Positions 1 through 64,000 of a stretch of 64,000 bases of DNA are shown here, one piece after another. Made by a program: the position numbers and the translations under genes. Each line of letters begins with the position of its first letter. Position 1 is the first letter of the stretch. Origin of the DNA: Nitrospira sp. (GTDB lineage Bacteria; Nitrospirota; Nitrospiria; Nitrospirales; Nitrospiraceae); NCBI GenBank assembly GCA_030123565.1, contig CP126122.1, forward strand, positions 558,001 to 622,000, read 5' to 3'. Below the pieces are notes generated by a model. That model worked only from the letters and a program-made list of their open reading frames with translations, did not search any database and had not been told where the DNA came from.

Positions 1-178
1 TCTGCGCCATGCCGCCCTGCATTTGCATCAACTGGATGGCTTGGGCTCCGGTGAAGACGATATAGAGGTATGCCAGGAAGCCGAAGGTCAGCAGGAAGAC
101 TCCGCCGACCACGTAGACGATCGGCGAGACGAAAGAGGAACGCAGTTCCTTCGCGATGAGGGCTTGAACAGGTGCCAT
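1..178 (-). CDS. ABC-2 type permease, GldF-like (partial, 3' end outside window)
   Basis: From an ATG at 178 the minus strand gives 59 codons of a protein that runs off the window. A short polar N-terminus is followed by one long hydrophobic stretch (about residues 18-44), as in the first span of ABC-2 permeases. It begins 4 bases after the stop of the ATPase gene, so both are probably one transcript and one exporter. In the Gld-type arrangement a GldG-like gene would come next, outside the window. The substrate cannot be inferred. Confidence 0.7.
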   Translation of the reverse strand, partial: MAPVQALIAKELRSSFVSPIVYVVGGVFLLTFGFLAYLYIVFTGAQAIQLMQMQGGMAQ

Positions 179-182
179 AGCG

Positions 183-1148
183 TCAGTCAGTGTTGTTGGT
201 GGTCCCATTCGGCAGGGACAGGCTGTCTTCATGTTGCGTCAGCCGGAGGAAGACGTCTTCCAGGGTCATGGAGACCGGTTTCATTTCCAGCAGGCCCCAG
301 TCCTGTCCGACGGCAAAACGTGCCACCTCTTCCCGGATATCCCTGCCCAACGCACATTCGATGAGGAAGGTGCCGGGATCGGCGGTCGCCAACACATGTT
401 CCACCCCCGCGACCTCGCGGAATCGGTCGAACGCGTCGGATGGAGGCGCCTTGAGGGTGATGCTGATTTTTTCCGACCGCCGCAACCGTGCCGACAGTTG
501 GTCCGGCGTATCTTCGGCGACGATGCGCCCGCCGTTGATGATGACCACGCGCTGACAGACGGCGGTCGCTTCCGGCAGGATGTGCGTACTCAAGATGACC
601 GAGTGTGAGCCGGCCAGGCTCTTGATCAATTCCCTGATTTCGATGATTTGTTTCGGGTCGAGGCCGACCGTGGGCTCGTCCAAAATCAAGACAGGTGGAT
701 CGTGGATCAACGCTTGAGCAAGGCCGACCCGCTGGCGATAGCCGCGCGACAGGTTGGCGATGAGCCGCTGACGGACCGATCCCAGGGAGAGCCGCTCAAC
801 CACACGATCCATGCCGGCCTTCAGCTCCGCGCCGCTGAGCCCGCGGAGCCTGCCTACGAAGGAGAGATATTCGAAGACCGTGAGCTCCTGATAGACCGGC
901 GGCGTTTCAGGCAGATAGCCGATTCGTTGCTTCACCGCTTCCGGTTGATCCGCGCAATCGAACCCTGCCACCTGTGCCGACCCTTCCGTCGCCGGCATGA
1001 AGCAGGTGAGGATGCGCATGGTCGTGGTTTTTCCCGCGCCGTTCGGACCGAGAAATGCCAGGACCTCGCCTTTCTCGACCCGAAAGGTGACGCGATCGAT
1101 CGCGGTGAGGTTTCCATACCGTTTGGTGATGTTGCGAACGTCGATCAT
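183..1148 (-). CDS. ABC transporter ATP-binding protein, GldA-like
   Basis: A 321-residue nucleotide-binding subunit that would drive the permease encoded just downstream. Visible motifs are Walker A GPNGAGKT (residues 34-41), a relaxed signature LSRGYRQR (instead of LSGGQ, common in this exporter subfamily), Walker B VLILDEPTVGLDP and the H-loop STHIL. A C-terminal extension of about 90 residues beyond the ABC core matches the GldA/CcmA-like multidrug and gliding-type group. No strong Shine-Dalgarno precedes the ATG at 1148. Family assignment is firm; substrate and link to motility are unknown. Confidence 0.85.
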   Translation of the reverse strand: MIDVRNITKRYGNLTAIDRVTFRVEKGEVLAFLGPNGAGKTTTMRILTCFMPATEGSAQVAGFDCADQPEAVKQRIGYLPETPPVYQELTVFEYLSFVGRLRGLSGAELKAGMDRVVERLSLGSVRQRLIANLSRGYRQRVGLAQALIHDPPVLILDEPTVGLDPKQIIEIRELIKSLAGSHSVILSTHILPEATAVCQRVVIINGGRIVAEDTPDQLSARLRRSEKISITLKAPPSDAFDRFREVAGVEHVLATADPGTFLIECALGRDIREEVARFAVGQDWGLLEMKPVSMTLEDVFLRLTQHEDSLSLPNGTTNNTD

Positions 1149-1397
1149 GCAGTCGAGATGGACGGCTGGATGGGTCTGATTCCTGCTGTTCGTTGATACG
1201 GTGCGCGGTGTGGCAAATCACGTTGATATTACCGACCGCCTTCGATGCAGTCAAGAGCGGTGCATCCGCTTTCGCTTCGTTGCGGGACAAGAAAAATTTC
1301 CGTCCGACTTTACACTGTGGTTCGTACCTGGTACAGTTCCGCCACTTTTCGATCAGTTGCTCCGCACGACGCATGGGGAAGAGGTGTCGCCGAAACG

Positions 1398-1772
1398 ATG
1401 AGCGTCATGATCCAGCCGCGACCGAGTTTGTTGGGTGTGTTAGTGATCGGTGCGTTGCTCTGCGTGACCCTCGCCGGACTCGGAAGTGTGCTGAACTCCG
1501 TACATGCCGCCAACAATACGGTGCACGAGATCAGGGGGACGGTCGAAGCCGTTCACGCGGGGGATGACCCTCCCGTCATCGTCGTGAAGGGGCTGTACGG
1601 ATCCAAGGAAGAAGTGGTGGTCGGGGCGGTCCTCGCACAGGGGGCCGTCATTCTGCGGGGGAAGAAGCGGATCGGTCTCGATCGCATCCATGTCGGAGAC
1701 AACGTGACGTTGAAGTACGTCAAAACCCGTGACGGTCTCACTGTTCGATCGATCATACTCCATCGCAATTGA
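1398..1772 (+). CDS. Hypothetical exported small protein
   Basis: 124 residues from the ATG at 1398. An uncleaved anchor or signal peptide occupies about residues 10-35 (hydrophobic, ending SVHA). The mature part is a compact beta-rich sequence with repeated Val/Gly/Lys strands (GTVEAVH, VVKGLYG, VTLKYVK), compatible with a small OB-like barrel in the periplasm, but I recognise no family. The open frame extends upstream to 1245, but those codons look non-coding and no ribosome site is evident there. It faces away from the ABC genes across a 249-base gap. Confidence 0.6.
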   Translation: MSVMIQPRPSLLGVLVIGALLCVTLAGLGSVLNSVHAANNTVHEIRGTVEAVHAGDDPPVIVVKGLYGSKEEVVVGAVLAQGAVILRGKKRIGLDRIHVGDNVTLKYVKTRDGLTVRSIILHRN

Positions 1773-1824
1773 TGCCGATGGTACACACGGTGGTGGGTTA
1801 CTCATAAGGAGGTAGAGAGAGCCT

Positions 1825-2484
1825 ATGATTCGACAGCATGTGGTGCGGGGGCTGTCCGCACCGGTGGCTGCAGGGTTGCTGTTCTTGTTGGGATGCTCCG
1901 GAACAGGCGACATCATTCCGATGAACCTGACCCCAAAGCCGCCCAGGGAGAGCAACGGCACCGGTCCAGCGGTCAAACTGATGGCAGGACCTCGGGTCAC
2001 GGTGATTCCGTTTGAGGATGGACGGGCCGATCGCACCAAGGTGGGCAGCCGGACTTCCATGTGGGGCGGCGAAACCAATTTCAACGTTTCAACCGGAAGC
2101 ACGGGGGAAGAAACGGCTCAGGCGTTTGCCGACTATCTCAAACGCAAGGGGTGGCAGGCCCAATATGCGAAAAACACCCCTCCTGTGACGGAGAATGGCC
2201 CCGACATTGTGCTCTCTGGAAAGATTCTCGATCTGGCTGTCGATGCCAAGCGCGGGTTCCTCCTGACGGATATTGAAGCCAGAAGTAAGTTGATCATTCA
2301 GGCGAACAATCGTGAGGACGGCAGCTCTCTCTCTCGAACAGACGCTCACTCAGGTAGCCACGACAATGTGTTTTGGTTTGAACCCCAGGACGGCGAAGCC
2401 ATACTCTCCGAAGTCCTGGAGAAGAATTTTGAGCGCTTTGTCGTAAATACCAAATTTGAGGATCGGACCATTCAGTTTCGTTAG
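1825..2484 (+). CDS. Lipoprotein, possibly YajG-like
   Basis: 219 residues with a lipoprotein signal: hydrophobic core then lipobox LLGC, lipidated Cys24. The mature part contains a VTVIPFEDGR strand, a GSRTSMWGG loop and a helical stretch (AQAFADYLKRKGW) followed by DIVLSGKILDL, the order seen in YajG-type lipoproteins with an alternating alpha/beta fold. The start is fixed by AAGGAGGT 10 bases upstream, the strongest ribosome site in this part of the window. Likely outer-membrane anchored. The YajG link is from pattern only; the lipoprotein call is secure. Confidence 0.65.
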   Translation: MIRQHVVRGLSAPVAAGLLFLLGCSGTGDIIPMNLTPKPPRESNGTGPAVKLMAGPRVTVIPFEDGRADRTKVGSRTSMWGGETNFNVSTGSTGEETAQAFADYLKRKGWQAQYAKNTPPVTENGPDIVLSGKILDLAVDAKRGFLLTDIEARSKLIIQANNREDGSSLSRTDAHSGSHDNVFWFEPQDGEAILSEVLEKNFERFVVNTKFEDRTIQFR

Positions 2485-2826
2485 GCTGATGGGTTTCGAT
2501 CGTTCCCCCCGTCCGTCCGCGGCATCTTGTATCACCGAGGGATCCATAGGCTCCCTCGGGTGGCATCTAACTCTTGAGCTGCCTGTCATCAACCGGTGAG
2601 GGGCTCGGTGTTTCAGGGTGAGCAGTTCCGACCTTTGGCCTGCACATTCCTCGTTTTAGGGCGAAAGCGTAAGTTTCTGCCTCATCGATTGCGGGTTTTT
2701 GTACGTTGGTAGGGGGAATTCCTACACGAACGGTATTGTTGTCGATGAGAATCCTTCGTAGCCTGAGCCACGCTTGTACGAGGGCGGCAGAAAATTGGCT
2801 TTCAGGCTTTCACGAGAGGTGCTTCG
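2485..2826. other. 342-base gap without a gene
   Basis: Between the lipoprotein gene and rlpA I see no convincing reading frame. A hairpin with 8-bp arms (2535-2542 and 2552-2559, CCGAGGGA/TCCCTCGG) lies about 50 bases after the upstream stop and may end that transcript, although no T-run follows. The rest must hold the rlpA promoter, which I could not place confidently. Confidence 0.5.
2535..2559 (+). terminator. Hairpin downstream of lipoprotein gene
   Basis: Perfect 8-bp inverted repeat CCGAGGGA/TCCCTCGG with a 9-base loop, 51 bases after the stop at 2484. No T-tract follows, so factor-independent termination is doubtful; it could be a transcript 3' end stabiliser. Confidence 0.35.
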
Positions 2827-3486
2827 ATGGAAAAGAATTTCCAGCACTCGTCTCAGCGCAAGACCGGATACGCTCTTCTTCCCGTGGCAGGCTGCCTCCT
2901 GTTGAACGCCTGCGCCGTCCTGCCGAAAGGTGAACTTCCTCTCGACCTCGGCATCAAGGATCGTGGAGTTGCCTCATGGTATGGCAAGGAGTTCCATGGA
3001 AAATTCGCGGCGAACGGGGAAGTGTTCGATATGGAGGCCTATACGGCTGCGCATCGTAAGTTGCCGCTGGGAAGTATGGTTCGTGTGGTGAATTTGAACA
3101 ATGGGAAGTCTGTTCAAGTGCGGATCAATGATCGAGGCCCTTATGTAGCAGGCAGGATGCTGGACCTTTCGCACGCCGCAGCCAGGGAACTGGGGATGGT
3201 TGAAGCAGGGACCACGGCAGTGCAGATAGAGGTGATCGGAGACCATCGCCCGGTCGCGCCGGTTCCCTCTACGGCGATCCCCGTGGTGGCGGGAATGTTG
3301 TTGAATGTGAATGGGCGCGCAGCGAGACAGCACAGTCGTCCGGAAGAAGTCTTTGAAGTCCCTGCAAGTCCCGTCCGAATGATGCCTCAGGAAGCCATAT
3401 ACGTGCGGCGTGAACGTCGTATCGGCAGCATGCTGGCAGCCGACCATACGGCCCACAATACTGTTCCGGTACTGGTCGTCTCTTAG
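2827..3486 (+). CDS. rlpA: RlpA-like septal ring lytic transglycosylase
   Basis: 219 residues. N-terminal lipoprotein signal with lipobox LNAC (Cys29), then a double-psi beta-barrel domain (about residues 46-138) with the RlpA hallmarks GVASWYG, FAANGEVFD, LPLGS, VRINDRGPY and LDLSHAAA. The barrel carries the expected Asp of NDRGPY, so it should be able to cleave denuded glycan strands at the septum. The C-terminal 80 residues are low in recognisable motifs and there is no SPOR domain, so septal targeting would differ from E. coli RlpA. The ATG at 2827 follows a weak GAGGTG site. Confidence 0.85.
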   Translation: MEKNFQHSSQRKTGYALLPVAGCLLLNACAVLPKGELPLDLGIKDRGVASWYGKEFHGKFAANGEVFDMEAYTAAHRKLPLGSMVRVVNLNNGKSVQVRINDRGPYVAGRMLDLSHAAARELGMVEAGTTAVQIEVIGDHRPVAPVPSTAIPVVAGMLLNVNGRAARQHSRPEEVFEVPASPVRMMPQEAIYVRRERRIGSMLAADHTAHNTVPVLVVS

Positions 3487-3509
3487 CAGAGAGACCGTCA
3501 TCCCGTGAG

Positions 3510-3539
3510 TTGACACTCCCTCGCCCACTTGATTAGACT
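3510..3539 (+). promoter_or_regulatory. Candidate sigma70 promoter
   Basis: TTGACA (3510-3515), 18-base spacer, TAGACT (3534-3539). It lies 79 bases upstream of the small basic protein gene and could also serve the HEAT gene behind it. The -10 matches consensus at 4 of 6 positions. Confidence 0.4.
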
Positions 3540-3617
3540 GCCTACTCCAGCGCGATGGATGTTTGTGACGTCACCTTGTACGCAAGTCGATTTTAACTGT
3601 TGGAGGGTGAGGGCTGA

Positions 3618-3821
3618 ATGGCAAAGAAACCGACCGGTGAATCAGACGAAATCCGACTCAAGAAAAAAATCGCGTCGCGGCCAAAAGATGACAAGGAGCT
3701 TTCCGGCGGCCCGGGAGGGCGTTCTTTGCGTAAACGGCTCAAGCGGGTGCAGCGAAAACGGCGTGCGCTTTCATTGAGAACCAAACATGCCGCGGGAAAG
3801 CAAGCCGAAGCCAAAACCTAA
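3618..3821 (+). CDS. Hypothetical small basic protein
   Basis: 67 residues, very rich in Lys and Arg (RKRLKRVQRKRR in the middle), no cysteines, no membrane span. Such a composition suggests nucleic-acid or ribosome contact, but that is inference only. The ATG at 3618 is preceded by GGAGGGTGAGGG, a good ribosome site. It lies between a candidate promoter and the HEAT-repeat gene on the same strand. I recognise no family. Confidence 0.55.
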   Translation: MAKKPTGESDEIRLKKKIASRPKDDKELSGGPGGRSLRKRLKRVQRKRRALSLRTKHAAGKQAEAKT

Positions 3822-3884
3822 ACGGTTGCGGGCCGGACGGATCTGAGTACGATCCCCTGTCATTGCCTAACGAGGAAGATTGCC

Positions 3885-4715
3885 ATGGAACAAGCCGCTG
3901 AAAAAAAAGAACCGGTGCAGGATTCTTCCCCTGCGGACCCTATTGCTGATGAAGCCCTGACGGACCAGGTTTCGGATCAACTTGCCGCGTCATCGGATGT
4001 TTCGACCGAAGCTCAGGCCCTCACCGACCCGGCACAGGAAGTGGCTCTTGAAGAAGAGCAGGTGAAGGATGAGATCGATATCCAAATCGATCTCCTCAAG
4101 GATCCCGATTGGGTGGTCAGGCGGGAAGCCGCGATTACGTTGGGAGAAATGGGGGACGAGCGATGCGTCGAACCACTCGCCGCAGCGCTTCGTGACGGAG
4201 ATTGGCAGGTCCGAGAGGTTGCGATCGAGGGGCTTGGGCAGATCGGGTCTCCCGCCGTCGAGGTGCTTCTCAAACTGCTTCGCGATTGGGACGTGCGGAA
4301 ATCAGCAATCATGGCGCTGGGAAAGATTCGTGATGAACGGGTGCTGGAGCCGCTGATGCAGCAGCTTCGGAACGATGAGTTCATGGAAGACGCCACAGAT
4401 GCGTTGGTCAATCTTGGCGAGCCGTCCCTGCCCGGCCTCATCAAGGCATTAAAAGACAAAGAAGAACTGGTGCGGAAACAAGCGGTGATTGCCCTGGGGC
4501 GGATCAAGTCACCTGAGGCGATCGACCCCTTGATCGAGATGTTGCAACATAAGGACTGGTTTACCAGGTTGACGGCTGCAGCGGCTCTTGAAGCCATCGG
4601 TGATGAGCGGGGTCGCGAAGCGATCAAGCCGCTCTTGAAGGACAACGATATGGTGGTGAAGATGCGGGTCGAGCGAATCCTCGCCAAGTGGAAGAAACAG
4701 CCGGCGACGGTTTGA
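3885..4715 (+). CDS. HEAT-repeat protein
   Basis: 276 residues. The first 60 are acidic and low complexity; from about residue 65 there are six roughly 31-residue PBS-lyase HEAT-like repeats with recurring VRREAAITLGEMGD, VREVAIEGLGQIG, VRKQAVIALGRIK and RLTAAAALEAIGD patterns. No signal peptide or catalytic motif is seen, so it is a cytoplasmic scaffold or adaptor. The site GAGGAAG precedes the ATG. It converges with the minus-strand cluster, 9 bases before the next gene's stop. A second, exported HEAT protein lies about 0.5 kb away on the opposite strand. Confidence 0.75.
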   Translation: MEQAAEKKEPVQDSSPADPIADEALTDQVSDQLAASSDVSTEAQALTDPAQEVALEEEQVKDEIDIQIDLLKDPDWVVRREAAITLGEMGDERCVEPLAAALRDGDWQVREVAIEGLGQIGSPAVEVLLKLLRDWDVRKSAIMALGKIRDERVLEPLMQQLRNDEFMEDATDALVNLGEPSLPGLIKALKDKEELVRKQAVIALGRIKSPEAIDPLIEMLQHKDWFTRLTAAAALEAIGDERGREAIKPLLKDNDMVVKMRVERILAKWKKQPATV

Positions 4716-4724
4716 TTAGTGAGG

Positions 4725-5142
4725 CTATTTGCGTAGAAGGACGTCCAGTTCCTTCTGGATTTCATCTAATTTTGCGAACGAGACTTTTTTCCCGAGAGAC
4801 AGTTCGAGACGAAGTTCCCTGATTCTCCCCGCTAGTTCCTTGACCTGAGCATTGGGGTCCACCTGACGCCCTCCGCGTGCGGCTGTTTCCAGTAAGTCCG
4901 CGGCTTCCGCCAGTTCTTTCGCGGCATCGGTCGTATTTTTATTGGACAATTCAGCCTTCGCTTGAACGACACTGGCCTTGGCGTCGGCGGAGGTCCTTCT
5001 CGATTCCGAGCGTCGTATCCACCACATTTCGAGAGAGATTTTTCACGGTTTGCTCAAGCTTGTTCGTCGGCTGTTTCCCCCAGAGATAGCCGAATCCGAA
5101 CGAGAGGGCCAGCAACACCAACAGCCCTATGAATCGGAGCAT
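4725..5142 (-). CDS. Membrane-anchored coiled-coil protein, split by a +1 frameshift
   Basis: Two overlapping minus-strand frames make one sensible protein. The first starts at the ATG at 5142 (site TGAGGA six bases before it), has a membrane span MLRFIGLLVLLALSFGFGYL and reaches GIEKDL; the second supplies an Ala/Glu-rich coiled coil (DAKASVVQAKAEL, AAKELAEAADLL) and a KLDEIQKELDVLL tail. Skipping the single C at 4989 joins them into about 139 residues. A one-base insertion in the genome, a sequencing error or a translational frameshift are all possible. It starts 15 bases after the exported HEAT gene and is last in that cluster. Confidence 0.6.
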
Positions 5143-5157
5143 ACTGGTCCTCAGCCC

Positions 5158-6603
5158 TTAGCGGGCGCTCCCTGGTTTGTCCTTTCTGGACAGCACTTGA
5201 ATGAGGCTTCCTGCAGAGGCGATGCGGACGGCCGCATCCGAATCCTGCAAGCCTTTTTTGAGGGGAGGAACAAGCGACGTCAGTCGCGATTTCCCCAGTG
5301 CGCGGGCCGCCATGAGACGTGGAAGCGGTTGTTGATCTCGGAGCAAGCTTTCGAGGATCGTGAGGGCATTGGGGGTGGTTGCGGCCGCCAAGGCCTGTGC
5401 CGTACCGCCACGGATCGACGGATCAGGGTGTCGGGCGAGGTCCGCCGCGTTCAGGATCGCACCGGCGTCACCCAAACGCAACAGGGCTTCGACGGCGCTA
5501 ATGCGGACATGTTCGTCCGGATCGCGCAGAAGCGGTTGAACGACGCTGCGGGTTTCGGCGACGCCCAAACGGCCGAGGCTTGAGGCTGCCACTGCGCGGA
5601 CGCGAGGATTTTCATCGCTTAGGGAATGCGTCAACGGCGCGATTCCTTCGGTGCTGCCGAATTCACCCAGGGCTCCTGCCGCGAAGGCGCGGACGGCAGG
5701 GTGAGGATCGTACACGGCTTGACTTAGGATGGGTAGACTCGTCGGGCGGCGCAGGCGCCCTAATATTCCCAGCGCCGCCATGCGTACTTCAGGGTCCGGC
5801 AGGGTGGCGGCGGAGGAGATGTCCGTCAGGACATCCGCGCGTCCGAGTTTATACAGCCCGGCCAAGGCAAAGATGGATTCGGGTCCTTCATCGACCCGGG
5901 CGATTTCAGTGAGCTGATCCGTTATGCCGGATACGTTGGCATCACCGAGGGCGTTGATCGCTGCGATGCGGACGCCCGGTGCTTCATCACGCAGCGCTCG
6001 CTTGAGCGCGGACGAGTGTCCTGCATGACCGCTTCGTCCGATCGCTTCCGCGGCTCGGGCGCGCACGAGCGCCGATGAATCCAATAGGCCGTCTTCAAGG
6101 ATCGGCAACGTATCACGTTCGCCGATTTCAGCCAGCGCCGTATAGGCCGCGATGCGGATATGCTCCTGGGTATCGCGGACCCGGGTGACGATAAAACTGC
6201 GCGCGAGGTCTCGTAACAACCCAAGCTCGTCGGGCCGGTTGGTTGCGATGAGCTTGGGATACAGTTTCCAGGCTTCTTCAGGCTTTCCAAGCTTCAGATG
6301 ACTGAGGATGGCATAACGAATCAGTTCACGGCCGGGTTCATGGCCGGGGGGCATGTTCTGCAGCACCTGCAGGACGCGGTCATATTCCGCGGCCCGGTAC
6401 AGGGTCGCCGCCTGTCGTTCAAGCGGCGTGGGGGAAGGTTGCTGAGAAGCCGATGCAGCCGTTGCCGGGAGCGGGCCGCTCCACACATATAGAACCAGAC
6501 CGGCTAGCAGCGTCCACGTCGCGAAGGGGCTGCGGTGCCAGGGGAGGGGGTCCAGTCGAATCACGCTACCATTTATTCGGTGTACGTGTGGTGGCCGGTG
6601 CAT
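5158..6603 (-). CDS. Exported HEAT-repeat protein
   Basis: About 481 residues. The N-terminus has a basic stretch then a hydrophobic segment (TWTLLAGLVLYVWSG) ending before ATAASAS, a likely signal peptide or anchor. A TPR-like segment (ERQAATLYRAAEYDRVLQVL) is followed by about ten HEAT units with the recurrent VRARAAEAIGRSG, VRIAAINALGD, VRAFAAGALGEFG and VRAVAASSLGRLG pattern. I chose the ATG at 6603 because GGAG lies 8 bases before it; a GTG at 6564 directly behind the phosphorylase stop is the alternative. The 38-base overlap with the phosphorylase gene suggests translational coupling. Role unknown, probably periplasmic scaffold. Confidence 0.7.
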   Translation of the reverse strand: MHRPPHVHRINGSVIRLDPLPWHRSPFATWTLLAGLVLYVWSGPLPATAASASQQPSPTPLERQAATLYRAAEYDRVLQVLQNMPPGHEPGRELIRYAILSHLKLGKPEEAWKLYPKLIATNRPDELGLLRDLARSFIVTRVRDTQEHIRIAAYTALAEIGERDTLPILEDGLLDSSALVRARAAEAIGRSGHAGHSSALKRALRDEAPGVRIAAINALGDANVSGITDQLTEIARVDEGPESIFALAGLYKLGRADVLTDISSAATLPDPEVRMAALGILGRLRRPTSLPILSQAVYDPHPAVRAFAAGALGEFGSTEGIAPLTHSLSDENPRVRAVAASSLGRLGVAETRSVVQPLLRDPDEHVRISAVEALLRLGDAGAILNAADLARHPDPSIRGGTAQALAAATTPNALTILESLLRDQQPLPRLMAARALGKSRLTSLVPPLKKGLQDSDAAVRIASAGSLIQVLSRKDKPGSAR

Positions 6604-8725
6604 ACATTTGCTCCATGTATTCCTTGACCATCCGTTTGGTGCAGAAACGAGGAGCAATGGTCTTAATGCTTTCTTTGACGATTTGGAGCCACCCGCGGGG
6701 AATCCCGTCGAGATCGCGCTGATAAAACAGCGGCACGACTTCCTCTTCCAACAGCCGGAACAACTGTTCGGCATCGTGGGCATCCTGCGCCTGGGTGTCC
6801 GATCCCTCCGGGAGCGGCTGGATGCCCCAGCCGTTGGCCCCGTTGTAGCCTTCCGACCACCAGCCGTCCAGTACGCTGAGGTTGATCACTCCGTTGAGCG
6901 CAGCTTTTTGTCCGCTGGTGCCGCTGGCTTCCAGGGGTGCTCGTGGAGTATTCAGCCAGACATCGACACCCTGGACGAGATATTTCGCCATATGCATGTC
7001 GTAATCTTCCAGAAAGGCGATATGTCCACCCAGTTTGTGATCGTTACAAAAATTGAGAACCTCGTGGATAAAATACCGGCCCGGCTCATCGGCCGGGTGC
7101 GCTTTTCCGGCAAATACGATTTGGACCGGCCGCCACCGATTGTGGAGCAACTGTTTGAGGCGTTCGAGATCCCGGAATAGGAGGGTCGCGCGTTTATAAG
7201 TCGCGAACCGCCGGGCGAATCCAATGGTGAGGGCTTCCGGGTCGAGTAAGGTGCCCCGGGCGATGGCCTGCATCGGTTGGAGGTGGCCGCGGATCCATCC
7301 GTCGCGCGCGCGTTCACGAATAAAACGCATCAGTTTTCGTCTGGTGGTTTGCCGGACGTCCCACAATTCATCGTCAGGCAGGTCGGTGACCCGTTGCCAG
7401 ATGGTCGGGTCGTCGATCCGCTCCGCCCATTCCGGGCTGAGGTACTTCGCATAGAGGGAATTCGACTCCGGAGAGATCCAGGTGGGCGCATGGATACCGT
7501 TGGTGAGGCTGCGGATGGGGACAAGGTCTTCCGCCAGGCCCGGCCACAAGTGCTGCCACATCTGTCTGGACACGCGGCCGTGCTCGCGACTGACCCCGTT
7601 GACATGTGCGGACAGGCGCATCGCCAGGGCCGTCATGTTGAACCCATGCCCCCGGCTGTCAGGCGTTTCGCCGAGACGCAGGAATTCTTCACGGGACAAC
7701 CCGAGTTGTCCCCAATAGTTCGAAAAATAGCGATCCATGAGGTGGAAGGGGAAGATGTCGTGTCCGGCCGGGACGGGGGTGTGGGTGGTGAAGACGGTAC
7801 TGTGCCGGACCAGCTCACTCGCTTCGGCATGGCTGTGGCCTGCTGCGACCAATTCGCGGATTCGCTCCACGGTTAAGAACGCCGAATGGCCTTCATTGCA
7901 ATGCCAGACTGCCGGGTTCATCCCCAGGGCGCGCAGGACCCGCACGCCGCCGATGCCCAACAGAAATTCCTGGCAGAGCCTGGTTTCTTGATCTCCGCCG
8001 TAGAGGCGCGCAGAGAGCGCACGATCTTCCGGCGTATTCTCGGGCACGTCGGTATCGATCAGGAACAGCGACATGCGTCCCGCGCGCACCTGCCACACCA
8101 GAACCGTGACCTGACGGGGGCCGATGTCCACTTTGATGGAGCAGGGGCTGCCGGTCGGGGTCATGGCCTGCTGAATGGGTGAATCCTGCCGATTGAACGG
8201 CGCATAGGTGGCTTCTTGCCAGCCCTCCGGGTTGATCCGCTGTTTGAAATACCCTTGCGGATACATAAAGCCGATGCCCACGAGAGGAATCCCCAGATCA
8301 CTGGCCTCCTTGCAGTGGTCTCCGGCCAGAATGCCGAGTCCTCCGCTGTAGATGGGGATCGAAATATGGAGTCCGAATTCGGCGGAGAAATAGGCGATGG
8401 GGGACTGTTGGAGCGAGGGGAATTCCGTGGCCGCCCAGGTTTTCTTGTCGCTCAGATATTCATCGTAGGCGCGCAGAACGGCGGAATATTGGCGTACGAA
8501 ATTCGGATCGCTCGCCAACGTGATGAGGCGCTCCGGTTTCACGCCGGAGAGCAGCTGTACGGGATTGTGATGGGTCAGAAACCAGAGGGTCGGGTCGATG
8601 GACTCGAACAGTTGCCTTGCCGCCGGGTTCCAACTCCACCAGAGATTGCGGGCCAGTTCACCAAGTCGCTGCAGGTTCTGCGGAACGGTTTCATGAGGTG
8701 GCTGTATGTGATCGGGTGCTTGCAC
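6566..8725 (-). CDS. glgP: Alpha-glucan (glycogen) phosphorylase
   Basis: 719 residues; releases glucose 1-phosphate from alpha-1,4-glucans with pyridoxal phosphate. The N-terminus (LARNLWWSWNPAARQLFE) is the DUF3417-type start of the short alpha-glucan phosphorylase branch. Also visible are IYSGGLGILAGDH, the NEGHSAF segment, TTHTPVPAGHD, FAGKAHPAD and the PLP-lysine region EASGTSGQKAALNG (the classical form has GTSNMK). It begins with GTG behind CGGAGGCGTC. The gene leads a minus-strand cluster with the exported HEAT protein. Storage-glucan turnover is the expected role; no other glycogen gene is in the window. Confidence 0.9.
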   Translation of the reverse strand: MQAPDHIQPPHETVPQNLQRLGELARNLWWSWNPAARQLFESIDPTLWFLTHHNPVQLLSGVKPERLITLASDPNFVRQYSAVLRAYDEYLSDKKTWAATEFPSLQQSPIAYFSAEFGLHISIPIYSGGLGILAGDHCKEASDLGIPLVGIGFMYPQGYFKQRINPEGWQEATYAPFNRQDSPIQQAMTPTGSPCSIKVDIGPRQVTVLVWQVRAGRMSLFLIDTDVPENTPEDRALSARLYGGDQETRLCQEFLLGIGGVRVLRALGMNPAVWHCNEGHSAFLTVERIRELVAAGHSHAEASELVRHSTVFTTHTPVPAGHDIFPFHLMDRYFSNYWGQLGLSREEFLRLGETPDSRGHGFNMTALAMRLSAHVNGVSREHGRVSRQMWQHLWPGLAEDLVPIRSLTNGIHAPTWISPESNSLYAKYLSPEWAERIDDPTIWQRVTDLPDDELWDVRQTTRRKLMRFIRERARDGWIRGHLQPMQAIARGTLLDPEALTIGFARRFATYKRATLLFRDLERLKQLLHNRWRPVQIVFAGKAHPADEPGRYFIHEVLNFCNDHKLGGHIAFLEDYDMHMAKYLVQGVDVWLNTPRAPLEASGTSGQKAALNGVINLSVLDGWWSEGYNGANGWGIQPLPEGSDTQAQDAHDAEQLFRLLEEEVVPLFYQRDLDGIPRGWLQIVKESIKTIAPRFCTKRMVKEYMEQMYAPATTRTPNKW

Positions 8726-8793
8726 GACGCCTCCGTGGGATATGATCGATGGCTGCGGAAGAGGACCATAGGTCGCCCTTCCGGAATGCTGCG

Positions 8794-9630
8794 TCAGGCG
8801 TGTCCGGCCTTATGCCAGGATGCCCATTGGTCAGAAAAGGCGACGGCGGCGTAGCGTTCCCCGAGGATTTTGGCGACACGGTTCATGGTCGCCGTAAGTT
8901 GTTTCGCCTCCTCTTGCGTCAGGTCCTGGCGAAAACGCGGATGGAGCCCCCATCGCGTCTCGACCTCCTCACCCTTGATGCTCGACATCACGCTGACGAG
9001 TTTGATATCGGCACCGGTGGCTCCTCGAGGGACTTCGCCCTCTGCGGCAGCGGCGGGATTCGTCGACGCATCCGCGAGTGACGGGGGAGCGTCGCCTTGG
9101 AAAATGCCGCTGAGGGCCGGGATCACGGCACTGATACAGAGGGTGGCCGCGGCGGTCACCTGTGGATTGCCGGAGGCTCCGACCAAGCGGGCGATGCGAT
9201 CGCTGAAGTCCCGGTACAGGTCGTTCTTGGCGGGGCTGTCTTCGGTGACCAGAAAGCGATACCGTTCATAGGTCTGACGACTTTCAGCGACGGCGGTGCC
9301 GATGGTCATGACGATTTCCATCTGGTCGCTGCCGGATCCGAAGGCCGGTTCCAGGACTTTCTTGAGTTGGTCGATTACCGTGTCCGTCAATTCGTCCATG
9401 AACTGCGGTTGTTCCTTGAGCGGAATGTGGAGCGCCGACACGCGATCGGTCAGGTTGAACATGACGCGCAAGAACTCGAGATAAATGCCCCATTCGTCCT
9501 GGCGCTTGAGTTTCAAGGCCTGGTCCGGAGCCGCCCGTTTGATCACCGATACGGATTCACCTGCCACCGCGAGCATCAGCTCCGCCACGGTCTGCATCTG
9601 TTGAGCGAACGAAGGTTGTTTGGTTGTCAT
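8794..9630 (-). CDS. Hypothetical cytoplasmic protein
   Basis: 278 residues from the ATG at 9630, chosen because AGAGGA lies 8 bases upstream and because a longer start at 9654 would fall inside the -10 box of the promoter at 9653-9682. The protein is mainly helical and lacks a signal peptide. The middle holds alternating helices (FMDELTDTVIDQLKKVL, SRQTYERYRFLV), the C-terminus EEAKQLTATMNRVAKILGERYA. I recognise no family or catalytic motif. It lies 68 bases before the phosphorylase gene on the same strand, so joint expression is possible. Confidence 0.6.
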   Translation of the reverse strand: MTTKQPSFAQQMQTVAELMLAVAGESVSVIKRAAPDQALKLKRQDEWGIYLEFLRVMFNLTDRVSALHIPLKEQPQFMDELTDTVIDQLKKVLEPAFGSGSDQMEIVMTIGTAVAESRQTYERYRFLVTEDSPAKNDLYRDFSDRIARLVGASGNPQVTAAATLCISAVIPALSGIFQGDAPPSLADASTNPAAAAEGEVPRGATGADIKLVSVMSSIKGEEVETRWGLHPRFRQDLTQEEAKQLTATMNRVAKILGERYAAVAFSDQWASWHKAGHA

Positions 9631-9652
9631 ACAAATCCTCTGCGTGATCGGC

Positions 9653-9682
9653 ATTATATACAAGTCTAATTTCAAGGTCCAA
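9653..9682 (-). promoter_or_regulatory. Sigma70-type promoter, minus strand
   Basis: On the minus strand TTGGAC (9682-9677), 18-base spacer and a perfect TATAAT (9658-9653). It would start transcription a few bases upstream of the ATG at 9630 and serve the unknown protein and perhaps the phosphorylase cluster. Confidence 0.5.
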
Positions 9683-9809
9683 GTGTTGATCTGTCCTGCG
9701 CGGCCACGATGGCCTGCCTGCTTGCTCTGTCGTTGCAAGGTCTCCGATGGTATGTTATACAGCGCGACCGCTCCCGTCATGTGCCGCGTTCTGATACCCG
9801 GACATCATC

Positions 9810-11840
9810 ATGAACCGAGACGTCAAACCCTACATTCTCAAACGGACTGGGGATCATGACAGAGCTCCGAAGCTCTCGTTGGACTATGCCGGGACGCTCA
9901 ACGTCCAGCAGTATGCGGCGGTCACGGCTGGCGATGGTCCCGCGCTCGTCATTGCCGGCGCCGGTAGCGGCAAGACGCGGACGCTCATTCATCGCGTCGC
10001 CTATCTGATCGATTCCGGCGTGGACCCCTCGCAGATTCTCCTGTTGACCTTCACACGGAAGGCGTCCGAGGAAATGGTGGAACGTGCGGAAGCCTTGATC
10101 GGAGCGCGCAGCCGGCGGGTCTGGGGCGGCACGTTTCATTCCGTCGCCAATCTGTTGCTCCGGCGCCATGGGCGAGTGCTCGGGATCGAGCCGGGGTTTA
10201 CGATCATGGATCGCGGCGACGCCGAGGACCTCATTGCATTGTTGCGCGCGCAAATGGGGCTCAATGAGAAGGACAAGCGGTTCCCGCGCAAGGGAACGAT
10301 CGCGGAGATCTATAGCAAGTGTGAGAACACGTTGCGCAGCCTGGAGGAGATCGTCCTCGAAGAGTTCTCTCATTTCGCGGACCATTTGGATGACTTGGGG
10401 AAACTGCAGCAAGCCTATCGGGTGGTGAAGCGGCAACGTCAACTGCTCGATTATGACGATTTGCTGGTGTTGTTGCGGGACCTGTTGTCCAAGGATGAGC
10501 CGACCAGGCGGACCATTTCGCAGCAATTCCGGTACATTCTCGTGGACGAATATCAGGATACCAACCGTCTCCAGGCCGAACTCATTCGACAACTGGCGGC
10601 CACGCACGACAATGTCATGGTCGTCGGAGACGATTCACAGTCCATCTATGCCTTCCGGGGCGCGACGTTCCGCAACATCATGGAATTTCCCTCCTGGTTT
10701 CCCGGCACCACAATTTACAAGCTCGAGGAAAATTACCGGAGCACGCAGCCGATTCTCAGTGTGGCCAACGAAATCATTCAAGAGGCGCCGGAGAAATATT
10801 CGAAACATTTGTTCACGCGCAAGCTGGACGGGCCGCTGCCGGCGCTGGTAGAGGCGGTCGGGGAACATGCGCAGTCGCGTTTCGTGGCGCAAAAAATCCT
10901 GGAACTGCGGGAGGAAGGTGTCCCGCTCAATGAGATCGCGGTGCTCGTCCGGTCCAGTTTTCACTCCTTCGATCTGGAGATCGAGCTGTCACGCTGCGGA
11001 TTGCCGTTCGTGAAGCGGGGGGGGATCAAGTTCATCGAGGCGGCGCATGTGAAAGACCTGTTGGCGCATTTGCGGGTGGTGGTGAACCCCCAGGACGCGG
11101 TCAGTTGGCATCGCGTGCTCATGTTGGTTGAAGGAGTCGGGCCTAAGAAAGCGCAGGACCTGGTGGCGGCCATGGTTCGAACGAACGATCCCTATCCTCT
11201 CTTGCGCGAGAGCGGCGGCCGTTCCAGCAAGGGGCTGAAAGATCTGGCGCTGGTGCTGGAGAGCCTCTCGAAGAGTGATGACCTGAGTCCGACCGAACAG
11301 GTGAACCGAATCTACGAGTATTATCTGCCCATTCTCAAAGATCACCATGATGATTATCCGAAACGGATTCGGGACCTCGACCACCTGCATACCATCGCAG
11401 AGAGTTACCCCGGGCTGACCGAATTCCTGGCAGACCTGGCACTGGCCCCGCCCGACGGCAGCGCGGTCGGGGTCGAGCCTGCAGCGCAGGATGATGAACA
11501 AGTGGTGCTCTCGACGATCCACTCGGCCAAAGGGCTGGAGTGGCAATGTGTGTTTCTCATTTGGGTCGTGGATGGGAAATTCCCTTCGGTGTACTCGTTC
11601 AATACCGACGAGGAACTGGAGGAGGAGCGGCGGTTGTTATACGTCGCGGTGACGCGGGCGAAGCGCCACCTCTTTCTCACCTATCCGATCAACGTGTATG
11701 ATAAAAGTTCCGGCATGTTGCTGTCCAAGCCGTCTCGATTTCTGGATCATGTGTCTCCACGCCTGTTTGAGACCCTGGCCCTGGTTGAAGAAGACAATGT
11801 ATACGATGAGTGGGGTCGCGAGCGTGACCGCTCTGTGTAG
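9810..11840 (+). CDS. UvrD/Rep/PcrA-family ATP-dependent DNA helicase
   Basis: 676 residues, a superfamily 1A 3'-5' helicase for repair or replication restart. All helicase motifs are readable: Q motif LNVQQYAAV, motif I AGAGSGKT (residues 49-56), Ia LTFTRKASEEM, II VDEYQDTN, III GDDSQSIYAFRG, IV NYRSTQ, V STIHSAKGLEWQ and VI LLYVAVTRAKRHL. It is shorter than UvrD (about 720) and ends soon after motif VI without the usual long C-terminal tail. The gene is divergent from the unknown protein at 8794-9630. Choosing between UvrD, Rep and PcrA is not possible from motifs alone. Confidence 0.9.
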   Translation: MNRDVKPYILKRTGDHDRAPKLSLDYAGTLNVQQYAAVTAGDGPALVIAGAGSGKTRTLIHRVAYLIDSGVDPSQILLLTFTRKASEEMVERAEALIGARSRRVWGGTFHSVANLLLRRHGRVLGIEPGFTIMDRGDAEDLIALLRAQMGLNEKDKRFPRKGTIAEIYSKCENTLRSLEEIVLEEFSHFADHLDDLGKLQQAYRVVKRQRQLLDYDDLLVLLRDLLSKDEPTRRTISQQFRYILVDEYQDTNRLQAELIRQLAATHDNVMVVGDDSQSIYAFRGATFRNIMEFPSWFPGTTIYKLEENYRSTQPILSVANEIIQEAPEKYSKHLFTRKLDGPLPALVEAVGEHAQSRFVAQKILELREEGVPLNEIAVLVRSSFHSFDLEIELSRCGLPFVKRGGIKFIEAAHVKDLLAHLRVVVNPQDAVSWHRVLMLVEGVGPKKAQDLVAAMVRTNDPYPLLRESGGRSSKGLKDLALVLESLSKSDDLSPTEQVNRIYEYYLPILKDHHDDYPKRIRDLDHLHTIAESYPGLTEFLADLALAPPDGSAVGVEPAAQDDEQVVLSTIHSAKGLEWQCVFLIWVVDGKFPSVYSFNTDEELEEERRLLYVAVTRAKRHLFLTYPINVYDKSSGMLLSKPSRFLDHVSPRLFETLALVEEDNVYDEWGRERDRSV

Positions 11841-11905
11841 ACAGTTCGCTCTCGCCTGGTAGTGCAGAACAAGCTCCAACAATTCGCCTCCGTCCCGGTT
11901 CAGCC

Positions 11906-12817
11906 ATGCGAGTTGCTCCTTCATATGTGGGTGGTGTGCGGGTGGTCTTCGCCCTGGTGCTCCTGATCGGTCTGTTGTCGGGATGGACGTTGCCGGGCCC
12001 GGCGAGGGCTGAATCTTCCGCTGTCCTTCCGGAATCTTCGCGACTCTGGCTCACGCTGGTGTCGGAAGCGAAAACGCTCAACCTTCCGACGCGGTTCCTC
12101 GAGCAGATTCCTCCTCAGTTCGTCACCTTTGAGTTCGAGGACTTGCATGCGTTCGCCGCAGAATATCATCCGAAAGAACATCGCATGGTGTTGAATCGGT
12201 CCCTGTCGCTGAATGCGGCCGGGCGGACCCTACGGCCGCTCGGGCGGTTGACGAGCAAGGAGCTGGAAACGCTGTATCACGAACTGTTCCATGCCTATAT
12301 GGATTTCCTCGAGCAGGCGAATGCGTCGGCGGCAGGAGCGTCGTTGATGGCCTTCGCCCGCGAGCAACAACAATGCCGTTACCAGCAGGTGCTCATCACG
12401 CCGGTGGTCCAAAAGAGAGATCAGAAAGAGGAGCGGTTCTTGAGCGAAACGGAATCTTGGGAAGCTCTGAATGAAACGTGGGCCGTGTTCATTGGATGGG
12501 CCGTATGGACGCAATTGGAGTTGGAGAAGAAGGGCTTGCGCGACCGTATGCCTGGTTGGCTGGCGCGATTGGAAAAGGCGGAGCAGGACGCCGACTTGAG
12601 GGGCTATTACGAACCGGAGGATCCGACGGAAAAGGTCATGGCGCGCAAACGGTTTTTGGCGTCAGAATTTCGGCTCTCCGCTCCAGAACTGACCGTTCTC
12701 ATGAGAGATGCGCTCGGCAGCCCCTCGGAGTTGATTCGTCAGGCAGAACAAGTGGCGAATCGTCACAGGGCTGTTCCCGCCACACATGGCAGTTGCCCAA
12801 CCCCTGCGAGTCCCTAG
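11906..12817 (+). CDS. Secreted protein with HExxH zinc-protease-like motif
   Basis: 303 residues. A signal peptide (hydrophobic residues about 12-28, cleavage near ARA-ES) shows export. LYHELFHAYMDFLE carries HELFH at residues 125-129, the zinc/catalytic motif of gluzincin-type peptidases; a conserved-looking ALNETWAVFIGWAVW segment about 70 residues later offers a Glu as possible third ligand. No known peptidase family is recognisable from the rest. It follows the helicase gene by 65 bases on the same strand, without a functional link that I can see. Confidence 0.65.
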   Translation: MRVAPSYVGGVRVVFALVLLIGLLSGWTLPGPARAESSAVLPESSRLWLTLVSEAKTLNLPTRFLEQIPPQFVTFEFEDLHAFAAEYHPKEHRMVLNRSLSLNAAGRTLRPLGRLTSKELETLYHELFHAYMDFLEQANASAAGASLMAFAREQQQCRYQQVLITPVVQKRDQKEERFLSETESWEALNETWAVFIGWAVWTQLELEKKGLRDRMPGWLARLEKAEQDADLRGYYEPEDPTEKVMARKRFLASEFRLSAPELTVLMRDALGSPSELIRQAEQVANRHRAVPATHGSCPTPASP

Positions 12818-12840
12818 GTTCTTGCATAGAACATACCCTC

Positions 12841-12869
12841 TTGACAATGGAGCGCGGCACAAATAAAAT
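12841..12869 (+). promoter_or_regulatory. Strong sigma70 promoter of the tRNA-tuf transcript
   Basis: TTGACA (12841-12846), exact 17-base spacer, TAAAAT (12864-12869). It lies in the 223-base gap after the HExxH protein and 172 bases before tRNA-Tyr, so the primary transcript has a leader of about 165 bases before the first tRNA. Confidence 0.75.
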
Positions 12870-13040
12870 CTGCTGCTTTCAAAGCCGGGCCAATCCTCAT
12901 TTCATCAGCAGTCCAGCCCCGTCATTTAGCTGGAGAGCTGTGCATGGTGGGGCTTACTTTCATTCTTCGAAGCATCTACGAATGAAGTCGCTCGGGTTAG
13001 GGATTTGCTGTGTACTCGTGTTTGGAACCGTGCTTCAGAC

Positions 13041-13126
13041 GGGCAGGTACCCAAGTGGACAAAGGGGGCAGACTGTAAATCTGCTGCCTTATGGCTTCCA
13101 AGGTTCGAACCCTTGCCTGCCCACCA
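13041..13126 (+). tRNA. tRNA-Tyr (GTA)
   Basis: 86 bases including encoded CCA. Acceptor stem GGGCAGG/CCTGCCC, anticodon GTA at 13075-13077 inside stem GCAGA/TCTGC, a long variable arm as expected for tyrosine, TTCGAAC T-loop. First of three tRNA genes ahead of tuf. Confidence 0.95.
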
Positions 13127-13279
13127 AACCGACTCGGCCCGATCCGAAGCAGACGGAAGGTGTGTGTGGATTGCAGAGCTATGATCTTGATGGGCGTGAT
13201 GCCTAGTGTGATGGTGCGCTGGCTTGTTCAAGGCGAAGCATCGCCGGCAAGTCAAGAAGGATTGGCAGGTTCACCGTGG

Positions 13280-13354
13280 GCGGGCGTAGCTCAGTGGTAG
13301 AGTTCCAGCCTTCCAAGCTGGCTGTCGTGGGTTCAAATCCCATCGCCCGCTCCA
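13280..13354 (+). tRNA. tRNA-Gly (TCC)
   Basis: 75 bases with encoded CCA. Acceptor GCGGGCG/CGCCCGC, anticodon TCC at 13312-13314 in stem CCAGC/GCTGG, T-loop TTCAAAT. Its 3' end runs straight into a trailer sequence that recurs after tRNA-Thr and tRNA-Trp. Confidence 0.95.
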
Positions 13355-13430
13355 AACCGAGCTTGCTCGACCCGGAGTAAACAGAACTTGTTCGGCCCGG
13401 AGCGCTTTCATAGTTATTCGCGACGGGATA
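13352..13430 (+). repeat. tRNA trailer repeat, copy 1
   Basis: Starts at the CCA of tRNA-Gly with CCAAACCGAGCTTGCTCGAC, then CCGGA, and ends with a TAGTTATT...CGACGGGATA block (13411-13430). Related copies follow tRNA-Thr and tRNA-Trp. The CGAGC/GCTCG core is palindromic. Confidence 0.6.
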
Positions 13431-13505
13431 GACACCGACGGTCGTCTTGAGGAACGGTTTTTCTGGGCTCAGCATGGCGACGGGAGAGGTTCTAGCGTGT
13501 TCAAG

Positions 13506-13581
13506 GCCCACGTAGCTCAGTTGGTAGAGCACGTCCTTGGTAAGGACGAGGTCACGCGTTCGATCCGCGTCGTGGGCTCCA
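13506..13581 (+). tRNA. tRNA-Thr (GGT)
   Basis: 76 bases with encoded CCA. Acceptor GCCCACG/CGTGGGC, anticodon GGT at 13539-13541 in stem CGTCC/GGACG, T-loop TTCGATC. It sits 83 bases upstream of tuf, the tRNA(Tyr, Gly, Thr)-tuf order familiar from many bacteria. Confidence 0.95.
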
Positions 13582-13633
13582 AGCAAAGCTTGCTCGACCG
13601 GAGCCCTAGTTATTGTGGGCGACCGGATAAAAC
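13579..13633 (+). repeat. tRNA trailer repeat, copy 2
   Basis: Begins at the tRNA-Thr CCA with CAAAGCTTGCTCGACCGGA and ends with TAGTTATT and GACCGGATAAAACC. It is shorter than copy 1 but keeps both end blocks. Confidence 0.55.
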
Positions 13634-13664
13634 CTTGAGTGATTTCTGAGAAAAGGAGTGAATC

Positions 13665-14870
13665 ATGGCGAAGGCGAAATATGAGCGGCGAAAGCCCCAC
13701 GTGAACATCGGGACGATCGGGCACGTGGACCATGGGAAGACGACGCTGACGAGTGCGCTGACCAAGATCTGCTCGGAGCGGGGGATGGCGAAGTTTGTCA
13801 GCTACGACGAGGTGGCGAAGGCCTCGGAGAGCCAGGGGCGGCGGGATGCGACCAAGATCATGACCATCGCCATCAGCCACGTGGAATATGAGACGGACCA
13901 GCGGCACTATGCGCACGTCGACTGCCCGGGCCACGCCGATTATGTGAAGAACATGATCACCGGCGCCGCGCAGATGGACGGGGCGATCCTGGTGGTGAGC
14001 GCCGCCGACGGCCCCATGCCGCAGACGCGGGAGCACATTTTGTTGGCCCGGCAGGTGGGCGTGCCCTACATCGTGGTGTTCCTGAACAAGGCGGACAAGG
14101 TGGACGACAAGGAGCTGCTGGACCTGGTGGAGCTGGAAGTGCGGGAGCTGCTGACCAAGTATGAGTTTCCGGGCGACAAGATTCCCATCATTCAGGGGTC
14201 GGCCTTGAAGGCGATGGAAGGAGATCAGGGGCCGTTGGGGGTGCCGTCGATCCTGAAGCTGTTGGAGGCCATCGACACCTACATTCCGACGCCGACGCGG
14301 GCGATCGACAAGCCGTTCTTGATGCCGATCGAAGACGTGTTCACGATCAGCGGGCGGGGGACGGTCGTGACGGGGCGGTGCGAGCGGGGCATCGTGAAGG
14401 TGGGGGACGAAATCGAGATCGTGGGGTTGACGCCGACGCAGAGCACGGTGGTGACGGGGGTGGAAATGTTCCGCAAGGTGCTCGACGAGGGGCAGGCGGG
14501 GGACAACATCGGGGTGCTGTTGCGGGGGACGAAGAAGGAAGACGTGGAGCGGGGGATGGTGCTGGCGAAGCCGAAGAGCATCACGCCGCATACGAAGTTC
14601 AAGGCGGAGATCTACGTGTTGACGAAGGAAGAGGGGGGGCGGCATACGCCGTTCTTCAACGGGTACCGGCCGCAGTTTTACTTCCGGACGACGGACGTGA
14701 CGGGGGTGGTGACGTTGAATCCGGGGGTGGAGATGGTGATGCCGGGGGACAATGTGACGGTGACGGGGGAGCTGATCAGCCCGATCGCGATGGACCAGGG
14801 GTTGCGCTTCGCCGTGCGCGAGGGCGGCAAGACCGTCGGCTCCGGCGTCGTCACGGAAATCTTAGCCTAA
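13665..14870 (+). CDS. tuf: Elongation factor Tu, copy 1
   Basis: 401 residues; GTPase delivering aminoacyl-tRNA to the ribosome. Seen: P-loop GHVDHGKT (19-26), DCPGH (86-90, catalytic His90), NKAD (141-144, the usual form is NKCD) and a complete domain II-III. Switch I is odd: between YDEV and SHVEY there are 20 residues instead of about 15, and the near-universal RGITI is replaced by TKIMTIA, keeping only the magnesium-binding Thr (Thr67). AAGGAG precedes the ATG. The gene is rich in GGG codons. It is identical to the second copy over 1196 bases. Neighbours are tRNA genes, rpmG and secE. Confidence 0.97.
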
Positions 14871-14908
14871 CGCTGAAAGCTGTCAGCTGACAGTTTGGGA
14901 GTATTGTG

Positions 14909-15058
14909 ATGCGAGACATCATCGATTTGGCCTGTACGGTCTGCAAACAGCGGAACTATACGACCCGCAAAAACAAGAAGAACGATCCGGATCGGTTGGA
15001 GCGGAATAAGTTCTGTAAGTTTTGCCGGAAACACAGCGCCCATAAGGAAGTGAAGTGA
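14909..15058 (+). CDS. rpmG: 50S ribosomal protein L33, zinc-binding form
   Basis: 49 residues. Two CxxC pairs (C9/C12 and C36/C39) mark the zinc-ribbon C+ form, which lies near the E site of the large subunit. The middle is the conserved [16 protein letters not shown] segment. Start at the ATG at 14909 preceded by a weak GGGAG site. It stands between tuf and tRNA-Trp; the tRNA begins 9 bases after its stop. Confidence 0.95.
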
Positions 15059-15067
15059 ATTGTGGAT

Positions 15068-15142
15068 AGGGGCATGGTGTCAACGGCAGCACATCGGTCT
15101 CCAAAACCGAGAGTCTAGGTTCAAATCCTAGTGCCCCTGCCA
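15068..15142 (+). tRNA. tRNA-Trp (CCA)
   Basis: 75 bases with encoded CCA. Acceptor AGGGGCA/TGCCCCT, anticodon CCA at 15101-15103 in stem TCGGT/ACCGA, discriminator G as expected for tryptophan. The rpmG-tRNA-Trp-secE order is conserved in many bacteria. Confidence 0.95.
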
Positions 15143-15198
15143 AACCGAGCTTGCTCGACCCGGAACCCTCACGATGGTTCTTGGCGACGGGATAAAAC
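15140..15198 (+). repeat. tRNA trailer repeat, copy 3
   Basis: Follows the CCA end of tRNA-Trp. CCAAACCGAGCTTGCTCGAC plus CCGGA matches copy 1 exactly over 25 bases, and GCGACGGGATAAAACC closes it. The remainder of the 243-base gap up to secE holds no gene that I can see. Confidence 0.6.
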
Positions 15199-15385
15199 CC
15201 GCAAGTGAGCGCTCTAGGCTTCGGGACGTTGGTCGACCGAGCGCTAAGTGATTGGGCGCGAGGGGATAGGCACCTTATGAGGAATTCGGTTGGTTCTTGT
15301 TGCGCGGAGAGACATCTCGGGCATGGTTCGCGGCGGTTGTTCGGCGGCCGGACGATAAAGGTCTGAAGGCAGAGAGGATATCACC

Positions 15386-15580
15386 GTGTTTCAGCGATTG
15401 ATCGCGTCGGTTCGAGAGTTCATCGAGGGCGTTCGCGGCGAACTGAAAAAAGTGTCGTTCCCGACGAAGGCGGAAACGATCGGTGCCACGACGGTCGTGA
15501 TTGTGTTCTGCATCCTCATGTCCTTGTATCTGTCATTGATGGATTCCGTCCTGGGCTGGCTGATGCGCAAGGTCATTTAG
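15386..15580 (+). CDS. secE: Preprotein translocase subunit SecE
   Basis: 64 residues, the single-span clamp of the SecYEG channel. The amphipathic helix with EGVRGELKKVSFPTKAE is the SecE signature and precedes one membrane span (about residues 35-56, VVIVFCILMSLYLSL). The start is GTG at 15386 behind AGAGAGGA. SecE ends 70 bases before nusG, the classical pair. Confidence 0.93.
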   Translation: MFQRLIASVREFIEGVRGELKKVSFPTKAETIGATTVVIVFCILMSLYLSLMDSVLGWLMRKVI

Positions 15581-15653
15581 TGGCGCGGTGCGGTTGGACA
15601 GCTCCGGCGTCGCCCGGACGATACGATGCTGGATGTTCAGCTGAGAGGAGATG

Positions 15654-16193
15654 ATGAGTAATAAGAACTGGTACGTCATCCACACCTATGCGGGATTTGA
15701 AGGCCGCGTGAAGGTCAGTCTCTTGGAGCGCGCCAATCAAATGGGGCTCGCCGAACGACTCGGGCAGGTCTTGGTTCCGACAGAGGATGTGATTGAGATC
15801 AAGGACGGTAAGCGGCGCACCTCTCGACGCAAATTTTTCCCCGGTTATGTCCTGATCGAGTTGGAGTCGCCGCTGGCCGACGAAACGTTGCAGATGATCA
15901 AGGAGACGCCCAAGGTGACGGGGTTTGTCGGGGGAGGGGCGCAACCGACACCGCTCTCGCCGGAGGAAGTCGAGTCGTTGCTGAAGCAGGTGGATGCCGG
16001 CGCAGCGGGGCCGCGCGAACAGGTTCGGTTCATCAAGGGCGACAATGTTCGGATCGTGGACGGTCCGTTCTTGGGCTTCAATGGGGCGGTGGATGAAGTG
16101 GATGCCGACCATAGTCGCGTGAAGGTCTTTGTGAGTATCTTTGGTCGGTCCACGCCGGTCGAGTTGGGATTTTTGCAGGTGGAACGGATTTAA
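15654..16193 (+). CDS. nusG: Transcription termination/antitermination protein NusG
   Basis: 179 residues. The NGN domain starts NWYVIHTYAGFE and has PGYVLIE; a linker is followed by the KOW domain with GDNVRIVDGPFLGFNGAVDEVD. NusG binds RNA polymerase clamp helices and couples it to Rho or ribosomal S10. Two ATGs are adjacent (15651 and 15654); I chose the second because the GAGAGGAG site is too close to the first. Confidence 0.95.
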   Translation: MSNKNWYVIHTYAGFEGRVKVSLLERANQMGLAERLGQVLVPTEDVIEIKDGKRRTSRRKFFPGYVLIELESPLADETLQMIKETPKVTGFVGGGAQPTPLSPEEVESLLKQVDAGAAGPREQVRFIKGDNVRIVDGPFLGFNGAVDEVDADHSRVKVFVSIFGRSTPVELGFLQVERI

Positions 16194-16273
16194 CGAAGCG
16201 ATGAAGCGCACAGCGGTTAGCTGGCAGCTGCTGATGGCTGAAGGCTGAGAGCTGATCGCGCAATGGAGTAAGC

Positions 16274-16696
16274 ATGGCCAAGGAAGTATCCGCACAGATT
16301 AAACTGCAGATTCCGGCCGGCAAGGCCAATCCTGCGCCGCCTGTCGGCCCGTCGTTGGGGCAACACGGCGTGAACATCATGGAATTCTGCAAGCAGTTCA
16401 ACGCGAAAACGCAGAAGGACGGGGACAGTATCATCCCCGTGATCATTACGGTCTACAAGGACCGGAGCTTTACCTTCATCATGAAGACGCCTCCGGCGTC
16501 CGATTTGCTCAAGAAGGCCGCCGGGATCATCAAGGGATCCGGGGTGCCGCACAAGGACAAGGTGGGGAAGGTCAGTCAGGCCCAGGTCCGTGAGATCGCG
16601 CAAAAGAAATTGTCCGACCTGAATGCGGCCGATCTTGAGGGCGCCGTCAAGATCATTCAAGGCACCGCGCGCAGTATGGGTATTACCGTCCAGTAA
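16274..16696 (+). CDS. rplK: 50S ribosomal protein L11
   Basis: 140 residues, usual length. Begins [17 protein letters not shown] with the [21 protein letters not shown] stretch typical of the N-terminal thiostrepton-associated domain; the C-terminal RNA-binding domain ends [10 protein letters not shown]. The 80-base spacer before it contains GCTGA-type repeat words (about 16210-16255). Confidence 0.96.
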
Positions 16697-16739
16697 GTTT
16701 TGCAGAGTGAACCTCCGGCGGAGGTGAAGGAGTAGCAGT

Positions 16740-17432
16740 ATGGGAAAGAAGCTGGCCGCGGCTCAGGAAAAGATCGAGCCCAGGTTTTATGGATTGAAAG
16801 AGGCCGTTGAGGTGGTCAAGCAGGCGGCGTTCGCCAAGTACGATGAATCCGTCGATTTGGCAATTCGATTGGGGATCGATCCGAAGCGATCGGATCAAAT
16901 GGTGCGCGGCACCACCGCATTACCGCACGGTACCGGGAAGAAACTCCGAGTCCTCGTGTTCGCCAAGGGCGAGAAGGAGCAGGAGGCTCGGCAGGCCGGA
17001 GCCGATTTCGTGGGATCGGACGATTTGATGGAGAAGATCAAGGGCGGGTGGATGGAATTCGATTGTGCGATCTCCACGCCCGATCTGATGGCCTCCGTCG
17101 GTAAGCTTGGAAAAGTGCTCGGGCCTCGTGGCCTGATGCCCAATCCCAAAACCGGGACGGTGACGTTCGAAGTCGGCAAGGCCGTGAACGAGATCCGCAA
17201 GGGGCGCGTCGAGTTCAAGGTCGAGAAGGCCGGGATCGTACAGGTGCCGGTCGGCAAGGTATCATTTGATGCCCAGAAGCTCTACGACAACGCGCATGCG
17301 GTGTTGGAGTCGGTCGTGAAGGCCAAGCCGTCGTCCTGCAAGGGCCGGTACCTCAAGAGTGTGACGATGTCGAGCACCATGGGACCGGGCGTGAAGCTGG
17401 ATCCTGTGGCATTGTCGAAGTTGTGGAGTTGA
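16740..17432 (+). CDS. rplA: 50S ribosomal protein L1
   Basis: 230 residues, the L1 stalk protein, which also represses its own operon in many bacteria. Recognisable blocks are [34 protein letters not shown], the [15 protein letters not shown] signature and [18 protein letters not shown] at the end. GAAGGAG precedes the ATG by 7 bases. It follows rplK by 43 bases. Confidence 0.96.
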
Positions 17433-17463
17433 GAACGGACAGGTTCTCAGTAAGGGGAATGGC

Positions 17464-18396
17464 ATGAAGAAAGAAGAAAAGGCAACAGCGATCGCGGAGT
17501 TGACGGAAAAGTTCGGTCGCGCCCGCTTGGCTATTCTGACGGAGTGCGCCGGATTGCCCGTCAATCAAATGACCGAGTTGCGCAGGCAGTTGCGCGGTGC
17601 CAAGGCCGAGTATTGCGTGGTCAAGAATACGCTGGCCGCCCGCGCGTCGGAGGGTACGAGCCTCGTCGATGCGAAGGGCCATTTCAAGGGACCCACGGGC
17701 CTGGTGATCGGATACGACGATCCGGTCCTTCCGGCGAAAATCCTCCGGGACTTTATTCAGGGTGAAAAACGGGCTGAAAAGATCAAGGTGACGGTCGGGG
17801 TGTTGGAGGGGAAGCTGGTGCAGGCCGCGGATCTCGCCGCGATTGCTCAGTTACCCAAGAGGGAAGTGCTCATTGCCATGTTGCTGTCGGCCATGCAGGG
17901 CCCGATACGCGGTGTGGTCTATGCGTTGAGCGGGTTGTTGAGCAAGTTCGTACGGGTCATTGCAGCCATTCAGGATAAAAAGAAAGGGGAGGGCGACATG
18001 TCAGCAGCAGGAACCAAGTTGTCACAAGATGAATTGATCAAGGCAATCGAAGGCATGAGCGTGTTGGAATTGGCCGAGCTGGTCAAGGGGCTGGAAACGC
18101 GTTTCGGCGTCACGGCAGCGGCTCCGGTGGCCGTCGCGGCACCGGCCGGCGGTGGAGCGGCAGCGGCACCGGTGGAAGAGAAGACGTCGTTCGACGTGAT
18201 CCTGGTCAGTGCTCCGGCCGACAAGAAGATTCAGGTCATCAAGGTCGTGCGGGAGCTCACCAGCCTCGGACTCAAGGAAGCCAAGGACTTGGTCGAAGGC
18301 GCTCCGAAGCCGGTCAAGGCCGGGGTGACCAAGGAAGAATCCGATACCATGAAGAAAAAGCTCGAAGAGAGCGGCGCCAAAGTCGAAATCAAGTAA
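17464..18396 (+). CDS. rplJ: 50S ribosomal protein L10, in frame with and fused to L7/L12
   Basis: A single open frame of 310 codons. Residues 1-178 are a complete L10 ([38 protein letters not shown], then the L12-binding C-terminal helix [13 protein letters not shown]). No stop follows: the codons read GGG GAG GGC GAC straight into ATG of L12 at 17998 in the same frame. Those bases also form a GGGGAGGG ribosome site for L12. So L10 would carry one covalently attached L12 while free L12 comes from the internal start. A sequence error removing a stop cannot be excluded. L10 anchors the L12 stalk on the large subunit. Confidence 0.85.
17998..18396 (+). CDS. rplL: 50S ribosomal protein L7/L12 (internal start within rplJ frame)
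   Basis: 132 residues from the ATG at 17998. N-terminal dimerisation domain ([27 protein letters not shown]), an Ala/Pro/Gly hinge (about residues 41-60) and the C-terminal factor-binding domain with [20 protein letters not shown] and the end SGAKVEIK. Several copies per ribosome are needed, so initiation here must be efficient; AAAGGGGAGGG lies 5 bases before the ATG. It shares its frame with rplJ and has no stop codon upstream of it. Confidence 0.95.
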
Positions 18397-18478
18397 CCGT
18401 TCCGGGGTCCGCAGTGCAGGGTTGTCCGTTGGGATGGCGCGGAGCGTTCATCTCTTTACGAGCTTGGAGGGTTAACGA

Positions 18479-21400
18479 ATGTCGGAATCGACTCTTTCGG
18501 AGTTTGTCGAACGCAAGGATTTTTCTCGGATTCGCACGAGCATCGACATTCCCGACCTCATCGAAATCCAGAAGCGGTCCTACGAAGAGTTCCTCCAGAT
18601 GGAAGTCGAGCCGGATCGCCGCAAGGATCAAGGGTTGCAGGCGGCGTTAGCCAGCGTCTTTCCCATCACGGACTACAACAACACGGCGGCGTTGGAATTC
18701 TCCAACTATTCGTTGGGGACGCCGAAATACGACGAGCGGGAGTGCCTCGAACAGGGCATGACGTTCGCCGTTCCCTTGAAACTCCGGGTGCGGTTGATCG
18801 TCTTCGACAAGGAGGACAAGGGGCCGAAGAAGAAAGTCCTGGATGTGCGGGAGCAGGAAGTCTACGTCGGCGAGCTTCCGCTCATGACCGAGCGGGGAAC
18901 GTTTCTCATCAACGGAACCGAGCGGGTGGTGGTCAGCCAACTGCACCGTTCGCCGGGCGCGTCGTTCACCCATGATAAGGGGCGGACCCACGCCAGCGGG
19001 AAGGTGTTGTATTCCGCGCGGATCATTCCCTATCGCGGGTCCTGGCTCGATTTCGAATTCGATGCGCGGGACATCCTGTATGTGCGGATCGATCGCCGCC
19101 GGAAGATGCCGGCGACCATCCTGTTGAAGGCTTTCGGGTACAGCACGGACGATCTGCTGCGGATGTATTATCCGGTGGAGGAGATTCGCGTTTCCAAAGG
19201 GAAGCTCTTCAGAAAACTCGATGCCGAAATCCATCACGGCTTGAAGTGTTCGACGGAAGTGACGGAAAAGGGCAGCAAGGACCCCCTCGTACGTGAAGGG
19301 GGAAAGCTGACCAAGGTGGTGATCGCCAAACTGAAGGCCGCGGGGATCAAGGAGATTCCCGTCGCGCCGGCCGAATTGGTCGGACGCGCGGTGCTGACTG
19401 AATTGATCGACGGCGGCAAGAAACAGTCGTTGGCCGAGAAAAACCAGCGCCTGACCGAGGACATTCTCGAAAAAATCCTGGAGAGCGACATCGAGGAATT
19501 CAAGGTTATTTATCTGGATACGACCAACGCCACACCGGTCATCCTCGATACGCTCGACATGGAACGCACCGGTTCGAAAGAGGAAGCGATGGTCGAGATC
19601 TATCGCCGCCTCAGGCCGGGTGAGACACCGTCTGTGGAGACAGCGCGGGCTTTGTTCGACAACTTGTTTTTGAGTCCCAAGCGGTATGATTTGTCGCCGG
19701 TGGGACGGCTGAAGCTCAACAAAAAGTTGGGGCTTGACCTTGCGCTCGAGCAGCGGACCTTGACCGCGCAAGACATCGTGGAAGTGGTGCGGTATCTGGT
19801 GAATCTGAAGATCGGCCGTGGAGAGATCGACGATATCGATCACTTGGGCAACCGTCGTGTGCGGTCCGTCGGCGAGCTGTTGGAGAATCAGTTCCGGCTG
19901 GGGCTCGTGCGGATGGAGCGGAGCATCAAGGAGCGCATGAATCTCCTGGACATGGAGACGGTGCTGCCGCACGACCTGATCAATGCCAAGCCGGTGGTGG
20001 CGGCGGTCAAGGAGTTTTTCAGCAGCAGCCAGCTTTCTCAGTTCATGGATCAAACGAATCCCCTGGCAGAAATTACGCACAAACGCCGCCTCTCGGCCCT
20101 TGGCCCCGGCGGGTTGACGCGTGAACGGGCCGGTTTCGAAGTGCGCGACGTGCACCCCTCGCACTACAGCCGCATTTGCCCCATCGAGACGCCGGAAGGT
20201 CCGAACATCGGATTGATCACGTCTTTGGCGACCTATGCGCGCATCAACGAGTTCGGGTTCATCGAGGCGCCGTATCGTAAGGTCGTCAAGGGTAAGGTCA
20301 GCGATGAGTTGGAGTATCTCTCGGCCATTGAAGGCGACAAGTATGTGATCGCCCAGGCCAACTCGAAGGTCGATGCGTCCGGCCGGCTGGTGTCGGAAAC
20401 CGTGTCCGCACGCTCCGGCGGAGACTTTATTACAGCCACGCCGGACAAGGTCGAGTACATGGACGTGTCCCCGAAACAGGTGGTGAGTGTGGCCACGGCT
20501 TTGGTGCCGTTCCTAGAGCATGATGACGCCAACCGTGCGTTGATGGGCTCAAACATGCAGCGGCAGGCAGTGCCTCTTCTGAAGGCAGAGTCGCCGTTGG
20601 TCGGCACCGGTATGGAAGCCGTGGTGGCGCGCGATTCTGGCTATGTCGTCCAGGCCAAGCGCGAGGGAGTGGTGGAGAGCGTCGATGCGACCAGGATTGT
20701 CGTGCGCGCCGATGCGAAGGACGGCCGCAAGCGGAACGATTCGGGTCTCGATGTCTATGAGATGATCAAGTTCCAACGGTCGAATCAGAACACCTGCATC
20801 ACCCAGACCCCGGTGGTTCGAATCGGTGAGCCGGTCAAGAAGGGGCAGGTGCTGGCGGACGGGCCTGCCATCGATCATGGAGAACTGGCGCTCGGGAAGA
20901 ACGTGCTCGTCGCGTTCATGCCCTGGGGCGGCTACAACTTTGAAGACGCGATTCTCTTGAGCGAAAAGCTGGTCCGGGAAGATGCCTTCACCTCGATTCA
21001 CATTGAAGAGTTCGAGGTGGAAGCCCGCGATACGAAGTTGGGCAAGGAAGACATCACGCGCGACATCCCGAACGTCGGTGAAGAGGCGCTGCGCGATCTG
21101 GACGAGAGCGGAATAATCCGCATCGGCGCGGAGGTGAAGCCGGGGGATATTCTCGTCGGGAAGGTCACTCCGAAGGGCGAAACCCAGCTGACGCCGGAAG
21201 AGAAGTTGCTGCGCGCGATTTTCGGTGAAAAGGCCGGCGATGTGAAGGATACCTCCCTCACGGTGCCACCTGGTGTGGAAGGGATCGTCGTGGATGTGAA
21301 GATCTTCTCCCGCAAGGGCCTGGATAAGGACGAACGATCCAAGAGCATCGAGAGCGAAGACCACATGAAGTTGCAGCGCGACCATCAGGAAGAGCTGCGG

Positions 21401-22438
21401 ATCATTGAAGATGAAAAGACCAAGAAGGTGCGCAAGCTGCTGCTCGGGAAGGTGGTCGGCCGAGACCTGATGGATCCCGAAACCGGCGATGTCATTCTGA
21501 AAAAGAAAGGCAAACTGACCGCTGAAATTCTGAAGCGGTTGCCCGACGACATGGTGCGCCACATCATCCTCAGCGATCCGGATGAGCAGAAGGAACTGGA
21601 GGATGTCGAGCGCCGCGCCAAGGAACAGATCGAAATCCTGCAGACGCTGTACGATGAAAAAGTCGGGCGTCTGAAGCGGGGGGATGAACTTCCGCCCGGA
21701 GTGATCAAGCTGGTGAAGGTCTACATCGCGATGAAGCGGAAGATTCAAGTCGGGGACAAGATGGCCGGCCGCCACGGCAACAAGGGGGTGGTGTCGCGCG
21801 TCCTGCCCGAAGAAGACATGCCCTATTTGCCGGACGGAACGCCGGTGGAAATCGTTTTGAATCCGCTGGGCGTGCCATCGCGTATGAACGTGGGCCAGAT
21901 TCTGGAAACGCACCTGGGCTGGGCGGCGCGGGCATTGGGCATCAAGGTGGCGAGTCCGGTGTTCGACGGCGCATCCGAAAAGGAAATCAAGGAACTGCTC
22001 AAGAAGGCCAAAATTTCTCCCAGCGGTCAAACGGTGTTGATGGATGGGAAAACGGGGGAACCCTTCAGCAGTCCCGTGACGGTCGGCTACATGTATGTCT
22101 TGAAGCTCCACCATCTGGTGGACGACAAGATTCACGCCCGATCGATCGGTCCCTATTCGCTCGTGACCCAGCAGCCGTTGGGCGGGAAGGCGCAATTCGG
22201 CGGTCAGCGGCTGGGGGAGATGGAAGTGTGGGCGCTCCAGGCCTATGGCGCCGCCTCTACGTTGCAAGAATTCCTGACCGTGAAATCCGACGACGTGCCG
22301 GGACGGTCGCGCATGTATGAAGCGGTGGTCAAGGGGGAGCCGTTCCTCGAGCCGGGCCTGCCGGAGTCGTTCAACGTGTTGGTGAAAGAGTTGCAGAGCC
22401 TGGGCCTCGACGTCGAGTTGGTGAAATCAAAGGACTGA
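18479..22438 (+). CDS. rpoB: DNA-directed RNA polymerase subunit beta
   Basis: 1319 residues. The rifampicin pocket region reads [20 protein letters not shown] then [12 protein letters not shown], with the Asp, His and Ser positions of sensitive enzymes intact. Further landmarks are [52 protein letters not shown] and the C-terminal [19 protein letters not shown] that packs against beta-prime. GGAGGGTTAACGA precedes the ATG. It follows rplL by 82 bases and is followed by rpoC after 85. Confidence 0.98.
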
Positions 22439-22523
22439 TTCTAGTGCTGAGTGTTGAGAACCGGATCGCACAGCGCTCATAACTCAGAACTGCGGTCAGG
22501 CGACCGTTAAGGAGGGATCAACC

Positions 22524-26711
<4,188 letters not shown>

Positions 26712-26724
26712 GGAAAGAAGTTTC

Positions 26725-26753
26725 TTGACATAAGTAGGGCGCATCTCTATAAT
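26725..26753 (+). promoter_or_regulatory. Perfect consensus sigma70 promoter of the str operon
   Basis: TTGACA (26725-26730), exactly 17 bases, TATAAT (26748-26753): both boxes match consensus fully. It lies 13 bases behind the rpoC stop and about 65 bases before rpsL, so rpsL-rpsG-fusA-tuf and likely the ribosomal genes after them have their own very strong start. Confidence 0.85.
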
Positions 26754-26817
26754 CCGACGGCTTCGCTCAGGAGTGTGTTTCAGCAACCGGTTGTTTTTCC
26801 AAGAAAGAGTACGGTGC

Positions 26818-27189
26818 ATGCCAACGATTAATCAGCTCGTGCGAAAAGGCCGGACCCTCATGAAGTCCAAGACAAAAAGTCCGGCGCTTAAACGTTGTCC
26901 GCAGAAGCGGGGCGTCTGCCTGCGTGTCTATACCACGACTCCAAAGAAGCCCAATTCGGCTCTTCGCAAGGTTGCTCGTGTTCGTTTGACGAACGGGATG
27001 GAAGTGACGACCTATATTCCAGGGGTCGGTCACAATCTGCAGGAGCACTCGATCGTGTTGGTTCGCGGCGGGCGTGTGAAGGACTTGCCCGGTGTGCGAT
27101 ACCATATCGTGCGCGGTTCCCTGGATGCCGTCGGGGTGGCTGACCGTAAGCAGGCGCGATCCAAATACGGGGCGAAGAGGCCCAAGTAG
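26818..27189 (+). CDS. rpsL: 30S ribosomal protein S12
   Basis: 123 residues, decoding-centre protein. [17 protein letters not shown] carries the lysine altered in streptomycin resistance in its wild-type form, and [12 protein letters not shown] is the second conserved loop. I start at the ATG at 26818, which gives the canonical [10 protein letters not shown]; the frame stays open upstream to 26773 but that part overlaps the promoter's initial transcript and is not conserved. Confidence 0.96.
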
Positions 27190-27273
27190 GAAGCTGTCGA
27201 ATCGCGATCTGGTGAGGGTCGGATTGCGCAATCACCACGTCGCCCAATCAAGAAATCACCCATTTGGAGCAGT

Positions 27274-27747
27274 ATGCCACGCGGACAATTTTTCGGTCAT
27301 CGGGAAGCGCAGCCGGACTCGAAGTATCGGGATAAGCTTGTCGGGAAATTCCTCAACGTCCTGATGGGGGGCGGAAAAAAGAGTACGGCTGAGCGCATAT
27401 GTTATGGGGCCTTTGATCTGATTCAGGAAAAGACGAACGGCGGCGACCCGATGAAAATCTTCCGCTCGGCGATCGACAACGTGAAGCCGGTAGTGGAGGT
27501 AAAGTCGCGTCGGGTCGGCGGGGCCTCTTATCAGGTTCCGGTTGAAATACGTCCGTCTCGTCGCGTCTCGCTCGCGTTACGGTGGATCACGGAATTTTCG
27601 CGTTCCCGAGGCGGGAAGAGCATGCGGGACAGGCTTGCGGCGGAATTGCTCGACGCATCGAACAATACCGGTGCGTCGGTGAAGAAGCGGGAAGACGTAC
27701 ATCGTATGGCTGAGGCCAACAAGGCCTTCGCTCATTATCGTTGGTAG
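27274..27747 (+). CDS. rpsG: 30S ribosomal protein S7
   Basis: 157 residues, nucleates assembly of the 30S head. Recognisable are [19 protein letters not shown], the [20 protein letters not shown] block and the C-terminal [27 protein letters not shown] lies 8 bases before the ATG. The gene follows rpsL by 84 bases. Confidence 0.96.
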
Positions 27748-27860
27748 TGTTGTTTCGCGCTGCTGGTGAGCCGGGCCGCGATCGTGTCGGCTGAGTCCAT
27801 GGTATCGCGGCGAAGGGTTTGCGGCTCGGATGGCGGCGCGTTTGTTTTTCTGGGGGAGTT

Positions 27861-29942
27861 GTGGCTAGGCAGACACCGTTAGAGCGTACGCGAAACATCG
27901 GCATCATGGCGCACATCGATGCCGGAAAAACCACGACCACTGAGCGGATTCTCTATTACACCGGGATGACGCACAAGATGGGCGAGGTGCACGAAGGTGC
28001 GGCCACGATGGATTGGATGGAGCAGGAGCGTGAGCGAGGGATTACGATCACGGCTGCTGCGACCACCTGCTTCTGGAGGGATCACCGGATCAACATCATT
28101 GATACGCCCGGTCACGTCGATTTTACGATCGAGGTGGAGCGTTCGCTGCGCGTGTTGGACGGGGCGGTGGCCGCATTCGATTCGGTGCAGGGTGTGGAGC
28201 CTCAGTCTGAAACGGTGTGGCGTCAGGCCGATAAGTATCAGGTCCCCCGTATTGCGTTCATGAACAAAATGGATCGGATCGGAGCCGATTTTTACGCCAG
28301 CGTTCAATCGATCATCGATCGCCTGGGCGCTAACCCCGTGCCGATTCAGATTCCGATCGGGCGGGAGGCGGAATTCAGGGGCTCCGTCGATCTCATCAGG
28401 ATGAAGGGTTTCTTTTACGACGACGAAACGCTAGGGGCAAAATATAAAATTGACGAAATTCCGGCCGATATGCTGGATCAGGCCAAAGAGTATCGCGAAA
28501 AGATGCTGGAAGCAGTGGCCGAGTTCGATGATCAGGTGATGGAGAAGTACCTGAATGGCCAGTCCTTGACTGAGGAGGAAGTGCGGCGCGTTGTTCGCGC
28601 TGCGACGATCGCCATGAAGGTGACTCCGGTCTTATGCGGGTCTGCCTTTAAGAATAAGGGTGTGCAGCAGTTGCTGGACGGGGTCGTAGATTTTCTTCCT
28701 TCTCCGCTGGACATTCCTGCGGTAAAGGGGGTTGATCCCAATACCGGTAAGGAGTTGCAGCGTCAGCCGTCTGACTCGGAACCATTCTCTGCATTGGCCT
28801 TCAAGATCATGACGGATCCTTTTGCGGGGCAGTTGACGTTTTTCCGTGTCTACTCTGGTACCTTGAAGACAGGGACCGCAGTTTTGAATGTGACGAAGGG
28901 AACGAAGGATCGTGTCGGGCGTCTCTTGAAGATGCATGCGAATAAGCGCGAAGAGATTGAGATTGTTTATGCGGGAGATATCGCCGCTGCCGTGGGGCTC
29001 AAGGGGGCGACCACCGGAGATACGTTGGCTGACGAAAAGCAGCCGGTGCTCCTTGAGGTGATGAAGTTTCCGGAGCCGGTTATTGCGATGGCCATTGAGC
29101 CGAAAACCAAGCCTGATCAGGAAAAGATGGGCTTCGCGTTGCAGAAATTGGCGCAAGAGGATCCTTCGTTTCGTGTCCGTACAGATGAAGAGACGGCGCA
29201 GACGATCATCGCCGGGATGGGCGAGTTGCATTTGGAAATCATCGTCGATCGCCTATTGCGGGAGTTTAAGGTCGAGGCCAACGTCGGGAAGCCGGAAGTG
29301 GCTTTCCGGGAGACCATCAGGCGGAAGGCCGAGGCTGAGTCGAAATACATCAAGCAGACCGGCGGTCGTGGTCAGTACGGTCATGTCGTGTTGACGGTCG
29401 AACCTTCCGATCCAGGCAAGGGCTTGGAGTTCGTGAATAAAGTGGTCGGCGGGGCGATCCCCAAGGAATACATTCCAGCGATTGAAAAGGGTGTCAAGGA
29501 GCGGATGGAAACCGGGGTGGTCGCAGGTTTTCCATTGCGAGACGTGCGGGTGACGGTTATCGACGGTTCCTATCACGACGTTGACTCCAACGAAATGGCG
29601 TTCAAGATCGCGGCCTCCATGGGTTTTGCCGATGCGTGCAAGAAGGCAGCCCCGGTTCTCCTTGAGCCCATCATGAAGGTCGAGGTGCTTGTCCCTCAGG
29701 AATTCATGGGGGACGTCATCGGCAACCTGAACGGCCGACGCGGTAAGGTGCAGGGCATGAAGGTGCGTGCCGGTGCGCAGGCGATCGAAGCAACCGTTCC
29801 GCTTATGGAAATGTTCGGGTACGCGACGGATCTGCGTTCGCGGACGCAGGGGCGCGCTACCTACAGCATGGAATTCGATCGGTACGATCAGGTGCCCCGG
29901 CAGATCGCCGATGCGATTACGGCCAAGCATCGGGGTGAATAG
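27861..29942 (+). CDS. fusA: Elongation factor G
   Basis: 693 residues; translocation GTPase. P-loop [15 protein letters not shown], switch [15 protein letters not shown] (here the RGITI motif is intact, unlike EF-Tu), DTPGHVDF and NKMDR are in place; domain IV has the GGRGQYGHV and [10 protein letters not shown] loops, and the end [13 protein letters not shown] is typical. I start at GTG 27861 behind GGGGGAG; an ATG at 27819 would add 14 unconserved residues. Confidence 0.97.
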
Positions 29943-29976
29943 TTCTCCGATATCGTGAATCAGGGGAGGATTGGGG

Positions 29977-31182
29977 ATGGCGAAGGCGAAATATGAGCGG
30001 CGAAAGCCCCACGTGAACATCGGGACGATCGGGCACGTGGACCATGGGAAGACGACGCTGACGAGTGCGCTGACCAAGATCTGCTCGGAGCGGGGGATGG
30101 CGAAGTTTGTCAGCTACGACGAGGTGGCGAAGGCCTCGGAGAGCCAGGGGCGGCGGGATGCGACCAAGATCATGACCATCGCCATCAGCCACGTGGAATA
30201 TGAGACGGACCAGCGGCACTATGCGCACGTCGACTGCCCGGGCCACGCCGATTATGTGAAGAACATGATCACCGGCGCCGCGCAGATGGACGGGGCGATC
30301 CTGGTGGTGAGCGCCGCCGACGGCCCCATGCCGCAGACGCGGGAGCACATTTTGTTGGCCCGGCAGGTGGGCGTGCCCTACATCGTGGTGTTCCTGAACA
30401 AGGCGGACAAGGTGGACGACAAGGAGCTGCTGGACCTGGTGGAGCTGGAAGTGCGGGAGCTGCTGACCAAGTATGAGTTTCCGGGCGACAAGATTCCCAT
30501 CATTCAGGGGTCGGCCTTGAAGGCGATGGAAGGAGATCAGGGGCCGTTGGGGGTGCCGTCGATCCTGAAGCTGTTGGAGGCCATCGACACCTACATTCCG
30601 ACGCCGACGCGGGCGATCGACAAGCCGTTCTTGATGCCGATCGAAGACGTGTTCACGATCAGCGGGCGGGGGACGGTCGTGACGGGGCGGTGCGAGCGGG
30701 GCATCGTGAAGGTGGGGGACGAAATCGAGATCGTGGGGTTGACGCCGACGCAGAGCACGGTGGTGACGGGGGTGGAAATGTTCCGCAAGGTGCTCGACGA
30801 GGGGCAGGCGGGGGACAACATCGGGGTGCTGTTGCGGGGGACGAAGAAGGAAGACGTGGAGCGGGGGATGGTGCTGGCGAAGCCGAAGAGCATCACGCCG
30901 CATACGAAGTTCAAGGCGGAGATCTACGTGTTGACGAAGGAAGAGGGGGGGCGGCATACGCCGTTCTTCAACGGGTACCGGCCGCAGTTTTACTTCCGGA
31001 CGACGGACGTGACGGGGGTGGTGACGTTGAATCCGGGGGTGGAGATGGTGATGCCGGGGGACAATGTGACGGTGACGGGGGAGCTGATCAGCCCGATCGC
31101 GATGGACCAGGGGTTGCGCTTCGCCGTGCGCGAGGGCGGCAAGACCGTCGGCTCCGGCGTCGTCACGGAAATTCTGGCGTAA
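29977..31182 (+). CDS. tuf: Elongation factor Tu, copy 2
   Basis: Encodes the same 401-residue protein as the copy at 13665. Side by side the two genes agree at every base I compared from the ATG to position 31172; only the last four codons (Ile, Leu, Ala, stop: ATT CTG GCG TAA here) differ, synonymously. Upstream and downstream flanks are unrelated, so the identity is confined to the coding region, the mark of gene conversion. Its place behind fusA is the usual str-operon one. The ATG at 29977 follows GAGGATTGGGG. Confidence 0.97.
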
Positions 31183-31222
31183 CGATATCGCGGTCGACGG
31201 ACCGGCATGTGAGGAGTTGAGC

Positions 31223-31534
31223 GTGAAAGTCGATCAAAGAATTCGTATCAGGTTGCGCGGGTTTGATTATCGCGTGCTTGATCAATCGGTGGTGGAAATC
31301 GTCGAGACGGTCAGGCGCAGTGGAGCGCGAGTCGTAGGTCCGATTCCCTTGCCGACAAGGATCGAGAAATTTACGGTTCAGCGGTCGACTCATGTAGATA
31401 AAAAGTCCCGCGAGCAATTTGAGATCCGCACGCACAAGCGCTTGCTGGATATCATGGAGCCGACTCCTGAGACCATGGACTCCTTGATGAAGTTGAATTT
31501 GGCGGCGGGCGTAGATGTGGAAATCAAACTATAG
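31223..31534 (+). CDS. rpsJ: 30S ribosomal protein S10
   Basis: 103 residues. Contains [45 protein letters not shown] and the end [10 protein letters not shown]. Besides its ribosomal role it is the NusE partner in antitermination. Start is GTG at 31223, six bases after GAGGAG; a TTG at 31217 would touch the ribosome site. First gene of the S10 cluster. Confidence 0.95.
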
Positions 31535-31620
31535 GAGCGTAAAGGGGGTAGGGGTAAGGGGTGAGGCGATAACTGAGAGCAAGCGACTTACGCCTTACGT
31601 TTCATGCCTCGCGAGGTGAG

Positions 31621-32241
31621 ATGACAAACGGACTGTTGGGTAAAAAATTGGGGATGACCCAAATTTATGACGAAAGCGTGTTGGAGCCGGTGACGGTGAT
31701 TGAGGCCGGCCCTTGCCGTGTCGTCGCGGTTAAGACGAAGGAGCGTGACGGTTATGAAGCGGTGCAACTGTCGTTCGGGGAAGTGAAAGAGCGGAAACTG
31801 TCCCAAGGTGAGCTCGGACATTTGAAGAAACACCAGGCCCCGCCGAGTCGTTGGCTGCGCGAATTTCCCAGAGTCGGGGATGTCGCCGTGGGACAGACGA
31901 TCAAGGTCGATATCTTCAAGAAGGGTGATTGGGTCGATGTGGTCGGTGTCTCCAAGGGAAAGGGATTCCAGGGAGTCGTCAAGCGGCACAATTATTCTGG
32001 TGGGCCTGAGTCTCACGGGTCCATGTTCCATCGGGCTCCGGGATCGATCGGAAGCAGTTCCTATCCGTCACGGGTGTGGAAAAATAAATCGTTACCTGGG
32101 CACATGGGGGGTGAGCGCGTCACGGTGCAGCGCTTGAAAGTCATCGACGCTCGTCCTGAGGAAAACCTGTTGTTCGTCCGCGGAGCAGTGCCCGGTGGTG
32201 AGAATGGGCTGCTGGTTGTGCGGAAGTCGAAGAAGAGTTGA
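31621..32241 (+). CDS. rplC: 50S ribosomal protein L3
   Basis: 206 residues. Starts MTNGLLGKKLGMTQIYDE; the long central loop HRAPGSIGSSSYPSRVWKNK reaches the peptidyl-transferase centre, with Ser in place of the glutamine methylated in E. coli L3. The 86-base spacer before it contains TTACGCCTTACG-type words and a CCTCGCGAGG palindrome that includes part of the ribosome site. Confidence 0.95.
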   Translation: MTNGLLGKKLGMTQIYDESVLEPVTVIEAGPCRVVAVKTKERDGYEAVQLSFGEVKERKLSQGELGHLKKHQAPPSRWLREFPRVGDVAVGQTIKVDIFKKGDWVDVVGVSKGKGFQGVVKRHNYSGGPESHGSMFHRAPGSIGSSSYPSRVWKNKSLPGHMGGERVTVQRLKVIDARPEENLLFVRGAVPGGENGLLVVRKSKKS

Positions 32242-32244
32242 GCT

Positions 32245-32868
32245 ATGCCGACCGTTGATGTGATCGATTCGAAAAGACAAAAAGTGGGGACGGTGGACTT
32301 GCCGAACGAGGTGTTCGGTTGCAAGCCTCATGTCACGCTCGTTCATGAGGCGGTCGTGATGCAGCGCGCCTGTGATCGTCAAGGGACGGCATCGACTCTG
32401 CGGCGCGGTGAGGTGAGTGGATCCGGCAAGAAACCTTGGAAGCAAAAGCATACCGGGCGGGCCCGTGCCGGTTCTCTGCGATCGCCGGTGTGGCGGCACG
32501 GAGGAACGGTCTTCGGTCCCAAGCCGCGGAGCTACGCGTTCGGGATGCCGAGAAAAAAGTATCGTGCCGCCCTGCAGAGCGCATTGTCGGCAAAGTTCTT
32601 GGAAGGGAGTGTGATCGTCCTGTCCGATTTGACGATCGAGCAGGCCAAAACCAAGTTGCTTGCCAAGGCTTTGACCCAGTTAGGGATCTCCGGCAGTACG
32701 TTGTTGGTGATCGGCGACGGGCGGTCTGAGGTGGTGCAGGCGGGGAAAAACCTCTCGACGGTGACGGTGTTGCGGCCTGAAGAGTTGAATGTGTATGACA
32801 TCGTTCGTTGCCGATCGGTCGTCATTCCTCAGCGCGAACTGGATCGTGTCAAGGAGGTGTGGTCATGA
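32245..32868 (+). CDS. rplD: 50S ribosomal protein L4
   Basis: 207 residues. The exit-tunnel loop is clear: RRGEVSGSGKKPWKQKHTGRARAGSLRSP (in two blocks) followed by WRHGGTVFGPKPRSYA. In E. coli L4 also represses the S10 operon. It starts 3 bases behind the rplC stop and overlaps rplW, so these genes are translationally coupled. Confidence 0.95.
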   Translation: MPTVDVIDSKRQKVGTVDLPNEVFGCKPHVTLVHEAVVMQRACDRQGTASTLRRGEVSGSGKKPWKQKHTGRARAGSLRSPVWRHGGTVFGPKPRSYAFGMPRKKYRAALQSALSAKFLEGSVIVLSDLTIEQAKTKLLAKALTQLGISGSTLLVIGDGRSEVVQAGKNLSTVTVLRPEELNVYDIVRCRSVVIPQRELDRVKEVWS

Positions 32869-33158
32869 AAGGCGACCTCCATCAAGTATTGATCCAACCT
32901 TTGTTGACGGAAAAAATCACCGCCCTGCGGGAGCAGAGCAATACGGTCGGGTTTCTCGTTCATCCGCATGCAAATAAGATTCAAATCAAACAGGCCGTCG
33001 AATCGCTGTTGAAGGTCAAGGTGTCCCGCGTCAACGTGGTGAATACGCAGGGCAAGGTGAAGCGATTGGGGCGGTTTGTCGGGAAGCGATCCGACTGGAA
33101 GAAGGCGTTCGTCACGTTGAAAGAAGGCGAAAAACTGGAACTGTACGAAAGCGTGTAG
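32865..33158 (+). CDS. rplW: 50S ribosomal protein L23
   Basis: 97 residues, located at the tunnel exit where trigger factor and SRP dock. Seen: VLIQPLLTEKITAL, VHPHANKIQIKQAVE and KKAFVTLKEGEKLEL. The ATG at 32865 overlaps the rplD stop in ATGA and has AAGGAGGTGTGG just before it. Confidence 0.94.
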   Translation: MKGDLHQVLIQPLLTEKITALREQSNTVGFLVHPHANKIQIKQAVESLLKVKVSRVNVVNTQGKVKRLGRFVGKRSDWKKAFVTLKEGEKLELYESV

Positions 33159-33191
33159 CGTGCGGTCCTTTCGTGATGGTGAGAATCAGCT

Positions 33192-34019
33192 ATGGCATTG
33201 AAAGTCTATAAAGCGACATCCCCCGGCAGGCGCGGCATGACGGCTCTGAAGGATGAACAGCTGACGAAGAAAAGACCGGAAAAGGCGTTGACGGGGTTTC
33301 ATCTCCGCACCGGCGGACGAAACAACGACGGCCGTCAAACCATTCGTTTCCGTGGCGGAGGCCATAAGCGGTTGTACCGTCAGATTGATTTTCGCCGGGA
33401 CAAGGTTGGAATTCCGGCAAAAGTGACGGCGATCGAGTATGACCCCAATCGCTCATCTCGGATTGCCTTGTTACAGTACAGGGACGGTGAGAAGCGATAC
33501 ATCTTGGCCCCGGTTGGTCTTGCCGTGAATGACGTGGTGGAGGCCGGTCCCGAGGCGGAGGTGCGTCCTGGCAATGCGTTGCCGCTGGTCAACATCCCCC
33601 TCGGCACCACGATTCATAACATCGAGCTCAAGCCTGGAAAGGGCGGTCAGTTGATCCGCAGTGCGGGCGGATTCGCTCAGGTGATGGGGCGTGATGGTGG
33701 GTACGTGCAGATTCGTCTCAAATCGGGGGAAATGCGGAAGGTGTTGTCGGCCTGCATGGCGACCGTGGGACAGGTCGGGAATCTCGATCACGAAAATGTG
33801 GTGATAGGCAAGGCCGGGCGGACGAGATGGAGGGGAAAGCGCCCGCATGTCCGCGGTGTGGTCATGAATCCGGTCGATCACCCGCACGGTGGCGGCGAGG
33901 GAAAGTCCGGTCAAGGCAATCCCCATCCTGTGTCTCCCTGGGGCACGCCGACCAAAGGCTATAAGACTCGCAAGAACAAGGCGACGGATAAGTTCATCAT
34001 CGCGCGGCGGAAGAAGTAG
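33192..34019 (+). CDS. rplB: 50S ribosomal protein L2
   Basis: 275 residues, standard length. Motifs [35 protein letters not shown] and the catalytic-centre-near [17 protein letters not shown] are intact. C-terminus is Lys/Arg rich ([15 protein letters not shown]). It follows rplW by 33 bases and is followed by rpsS after 9. Confidence 0.97.
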
Positions 34020-34028
34020 GAGCGGATT

Positions 34029-34316
34029 ATGCCTCGTTCAGTGACGAAGGGTCCATTTGTCGACGATCATCTGCTGAAAAAGGTCGAGCAGATGAATCAA
34101 ACCAAGGATCGAAAACTCATCAAGACCTGGTCGCGGCGATCGACGGTTGTCCCGGATATGATCGGGCATACGTTTGCGGTGCATAACGGCAAGAAGTTCA
34201 TTCCCGTATTCGTTACGGAAAATATGGTCGGCCATAAGCTGGGGGAATTTGCTCCCACGCGGTTCTTCAAGGGGCACGGACAGGCAAAGACCGAAAAGGC
34301 AGTCGCGCTGAAATAG
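34029..34316 (+). CDS. rpsS: 30S ribosomal protein S19
   Basis: 95 residues. [35 protein letters not shown] and [16 protein letters not shown] identify it; it forms the head-side partner of S13. TAGGAGCGG precedes the ATG. Confidence 0.96.
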
Positions 34317-34341
34317 GGAGGTCAATGGTCGTTCGTCAACC

Positions 34342-34371
34342 GTCAATGGTAAGGGGGCATCCCCCGTTGAC
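34342..34371 (+). promoter_or_regulatory. Hairpin between rpsS and rplV
   Basis: GGGGG/CCCCC stem (34353-34357 and 34361-34365) closed by CAT, with a second paired layer GTCAA/TTGAC (34342-34346 and 34367-34371). It lies in an 87-base spacer inside the S10 operon. No T-tract, so more likely a processing or stability element than a terminator. Confidence 0.35.
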
Positions 34372-34403
34372 CGCTGGCAAGTGACTAGTGGCGAGAATCA
34401 AGC

Positions 34404-34754
34404 ATGGCGGAAGCAAAAGCAAATTTGCGGTTTGTGCGGGTGACGCCTAGGAAGGCGCGCGTCGTGATCGATATGATTCGTGGGCAGCAGGTCCCCAAGG
34501 CGCTCGCCATGCTCAAGCATACGCCGAGGCATGCGGCGCGGGTCGTCGAAAAGTTGCTTCGCTCTGCGGTGGCCAATGCGGAGCAGAAGGAGATGGGGGA
34601 CAGTGAAGAGATGTGGGTATCTCAAGCCGTCGTGAACTGCGGGCCGATTTATAAGCGCTTCCGTGCCCGATCGATGGGGCGAGCCAACTCCATTCAGAAA
34701 CGGACGAGCCATATTACGATCGCCGTTGCGGCGCCGGCCGTGGGGTCTGATTAA
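34404..34754 (+). CDS. rplV: 50S ribosomal protein L22
   Basis: 116 residues. RFVRVTPRKARVVIDMIRGQ at the start, the ANAEQKEMG helix and the tunnel hairpin QAVVNCGPIYKRFRARSMGRA are present. The ATG at 34404 lacks a strong ribosome site in comparison with its neighbours. Confidence 0.95.
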   Translation: MAEAKANLRFVRVTPRKARVVIDMIRGQQVPKALAMLKHTPRHAARVVEKLLRSAVANAEQKEMGDSEEMWVSQAVVNCGPIYKRFRARSMGRANSIQKRTSHITIAVAAPAVGSD

Positions 34755-34790
34755 GTAGAGTCCTTACACTTAGACTGAGGTTGATTCTCC

Positions 34791-35459
34791 ATGGGTCAGA
34801 AGACACATCCAGTTGGGTATCGTATCGGGTACAACTACACGTGGAGCTCCCGCTGGTATGCGGATAAAGACTATGCCAGGTTGCTTCATCAAGATATCAA
34901 GATCCGGAAGATGGTCAAGGCCAAGCTCTACCATGCCGGAGTAGCCAAGGTCGAAATCGAGCGTTCCGGAGATCAAACGCGGGTGATCATCCATACGGCT
35001 CGTCCAGGCATCATCATCGGTCGTAAGGGGGCTGAGGTCGATAAGCTCAAGGCCGCCCTCGAGAAAGAATATTCCGGACAGGCCTATATCACGGTGAAGG
35101 AAATCAAGAAGCCGGAACTGGATGCTCAGTTGGTCAGTGAAAATGTGGCCACGCAGTTGGAGAAGCGGGTGGCCTTTCGTCGGGCGATGAAGCGCAGCGT
35201 GCAATCGGCGCTTCGTTTGGGCGCCCAGGGCATCAAGATCATGGTCGCCGGGCGGCTGGGTGGTGCGGAAATCGCCAGGACCGAATGGTACCGTGAAGGG
35301 CGGGTGCCTCTTCATACCCTGCGGGCAGAGGTGGATTACGGTTTTGCCGAAGCTCATACCACCATGGGACAGATCGGGGTGAAGACCTGGATCTACAAGG
35401 GTGAGCTTCTGCCGGCCCTTCTGTTGAAGCCTGAAGCAGGACTCGGACGGCTTGGGTAA
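34791..35459 (+). CDS. rpsC: 30S ribosomal protein S3
   Basis: 222 residues. Starts [14 protein letters not shown]; a KH domain with [15 protein letters not shown] lies in the middle (about residues 68-85) and the C-terminal half has [15 protein letters not shown] and [14 protein letters not shown]3 lines the mRNA entry tunnel. Spacing to rplV is 36 bases. Confidence 0.96.
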
Positions 35460-35486
35460 GAACCTCGATAAGGAAAAGGTGGGTTT

Positions 35487-35903
35487 GTGTTAGCGCCAAA
35501 GAAAGTCAAGTTTAGAAAAATGCAGAAGGGTCGCATGCGCGGGAAAGCTTACCGCGGCGGATCGATCACGCTCGGCGAGTTCGGCTTGAAAGCTCTTGAG
35601 CCTGGGTGGGTCACGAGTCGTCAGATCGAAGCGGCCCGTATTGCCATCACCCGTTTCGTCAAGCGTGGTGGCCAGGTATGGACGAGAATCTTTCCGGATA
35701 AACCGATTACCAAGAAGCCGGCCGAAACCCGCATGGGAAAGGGCAAAGGCAACCCGGAGTATTGGGTGGCGGTGGTCAAGCCTGGTCGGATCATGTATGA
35801 GATGGGCGGGGTCGCCCCGGATGTCGCCAAAGAGGCGTTGCGGCTGGCGGCTTATAAGCTTCCGATCGCCACCAAGTTCGTGGCGCGTGGCGAGTTTCAG
35901 TAA
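35487..35903 (+). CDS. rplP: 50S ribosomal protein L16
   Basis: 138 residues from GTG at 35487 ([18 protein letters not shown]). The central arginine-rich loop with [26 protein letters not shown] in two blocks and the [12 protein letters not shown] end are typical. Binds between the A-site tRNA elbow and 23S rRNA. Confidence 0.96.
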
Positions 35904-35931
35904 CCTGTAACGCCTCTTGAGTGGTGATGTG

Positions 35932-36153
35932 ATGGATGTGAACGATCTGAGCGGTCTGACGACCGCCGAATTGACCGACAAAGAAAAGCAGTTGCGGCAG
36001 GAGCTGTTCAATTTTCGATTTCAGCTCGGTACCGGTCGCCTCGAAAATCCGATGCAGATTCGGAATACCAAGCGCGACATCGCCCGGCTGAAAACCGTTC
36101 GGCGTCAACTGGAACTGTCGCAGACAGAAGCCGGCACGTCCGGTGCCAAGTAA
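35932..36153 (+). CDS. rpmC: 50S ribosomal protein L29
   Basis: 73 residues of two antiparallel helices: [20 protein letters not shown] and [20 protein letters not shown] prefer the ATG at 35932; GTG at 35929 and TTG at 35917 are in frame upstream but closer to the rplP stop and less like family starts. Confidence 0.92.
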
Positions 36154-36166
36154 GAGAGAAGGGGCT

Positions 36167-36436
36167 ATGAAGGAACGCCAACAACATCGACGTGAATGGT
36201 ACGGCAACGTCGTCAGCAATAAAATGAACAAGACGGTGGTGGTTGCCGTCGAGCGCTCGGTGATTCATCCGATCTACAAAAAAGTTCTTCGGCGTGTGAC
36301 CAAGCTCAAGGCGCATGACGAGGGGAATGTATGCAAAGTCGGGGATCGGGTTCAGCTCACCGAAACGCGCCCCATCAGCAAAGACAAGCATTGGCGGGTG
36401 GTCCGCGTCATGGTCAAGGGTCAACCTGAAAAATAA
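36167..36436 (+). CDS. rpsQ: 30S ribosomal protein S17
   Basis: 89 residues, OB fold. [22 protein letters not shown] and [21 protein letters not shown] are diagnostic. Start at the ATG at 36167 behind AGAAGGGG. An in-frame upstream ATG at 36143 would overlap rpmC and adds unconserved residues. Confidence 0.94.
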
Positions 36437-36500
36437 CTCCGGAACAAACTCGAAAAGCCGGAAGGGCTGTTCCCTTTCCGCGCGGTGAGCAGGGCAGGGC

Positions 36501-36869
36501 ATGATTCAGAATTACACTTACATGGACGTGGCCGATAATTCAGGCGCTAAGCAGGTGATGTGTTTCCATGTGCTTGGAGGGACTCGGCGTAGGTATGGAT
36601 CGCTCGGCGACATCGTGGTCGTGGCGGTCAAAGAAGCGATCCCCCAGGCCGGTGTCAAAAAGGGCGACGTGAGCCGGGCGGTCATCGTGCGGACCACCAA
36701 AGAAGTGCGCCGAGACGACGGTTCTTATATCAAGTTTGATCGGAACGCCTGTGTCTTGATCAATGCCCAAGGCGAGCCAGTCGGGACCCGCATTTTTGGT
36801 CCAGTCGCGCGCGAACTGCGCTGGAAGAAGTTCATGAAGATCATCTCCCTGGCGCCGGAAGTGTTGTAG
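36501..36869 (+). CDS. rplN: 50S ribosomal protein L14
   Basis: 122 residues, exactly the family length. [30 protein letters not shown], the [28 protein letters not shown] stretch and [10 protein letters not shown] identify it. L14 is the docking site of silencing factor RsfS and EF-Tu-side contacts. Confidence 0.96.
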
Positions 36870-36895
36870 TCGGAGAAAGAAAGGTTCTGGTAGGG

Positions 36896-37222
36896 ATGGC
36901 ACGAATCAAGACGAAAATCCGCAAGGGCGATACCGTTGTGGTGGTCACGGGGCGTGAGCGGGGAAAGTCCGGCAAAGTCTTGTCGGTTGATACCGTGAAC
37001 GGCAAGGTCCTGGTTGAAAAGCTCAATATGATCAAGCGGCATACCAAGCCGAATCAAAAACTTCGGCAGGGAGGCATTCTTGAGCGAGAGGCACCACTGG
37101 CCATCTCAAATGTGATGTTTTTGTGTCCGGTCACGAAAAAGCCGACTCGGCTGGGAATCAGGCGCCAGGATGATGGGCGTCGCGCCAGGCTGAGCAAGCA
37201 ATCCAAAGAAATCGTCGAATAG
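36896..37222 (+). CDS. rplX: 50S ribosomal protein L24
   Basis: 108 residues. KOW motif [20 protein letters not shown] (residues about 8-27) and [21 protein letters not shown] are clear. An early assembly initiator of the large subunit. It follows rplN by 26 bases and precedes rplE by 20. Confidence 0.94.
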
Positions 37223-37242
37223 TCGGAACAGGAAAGACGTTC

Positions 37243-37896
37243 ATGGCAAAAGTAGAGAAGGGTAAGGGCGGTAAGGGGTCCGGCTCCAAAGCGTCGGCAA
37301 AAAAGGAAGTCGCGGCGCCGGAAGTGTCTCAAGGTTCCGGCAATGAGTCTCAGTTTTCTCCGCGCCTCAGAGAGACCTATCGCGATCAAGTGGTCCCGGC
37401 CCTCATGAAAGAATTCGGGTACGGCAATTTGATGCAGGTACCCAGGCTTGAGAGAATCGTGTTGAATGTCGGCATGGGCGAAGCCATTCAGAATGTGAAA
37501 TTGCTGGAGAGTGCGTCCAACGAGCTTGGCATCATCACGGGCCAGAAACCGGTCACCACGCGGGCGAAAAAGGCGATCGCCGGGTTCAAGTTGCGGCAGG
37601 GTATGCCGATTGGTGCCAAAGTGACGCTGCGCAGTCGCCGCATGTGGGAATTCTTGGACCGGTTGATCACGCTCGCGCTTCCCCGCATTCGCGATTTTCG
37701 CGGGGTGTCGCCCAAGGCGTTCGATGGCCGAGGCAACTACACCCTCGGACTGAAGGAGCAATTGATTTTCCCCGAAATCGAATATGACAGCGTAGCCTCC
37801 ATCCATGGAATGGATATCACCATCGTCACCACCGCTCGGACGAATGATGAGGGTAAGGCATTGCTGAAACATTTGGGGATGCCGTTCCGGGCCTAA
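37243..37896 (+). CDS. rplE: 50S ribosomal protein L5 with N-terminal extension
   Basis: 217 residues against about 180 in E. coli. The conserved L5 part starts near residue 39 ([21 protein letters not shown]) and includes [17 protein letters not shown] and [20 protein letters not shown]. In front of it are about 38 residues dominated by Lys, Gly and Ser ([17 protein letters not shown]), probably disordered. No internal start with a ribosome site explains them away, and GGAAAGACG precedes the ATG at 37243. L5 contacts 5S rRNA and P-site tRNA. Confidence 0.93.
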
Positions 37897-37956
37897 GGAT
37901 TTCGCCCGGCATGGGTGGGCCCGCCGTTTCGACCATGTACGAGTAAGGGGGATTGT

Positions 37957-38142
37957 GTGGCAAGATTAGCACTTAAAAACAAGGCTGCCGCCAAGTCAAA
38001 GTTTGCCTGTCGCGACTACCATCGATGCGGACTCTGCGGCAGGGTGCGGGGATATCTGCGCCGCTTTCGTATGTGCCGCATCTGTTTTCGATTCCTGAGT
38101 CTCAAGGGAGAAATTCCAGGAGTGCGAAAGTCCAGTTGGTAG
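37957..38142 (+). CDS. rpsN: 30S ribosomal protein S14, zinc type (type Z)
   Basis: 61 residues from GTG 37957 with AAGGGGGA seven bases upstream. Short form with two CxxC pairs (CGLC and CRIC, about 12 residues apart) instead of the roughly 100-residue cysteine-free form. [15 protein letters not shown] and [11 protein letters not shown] flank the zinc site. Confidence 0.95.
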
Positions 38143-38187
38143 GGGCCGCCTTGGCCAGCTTGTCCGGGAAGTGTAGAAGAGGATTGC

Positions 38188-38583
38188 ATGATTACTGATC
38201 CAATTGCCGATTTGTTGGTGAGAATAGGGAACGCGGCTCGTCGCCGCCAGGATGTGGTGAAGGTGCCGGCTTCCAAGCTCAAGCGCGAGATTCTCAGCAT
38301 TCTGGGCAAAGAGGGATTCATTCAAGGATTCGGTGAAACGCAGGAAGATGGGCATCCCTTTTTTGCGGTTCAGCTTCGATATGTCGAGCAAGAACGGCCG
38401 ATGATCACAGGTATGCGCCGCATCAGCAAGCCGGGACGTCGCGTCTACATCGGGAGGGATGATGTGCCGAAGGTTCGAAACGGCATCGGTGTGGCCATCA
38501 TTTCTACCTCCAAGGGTCTCATGACGGACAGCGAATCCAGGCGCGCCGGTTTAGGTGGTGAAGTGCTCTGTTCCGTCTGGTAG
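38188..38583 (+). CDS. rpsH: 30S ribosomal protein S8
   Basis: 131 residues. TDPIADLLVRIGNA, VPASKLKREILSIL and the C-terminal GIGVAIISTSKGLMTDSES / GGEVLCSVW blocks are canonical. S8 is the spc-operon repressor in E. coli; no leader target was evident here. Confidence 0.96.
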   Translation: MITDPIADLLVRIGNAARRRQDVVKVPASKLKREILSILGKEGFIQGFGETQEDGHPFFAVQLRYVEQERPMITGMRRISKPGRRVYIGRDDVPKVRNGIGVAIISTSKGLMTDSESRRAGLGGEVLCSVW

Positions 38584-38640
38584 CGACCGTCGGTCGAGAT
38601 GAGGCAATAACCGGAATCGCAGTAATGTAACGGGGTTCGT

Positions 38641-39177
38641 ATGTCGCGGATAGGGCGAAAACCAATTTCAGTTCCAGCCGGTGTCGATGTCAAGGTCGCC
38701 GGCCATGTCGTGTCGGTCAAGGGGCCCGTGGGCAAGCTCGATTGGAAGCTGGCCGAAGGCCTGACCGTCGCGGTCAACAACGGCCAGCTTGTCGTGAACC
38801 GATCGGGAGATGCGCGACAGATCAGGGCCATGCATGGGTTGGTTCGTGCCGAGCTCAGCAATATGATTCAGGGCGTGACCAAGGGCTACGAAAAGTCCCT
38901 GGAAATCACCGGCGTCGGGTATAAGGCGCAGCTCCAGGGGCGCGAGATGAGCTTCAATGTCGGCTACATCAACCCAGTGATCTATACGGTCCCGCAAGGC
39001 ATTGATGTCAAGGTCGACAAGCAGACGCTGATTTCCGTCCGGGGTGCCGATAAACGACTGGTCGGCCAAGTCGCTGCGAACATGCGTTCGATCAAACCTC
39101 CCGATGTGTACAAACAAAAAGGAATTCGATACGCCGGTGAAGTCTTGAGGAAGAAGGCGGGCAAGACCGGGAAGTAA
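38641..39177 (+). CDS. rplF: 50S ribosomal protein L6
   Basis: 178 residues. SRIGRKPISVPAGVDV, VVSVKGPVGKLDW, GYKAQLQGREMSFNVGY and the end PPDVYKQKGIRYAGEVLRKK (signature NPEPYKGKGI-like) identify it. It lies near the factor-binding stalk base. Confidence 0.96.
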   Translation: MSRIGRKPISVPAGVDVKVAGHVVSVKGPVGKLDWKLAEGLTVAVNNGQLVVNRSGDARQIRAMHGLVRAELSNMIQGVTKGYEKSLEITGVGYKAQLQGREMSFNVGYINPVIYTVPQGIDVKVDKQTLISVRGADKRLVGQVAANMRSIKPPDVYKQKGIRYAGEVLRKKAGKTGK

Positions 39178-39186
39178 AGGCCTCTG

Positions 39187-39552
39187 ATGAACATCCAAGA
39201 AAAAAATCGAAAGTTGGAACGCCGTAAGCACCGTGTCCGCCAGTCGGTGGTCGGAACGAGCGAACGGCCGCGGTTGAACGTGTTCCGCAGCCGATCCCAT
39301 ATTTATGCCCAGATCATCGACGATCTGCGTGGTCATACGGTCGCGGCTGCCTCCACGATGGACAAATCATTGCGGACATCCGTCAAGTCCCCGGGAAGTA
39401 TCGAAGGTGCCAAAGCCGTCGGGAAGCTGCTTGCGGAGCGGGCGAAGGCGGCGCAAGTCTCGATGGTGGTGTTCGATCGTGGTGGGCGCCTATACCACGG
39501 GCGGGTGAAAGCCTTGGCCGAGGCATCGCGTGAAGGGGGCCTGCAATTCTAG
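39187..39552 (+). CDS. rplR: 50S ribosomal protein L18
   Basis: 121 residues. [42 protein letters not shown] and [24 protein letters not shown] match the 5S rRNA-binding L18. Nine bases separate it from rplF. Confidence 0.95.
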
Positions 39553-39628
39553 ATCGCAGGCTCGTCGTGAAGCGGCTATCCGCAGTTCGTGCTGAGCCAA
39601 CCAAGACGACTTAAAGGAGAATGACGTT

Positions 39629-40132
39629 GTGCGAGTCAATCCCGAAGAATTGAGTTTGAAAGATAAGGTCGTGTTCATCAACCGGGTCGCCAAGGTCGTA
39701 AAAGGCGGAAAGCGGTTCAACTTTTGCGCCCTGGTGGTGGTGGGTGATGGGCAGGGGTATGTGGGTGTCGGGAAGGGGAAGGCTGCAGAGGTTCCTGTGG
39801 CGATTTCAAAGGCGGTGGAGCAGGCCAAGAAGCACTTGGTGCGCATCCCCATCACCGGAGGAACCATTCCACACGAAGTGCACGGGTTGTTCGGTGCGGA
39901 GCATGTACTCTTGAAACCGGCCGCAGATGGAACTGGCATCATCGCAGGAGGCGCGGTCCGTGCCGTGGTGGAGTTGGTCGGCGCCCACAATGTCATCGCC
40001 AAGACGTTAGGTCGTGGGAATCCATTCAATGCCGTGCGGGCAACCATCAACGGGCTCCAGCAGTTGCGCGATCCGCAAGAAGTCATGCGGCTGCGTCGAA
40101 GCACCGGAGCCGAAGCGCAGGTACAGATCTAA
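39629..40132 (+). CDS. rpsE: 30S ribosomal protein S5
   Basis: 167 residues from GTG at 39629 behind [37 protein letters not shown] and the [14 protein letters not shown] loop identify the double-stranded RNA-binding N-domain; [10 protein letters not shown] and [19 protein letters not shown] follow. It overlaps rpmD by one base (TAATG). Confidence 0.95.
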
Positions 40133-40341
40133 TGGCTACTGAAAAGAAATCGGCCGGAGTTCAACCGGGCCTTCGTATCACCCTCAAGCGGAGCCCGATC
40201 GGGACCCCCTATAAACACAGATTGGTCTTGAGGGGGTTGGGCCTTCGAAAACTCAACGCGACTGTGTTGCGGCCTGCAAGCGATCAAGTGAAGGGCATGA
40301 TCGCCAAGGTGGGTTATCTATTGGAAGTGAGTCCGCAATGA
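40132..40341 (+). CDS. rpmD: 50S ribosomal protein L30
   Basis: 69 residues. GLRITLKRSPIGTPYKHRLVLRGLGLRKLNATV is typical L30, with a 13-residue polar N-terminal addition. Start overlaps the rpsE stop and its own stop overlaps the rplO start, so it is translated as part of a coupled run. Confidence 0.93.
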   Translation: MATEKKSAGVQPGLRITLKRSPIGTPYKHRLVLRGLGLRKLNATVLRPASDQVKGMIAKVGYLLEVSPQ

Positions 40342-40787
40342 AGTTACATGAACTTGCTCCTTCTCAGGGGGCTACACAGCGGCGGAAGCGAATCGGGCGT
40401 GGTCCAGGATCCGGCCACGGAAAAACCGCGACGAAGGGTCATAAGGGGCTCAAGGCCCGATCCGGCGGTGGGAAACGACCGGGATTCGAAGGCGGCCAGA
40501 TGCCGCTGATTCGCAGGGTCCCGAAGTATGGATTTGCGAACCGATTTCGTGTCGAGTACGCCATCGTCAACTTGAAAAGCCTGGCTGATCTGGAGACGAC
40601 AGAAGCCATTACGCCCCAACTCTTGTTGAATGAAGGCCTTGTGCGACGAAAAGGACAGCTGATCAAGATCCTAGCCCAGGGAGAGGTCACCAAACCCCTC
40701 GTGGTCCAGGCTCACAAGTTCAGCAAGTCTGCCGAGGCAAAGATTCAGGCAGCCGGAGGGAGGGCCGAGGTCATTCGCGGTGTTTGA
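40338..40787 (+). CDS. rplO: 50S ribosomal protein L15
   Basis: 149 residues. The glycine-rich N-terminus (RKRIGRGPGSGHGKTATKGHKG) threads into 23S rRNA; GFEGGQMPLIRRVPKYGF is the family core. ATGA-type overlap with rpmD and an 8-base overlap with secY. Confidence 0.95.
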   Translation: MKLHELAPSQGATQRRKRIGRGPGSGHGKTATKGHKGLKARSGGGKRPGFEGGQMPLIRRVPKYGFANRFRVEYAIVNLKSLADLETTEAITPQLLLNEGLVRRKGQLIKILAQGEVTKPLVVQAHKFSKSAEAKIQAAGGRAEVIRGV

Positions 40788-42093
40788 GCGGCTCCTGACC
40801 AGTTTTCAGAACATCTTCAAGATTCCGGAATTGCGGACCCGCGTGCTGTTCACGTTGGGAATGCTCGTCGTCTATCGCGTCGGCGCCCATATTCCGACTC
40901 CCGGAATCAACGGAGAGGCTCTTTCCGAGTTTCTTCAAAAGCAGGGCGGCGCGCTGCTCGGGTTTTTGGATATTTTTTCGGGAGGATCGCTCTCGCGACT
41001 GACGATCTTTGCGTTGGGCATCATGCCCTATATCAGCGCCTCGATTATTTTGCAGTTGCTGACCGTCGTCATTCCCCACCTCTCGAAGCTGGCAAAGGAA
41101 GGGGAACGCGGCCGCAAGAAGATCATTCAATACACGCGATTCGGCACGATCATCATCGCGCTGATTCAGGGCTTCGGGATCGCGGTCGGCCTCGAACAGA
41201 TGAATCAAGGTGCGTTTGTGCTGAGTCCCGGCTGGGGATTCCGGTTCATGACCGTGATTACGCTCTGTGCTGGAACCGGCTTTCTCATGTGGCTGGGCGA
41301 GCAAATCACGGAACGCGGCATCGGAAACGGAATTTCCCTGATCATCTTCGCGGGGATCGTCGCAAGGTTGCCGGCGGCGGTGGCTCAGACGTTTGATCTC
41401 TACAAGGTTGGTCAGCTCAGTTTCCCGCTGTTGGTCGTGTTGACCTTGGTGATGTTCGCGGTCGTCGCGGCCATCGTGTTTTTGGAAAGTGGGCGGAGAA
41501 AAGTCCCGGTTCAGTATGCGAAGCGTGTCATTGGACGTAGGGTGTACGGCGGCCAGAGTACGCATATACCGCTTAAAATAAATACAGCCGGCGTGATACC
41601 GCCTATTTTTGCGTCGTCCATCATCGCCTTCCCGGCTACCATCGCCGGGTTTTTTGAAACGCCTTGGGTCAAGGCGATCGGGACTCAACTCGCTCCGGGC
41701 TCTCTATTGTACACGCTGATGTATGTGGGGCTGATCGTGTTTTTCTGTTTCTTTTATACGGCGGTCGTGATGAACCCGGTCGATATGGCCGACAATTTGA
41801 AAAAGTACGGCGGATTCGTTCCTGGTATACGTCCCGGTCAGCGGACGTCGGACTATATCTACTCGGTGCTCACGAAGATTACCTTTGCCGGGGCCATTTA
41901 CCTGGCGATCGTCTGCGTGATTCCGGAGTTTCTTATTTATAAATTGAACATGCCGTTTTACTTCGGCGGAACCTCTCTGTTGATTGTGATCGGTGTCGGT
42001 CTGGATACGGCTCAACAAATCGAGTCGCATTTGTTGAACCGCAATTACGACGGCTTTCTGCAAAAGGGAAAGCTCCGCGGCAGGACTTCGTAA
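40780..42093 (+). CDS. secY: Preprotein translocase subunit SecY
   Basis: 437 residues with ten hydrophobic spans. RVGAHIPTPGIN, the plug-region LDIFSGGSLSRLTIFALGIMPYISASII (in two blocks), the TERGIGNGISLIIFAGI loop and FVPGIRPGQRT are SecY hallmarks. It starts at GTG 40780 inside rplO. With SecE at 15386 it forms the channel. Confidence 0.97.
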   Translation: MFERLLTSFQNIFKIPELRTRVLFTLGMLVVYRVGAHIPTPGINGEALSEFLQKQGGALLGFLDIFSGGSLSRLTIFALGIMPYISASIILQLLTVVIPHLSKLAKEGERGRKKIIQYTRFGTIIIALIQGFGIAVGLEQMNQGAFVLSPGWGFRFMTVITLCAGTGFLMWLGEQITERGIGNGISLIIFAGIVARLPAAVAQTFDLYKVGQLSFPLLVVLTLVMFAVVAAIVFLESGRRKVPVQYAKRVIGRRVYGGQSTHIPLKINTAGVIPPIFASSIIAFPATIAGFFETPWVKAIGTQLAPGSLLYTLMYVGLIVFFCFFYTAVVMNPVDMADNLKKYGGFVPGIRPGQRTSDYIYSVLTKITFAGAIYLAIVCVIPEFLIYKLNMPFYFGGTSLLIVIGVGLDTAQQIESHLLNRNYDGFLQKGKLRGRTS

Positions 42094-42102
42094 GGCGACG
42101 TG

Positions 42103-42759
42103 ATGCGATTGGTGTTTCTCGGCGCCCCAGGGGTGGGAAAAGGCACGCAAGCCGATCGGGTAACCGCCCAGTTCGGTTGGCCAAAAATCTCGACGGGGGA
42201 CTTGTTGCGCGAGGCCGTGCGGAACAAAACCGCGTTGGGAGTGGAAGCCAAGAAATGCATGGATGAAGGAAAGCTGGTGCCGGACAGGATCGTCATCGGC
42301 ATGGTGCGGGCGAAGTTGTCCGAACCGTCGTGCAGCGGCGGGTTCATCCTGGATGGATTCCCGAGGACCGTACCCCAGGCTGAAGAACTGAATGGGATTC
42401 TTGCCGAGAAAGGGGTCGCCCTGGATCGGGCGATCAACTTTCAGGTGTCCCGCCAGGATATCGTGAAGCGGCTCAGCGGACGGCGCAGTTGTCCGAAATG
42501 TCAAAGTGTCTTTCATGTGGATTTCGCCGCTCCCAAGGTTAACGGTATCTGTGATAGGTGCGGTGAGGCCTTGGTCCAACGAAGCGATGATAAGCCGGAG
42601 ACCATTGAAGCCCGTTTGAAAGTCTATGACGAACAGACCGCTCCGTTGATCGCCTATTACCAGCAGAAACATGCGCTGACCGACCTCGATGGGGCCGGTG
42701 ACATGGGCGATGTCTACGGGAGGCTGCTTCAGGTGCTCCGTGGACTTGGCGCCACATGA
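42103..42759 (+). CDS. adk: Adenylate kinase, zinc-LID type
   Basis: 218 residues; AMP + ATP to 2 ADP. P-loop GAPGVGKGTQA (residues 7-17), NMP-domain segment STGDLLREAV, DGFPRTVPQAE, and a LID with two Cys pairs (CPKC and CDRC) that should bind zinc, as in the Gram-positive type rather than E. coli. ATG 42103 is preferred over the GTG one codon earlier. It overlaps map by 4 bases. Confidence 0.95.
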   Translation: MRLVFLGAPGVGKGTQADRVTAQFGWPKISTGDLLREAVRNKTALGVEAKKCMDEGKLVPDRIVIGMVRAKLSEPSCSGGFILDGFPRTVPQAEELNGILAEKGVALDRAINFQVSRQDIVKRLSGRRSCPKCQSVFHVDFAAPKVNGICDRCGEALVQRSDDKPETIEARLKVYDEQTAPLIAYYQQKHALTDLDGAGDMGDVYGRLLQVLRGLGAT

Positions 42760-43511
42760 TCGTCTTCAAGACGCCGGACGAAGTCGCCTTGATGGCGCGA
42801 GCATCGCAGGTGGTGGCGGAAGTGTTGGAGATTCTGAAGGGGAAGGTCGTGCCAGGGATTACGACCGACGATTTGGATCGCATGGCCGAAGAAGCTATTC
42901 GTGGTCGAGGGGCCATCCCCGCGTTCAAGGGGTATCGCAATTATCCGAAGACGCTCTGTGCGTCCGTGAATGAGCAGGTGGTGCATGGAATTCCCTCGAA
43001 ACGCCGGCTCAAAGAGGGTGATATCATCGGGCTCGATCTCGGTGCGATCGTCTCGGGGTTCTACGGGGATTCTGCTGTGACCGTCCCGGTCGGGACGGCG
43101 ACCAAAGAGGCGCTGCGGTTGATTCACGTGACGGAGGAAGCGCTCTACCGCGGTATCGCCCAGGCAGTCGTGGGAAATCGGTTGTCCGACATCTCCCATG
43201 CCGTGCAGTCCCATGTCGAACAGGCCGGATTTTCCGTGGTGACCGAGTTTGTCGGACATGGCATCGGACGGCAGCTTCATGAGGAGCCGCAGGTTCCGAA
43301 TTACGGTAAGCCCGGGCAGGGACCTCGCTTGCAGGTCGGGATGGTATTGGCGATCGAGCCGATGGTCAATATGGGAACCGGTGCCGTGCGCATATTGGAT
43401 GATCGCTGGACGGCCGTGACGCAAGATGGACGCTGGTCGGCCCATTTCGAACATACCATCGCCATTCAGCCCAGCGGGCCGGCGCGCATTCTTTCTCAGT
43501 TGTCACATTAA
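42756..43511 (+). CDS. map: Methionine aminopeptidase, type I
   Basis: 251 residues; removes N-terminal Met from nascent chains. The metal ligands can be followed: Asp in DLGAIVSGFYGDSA (two), His in GHGIGRQLHE, Glu in AIEPMVNMG and Glu in the C-terminal ARFEHT-like HFEHTIAI. Substrate His lies in VVHGIPS. Starts in an ATGA overlap with adk. Confidence 0.95.
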   Translation: MIVFKTPDEVALMARASQVVAEVLEILKGKVVPGITTDDLDRMAEEAIRGRGAIPAFKGYRNYPKTLCASVNEQVVHGIPSKRRLKEGDIIGLDLGAIVSGFYGDSAVTVPVGTATKEALRLIHVTEEALYRGIAQAVVGNRLSDISHAVQSHVEQAGFSVVTEFVGHGIGRQLHEEPQVPNYGKPGQGPRLQVGMVLAIEPMVNMGTGAVRILDDRWTAVTQDGRWSAHFEHTIAIQPSGPARILSQLSH

Positions 43512-43532
43512 GCCGGGGAGGCGGACCGATAC

Positions 43533-43751
43533 GTGCCAAAAGAAGATGTCATAGAGGTGACCGGCACGGTGGCTGAAACACTTCCGAATGCGATGTTTCG
43601 GGTGGAACTGGAACATGGGCATAAAATTCTCGCGCATATCTCGGGGAAAATGCGGATGCATTTCATTCGAATTCTTCCCGGCGACAAGGTGACCGTCGAA
43701 TTGTCGCCCTACGATCTGACAAGAGGCCGAATCACCTATCGTTTCAAGTAG
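43533..43751 (+). CDS. infA: Translation initiation factor IF-1
   Basis: 72 residues, single S1-type OB fold: [58 protein letters not shown] start at 43533 with GGGGAGGCGG upstream. Position between map and rpmJ is the common one. Confidence 0.96.
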
Positions 43752-43769
43752 TGGAGAAATGGAATTGCT

Positions 43770-43883
43770 ATGAAGGTCAAGTCGTCAGTCAAGCCGATTT
43801 GTGCGAAATGTAAAGTCGTCCGCAGGCGCGGGGTCGTGCGTGTGTTGTGCGCCAATCCTCGACACAAACAGCGACAGGGTTGA
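43770..43883 (+). CDS. rpmJ: 50S ribosomal protein L36, zinc-binding form
   Basis: 37 residues: [20 protein letters not shown] then [13 protein letters not shown]. Zinc ligands C11, C14, C27 and H32 are intact. The ATG at 43770 follows TGGAGAAATGG. It lies 18 bases behind infA; a 129-base spacer without visible genes leads to rpsM. Confidence 0.95.
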
Positions 43884-44012
43884 TCGATGGTGAGCCGCCT
43901 TGGCATGAGTGGAGCCCGGCCTAAGGACGTCTGTTCCAAGGCAATGGAGCAGCGCCGGAAGTTCTCCAAGCCGGCTTGCAGTGAACCGAGGGAAAGGGTG
44001 AGGAGATAACTT

Positions 44013-44402
44013 ATGGCACGTATTTCTGGCGTAGATTTACCGAAAGATAAGAGAATCGACATCGGGCTGACCTATGTGTTCGGGATCGGCCGAGCCGCTG
44101 CCCAAGCCATTCTGAAGAAGGCCGGGGTGGATGGGTCCATTCGGGTGAAGGACGTGAGCGAGGACAAAATCGTCAAGTTGCGCGAAGTCATCGAGCGGGA
44201 CTATCGTGTGGAAGGCGATTTGCGAAAAGAAGTGTCGATGAATATCAAGCGGCTGGTAGACACCGGCACATTTCGTGGACTCCGGCATCGGAAGGGGCTG
44301 CCTGTTCGCGGACAGCGGACCAAAACAAACGCGCGGACCCGCAAGGGGAGACGTGCTGGTGTGGGGAGCAAACCGCAAAAACCCGCTGGTGCGAGAGCAT
44401 AA
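44013..44402 (+). CDS. rpsM: 30S ribosomal protein S13
   Basis: 129 residues. [25 protein letters not shown], the [25 protein letters not shown] stretch (two blocks) and a basic tail are typical. GAGGAG lies before the ATG. First gene of the alpha-operon part. Confidence 0.96.
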
Positions 44403-44443
44403 GCGACTAGACCGAGCAGGCGCCATGCGCTGAGGGAGATGCT

Positions 44444-44827
44444 ATGAGTGTGAAGAAGGGGAAAAAGAAAGAACGGAAAATCGTTCAGAGCGGGGTGGCT
44501 CACGTGCAAGCGTCGTTCAACAACACGATCGTGACCATCACCGATATGAGCGGTAATACCGTCGTATGGGCCAGCGCGGGCAATCAAGGGTTTAAAGGAT
44601 CGCGGAAGAGCACTCCCTTCGCGGCACAGCGTGCGGGGGAAGCGGCTGCGAGGAAGGCCATGGAGAACGGCATGCGCCAGATCGATGTCTATGTCAATGG
44701 GCCCGGCGCAGGGCGTGAATCCGCCATTCGCTCACTGCAAAGTGCGGGGTTGCGAATCAACCTGATCCGCGACGTGACGCCCATCCCCCACAACGGCTGT
44801 CGGCCGCCGAAGCGCCGGCGTGTGTAA
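44444..44827 (+). CDS. rpsK: 30S ribosomal protein S11
   Basis: 127 residues. [32 protein letters not shown] and the end [18 protein letters not shown] are diagnostic; it lines the mRNA exit with S7. GGGAGATGCT precedes the ATG. Confidence 0.97.
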
Positions 44828-44898
44828 CAGGGGTCGTGATGTCATCATCCAACATAAAATCGCTGATTGAGTCGTTGAGGTAGAGGAGGGGTAGGAGC

Positions 44899-45525
44899 GT
44901 GGCAAAATATAGTGGACCTGTCTGCCGGTTGTGTCGGAGAGAGGGCGAGAAGCTCTTCTTGAAAGGATCTCGTTGCATGACCGAGAAGTGCGCCATTGAG
45001 CGTCGGAGTTATCCTCCCGGACAGCATGGTCAGGCTCGTCAGCGGACGTCGGATTATAGCTTGCAGTTGCGTGAGAAGCAGAAGCTGAAGAGGATTTACG
45101 GCCTGCAAGAGTGTCAATTCCGAGGAATTTTTGAACGGGCAGAACGGCTGGCCGGTGTGACGGGTGATACGTTGCTGCGCCTGCTGGAATGCCGATTGGA
45201 CAATGTGGTCTACCGTCTCGGCTTCGGGGCTTCGCGCAAGGAGGCCAGGCAGCTGGTGAATCACGGTCACATGATGCTCAACGGTCGCAAAGTGAAGGCG
45301 CCCGGTGCGCTCGTCAAGGCCGGTGATTCCGTGGAAGTCCGGCAAAAGAGTCGCGAGATGGTTCCTATTCAGGGCGCGCTCGCGGCGGTCGATGGGCGGG
45401 GGATCCCGGAATGGCTCGAATTGGACCGGGGCGCCTTCAAGGGGACCATTCGGTCGTTGCCGACAAAGGAGCATATCGTGCTGCCGGTGAACGAACAAAT
45501 GGTCGTGGAATTGTACTCGCGCTAA
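44899..45525 (+). CDS. rpsD: 30S ribosomal protein S4, four-cysteine form
   Basis: 208 residues from GTG 44899 (GGAGGGGTAGGAG upstream). The N-terminal zinc knuckle CRLCRREGEKLFLKGSRC plus C31 carries four cysteines (C9, C12, C26, C31). YGLQECQFRGIF and the S4 RNA-binding fold RLDNVVYRLGFGASRKEARQLV follow. It starts 30S assembly with S7. Confidence 0.95.
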   Translation: MAKYSGPVCRLCRREGEKLFLKGSRCMTEKCAIERRSYPPGQHGQARQRTSDYSLQLREKQKLKRIYGLQECQFRGIFERAERLAGVTGDTLLRLLECRLDNVVYRLGFGASRKEARQLVNHGHMMLNGRKVKAPGALVKAGDSVEVRQKSREMVPIQGALAAVDGRGIPEWLELDRGAFKGTIRSLPTKEHIVLPVNEQMVVELYSR

Positions 45526-45620
45526 GTGAACGTGGTCGGGGAGCATTCGCCTCACTCCACGACGGCTGAACGAGAGATGGGCCCATACGAGTTAATGCAC
45601 GAGTAAATGAAGGGGGAGTC

Positions 45621-46622
45621 ATGATTAAAGCGATGAAAGACTTTCAGATCCCCATGCGGGTGGAAGTCGATAAGGACACTCTTTCCCCGACATTCGGCCG
45701 GTTTACGACAGAAGCATTCGAGCGGGGATTCGGCACCACGGTCGGAAACTCGCTGCGCCGCGTGTTGTTGTCCTCCTTGACGGGGGCTGCCGTGACGACC
45801 GTCAAGATCGAGGGAGTGTTGCATGAATTCTCCACGATTCCGGGTGTGACGGAGGATGTGACCTCCATCATTTTGAATGTGAAGAGTCTCAGATTGGCTT
45901 TGCAGGGCGACAAGCCCAAGACCATTCGGCTCAAGAAAAAGGGACCGGGAGAAGCGAAGGGGTCCGATATCATCCATGACGGCGATGTCACCATTCTCAC
46001 GCCGGACCTGCATATCGCCACGCTGGATAAGGATGCCTCGCTTGATGTGGAGATGACGGTGAAGCATGGCCGTGGCTTTGTCCCCGCCGAGCGAAATAAG
46101 GAAGAAGGGCTGCCGATCGGCGTGATTGCCGTGGATTCGATTTTTTCCCCGATCAAGCGGGTGAATTTTCATGTCGAGAACGCTCGCGTGGGTCGCATGA
46201 CCGACTACGACAAGCTGACGCTCGAAATCTGGACGGACGGAACGATTTCCCCGCGCGATGCCCTGTCCAATGCGGCAAGCATTCTTCGCGAGCACTTGGA
46301 TATCTTCATCAATCCCGAAGAACGTTCCGATGCAAAACCCTCGACCGGCGGCGAAGATCTCGCCTATGAGGTCAATAAGAATCTCTATCGAAGCGTGAAC
46401 GAGCTGGAATTGTCCGTTCGCGCGGCCAACTGCCTCAAGAATGCCAATATCAAGACGATCGCCGATCTGGTTCAAAAGACCGAGGCGGAGATGCTGAAGA
46501 CCAAGAATTTCGGGAAGAAATCCCTCAACGAAATCAAGGAAATCTTGACCGAAATGGGACTGAGCCTCGGCATGAAAGTCGACGCCTTGCCGTCGGGCGA
46601 CGCGGGCGTACGTTCAGAGTAA
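45621..46622 (+). CDS. rpoA: DNA-directed RNA polymerase subunit alpha
   Basis: 333 residues. The dimerisation/assembly domain has [18 protein letters not shown] and VRGRGF-like [12 protein letters not shown]; the C-terminal domain (about 245-315) with [22 protein letters not shown] and [15 protein letters not shown] can contact UP elements and activators. GGGGGAG precedes the ATG. Confidence 0.97.
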
Positions 46623-46640
46623 GAAAGGAACAGGACTACC

Positions 46641-47087
46641 GTGCGCCACAAAAAGAAGGGTCGACAGCTCGGACGTCAAACCAAACATCGCTGGGCTCTC
46701 TTTCGGAGTCTGGTGACCTCGTTGCTGGAACAGGAGCGCATCGAAACGACGGAAGCCAAGGCGAAGGAAGTCCGTGGCTTTACCGACCGAATGATTTCTC
46801 TCGGCAAAGACGGCAGTCTGCCGGCCCGTCGCCGCGCACTCAGTTTCTTGCGCAGCAAGACGGTCGTCTCGAAGCTCTTCAGCGATGTCGCATCACGCTT
46901 TCGTGATCGGCCGGGAGGCTACACGCGCATCATTAGAACCAGGCGTCGGGTCGGTGATGCCGCTGAAATGGTGGCGATCGAGTTGGTCGCCAGGCCGGAA
47001 AAAGCCGCAGCGTCGCCTTCATCAGGTGCTCAAGCTGCCGAGAAAAAAGACGCCCCAGACAAAAGCGCTGCTTCCGCAGAAAGCTGA
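46641..47087 (+). CDS. rplQ: 50S ribosomal protein L17
   Basis: 148 residues starting with GTG ([23 protein letters not shown]). The L17 core ends near residue 118; the last 30 residues are an Ala/Ser/Lys tail ([17 protein letters not shown]) that is likely disordered. Last gene of the translation block, followed after 7 bases by a strong GC-rich hairpin. Confidence 0.95.
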
Positions 47088-47094
47088 ATGATCA

Positions 47095-47127
47095 ACGACC
47101 GCGACGACTACGTGTCGTCGCGGTCGT
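47095..47127 (+). terminator. GC-rich hairpin behind rplQ
   Basis: Perfect 14-bp inverted repeat (47095-47108 and 47114-47127, arms ACGACCGCGACGAC / GTCGTCGCGGTCGT) with a 5-base loop TACGT, 8 bases after the stop of rplQ. No T-run follows. It probably marks the 3' end of the ribosomal transcript. Confidence 0.55.
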
Positions 47128-47196
47128 CGACACGCCTCACCTCGCTCCCCATTGCACGTTTCAAATCCGTTTCTAGGGCCATTGTTCGGCGATAGG

Positions 47197-47225
47197 TTTA
47201 CTTGGTCCAGGTGGAATGCTACTAT
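47197..47225 (+). promoter_or_regulatory. Candidate promoter for the lpt-rpoN cluster
   Basis: TTTACT (47197-47202), 17-base spacer, TACTAT (47220-47225), about 50 bases upstream of lptC. Both boxes deviate from consensus, so this is tentative. Confidence 0.35.
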
Positions 47226-47277
47226 CATGCCACCTGGTTGTGACCGTGGAAGCTCTGTAAATCAGGGGCTTTTCGCC

Positions 47278-47850
47278 ATGTGGGAACGTTGGATTCGACG
47301 GGGTCTCCTTGCTCTCAGTGTGGTACTGGCGGCCTTTCTCGGGTATCTGCTCGTGACGCGATCCAACCCGGGCTCTTCGTCGCGATCAGTTGCCGCCGTC
47401 GGCGCCGAGGCGGCCGATGCGCGCATTCAGGATTTCGCCTTTACCCAGACGAAGGGCGAGATCGTGCAATGGAAAGTACAGGCGGAACAGGCTCGCCTGT
47501 TCGAGAAGGAGAGCCGCGCGGTCTTGAATAGGGTTCAGATTACGCTCTATGGAACTCAGGGGAAAGAATTGACCCTGTCGGGAGATGATGGCACGCTTGA
47601 TACACAGACCAAAAACTTCCAGCTTTCCAACCGCTCCACGCCGATCGTGGTGGAGACTCAAAGCGGTTACACGATTCAGACCAATCATCTCGCATGGACG
47701 GATGCGCGACATGAAATCCAAACGGCCGACCATGTCACGATCAACGGGCACGGGTTGCAAGTCACTGGAAGGGGATTGCTTGGTAAGATGGACACAGAAG
47801 AATTCCAGGTGTTGGAGGATGTGCGTGTGGACATGGTTCCTGCTTCTTAA
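47278..47850 (+). CDS. lptC: LPS export protein LptC
   Basis: 190 residues. One N-terminal membrane span (about residues 8-27, LLALSVVLAAFLGYLLV) followed by a periplasmic beta-jellyroll with the LptC pattern: DFAFTQTKGEIVQWKVQAEQARLFEK, LTLSGDDGTLDTQTKNFQLS, YTIQTNHLAW. It passes LPS from the LptBFG pump to LptA. I start at the ATG at 47278; the frame is open further upstream but has no signal there. It overlaps lptA by 26 bases. Confidence 0.85.
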   Translation: MWERWIRRGLLALSVVLAAFLGYLLVTRSNPGSSSRSVAAVGAEAADARIQDFAFTQTKGEIVQWKVQAEQARLFEKESRAVLNRVQITLYGTQGKELTLSGDDGTLDTQTKNFQLSNRSTPIVVETQSGYTIQTNHLAWTDARHEIQTADHVTINGHGLQVTGRGLLGKMDTEEFQVLEDVRVDMVPAS

Positions 47851-48424
47851 TATCGGGACGTGGCTGGCGGCACCTGCGACCTATTCCGCGGAAGCAAGCG
47901 TACCGAAAGAGTCGAGCCCCGATCCCGTTACGACCACCATTACCTCGCGAACCATGACCGTCAGCAATCAGGAGAATAAGGCGATCTTCGACGGATCCGT
48001 GGTCCTCACTCGCGGCCCGCTGGTCGTCTATTCCGATCATATGGTGGTGTCGTTCCATTCCGGCCGTAATGGGGCCGCTGAGAGCGCTCCCGCGGACGCT
48101 GCCAACCCGAAAGTGCTTCCCGGTACGAAGAAAAAAGATCCGCCGGGCCGGGCCGCGGCGCCGACGGTTTCCGACCGCAGCATTCGCATGGTCGAGGCCA
48201 CCGGCCGAGTCAGAATCGAGAAGGAAGATGGGCGCGCCACCTGCCAAAAGGCTCTGTATTACGAAGAAGAGAAGAAGATCGTTCTCACAGGTGAACCGGT
48301 TGCCTGGCAAAAGGGGACGCGGGTGTCCGGCAAGCGGATCACCATGTTTTTAGAAGAAGATCGGAGTGTGGTGGAAGGAAACTCTCAGGTGACCATCGAG
48401 GGCGAAGGCGGTGGCAAGCGGTGA
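47825..48424 (+). CDS. lptA: LPS transport periplasmic protein LptA (OstA-like)
   Basis: 199 residues. Signal peptide [23 protein letters not shown], then an OstA/LptA beta-taco domain: [58 protein letters not shown] (in blocks) and [13 protein letters not shown]. An Ala/Lys/Pro insert (about residues 80-105) interrupts the domain. GTG 47825 is chosen because GGAGG ends six bases before it; the ATG at 47819 touches that site. Stop overlaps lptB start. Confidence 0.85.
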
Positions 48425-49206
48425 TTGAAACGCCTTCGGAAATCCAGGCTCGTCTCGTGACTCGTTCCGCTTCACCGGTCGAAGCGGAACGCCTGGCGGC
48501 AACCGGTTTGGTGAAGAGCTTCCGGGGGCGTAAGGTCGTGAAGGGCGTCTCGCTCGATGTGCGGGCCGGTGAGGTCGTCGGGCTGCTGGGGCCGAACGGA
48601 GCGGGGAAAACGACGATCTTCGACATGATGGTGGGGCTCTGCCAACCGGATGAAGGGCAGATCGCCTTGAGCGGCTACGACATGACCGATCTGCCGATGT
48701 ATAAGAGGGCTCGGCGGGGAATCGGCTACTTGCCGCAGGAATCGTCGGTATTCCGTCGTCTCTCGGTGGAGCATAATATCCTTGCGATTCTGGAGATGCT
48801 GGGCTATTCGAAAAGTGAACGGGCGGAGCGTGTGGAAGCATTGCTGAAAGAGCTCGATCTGGTGCATATTCGCAAGAGCAAGGCCTATGCGTTATCGGGA
48901 GGGGAACGACGAAGGCTGGAGATTACCCGTGCGCTGGCCACCAGTCCCTTGTTTATGTTGCTGGACGAGCCGTTCGCCGGCATCGATCCTATTGCGGTGG
49001 CCGACATTCAGCAGATCATCATCCGTCTGAAGCAGCGGCACATCGGCGTGTTGATTACGGATCACAATGTGCGGGAGACATTGTCCATCACCGATCGGGC
49101 CTATATCATCAATGAAGGAACGATCTTGGAAGCGGGACCGCCCGGGGTGATCGAAAAAAGTGAAATGGCGCGGGCCGTCTATTTGGGAGAAGGTTTCCGC
49201 CTCTAG
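48421..49206 (+). CDS. lptB: LPS export ABC transporter ATP-binding protein LptB
   Basis: 261 residues, with an N-terminal extension of about 25 residues before the ABC domain. Walker [11 protein letters not shown]-loop [18 protein letters not shown] (LptB type), signature [15 protein letters not shown], Walker [17 protein letters not shown] and the switch [12 protein letters not shown]. It starts with GTG overlapping the lptA stop. The membrane partners LptF/LptG are not in the window. Confidence 0.95.
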
Positions 49207-49227
49207 CGGGCGGGAAGCGACGGTGCG

Positions 49228-50745
49228 ATGAAGCTGCGACTGGACATCAAGCTCAGCCAAAAACTCATTATGACGCCGCAGTTGCAACAGGCGATCAAAC
49301 TGTTGCAATTGTCGCGATTGGAACTCCAGCAAAGTCTGCAGCAACATCTGATGGAAAATCCGTTGCTGGATGAGTTGGTGACGGAAGCCGAAGAGAACGA
49401 GGAAGCGGGGACGGCCGACCGTGAACAGCCGGAGAGCCCGCCCACGACGTCCGGCGACACCGGCAGCGAAGGCGACGACAAACCGGCCGAGAGCGGAGAG
49501 AACGCGGAGGAGTTTTCGGCCTCGAGTTGGGAAGATTATTTCGATACGGACATGCGCCGCGGCGACACGGAGTACGGTTCCTCATCCAAAGAGGAATTTC
49601 CCTCCTATGAACAAACCGTCGCGAAGTCCGTCTCGCTGGAAGACCATCTCGTTTGGCAGCTGTCCCTGTCGGGCCTCTCGGACCGTGAAAAGGCGATCGG
49701 ACGGCTCATCATCGGGAATCTGGATGATGACGGATACCTTCGCATGACCCTGGAGGAACTGGTATCCGGGACGGCCTATTCCGTAGCCGAGGCTGAATCC
49801 GTCCTGAAAGACGTCCAAGGATTCGACCCGACCGGAGTGGCGGCGAGAGATCTTCCGGAATGTCTTCTCCTGCAACTCAAATTTTTGGGCCGAAGCCACA
49901 TCGGCTCGCTAGGGTCCCGCCCCGGTGTGCTGAAGGGGGCGGTGTTGGAAGCGATCGTGCTCCATCACTTGAAGGATCTGGAAAAGAAACAATACAGTCG
50001 GATCGCCAAGGCGCTGAATATCTCGATGGACGAGGTGTTCCAGGCGACGCGAGTCATCGAGGGGTTGGAGCCGAAGCCGGGGCGCCCCTTCTCGAATACC
50101 CAGAATTATGTGATCGTGCCGGATGTCTTCGTCGTCAAGAACGAAGGCGAGTGGGAAGTGTTGCTCAACGACGACGGGCTGCCGCGCATGCGCATCAGCC
50201 CCTATTACAAGCAACTGATGTCGTCTGGGCAGTCCGGTTCGGCGGAGACCAAGGCCTATTTGGACGATAAGTTGCGTGCGGCCCAATGGGTGATCCGGAG
50301 CATCGAGCAACGCAACAAGACGATCGTCAAAGTCGTGTCGAGCATCGTGAAATTCCAGGAGGGATTTTTCGAGCGCGGCATCCAGCATTTGAAACCGTTG
50401 GTCTTGAAGCAGGTGGCTGAGGATATCGGTATGCATGAATCGACCATCAGCCGGGTGACGGCCAACAAGTACATGTATTGTCCACAGGGCATGCTGGAAT
50501 TGAAATTTTTCTTCAATGCGGGGCTGCAGCGAGCCGATCAACCGTCCGACATGCTGTCGTCGCTCACGGTGCGTGAAATGATTCGGAAAATGGTCGCAGA
50601 CGAAGACGTACGCAAGCCCTTGAAAGACGAAGAAATCGCCGCGCGGCTTCGTACGCAGCACGTGTTGATCGCCCGCCGAACGGTGGCGAAGTATCGCGCG
50701 GAGGACAATATTCCCTCCGCCACTCAGCGAAAGAAATTCTTTTAA
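49228..50745 (+). CDS. rpoN: RNA polymerase sigma-54 factor
   Basis: 505 residues. Region I is Gln/Leu rich (LDIKLSQKLIMTPQLQQAIKLLQLSRLELQQ), region II acidic (about 50-120), then core-binding and the DNA-binding HTH (IGMHESTISRVTANKYM). The RpoN box reads ARRTVAKYRA; the usual last residue is Glu. Needs AAA+ activators and reads -24/-12 promoters, often of nitrogen and motility genes. Standing behind lptB is the conserved proteobacterial-type neighbourhood. Confidence 0.96.
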   Translation: MKLRLDIKLSQKLIMTPQLQQAIKLLQLSRLELQQSLQQHLMENPLLDELVTEAEENEEAGTADREQPESPPTTSGDTGSEGDDKPAESGENAEEFSASSWEDYFDTDMRRGDTEYGSSSKEEFPSYEQTVAKSVSLEDHLVWQLSLSGLSDREKAIGRLIIGNLDDDGYLRMTLEELVSGTAYSVAEAESVLKDVQGFDPTGVAARDLPECLLLQLKFLGRSHIGSLGSRPGVLKGAVLEAIVLHHLKDLEKKQYSRIAKALNISMDEVFQATRVIEGLEPKPGRPFSNTQNYVIVPDVFVVKNEGEWEVLLNDDGLPRMRISPYYKQLMSSGQSGSAETKAYLDDKLRAAQWVIRSIEQRNKTIVKVVSSIVKFQEGFFERGIQHLKPLVLKQVAEDIGMHESTISRVTANKYMYCPQGMLELKFFFNAGLQRADQPSDMLSSLTVREMIRKMVADEDVRKPLKDEEIAARLRTQHVLIARRTVAKYRAEDNIPSATQRKKFF

Positions 50746-50852
50746 CAGCTTCCAATGTCCGACGCCATGGAGCACGCTCTGTGGAGAAACAACAATCGTC
50801 GCAACGGACTCGGACCCAGAGCGGTGTTCGGAGCCCGAGAAACGAGGATGGC

Positions 50853-51404
50853 ATGCGATTGATGATCACGGGACGACATGTGGCGGTCACCCCTGCGTTG
50901 CGGCATTATGTCGAAACACGCATGGAGCGGCTGGATCGCTACGGTCTGAAGCTGGGAACGCTGCAAATTCTCCTCAGTTTGGAAAAATTCCACCACGTGG
51001 CCGAAGTCGTGGGAGTCGTGCAGGGGCGACGGCTGCAAGCGAAGACGTCGACCGAAGAGATGTATGCCTCGATCGACCAGGTCGTCGATAAGCTTGACGC
51101 GCAGTTGCGGAAGCTGAAAGAGCGGCGGGCGAACCACAAATTCGGCGACCAACCGCGCATACGGGCGGTGGTGCGCAAGGTGGCGAGTCGGGAACAGGGC
51201 GAAGTGGAGGTCGTCCGTCCGACGCTCGACGTGATGACCGTCGACGAGGCCGTAACAGCGCTCGATGCGACCCCCACCGGTGTGCTCATGTTCGTGAACG
51301 CCCTGTCCGGGAATGTCCAGGTGCTCCAGCGATTGCCCGATGGAAAAGTGTCTCTGATCGATCCTGCGCGCGACCGTGCTCGCGCCTCTCATGGCCGCGC
51401 TTAA
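50853..51404 (+). CDS. hpf: Ribosome hibernation promoting factor, long form
   Basis: 183 residues. The N-terminal S30AE domain starts LMITGRHVAVTPALRHYVETRMERL and has the HHVAEVVGVVQGRRLQAKTSTEEMYASID pattern (in blocks); the C-terminal domain (about 125-170, RPTLDVMTVDEAVTALDATP, FVNALSGNVQVL) is the dimerising module of the long type that makes 100S ribosomes. Start at the ATG at 50853 behind ACGAGGATGG. Overlaps rapZ by 14 bases. Confidence 0.92.
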   Translation: MRLMITGRHVAVTPALRHYVETRMERLDRYGLKLGTLQILLSLEKFHHVAEVVGVVQGRRLQAKTSTEEMYASIDQVVDKLDAQLRKLKERRANHKFGDQPRIRAVVRKVASREQGEVEVVRPTLDVMTVDEAVTALDATPTGVLMFVNALSGNVQVLQRLPDGKVSLIDPARDRARASHGRA

Positions 51405-52257
51405 TCTCGTCGTCATCAGCGGTCTTTCCGGATCCGGAAAGAGCCACGCGTTGAAGGCCTTCGAAGACGCGGGCTATTTCTGTGTCGACAATCTTCCTCC
51501 GGCCCTCCTTCCGACCTTTGTCGAACTATGTCACCAACAAGGGGGCGAGATTAAGAATGTCGCCCTGGGGATCGATATTCGCGAACGGGTCTTTTTCGGA
51601 GATTTGGCGAAGGTCTTGGGTGAATTGAAGACCCAGGGCCATGCTCTTCAACTCGTGTTCTTGGAGGCGCGGGAAGAAGTACTGGTCCGCCGGTTCTCAG
51701 AAAGCCGCCGCCCGCACCCGCTGTTGCCTCATATGCCGGTATTGGAGGGGGTTCGGTTCGAGCGGGAGCGTCTGAGCGACCTGCGGAAGCATGCCGATCG
51801 AGTCATCGATACGTCCGACATCACCGTGCATGAGTTGCGCGATCTGTTGATCAGACAATTCCGTCAGGATACCGCCGTTCGCCGCATGACCATCTCGCTG
51901 GTCACGTTCGGATACAAGTTCGGCGTTCCTTATGATATCGACCTGCTCTTCGATGTCCGGTTCATCCGCAATCCGTTCTTTGTGCCGGACTTGAAAGCCT
52001 TGACCGGCGAGGATGCCAGGGTCCAGCAGTATGTATTCGCCGACCCGGCTGCCGGCCAGTTCCTGGAACAGCTGCAGGGGTTGTTTGCCTTTCTGATCCC
52101 GTTGTTCGAACGGGATCAGCGTAGTTATCTGAGTATCGGTATCGGCTGTACCGGGGGGCGCCATCGGTCTGTGACGATCGCGTTGCGCCTCCGGGAGCGA
52201 TTCGCGGCCCTCGGGTACGAAGTGTCCGTGACCCACCGAGATCTTCACAAGCCCTAG
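51391..52257 (+). CDS. rapZ: RNase adapter protein RapZ / nucleotide-binding YvcJ family
   Basis: 288 residues. Walker A GLSGSGKSHALKAFEDAG, then YFCVDNLPPALLPTFVEL and DIRERVFF; the C-terminal domain carries GIGCTGGRHRSV, the RNA/phospho-ligand binding signature, near the end. In enterobacteria it controls GlmZ turnover and amino-sugar synthesis. ptsN, often between hpf and rapZ, is missing here. ATG 51391 lies inside hpf. Confidence 0.93.
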   Translation: MAALNLVVISGLSGSGKSHALKAFEDAGYFCVDNLPPALLPTFVELCHQQGGEIKNVALGIDIRERVFFGDLAKVLGELKTQGHALQLVFLEAREEVLVRRFSESRRPHPLLPHMPVLEGVRFERERLSDLRKHADRVIDTSDITVHELRDLLIRQFRQDTAVRRMTISLVTFGYKFGVPYDIDLLFDVRFIRNPFFVPDLKALTGEDARVQQYVFADPAAGQFLEQLQGLFAFLIPLFERDQRSYLSIGIGCTGGRHRSVTIALRLRERFAALGYEVSVTHRDLHKP

Positions 52258-52312
52258 TCTACGCGAACCTTTTCGCCGTTTCTCCCGCGCTCACCTCCGC
52301 CGGTCCGTTTCC

Positions 52313-52340
52313 TTGACAGGTGGACTATACCAACTATACT
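52313..52340 (+). promoter_or_regulatory. Sigma70 promoter ahead of the pil operon
   Basis: TTGACA (52313-52318), 16-base spacer, TATACT (52335-52340). Eleven of twelve box positions match consensus. It would start transcription about 45 bases before the small DNA-binding protein gene and drive pilMNOPQ as well. Confidence 0.7.
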
Positions 52341-52391
52341 TAATTTTGTGTGTTCAAATGGTGCGATGAACGGCGGCGTTTGAGGCGGTGC

Positions 52392-52604
52392 GTGAAGAAA
52401 GCAAACGATGGTTCTCGAAAGAAACTGTTTAAGACCAACGAGGTCTGCGAGATGTTCGATATCTCGCGCGCCACGTTGTTTCGCTGGGAGCGGGAAGGGT
52501 TGATTACCGGGCCGCCGCGAGATTGGCGGAACTGGCGTCTCTATACCGCCGAGAATGTCGAACAGATCAGGCAGGTGATGCAGGGTCGAAAAGAGGTCGC
52601 GTAG
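52392..52604 (+). CDS. Small MerR-like helix-turn-helix DNA-binding protein
   Basis: 70 residues from GTG 52392 (GAGGCG upstream); a longer form from GTG 52350 is possible. LFKTNEVCEMFDISRATLFRWEREGLI is a MerR-type helix-turn-helix followed by a WRNWRLYTAENVEQI wing. It lacks the effector-binding and dimerisation helices of full MerR regulators, resembling excisionase-sized proteins. Only 7 bases separate it from pilM, so it is probably co-transcribed and may autoregulate the pilus operon. Confidence 0.75.
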   Translation: MKKANDGSRKKLFKTNEVCEMFDISRATLFRWEREGLITGPPRDWRNWRLYTAENVEQIRQVMQGRKEVA

Positions 52605-52611
52605 AGAGGGT

Positions 52612-53715
52612 ATGAGCATGCTGGCTTCACTGAAACATCTCGCTGATCTGGATTTCTTCTCGATGTTCTCGCCGCAACGACAACTGTTGGGGCTCGACAT
52701 CGGGTCAAGCAGCATCAAGCTCGTTCAGATCAAGGAACATCGTGGGCGTCATACGTTGCAGAAGTTCGGGGTGAAAGAACTGGAGCCGGAGGTCATCGTC
52801 GACGGTACCGTGATGGACGAAGGGCGAGTCGTGTCGGCCATCAAGGAGTTGCTGGCCGAACACCACATCAAGCTGAAGCAGGTCGCCATTTCCATTTCCG
52901 GTCATGCCGTCATCATCAAGAAGATCAGCTTGCCGCCGATGCCTGATGAGGAGCTTGACGGGCAGGTGAAACTCGCGGCGGAGCAATACATTCCCTTCGA
53001 CATCAATGAAGTGAATCTCGATTTTCATGTGCTGCCGCCGTCGGAGAATGCGGAGGAGCAGGGCGAGATGTCGATCGTGCTGGTTGCGGCGAAGAAGGAC
53101 AAAATCAACGAACTGACCGAGTTGGTGAAAGCGGCCGGCCTGACTCCGGTGGTGATGGATGTCGATGCCTTTGCCATCGAGAACATGTACGGCGTGACGA
53201 ATCCTGCCTCGCAAGACGATACGACGACATTGGTGAACATCGGCGCCAGCGTCATGAATGTGAACATCGTGAGGGGAGGAGTGTCGCTCTTTACCCGTGA
53301 TATTCCGTTGGGCGGCAATCGATATTCCGAAGCCGTGCAGCGCGAGATGGGAGTTTCCTTCGAAGAAGCGGAACAATTGAAAAAAAGCGACCGTGACGAC
53401 GACCAGTCGCTCGCGGCGGTGATGGAGAGCGTCAATGCCGAGGTGGCGTCGGAGATCGCGCGCACGATCGATTACTTCAAGACGACGTCTTCGGACGGCG
53501 ACATCACGCGTGTGTTGTTGTGCGGCGGGGGAGCCAAGGTCAAGGGATTGGCCCAGCAACTGCACGATCGAATGCACGTGGAGGTAGAGATCGCGAATCC
53601 CTTCAGTGAGATCGACACGTCGATGTGCAATGTCGATCCCGATCGGCTGGCCGAGATGGGGCCGCTGGCGGCGGTAGGGGTGGGGCTCGCACTTCGGACG
53701 GTGGGGGACCGATGA
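52612..53715 (+). CDS. pilM: Type IV pilus assembly protein PilM
   Basis: 367 residues, actin-like ATPase of the inner-membrane alignment complex. GLDIGSSSIKLVQIKEHRG is the phosphate-1 loop, HVLPPSENAEEQGEMSIVLVAAKK and TLVNIGASVMNVNIVRGG the later nucleotide-binding strands, and LLCGGGAKVKGLAQQL the adenosine motif. It binds the cytoplasmic N-terminus of PilN, whose INLLA motif is encoded immediately downstream with an ATGA overlap. Confidence 0.95.
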   Translation: MSMLASLKHLADLDFFSMFSPQRQLLGLDIGSSSIKLVQIKEHRGRHTLQKFGVKELEPEVIVDGTVMDEGRVVSAIKELLAEHHIKLKQVAISISGHAVIIKKISLPPMPDEELDGQVKLAAEQYIPFDINEVNLDFHVLPPSENAEEQGEMSIVLVAAKKDKINELTELVKAAGLTPVVMDVDAFAIENMYGVTNPASQDDTTTLVNIGASVMNVNIVRGGVSLFTRDIPLGGNRYSEAVQREMGVSFEEAEQLKKSDRDDDQSLAAVMESVNAEVASEIARTIDYFKTTSSDGDITRVLLCGGGAKVKGLAQQLHDRMHVEVEIANPFSEIDTSMCNVDPDRLAEMGPLAAVGVGLALRTVGDR

Positions 53716-54266
53716 TTAAAATCAACTTACTCGCAACCGGACCCAAGGCAAGAAAGGCCAAACCGCAGTGGGACGTGCGCGCCGAAGCCTTGCTCGGCGT
53801 CGGTGTGCTGGCGATCACGCTGACGGGATGTTGGTTTTATGCGTCCTCGCTCGATGATGAGATCCAGGCCAAACAGAATGAAAAGCAGAGTAAGGACAAA
53901 CAAGTCGCGCAGCTCAAGGAACAGGTGAAGGCGGTTCAAGATTTCGAGCAGAAGAAAAAGCAGCTGGAGGATAAAAATCGCATCATCGATCAGTTGGAAA
54001 AGAGTCGAACCGGCCCGGTCAAGGTGCTGGACCACGTCAGCCAGAGCCTCAATCCGCTCAAGGTCTGGCTGGTGCGGATGAATCTCAAAGGCAACAACGT
54101 CGAACTCGAAGGACGGGCCATGTCGAACGACGACGTGGTCGAGTTCGTGAACAACCTTCGCAGGACGGATCAGTTTGGGACCATCAAGCTGATGGAGAGC
54201 CGAGCCGGGCAGGACAACAAGCTGAATACGTACCAGTTCAAACTTGATCTGTCGATGAAAGGCTAA
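53712..54266 (+). CDS. pilN: Type IV pilus assembly protein PilN
   Basis: 184 residues. Cytoplasmic IKINLLATGPKARK (PilM-binding INLL motif), one membrane span (about 25-45), a coiled coil (DDEIQAKQNEKQSKDKQVAQLKEQVKAVQDF in parts) and a periplasmic ferredoxin-like domain. The ATG at 53712 lies in the pilM stop. Confidence 0.92.
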   Translation: MIKINLLATGPKARKAKPQWDVRAEALLGVGVLAITLTGCWFYASSLDDEIQAKQNEKQSKDKQVAQLKEQVKAVQDFEQKKKQLEDKNRIIDQLEKSRTGPVKVLDHVSQSLNPLKVWLVRMNLKGNNVELEGRAMSNDDVVEFVNNLRRTDQFGTIKLMESRAGQDNKLNTYQFKLDLSMKG

Positions 54267-54267
54267 C

Positions 54268-54891
54268 ATGAGTTTGAATGCGATCAGCCTCGAAAGCCTC
54301 CGCAGTATTCCGACGGGCCAGAAAGTTGCGTTGCTGGGATTGCTCGTGGCGGCGATTCTGGTCGGGTTCTACTTCTATGTGGTCGATCCCAAGACGGCGG
54401 AGTTGGAGACGGTCCAGGGGCAAGTGGCCCAGCTGGATACGGAAATTCAGAACCTCACGATCAAGGTGAAGCATCTGGACGAACTCATGGCGGCAGCCAA
54501 ACAACTGGAAATCGAGTTGGCCGCCAAGAAAGAGCGCCTCCCGCCGGAAGAGGAAGCGGTCATGCTGCTCAAGCAAGTGTCGGATTTGGGGCTTCGGCTG
54601 GGGTTGGACGTCCGGCTCTGGAAGCCCGGTGTCCAGTCGGAGGATCCGTCGAAGTTGTTCATACGGATGCCCGTCAACGTGGAAGTCGCCGGCGGATACC
54701 ATACGGCCGCGATCTTTTTCGATCGGATCAGCAAGTTGTCCCGTATCGTCACCGTTCAAGACGTGCGGATCGGTACACCGCATGTCGATCAAGGACGGGT
54801 CGTGACGCAAACGGTTTTCGATTTGGTGGCCTACGCGGCTCCGCAGGAAAAGCCGGTCGTCACATCTGCGCCGGCGGCAAAGCCGAAGTGA
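54268..54891 (+). CDS. pilO: Type IV pilus assembly protein PilO
   Basis: 207 residues. N-terminal span (about 18-37, VALLGLLVAAILVGFYFYVV), a coiled coil with LETVQGQVAQLDTEIQNL, and a periplasmic domain containing LLKQVSDLGLRLGLDV and VEVAGGYHTAAIFFDRISKLSRIVTV, the PilO pattern. It pairs with PilN. It starts one base after the pilN stop. Confidence 0.92.
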   Translation: MSLNAISLESLRSIPTGQKVALLGLLVAAILVGFYFYVVDPKTAELETVQGQVAQLDTEIQNLTIKVKHLDELMAAAKQLEIELAAKKERLPPEEEAVMLLKQVSDLGLRLGLDVRLWKPGVQSEDPSKLFIRMPVNVEVAGGYHTAAIFFDRISKLSRIVTVQDVRIGTPHVDQGRVVTQTVFDLVAYAAPQEKPVVTSAPAAKPK

Positions 54892-54908
54892 GGAATGGGG
54901 CCACACTC

Positions 54909-55550
54909 ATGTCCAACGCAAGGGGACGTACCGTGAAGATACGAGCATGGCACAGCGGATGGGCGGCGAAATCTGTGAGCATCGGAGCGGTGGTTCTGGC
55001 GGTCGGAGCTGTTGCGCCGTCCGTCGAGTCGAAATATTTGCCCCATCTGCGGCAAGTGTCATCCATGCGTCCTGCGGATGCCATTAAGGTGCAGCCCTTG
55101 CCCGATGGACAACGGCGGGCGCCGGCCGTCGAATCGCAGGCTCCGCCCGTAGGAGCCGCGCCGTCACAGTCTGGCGATTCGTTGTCACCTGAATTTTCCG
55201 GCACTTCGTACGATCCATCTGGCCGCCGGGATCCCTTCCTGCCGATGTACCAACCAGGTCAACAGCTCGAGTTGGATTCCAGTCTCCCCCCGTTGCAGCG
55301 CGTAGGTCTCACGGAACTCAGCCTGATCGGGGTGGTCTGGGGGAACTATGGGTACACGGCCATGGTCCAAACGCCGGACGGCAAAGGGTACAGCATTCGA
55401 CGGGGAACAAGGATCGGGCCCAACAATGGTGTGGTCAGTTCAATCACCGAACGAGGCATCATCGTTCAAGAACGGTTCACGGATGTGTACGGGAACAAAC
55501 AGGAGCGGGAATACGTCAAGCTCCTGCACCCGAAAGAGGGTACAGAATGA
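54909..55550 (+). CDS. pilP: Type IV pilus assembly protein PilP
   Basis: 213 residues from the ATG at 54909; a GTG at 54888 overlapping the pilO stop would add seven. After a hydrophobic N-terminal segment and a Pro/Ala-rich linker comes the PilP domain: DPSGRRDPFLPM, LTELSLIGVVWGNYGYTAMVQTPDGKGYSIRRGTRIG (in parts), VKLLHPKE. There is no clear lipobox cysteine, unlike classical PilP lipoproteins. It links PilNO to the secretin. Confidence 0.88.
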   Translation: MSNARGRTVKIRAWHSGWAAKSVSIGAVVLAVGAVAPSVESKYLPHLRQVSSMRPADAIKVQPLPDGQRRAPAVESQAPPVGAAPSQSGDSLSPEFSGTSYDPSGRRDPFLPMYQPGQQLELDSSLPPLQRVGLTELSLIGVVWGNYGYTAMVQTPDGKGYSIRRGTRIGPNNGVVSSITERGIIVQERFTDVYGNKQEREYVKLLHPKEGTE

Positions 55551-57538
55551 AACAGACACAGGTTGGTGTTCACCCGCTGTTGAGTGTGACTGTGATGGCC
55601 GGATTGTTGGGACTTGCCGGATATGCGCAGGCCGTCGAGTCCGGAGAACCGTCGGGTTTAGCCGGATTCACCCGGGCCGCCGAACAAGGTGCCGCGATTC
55701 CATCTGAGAACGCGGCTGGCGACACTGCGCCTGCGGCGTTGGCCGGTTCTGCGGCGACGGTGTTGACGAAGGTCGAAGCTCAACCGGAAGGGAATCGGAT
55801 GGTGCTGGTCCTGACGGGCAACGGTCGGTTCGCCCATACGGTGAAGCTGATCGGGGATCGTCGGATGGTCCTCGACCTGCCGCACATTCACTCGGACGGA
55901 CACCCATCGCACTTGGCGGTCGGCCACCCCCTGCTGACGAGAGTTCGGTTCGGTTACCACCCTAATAAAGTTCGTTTGGTTCTGGATTTGGCCCAGGCGG
56001 TCGAGCACGGCATCGATTCGAGCGACGGTCGTCTGGTCCTCACGCTGGAACCGAAGCCGATTGTCGTAATGAATGAAGCGAAGACAGTGACCGTTATTCC
56101 CGCATTGTCATCAGAGCCAACGGCGGAGAACGGGTTGTCGCCGGCAGGGGGACACCCTGCAGCTCGTCCCATGCTGGTCGCACACAAGTCGCCCAAGGCG
56201 CTGTTCCATGTTCAGCCAATCCAGCTGACCACCGAGTCGTTTCAGAAAGATGAGAAAAAGCCGGAGAATGAAGTGGTGAACGGCCCGTCGCGTTTTGTCG
56301 GACGACGTATCTCACTCGACTTCCAGCAAGCCGATATCAGCAACGTACTGCGGTTGATCGCGGAAGTCAGCGGGTTCAACATCGTGGTGGGCGAGGGAGT
56401 CAAAAACAAAGTCACCATGAAGTTGGCGAATGTGCCGTGGGATCAAGCGCTCGACATGCTCTTGAAGATGAATGCCCTCGGCATGATCAGGCAAGGCAAC
56501 ATCGTGTGGGTCGACACCCTGCAGAATATCGCCAAACAGCAGGATGAAGAGGCCCGCGCCAAGGATTCACGATCCAAGGCCGAACCGATCGTCACGCGCG
56601 TCTTCTATATCCGCAATATCAACGCCCAGGAAGTCCAGACGTCGCTGCGGCAAAATTTGAGTCCGCGTGGAACCATGACGATCAGCCAGGCGAGCAATGC
56701 CCTCATCATCAGCGATACGGAAACCAAACTGGAAGTCTTCAGGCAATTGCTCGACGGCGTGGACCTCGAGGTGCCGCAGGTGCAGATCGAGGCGAGAATC
56801 GTCCAGGCGGATACGACCTATACACGTTCACTTGGTGTGCAGTGGGGTATTCAGAACGTCAACCAATTGGGCGGGGCGGGCGGAACGTCCGCGTTCAAGA
56901 CAGGGACGACGGGATCGTTCGGCGCGCAGGTATCGGACTTCCTGATCAACCTGCCGGCCAACCCCGGATTGCCGTCCGTGCCCGGTGCCGGATTTTCGAT
57001 CGGAAAAACCGACGGTGCGATGTTGGATGTGCGGTTGTCGGCCGGTGAATTGCTCGGGTTGACCAAGGTCATTGCAGCGCCCAAGATCACGACCTTGGAT
57101 AAACGGGATGCCAAGATCGCGCAAGGTGAGTCCATTCCCTTTCAGACCACATCCTTGCAGGGGACCCAGACCACGTTCGTGGATGCGAATCTGGAGTTGA
57201 ACGTGACCCCGCAGATCACGTCGCGCGACCCGAAAGAGATCGGCAAACAGATTCTCATGAAAGTGCGGGCCACCAGGAATGCGGTCGGTGCGCGGAGCAA
57301 CCCGGCCGGTCCGAGCATCGATCGTCGGGAGGCCACAACGCAGGTGCTGGTACGTGACGGGGAAACCATGGTGATCGGCGGCGTCTTCGTCGACTCCCAA
57401 TCGAACAACGTGGCGGGAATTCCCTATCTCTCGCGCGTCCCGGTCTTGGGGTGGTTGTTCAAGAACAAGACGGAGAACGTCTCCAAACAGGAATTGTTGA
57501 TCTTCCTGACGCCGACGATCGTCCGTTCCACAACTTGA
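55547..57538 (+). CDS. pilQ: Type IV pilus secretin PilQ
   Basis: 663 residues, outer-membrane pore. Signal peptide at the start; AMIN domain about 70-165 (VEAQPEGNRMVLVLTGNG, RMVLDLPHIHSD); secretin/TonB short N-domain about 250-320 (ISLDFQQADISNVLRLIAEVSGFNIVV); N1 domain with YIRNINAQEVQTSLRQNLS; the secretin beta-barrel near the end with VPQVQIEARIVQADT, AAPKITTLDKRDAKIAQGESIPFQT and VPVLGWLFKNKTE. ATGA overlap with pilP. Last gene of pilMNOPQ. Confidence 0.96.
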   Translation: MKQTQVGVHPLLSVTVMAGLLGLAGYAQAVESGEPSGLAGFTRAAEQGAAIPSENAAGDTAPAALAGSAATVLTKVEAQPEGNRMVLVLTGNGRFAHTVKLIGDRRMVLDLPHIHSDGHPSHLAVGHPLLTRVRFGYHPNKVRLVLDLAQAVEHGIDSSDGRLVLTLEPKPIVVMNEAKTVTVIPALSSEPTAENGLSPAGGHPAARPMLVAHKSPKALFHVQPIQLTTESFQKDEKKPENEVVNGPSRFVGRRISLDFQQADISNVLRLIAEVSGFNIVVGEGVKNKVTMKLANVPWDQALDMLLKMNALGMIRQGNIVWVDTLQNIAKQQDEEARAKDSRSKAEPIVTRVFYIRNINAQEVQTSLRQNLSPRGTMTISQASNALIISDTETKLEVFRQLLDGVDLEVPQVQIEARIVQADTTYTRSLGVQWGIQNVNQLGGAGGTSAFKTGTTGSFGAQVSDFLINLPANPGLPSVPGAGFSIGKTDGAMLDVRLSAGELLGLTKVIAAPKITTLDKRDAKIAQGESIPFQTTSLQGTQTTFVDANLELNVTPQITSRDPKEIGKQILMKVRATRNAVGARSNPAGPSIDRREATTQVLVRDGETMVIGGVFVDSQSNNVAGIPYLSRVPVLGWLFKNKTENVSKQELLIFLTPTIVRSTT

Positions 57539-57563
57539 CAGGCCCCATAGGACAGGCTAATAA

Positions 57564-57604
57564 TCGCCCCCATTGACGATGGTACGGTATCTCAATGGGG
57601 GCGA
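57564..57604 (+). terminator. Long inverted repeat behind pilQ
   Basis: Perfect 13-bp arms TCGCCCCCATTGA (57564-57576) and TCAATGGGGGCGA (57592-57604) around a 15-base loop, 25 bases after the pilQ stop. The following bases are not a T-run, so it may end the pil transcript with help or be a protein-binding site. The rest of the 267-base gap before aroB shows nothing else clear. Confidence 0.5.
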
Positions 57605-57805
57605 ATCCCACGTTTCTCCTTGCCGTTTTCGAAGGCGTCCCTTCCGGGCTTCTTCTCACAGCACAGAGGGTGAATGGCGATCCGGCCTGCCGCTCAGACT
57701 TGAGCCCGTATCATCGGCGAGGTCCTCTCACATGCGCTCCGTGAATCGCTCCCATGCCTCCTGGGGAGAGAGGGTTGCCCAGACCGGCCCTCAGCTTCGT
57801 TCCCT

Positions 57806-58963
57806 ATGACAGCCCCTCCGATCGCCGTGACGCAACAGACCATTCATGTCGAACTCGGGACACGGAGCTACGCCATCGTCATCCGGCGCGATCTGCTGGA
57901 TGATCTCGGTGAAGAACTGATGCGGCTTCGCTGTACCGGCAAGGTGGGGGTGGTCACCGATCGGAATCTCGCCAAACACTATCTGAACCGGGTGAGGCGT
58001 GTGGTGAAGGCGGCCGGTTATACGGTCGTCCCGATCGTCCTTTCCCCCGGAGAGCGAACGAAAACCCTCCGATCCATTTCGACCATCATGGATGCGCTGG
58101 TCGACGCCAGGTTCGAGCGCACGTCGACGTTGCTGGCCCTGGGCGGCGGCGTCATCGGTGATGTGACGGGGTTTGCAGCGGCCATCTACCAACGCGGCAT
58201 TCCCTTCGTGCAGGTCCCGACCAGTCTGGTGGCGCAGGTCGATTCCAGCGTCGGCGGGAAAACGGGGGTCGATCATCCGAAGGGAAAGAATCTGATCGGG
58301 GCGTTCAATCAACCGCGTGCCGTCCTGATCGATCCTGCGACGCTGGAGACCCTGCCGCCGCGTGAATGGGTGGCGGGGCTGGCGGAGGTCATCAAGTACG
58401 GGGTCATCGCAGACGAGACCTTCTTCGAATATTTGGAGCGGAACATCGCTTTCCTCTTGAAGCTGGAAGAAGAGCCGGTCGCCCACATCGTGAAGCGGTC
58501 CTGTGAAATCAAGGCGCAGGTCGTGTCCGAGGATGAACGCGAAGCGGACCGGCGTCGGATTTTGAATTTCGGCCATACCATCGGCCATGCCCTTGAATCC
58601 CTGGGGGGCTATCGCGGATTGATTCACGGTGAGGCGGTGGCGATCGGGATGGTGTGTGAGGCGGATCTGGCGAGGCACCTTGGCTATTGCGACGACGAAA
58701 CGGTCGCCCGCTTGCGTGCCCTGGTCAAGGCGGCCGGCTTGCCCCATCGGTTGCCGCCCGTCACTTTCGGTGCGTTGTGGGGCGCCATGCAGCAGGATAA
58801 GAAGGTGGCGGCGGGTAGGATCTATTGTGTCTTACCGGAACGAATCGGAACTGTCAGGATCGTTCCCCTGGAGAAGGACGAAACCCGCGCCTGGTTGCAA
58901 GCGGTTCGGGTGCAGGAACGATCGGGCGGGAAGGCGACGACGCCCGCCGGGCGGGCAGAGTAG
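57806..58963 (+). CDS. aroB: 3-Dehydroquinate synthase
   Basis: 385 residues; second step of the shikimate pathway, NAD- and metal-dependent. SPGERTKTLRSISTIMDAL, ALGGGVIGDVTGFAAAIYQRGI, the VPTSLVAQVDSSVGGKTGVDHPKGKNLIGAF stretch (in parts), metal-binding GHTIGHALES and HGEAVAIGM are all there. The last 20 residues are an Arg/Gly tail. No clear ribosome site before the ATG. It is followed by the ANTAR gene after 7 bases. Confidence 0.96.
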   Translation: MTAPPIAVTQQTIHVELGTRSYAIVIRRDLLDDLGEELMRLRCTGKVGVVTDRNLAKHYLNRVRRVVKAAGYTVVPIVLSPGERTKTLRSISTIMDALVDARFERTSTLLALGGGVIGDVTGFAAAIYQRGIPFVQVPTSLVAQVDSSVGGKTGVDHPKGKNLIGAFNQPRAVLIDPATLETLPPREWVAGLAEVIKYGVIADETFFEYLERNIAFLLKLEEEPVAHIVKRSCEIKAQVVSEDEREADRRRILNFGHTIGHALESLGGYRGLIHGEAVAIGMVCEADLARHLGYCDDETVARLRALVKAAGLPHRLPPVTFGALWGAMQQDKKVAAGRIYCVLPERIGTVRIVPLEKDETRAWLQAVRVQERSGGKATTPAGRAE

Positions 58964-58970
58964 GAGCGGC

Positions 58971-60230
58971 ATGGCGGCGAAGCGGACGGTGACCCAGTTG
59001 GAGCAGGCCTTGCGCGAGAAGATCCGTGAGGTCGATGTGCTGCACCGTATCAGCGAGTCGATCAGCAACACCCTCGATCTGGAGTCGGTGCTTCGGCATA
59101 TCGTCGATATGGTCGTGGAAGTGACCAAAGCCGACGCTTGCCTGCTGTACCTTCTCTCCGACGGCAGAGACGAACTCATTCTCCGGGCCTCGAAGAATCC
59201 TCATCCCAAGCTGATCGGGCGCATCACCATCGGGTTGGGAGAAGGGATCACCGGCTGGGTGGCGCGGGAGCGGACCCGCGTGGTGATTCCGAACAGCGCG
59301 AGCGATGATCCGCGGTTCAAGTTTTTTCATAACCTTCCGGAAGACCGTTATCAGGCCTTTGTCTCAGTGCCGATCACGACCAAACAGGAAGTCGTCGGAG
59401 TCATCAACGTGCAGCACAAGCGGCCGCGTCGATATCGCCCGGACGAACTGGCGCTCCTCTCGACAATCGCCACCCAGGTGGGTGGGGCCATCGAGAACGC
59501 CCGCCTCTACGATCAAATGACGCGCAAGGCCTTGCAACTCGATACGCTGTCTCAAGTGTCGGAAACCCTGTCGTCGAATCGATTGATCGAGGATGTATTG
59601 CAGTTGATCGTGACGATGACGGCGCAAATGATGGGTTCGAAGATTTGTTCCATTATCTTGTTGGACCAGGCGACGAGCGAACTACGTATCGCCGCCACGC
59701 AAAGTTTGAGCGAGCAGTATCGGCGCAAACCGAACGTGAAGGTCGGCCAGAGCATCAGCGGGCGGGCCGTTCAGGATCGCCGGCCGATCATCGTGCCGGA
59801 TGTCACCAAAGAGGGCAGCTATGTCTATCCGGACATGGCCGCGAAGGAAGGGTTGTGCTCCCTCCTGTGCGTGCCGATGCTGGTGCGGGAAAAAGCCATC
59901 GGGGTCATCAATACCTACACGTCCAAGCCGCACAGCTTCACGGCCGAAGAGGTGAAGCTGATGCAGGCGATCGCCAATCAGGCTGCGATCTCCATCGAAC
60001 ACACGACCCTGTTGGAAAAGTCGTTCGAAATGCAGGAAGCGTTGCAGGTTCGGAAGTTGCTGGACCGGGCCAAGGGCTACTTGATGAGGTCGAAGCGGTT
60101 GTCGGAAGAAGACGCGTTCAAGCTGATTCAACGGCAGAGCATGGACCTCCGCAAGTCCATGCGGGAAATCGCCGAAGCGATTCTCCTGGCTGGAGAAATC
60201 GAAGAGCGAGCCGACAAGGGAAAGGGCTGA
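58971..60230 (+). CDS. GAF-GAF-ANTAR RNA-binding antitermination regulator
   Basis: 419 residues. A short coiled coil (about 5-30) leads into GAF domain 1 (about 35-178, with GEGITGWVARERTRVVIP and FVSVPI), a linker helix, GAF domain 2 (about 200-347, GQSISGRAVQDRRPIIVPD and CVPMLVREKAIGVINTY) and an ANTAR domain (about 356-408: LLDRAKGYLMRSKRLSEEDAFKLIQ, then MREIAEAILLA). ANTAR proteins bind tandem hexaloop RNA hairpins and prevent transcription termination. Such a leader with terminator lies at 61355-61451, before the porin/urtA genes. TAGGAG precedes the ATG. What the GAF domains sense is not evident; no receiver domain is present. Confidence 0.92.
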   Translation: MAAKRTVTQLEQALREKIREVDVLHRISESISNTLDLESVLRHIVDMVVEVTKADACLLYLLSDGRDELILRASKNPHPKLIGRITIGLGEGITGWVARERTRVVIPNSASDDPRFKFFHNLPEDRYQAFVSVPITTKQEVVGVINVQHKRPRRYRPDELALLSTIATQVGGAIENARLYDQMTRKALQLDTLSQVSETLSSNRLIEDVLQLIVTMTAQMMGSKICSIILLDQATSELRIAATQSLSEQYRRKPNVKVGQSISGRAVQDRRPIIVPDVTKEGSYVYPDMAAKEGLCSLLCVPMLVREKAIGVINTYTSKPHSFTAEEVKLMQAIANQAAISIEHTTLLEKSFEMQEALQVRKLLDRAKGYLMRSKRLSEEDAFKLIQRQSMDLRKSMREIAEAILLAGEIEERADKGKG

Positions 60231-60239
60231 GCGTTCGTG

Positions 60240-61205
60240 TTATGGAGTGCGAGCGCCGGATTTGGTCGGTGCCGATGGCGGTGAAGCGGGACCGCCCTGG
60301 TTCGTGGGACGGTCGCCCAGTTGGCGTTTGATTTCCTCCAGTTCCTTCCGTAGGTCCTCCACTTCCGTCTCTTTCTGTTTCATCTCGTCTCTGATCTGCT
60401 GGAGGTCGTCCTTCGATGGAGACGCTGTGCCTGGCGCACTCGCTGGAGACGGTTGGGGCTGTGCGGCGGCCGGTGGCGGCGGAGTTTGGAGCGGCAGCGA
60501 CGTCGAGGACGAGGGGAGTTTCGCAAGCACACCATAGTCGATGACGAGGGTGGTGAACCCTTCTTCCGTCGCAAAGGCCGGTGTATAGATATCCGGGCGC
60601 AGGACCGATTCCGGCACGAAGCGAACGGTGTGGTTTCTCAATCCTGTTGGGTCGGGAAGGCGGCGATTCGGCATGTCGATGCTGTCGGCCGGCTCCGGTC
60701 GATGGTGAAATTGAAGCAAGGTGAGATAGAGGGATCGGCCATACACAAACAGTCTGCCCGCGGTCGTGCTTTCCGATGCACGGTATGCAGGGGGGTCCGA
60801 TGACCCGACTCCAGCCCCCGTACGTTCCCTGTAGGGGGCGTCCTCAGTCCGTGACAAACGAAAACCGATCTGCTGATCCGCGGCGGCTTGGCTCAATCCC
60901 TTTGCGATCGCCGGGGCGAGAAAGGTGATATCGGCTTGGGAGAATGCCGCGACGATCGGCTTTTGGCCCATGCCGAAGGACTGCAACAGGCCGTTGTCTT
61001 CGCGTACAGTCACGCCCTGTAACACTCGGGCGATCAGCTGAGAGTCGAGCCGAATGGGATGCGCCGCTTGGAATTGGCGAGTGGGGATGCGCTCGAGATA
61101 TACCGCCCCTTGAGGCGATTCCAAAATCGCCATATCGAGTTGTGAGCCGGTCTTGCAGCCGGCGATGAGCAGCGTCAACAGCAGAACCAGGATGGAGGGT
61201 CGCAT
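60240..61205 (-). CDS. Hypothetical lipoprotein with C-terminal coiled coil
   Basis: 321 residues. Lipobox LIAGC (Cys17) after a short hydrophobic signal. The middle part (about 20-220) is a folded domain that I do not recognise, with SQADITFLAPAIAKGLSQAAADQQIGFRLSR and GRLFVYGRSLYLTLLQF (in parts). Then a Pro/Ala-rich linker and a heptad coiled coil KDDLQQIRDEMKQKETEVED, ending in a Pro/Ser/Thr tail. AAAGGAC precedes the ATG. It converges with the ANTAR gene (9 bases apart) and diverges from the porin leader. Confidence 0.65.
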   Translation of the reverse strand: MRPSILVLLLTLLIAGCKTGSQLDMAILESPQGAVYLERIPTRQFQAAHPIRLDSQLIARVLQGVTVREDNGLLQSFGMGQKPIVAAFSQADITFLAPAIAKGLSQAAADQQIGFRLSRTEDAPYRERTGAGVGSSDPPAYRASESTTAGRLFVYGRSLYLTLLQFHHRPEPADSIDMPNRRLPDPTGLRNHTVRFVPESVLRPDIYTPAFATEEGFTTLVIDYGVLAKLPSSSTSLPLQTPPPPAAAQPQPSPASAPGTASPSKDDLQQIRDEMKQKETEVEDLRKELEEIKRQLGDRPTNQGGPASPPSAPTKSGARTP

Positions 61206-61300
61206 GAATAGTCCTTTCGCACGATCGAACAGGCGAACGACGGCAGTCTATCACAGAGTGTGGTGGTATCGGCGGGGGGAGGAACGAGTCGGCCCCTCGC

Positions 61301-61330
61301 TTGACAGGAGGAGGATGGGGAGCGTATACA
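61301..61330 (+). promoter_or_regulatory. Sigma70 promoter of the porin/urt leader
   Basis: TTGACA (61301-61306), 18-base spacer, TATACA (61325-61330). Transcription would start near 61337, about 20 bases before the first hexaloop hairpin, giving a leader of about 170 bases. Confidence 0.7.
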
Positions 61331-61354
61331 CCTCCGCTGTATGCGCGGAAGGTA

Positions 61355-61412
61355 AGGACAATGACGTCCTGAACTGGCGCAGACAGCGGTAAGCAGAGGA
61401 CAACGACGTCCT
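61355..61412 (+). promoter_or_regulatory. Tandem hexaloop RNA hairpins, ANTAR target
   Basis: Hairpin 1: AGGAC (61355-61359), loop AATGAC (61360-61365), GTCCT (61366-61370). Hairpin 2: AGGAC (61397-61401), loop AACGAC (61402-61407), GTCCT (61408-61412). Both loops have six bases with A first and G fourth, the two bases required for ANTAR binding; the stems are identical. A 26-base linker separates them. Hairpin 2 shares its 3' arm with the following terminator, so only one of the two can form. Confidence 0.85.
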
Positions 61413-61451
61413 TTTGGTCCGACGGTTGGACCGGAAGGGCGTTTTTTTTTT
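61406..61451 (+). terminator. Intrinsic terminator in the porin/urt leader
   Basis: Stem of 15 pairs including three G-U pairs: left arm 61406-61420, loop GACGGTT, right arm 61428-61442, running into an unbroken T-run to 61451. It is the only textbook intrinsic terminator I found in the window. Its left arm takes up the whole 3' arm of hexaloop hairpin 2, as in NasR, EutV and AmiR-type attenuators. Confidence 0.85.
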
Positions 61452-61452
61452 G

Positions 61453-61509
61453 CCTGCCGCCCTCCGGTTCGGTTCATTCGAATCGTGCTTAACCAGGAGG
61501 GCTGGCAGG
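61453..61509 (+). promoter_or_regulatory. Hairpin sequestering the porin ribosome-binding site
   Basis: CCTGCCGCCCTCC (61453-61465) pairs over 13 positions with GGAGGGCTGGCAGG (61496-61509, one bulged T at 61503), covering the AGGAGG site up to the base before the ATG. Inside, GGTT/AACC (61466-61469 and 61491-61494) and CGGTTC/GAATCG (61470-61475 and 61480-61485) continue the stem. It begins right after the terminator T-run. Confidence 0.65.
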
Positions 61510-62877
61510 ATGAATGCACGAATGTCCGGAGGAACCGTCCTCGGGGCGGTCATGATGATCGTCACCGTGGCGGTTCCGGCCTATGCGCAGGATCAGAGTG
61601 CCGGAGAGGCGGCCGGCGCCGGTCGTCTGAGCCGAGAGACGGAGACCCCGCCCGCGGTGATTTGTGGAGGTTGTGTGACCCCTACCTTTGCCGGCGAGGG
61701 CAAGGGCAGCATCGTTCCCTACGGTCGCATCGAATTGGATGCGATCTACAGCAATAGGAATACCAACCCGCTCGACCCAGGTCAATTCAACGGGTATGCG
61801 ACCGCGGCAGGAAAGAGCAGCAATGCGTCGTCCACGCTCAACCCCCGGTACAGCGTGTTCGGACTGCGTGCCGACCGGACGGACGGGAAACATGTGCTCA
61901 CCGGCGTCGTGGAAGCGGACTTCTACAGCCAGACCGACAATGCGGGCAACATCTCGCCCCGCCTGCGGTTGGCGAACGTCAAATATTCTCCGAACAACAG
62001 TCGGACCACCATCACAGCAGGAATGGATTGGACGCCGATCATGGCCTCCCATCCGAACCTGATCGATTTTTCCATCATGGGCTACAATGGGAATCTCTGG
62101 CAGCGTCTGCCGCAAATCACCCTCAAACATCAATTCACGGACAATGTGAACGGCTTGCTGACGGTCATGCGGTTCGAACGAGGCCTGTCGGCGATCCAGC
62201 CGCAGACTCAGCGGCGCCCGTTTCAAGGCGCCGGCGCGGCGACGGTGGCGCCGGGAAGTTGCGGAGGAAACGGATTCGCCTGTTCCGAAAACGCCTTCAA
62301 CGATCCGGTGCAGATGCCCTACGTCGGCACCCGCTTCGCCTACATGGGCACGGGCCAACAGCAGGGCCTGATGGTCGCACTCAACGCGGCTTTCCGGCAT
62401 TACCGGTCCGCGCCGACCGCCGGGGGAATTCCTTCCGGCCAGGACATCAACTCGTATCTCGTGGGCGCCGAGTTCGCGGTGCCGCTGACCGCCAGGCTGA
62501 AATTCACCGGCGAGATCGCCTATGGACAGGCGTTGGGCGTGGAGTTTTTCCGCTTCGGACAGGAGCGGAACCTGGGCACAGGCAAGGCGATCCGCACCCT
62601 GGTCGGATGGGGCGAGTTGGATTATGCCTATGACCGGCGACACACCTTCATCGCCGGCTATGGATTCGACAATCCGCTGAATTCGGATTTACGGGGAACG
62701 ACCGCCGGGCCGGATACGCAGTATCTGCTCAACCATCGGACCTATCTGACGGCCGTCCGCCACATTTGGGGAGACCTGTATGCGTCGTTTGAGTGGAATC
62801 ACCTCATGACCGAATGGTCCACTGGTGAGCATTTTTCCGGAGACAATTTCATGCTCTCGACCTGGTACAACTTCTAG
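61510..62877 (+). CDS. Outer-membrane porin
   Basis: 455 residues. A signal peptide ([15 protein letters not shown]) is followed by an N-terminal polar segment and an alternating beta-strand barrel with [41 protein letters not shown] (in parts), GMDWTPIMA and the final strand ending FMLSTWYNF, a terminal Phe as in BAM substrates. It lies directly ahead of urtA and behind the ANTAR-controlled leader, so a role in letting urea or small amides through the outer membrane is likely; FmdC-like porins hold this place in urt clusters. Start ATG 61510 is fixed by AGGAGG. Confidence 0.8.
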
Positions 62878-62906
62878 CCCGGACGGGTGACGAAAGGAGC
62901 AGAAGG

Positions 62907-64000
62907 ATGAACGCGCAGAATCCATCGAGTGCGGATGAGACGATCGCCGATAACAGGCAGACAGGACTGCCGTCACGGCGCGAATTCCTGCTGCAGAGTT
63001 CGCGAACCGCGGCCGGCATCGGGGTGGCGGCCTTGCTGGGCAACCTGGGCCAGTGGGCGCTGTCCTATGGAGCCGACAAGGAGCCGATCAAGATCGGGGT
63101 CTTGCATTCGCTCAGCGGCACGATGGCGATCAGCGAAGTGTCCTTGAAGGATGTCGTGTCGATGGCGGTGGAAGCGATCAATGCGAAGGGCGGCGTGCTG
63201 GGCCGCCAACTGAAACCGGTGATCGTCGATCCTGCTTCCAACTGGGACCTGTTCGCGGAGAAGGCCAAACAATTGCTGGTGCAGGACAAGGTGGCGGTGG
63301 TGTTCGGCTGCTGGACGTCGGTTAGCCGGAAATCCGTATTGCCCGTGTTCGAAAAGAACAATGGCTTGCTCTTCTATCCCGTGCAGTACGAAGGCGAAGA
63401 ATGTTCCCGTAACGTCTTCTATACAGGGGCGGCGGTGAATCAGCAGGCGGTACCGGCCGTGGAATATCTGATGGGCAAGGAAGGAGGCGGGTACAAGAAG
63501 TTCTATCTGCTTGGGACCGACTACGTCTATCCGCGGACCACGAACAAAATCCTGCGGGCTATGTTGCTCGCCAAGAAGGTGTCCGCAGCCAACATCATGG
63601 AGGAGTACACGCCGTTTCACCATCAAGATTATCAGACCATCGTGGGGAAGATTAAGAAGTTCGCCGCCGGCGGCGGCGCCTGCGTGATCAGCACCATCAA
63701 CGGCGACAGCAACGTGCCGTTCTACAAAGAATTCGCGAACCAGGGATTGCGGGCGGACGACGCGCCGATTATGGCGTTCAGCGTCGCGGAGGATGAGTTG
63801 CGGGGCATGGACAAGACGGCGCTGGTCGGCCATCTGGCGGCCTGGAATTATTACCAGAGCGTGGACACGCCGCAGAACAAGCAGTTCGTGGCCGACTTCA
63901 AAGCCTACTGCAAAAAGAACAATCTGCCGGACGGCGACAAGCGCGTCACCGACGATCCGATCGAAGCCGCCTACTTCGGTGTACATGTCTGGAAGCAGGC
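62907..64000 (+). CDS. urtA: Urea/short-chain amide ABC transporter substrate-binding protein (partial)
   Basis: 364 codons to the window edge, no stop reached. N-terminal twin-arginine motif SRREFLLQ followed by a hydrophobic [11 protein letters not shown] stretch, so Tat export is likely. The mature part is the UrtA/AmiC-type periplasmic binding fold: [55 protein letters not shown] (in parts), [28 protein letters not shown] and [27 protein letters not shown] precedes the ATG; it follows the porin by 29 bases. urtBCDE are expected downstream. Confidence 0.92.

Follow-up and report, generated by a model that had tools for sequence, protein, structure and literature searches.

Urea uptake genes in Nitrospira sp. 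stand behind a leader whose structure raises the question of whether their transcription can be stopped before the first gene is reached and, if so, which protein allows it to continue. The window analyzed here, a 64,000-nucleotide stretch (positions 558,001 to 622,000 of contig CP126122.1, assembly GCA_030123565.1), carries this leader at 61337-61451. An initial annotation had read it as an ANTAR antitermination switch in front of a porin-urtA operon in what looked like a nitrite oxidizer, an assignment of the host that holds up. The analyses described here indicate that the leader is, with high confidence, one of seven attenuators that make up an ANTAR-dependent antitermination regulon serving nitrogen scavenging, and that one RNA-binding protein very probably switches on this gene set by blocking the early end of the message.

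Anatomy of the leader and its locus

Direct reading of the leader confirmed two hairpins with identical AGGAC/GTCCT stems on the forward strand, P1 (AGGAC-AATGAC-GTCCT, 61355-61370) and P2 (AGGAC-AACGAC-GTCCT, 61397-61412), the six-base loops of which both begin with A and have G as their fourth base, as found in ANTAR target RNAs. P1 is backed by covariation in relatives, and P2, the putative antiterminator, is predicted to form in the nascent RNA. Folding and a terminator scan placed an intrinsic terminator at 61405-61451 (forward strand), with its stem at 61405-61443 and a run of ten Ts at 61442-61451; one terminator was found where 0.1 was expected from shuffles. The terminator had been described as a 15-pair structure that shares the 3' arm of P2 and ends in a T-run, and this description stands except for the length of the stem, which has 18 pairs (8 of them G-C). 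Because the 5' arm of the terminator is made up of the 3' arm of P2 and part of the P2 loop, the two structures are mutually exclusive, and the proposed antitermination anatomy is upheld.

For the 124-nt leader, the predicted folding energy is -62.9 kcal/mol (z = -7.2 compared to shuffles). Scanning of both strands showed it to be the single site in the window with two A1/G4 hexaloop hairpins and an overlapping terminator, and the same arrangement was found in none of 40 Markov-random windows. A search against RNA models, suggested in the initial annotation, yielded no matching Rfam family for the leader at either gathering or permissive thresholds. A promoter-like pattern, TTGACA-N18-TATACA, at 61301-61330 (forward strand) would place the transcription start at about 61337; this promoter is a prediction only, since a stricter scan missed it and listed no promoter. 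Of 19 relatives examined, 9 show similar patterns ahead of the leader.

The first gene downstream of the leader (61510-62877, forward strand; ribosome-binding site aggagg) encodes a 455-aa protein that resembles outer-membrane porins and has no Pfam match; this gene is kept in 23 Nitrospira loci. It is followed by urtA (62907-64000, forward strand; TIGR03407, E = 4e-177), encoding the binding protein of a urea ABC transporter, which begins a urtABCDE operon that runs past the edge of the window (urtB-E are located at genome positions 622273-626617). Most of these 23 loci show the same order of aroB, ANTAR gene, divergent lipoprotein gene, leader, porin gene and urtA. Since the lipoprotein-like gene (60240-61205) is encoded on the reverse strand between the ANTAR gene and the leader, the regulator and its putative target do not share one transcript.

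The lipoprotein-like family itself has no Pfam or NCBIfam match. In relatives with an ANTAR gene, its gene is oriented divergently ahead of the urt operon, and in those lacking ANTAR it lies near urtA; a probable paralogue is found in the nitrogen island (genome 639144-640184, reverse strand).

The GAF-GAF-ANTAR regulator

The gene at 58971-60230 (forward strand) encodes a 419-aa one-component regulator, and its stop codon is located 1.1 kb from the leader, as first annotated. Two GAF domains were identified by Pfam, together with an ANTAR domain spanning residues 354-405 (PF03861, E = 7e-19; 67.8 bits compared to a cut-off of 27.3), and the C-terminus is predicted to be helical (residues 325-375, 379-393 and 397-417; pLDDT about 90). 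The Pfam scan also bore out the reading of the sensor as a double GAF module, as it showed no NIT domain of the NasR type and no receiver or pseudo-receiver domain of the EutV, AmiR and NasT types. A genome search revealed that this is the sole ANTAR protein of the closed 4.6-Mb Nitrospira genome, and orthologues in 23 relatives show 64-98% identity.

Among the residues through which EutV contacts RNA (R142, K143, K147, K149, E160, Y164, R168, M172, N173, R175 and R177; PMC8934654), R142, K143, K149, E160, M172 and R175 are identical in the Nitrospira protein and two are replaced conservatively (K147 by R and Y164 by F). The remaining three differ (R168 to Q, N173 to D and R177 to S); Rv1626 likewise carries Q, D and F at the positions of R168, N173 and Y164, and NasR also has D at N173.

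A proposed regulon of five transcription units

The motif GGACAANGACGTCC occurs six times in exact form in the whole genome, and all six sites are located at 619356-655333, directly after the ANTAR gene, a clustering with a chance probability of about 2e-10. When 22 leaders, the seven of this genome included, were used to build a covariance model, it gave seven matches with E values of 5e-21 to 5e-7. These all lie no more than 36 kb from the ANTAR gene, with none elsewhere in the closed 4.6-Mb genome. Annotation of the target genes showed that these seven leaders head five transcription units. Single leaders precede porin-urtABCDE, nadE (encoding a glutamine-dependent NAD synthetase) and porin-amt-amt-PII-glnD-glnA, while tandem pairs of leaders precede a lipoprotein gene and nirC-nirA. 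Urea uptake, which had been taken as the target of the switch, is therefore correctly assigned for the porin-urt operon and is only one of five units; taken together with conservation across the order, these units point to a regulon for nitrogen assimilation that is more than a urea switch. Predicted folds of RNA ending at P2 showed both hairpins at their expected places in six of the seven leaders; the exception, leader 5b before nirC, showed P2 only and not the assigned P1. In all seven full-length leaders, the terminator is predicted to fold in place of P2.

Two tandem attenuators lie before a gene for a 306-aa protein without an assigned family (genome 641115-642035, reverse strand), and this protein is encoded behind leaders in other genera as well (L230, L288 and L291).

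Conservation across the order

All 29 genomes of the genus encode exactly one ANTAR protein and contain leaders. Across 197 genomes of the order, some of which are incomplete MAGs, an ANTAR protein was found in 139 and leaders in 137. Leaders occurred in 133 of the 139 genomes with an ANTAR gene and in 4 of the 58 without one, and the remaining counts were 6 genomes with ANTAR only and 54 with neither (Fisher P = 1.6e-36, a value that overstates independence because the genomes are related). The partnership of protein and leader that had been proposed for this locus is strongly backed by the single ANTAR gene, the clustering of leaders behind it and this co-occurrence. The four genomes with a leader only and the six with ANTAR only are partly incomplete assemblies. 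Four leaders (L015, L016, L019 and L023) were considered as ANTAR-free cases and rejected, as an ANTAR protein is encoded elsewhere in the respective genomes; among eight genomes checked, ANTAR was missing in one, the 1.6-Mb bin of L020.

Compensatory changes, which the initial annotation had named as a check, were found in the leaders of relatives and are strong, supporting both P1 and the terminator in the set of 22 leaders. In 78 leaders, mostly from outside this set, covariation reached 0.51, compared to 0.20 in shuffles and at most 0.16 with slid partners, with 324 cells showing changes on both sides. Loop position 4 was G in all 156 loops of these 78 leaders, an invariance that partly reflects the training of the search model on G4. 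At loop position 1, 136 loops have A, 19 have G and 1 has T, which is looser than the published rule. A phylum-level search with the model gave only weak matches outside the order, which indicates order specificity of the model and not necessarily of the ANTAR system.

Downstream genes were sampled for 60 leaders, most of them from other genera and families. Nearly all of these leaders head urt, nadE, amt, nirC, cynS (encoding cyanate lyase) or NrtA-like genes, or genes for a sigma-54 activator (with nirC next in two loci), a carbonic anhydrase or a histidine kinase.

Absence of the putative switch in a comammox group

Of the 197 genomes, 48 carry ammonia monooxygenase genes; 39 of them belong to one genus (g2) and have no ANTAR protein, and the other 9 belong to another (g4) and all have it. 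The genus g2 itself splits, since ANTAR occurs together with Amt in ten genomes and both are missing from a large group; overall, Amt without ANTAR was found in only 5 of the 197 genomes, four of them from another family. The two comammox clades have been reported to correspond to two GTDB genera that also include non-comammox members (PMC12342949), and Rh-type transporters have been reported for clade A comammox and Amt-type transporters for clade B and canonical Nitrospira (PMC6311188). In combination with the pattern of ammonia monooxygenase, Amt and ANTAR, these reports suggest that the comammox organisms of g2 represent clade A and those of g4 clade B. The clade-A-like group lacks the regulator, the leaders and Amt and has kept urt operons that carry no attenuators, while the clade-B-like group has retained the regulator. 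Specifically, none of 14 stretches from the ANTAR-less g2 group contained a GGAC-hexaloop-GTCC hairpin within 350 bases upstream of urtA, and only 1 of the 14 contained any run of six Ts; G076, also of g2, has both hairpins and a T-run upstream of urtA.

In the ANTAR-less loci L189-L202, a conserved element, GCATCA...GGAGTGATGC (also written GCATCA-ACCGGAAGTTTGCAACTCAC-...-AAGGAGTGATGC), was found around the urtA ribosome-binding site, approximately 50 bases before urtA. This element has no Rfam match, and it is kept in sequence, not by compensatory change, so that any structure is only putative; it may take the place of the ANTAR leader in regulation. For ANTAR-less Nitrospira, a glutamine riboswitch ahead of urtA was also considered and was not supported by Rfam. 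The ANTAR-less comammox genome G108 carries a leader-like element (L281:3579-3683) with no recognizable regulated gene behind it, which is perhaps a relic. In two g4 comammox genomes (L282/G088 and L283/G128), a leader adjacent to the ANTAR gene heads genes for a dCache-PAS histidine kinase and a LuxR-type response regulator, suggesting that the output of the switch may pass to a further signaling layer there.

Proposed mechanism and alternative explanations

By analogy with EutV, NasR and AmiR, transcription would start just upstream of each leader and, as long as the GAF-GAF-ANTAR dimer is inactive, the terminator would fold, absorb P2 and stop RNA polymerase. Under nitrogen shortage, sensed by the tandem GAF domains, the dimer would be activated and its ANTAR domains would bind the P1 and P2 hexaloops as they emerge from the polymerase; the bound protein would hold P2 folded so that the terminator fails and transcription reads through into the operon. 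The urea (porin-urtABCDE), ammonium (porin-amt-amt-PII-glnD-glnA), nitrite (nirC-nirA) and NAD synthetase units would be opened jointly in this positive mode of control, and the regulon of relatives would also take in cyanate lyase and the NrtA-like transporter gene.

That the leader is simply an intrinsic terminator of the upstream gene, with a coincidental pair of hexaloops, has a negligible probability even though terminators with T-runs are common, as the upstream gene (60240-61205) is oriented the other way, both the promoter-like site and the leader face the porin gene, and the hairpin pair, absent from the random windows, is kept with compensatory changes. Somewhat less improbable, while still very unlikely, is a plain attenuator or riboswitch that responds to a metabolite or to some other protein and has nothing to do with the neighboring ANTAR gene. 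The terminator and hairpins of such an element would resemble those seen here; nevertheless, the near-perfect co-occurrence of ANTAR genes and leaders in 197 genomes, a G4 hexaloop rule satisfied in every leader, the lack of a second ANTAR gene in the genome and of a matching Rfam family, and the disappearance of leaders along with the ANTAR gene where urtA persists all argue against it.

The more serious question concerns the logic of the switch, as the same parts could operate with a protein that binds RNA by default and is released by a ligand, or that senses one specific substrate. NasR and EutV answer the substrate of their pathway, and GAF domains bind many ligands that sequence does not reveal, which lends this version some weight; it is nonetheless rather unlikely, given that targets spanning urea, ammonium, nitrite, cyanate and NAD synthetase fit a general nitrogen signal better than a single substrate, and that GAF1 is close to the GAF domain of PtsP, reported to bind glutamine and 2-oxoglutarate (PMC13104625). 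Among solved structures, the sequence of GAF1 is nearest to 3e0y, which has no stated function, followed by the PtsP GAF domain; comparison with 3ci6 gave a TM score of 0.84-0.87 (by target length) at 29% identity, a match of fold and sequence only. With nearly all targets gathering or assimilating nitrogen, and with glutamine-dependent NAD synthetase (NadE-Gln) tied to PII (PMC7196632), nitrogen shortage appears to be the likeliest signal for activation of the GAF-GAF-ANTAR protein. More weakly, the signal could be nitrogen status in the form of glutamine or 2-oxoglutarate, and direct sensing of either compound by the regulator is suggested here only tentatively.

Relation to known ANTAR systems

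The closest parallel among characterized systems is NasR of Klebsiella oxytoca, also a one-component ANTAR protein in nitrogen assimilation, with a homologous ANTAR domain (4akk) and a dual hexaloop leader (nasF) that overlaps a terminator; NasR, however, senses nitrate and nitrite through a NIT domain and controls one operon, whereas the Nitrospira protein has tandem GAF domains and five putative target units. EutV of Enterococcus faecalis shares the A1/G4 hexaloops, the mutually exclusive terminator and the use of several attenuators, and most but not all of its RNA-contact residues are kept or conservatively exchanged in the Nitrospira protein. EutV is a REC-ANTAR two-component response regulator that answers ethanolamine and AdoCbl, whereas the Nitrospira protein has no receiver. 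ANTAR antitermination of nitrogen oxyanion genes is also described in Paracoccus and Bradyrhizobium (PMC3795266, PMC6759348), where NasT, unlike the Nitrospira protein, is part of a two-component pair with the sensor NasS.

The initial annotation had listed only nitrate, ethanolamine and amides as known targets, and this list proved too short. In a 2012 study (PMC3369931), ANTAR leaders were predicted in other bacteria before amt, PII, urea transporter, nitrite and glutamine-synthetase genes, with 13 leaders and 6 units in Desulfotomaculum acetoxidans and a further predicted regulon in Pelobacter carbinolicus; these resemble the Nitrospira system in placing many attenuators before nitrogen genes and differ in phylum. 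Nitrogen ANTAR regulons that include urea transporters are therefore already known in kind. The same study (Ramesh et al.) catalogued GAF-ANTAR architectures, stating that none had been characterized, and its accessible part contains no order-wide co-occurrence of regulator and leader, no tandem-GAF regulator and no lineage-specific absence, although its supplementary tables may list Nitrospira. By 2020, the NasR paper named two characterized one-component proteins, NasR and the PAS-ANTAR-LOV protein PAL. The Nitrospira system would add to these a sensor type predicted from sequence to be a tandem GAF, a record of conservation across the order and a lineage-specific absence. The nitrogen-gene island of Nitrospira has been described in the literature, in which we found no paper naming an ANTAR regulator for it.

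The proposed regulon would provide a single protein and a single RNA element for this island, predicts which of its genes move together and assigns a putative function to the GAF-ANTAR architecture. It is conceivable, although we hold this with limited confidence, that the regulator senses nitrogen status (glutamine or 2-oxoglutarate) directly, as a one-component protein, and acts as the master switch for nitrogen assimilation among the canonical nitrite-oxidizing Nitrospirales, and that clade A comammox shed regulator, leaders and Amt jointly once ammonia and urea had become energy sources and were no longer simply sources of nitrogen. The absence of the switch in clade-A-like comammox and its presence in the clade-B-like group would tie a regulatory change to the shift from nitrite to ammonia oxidation.
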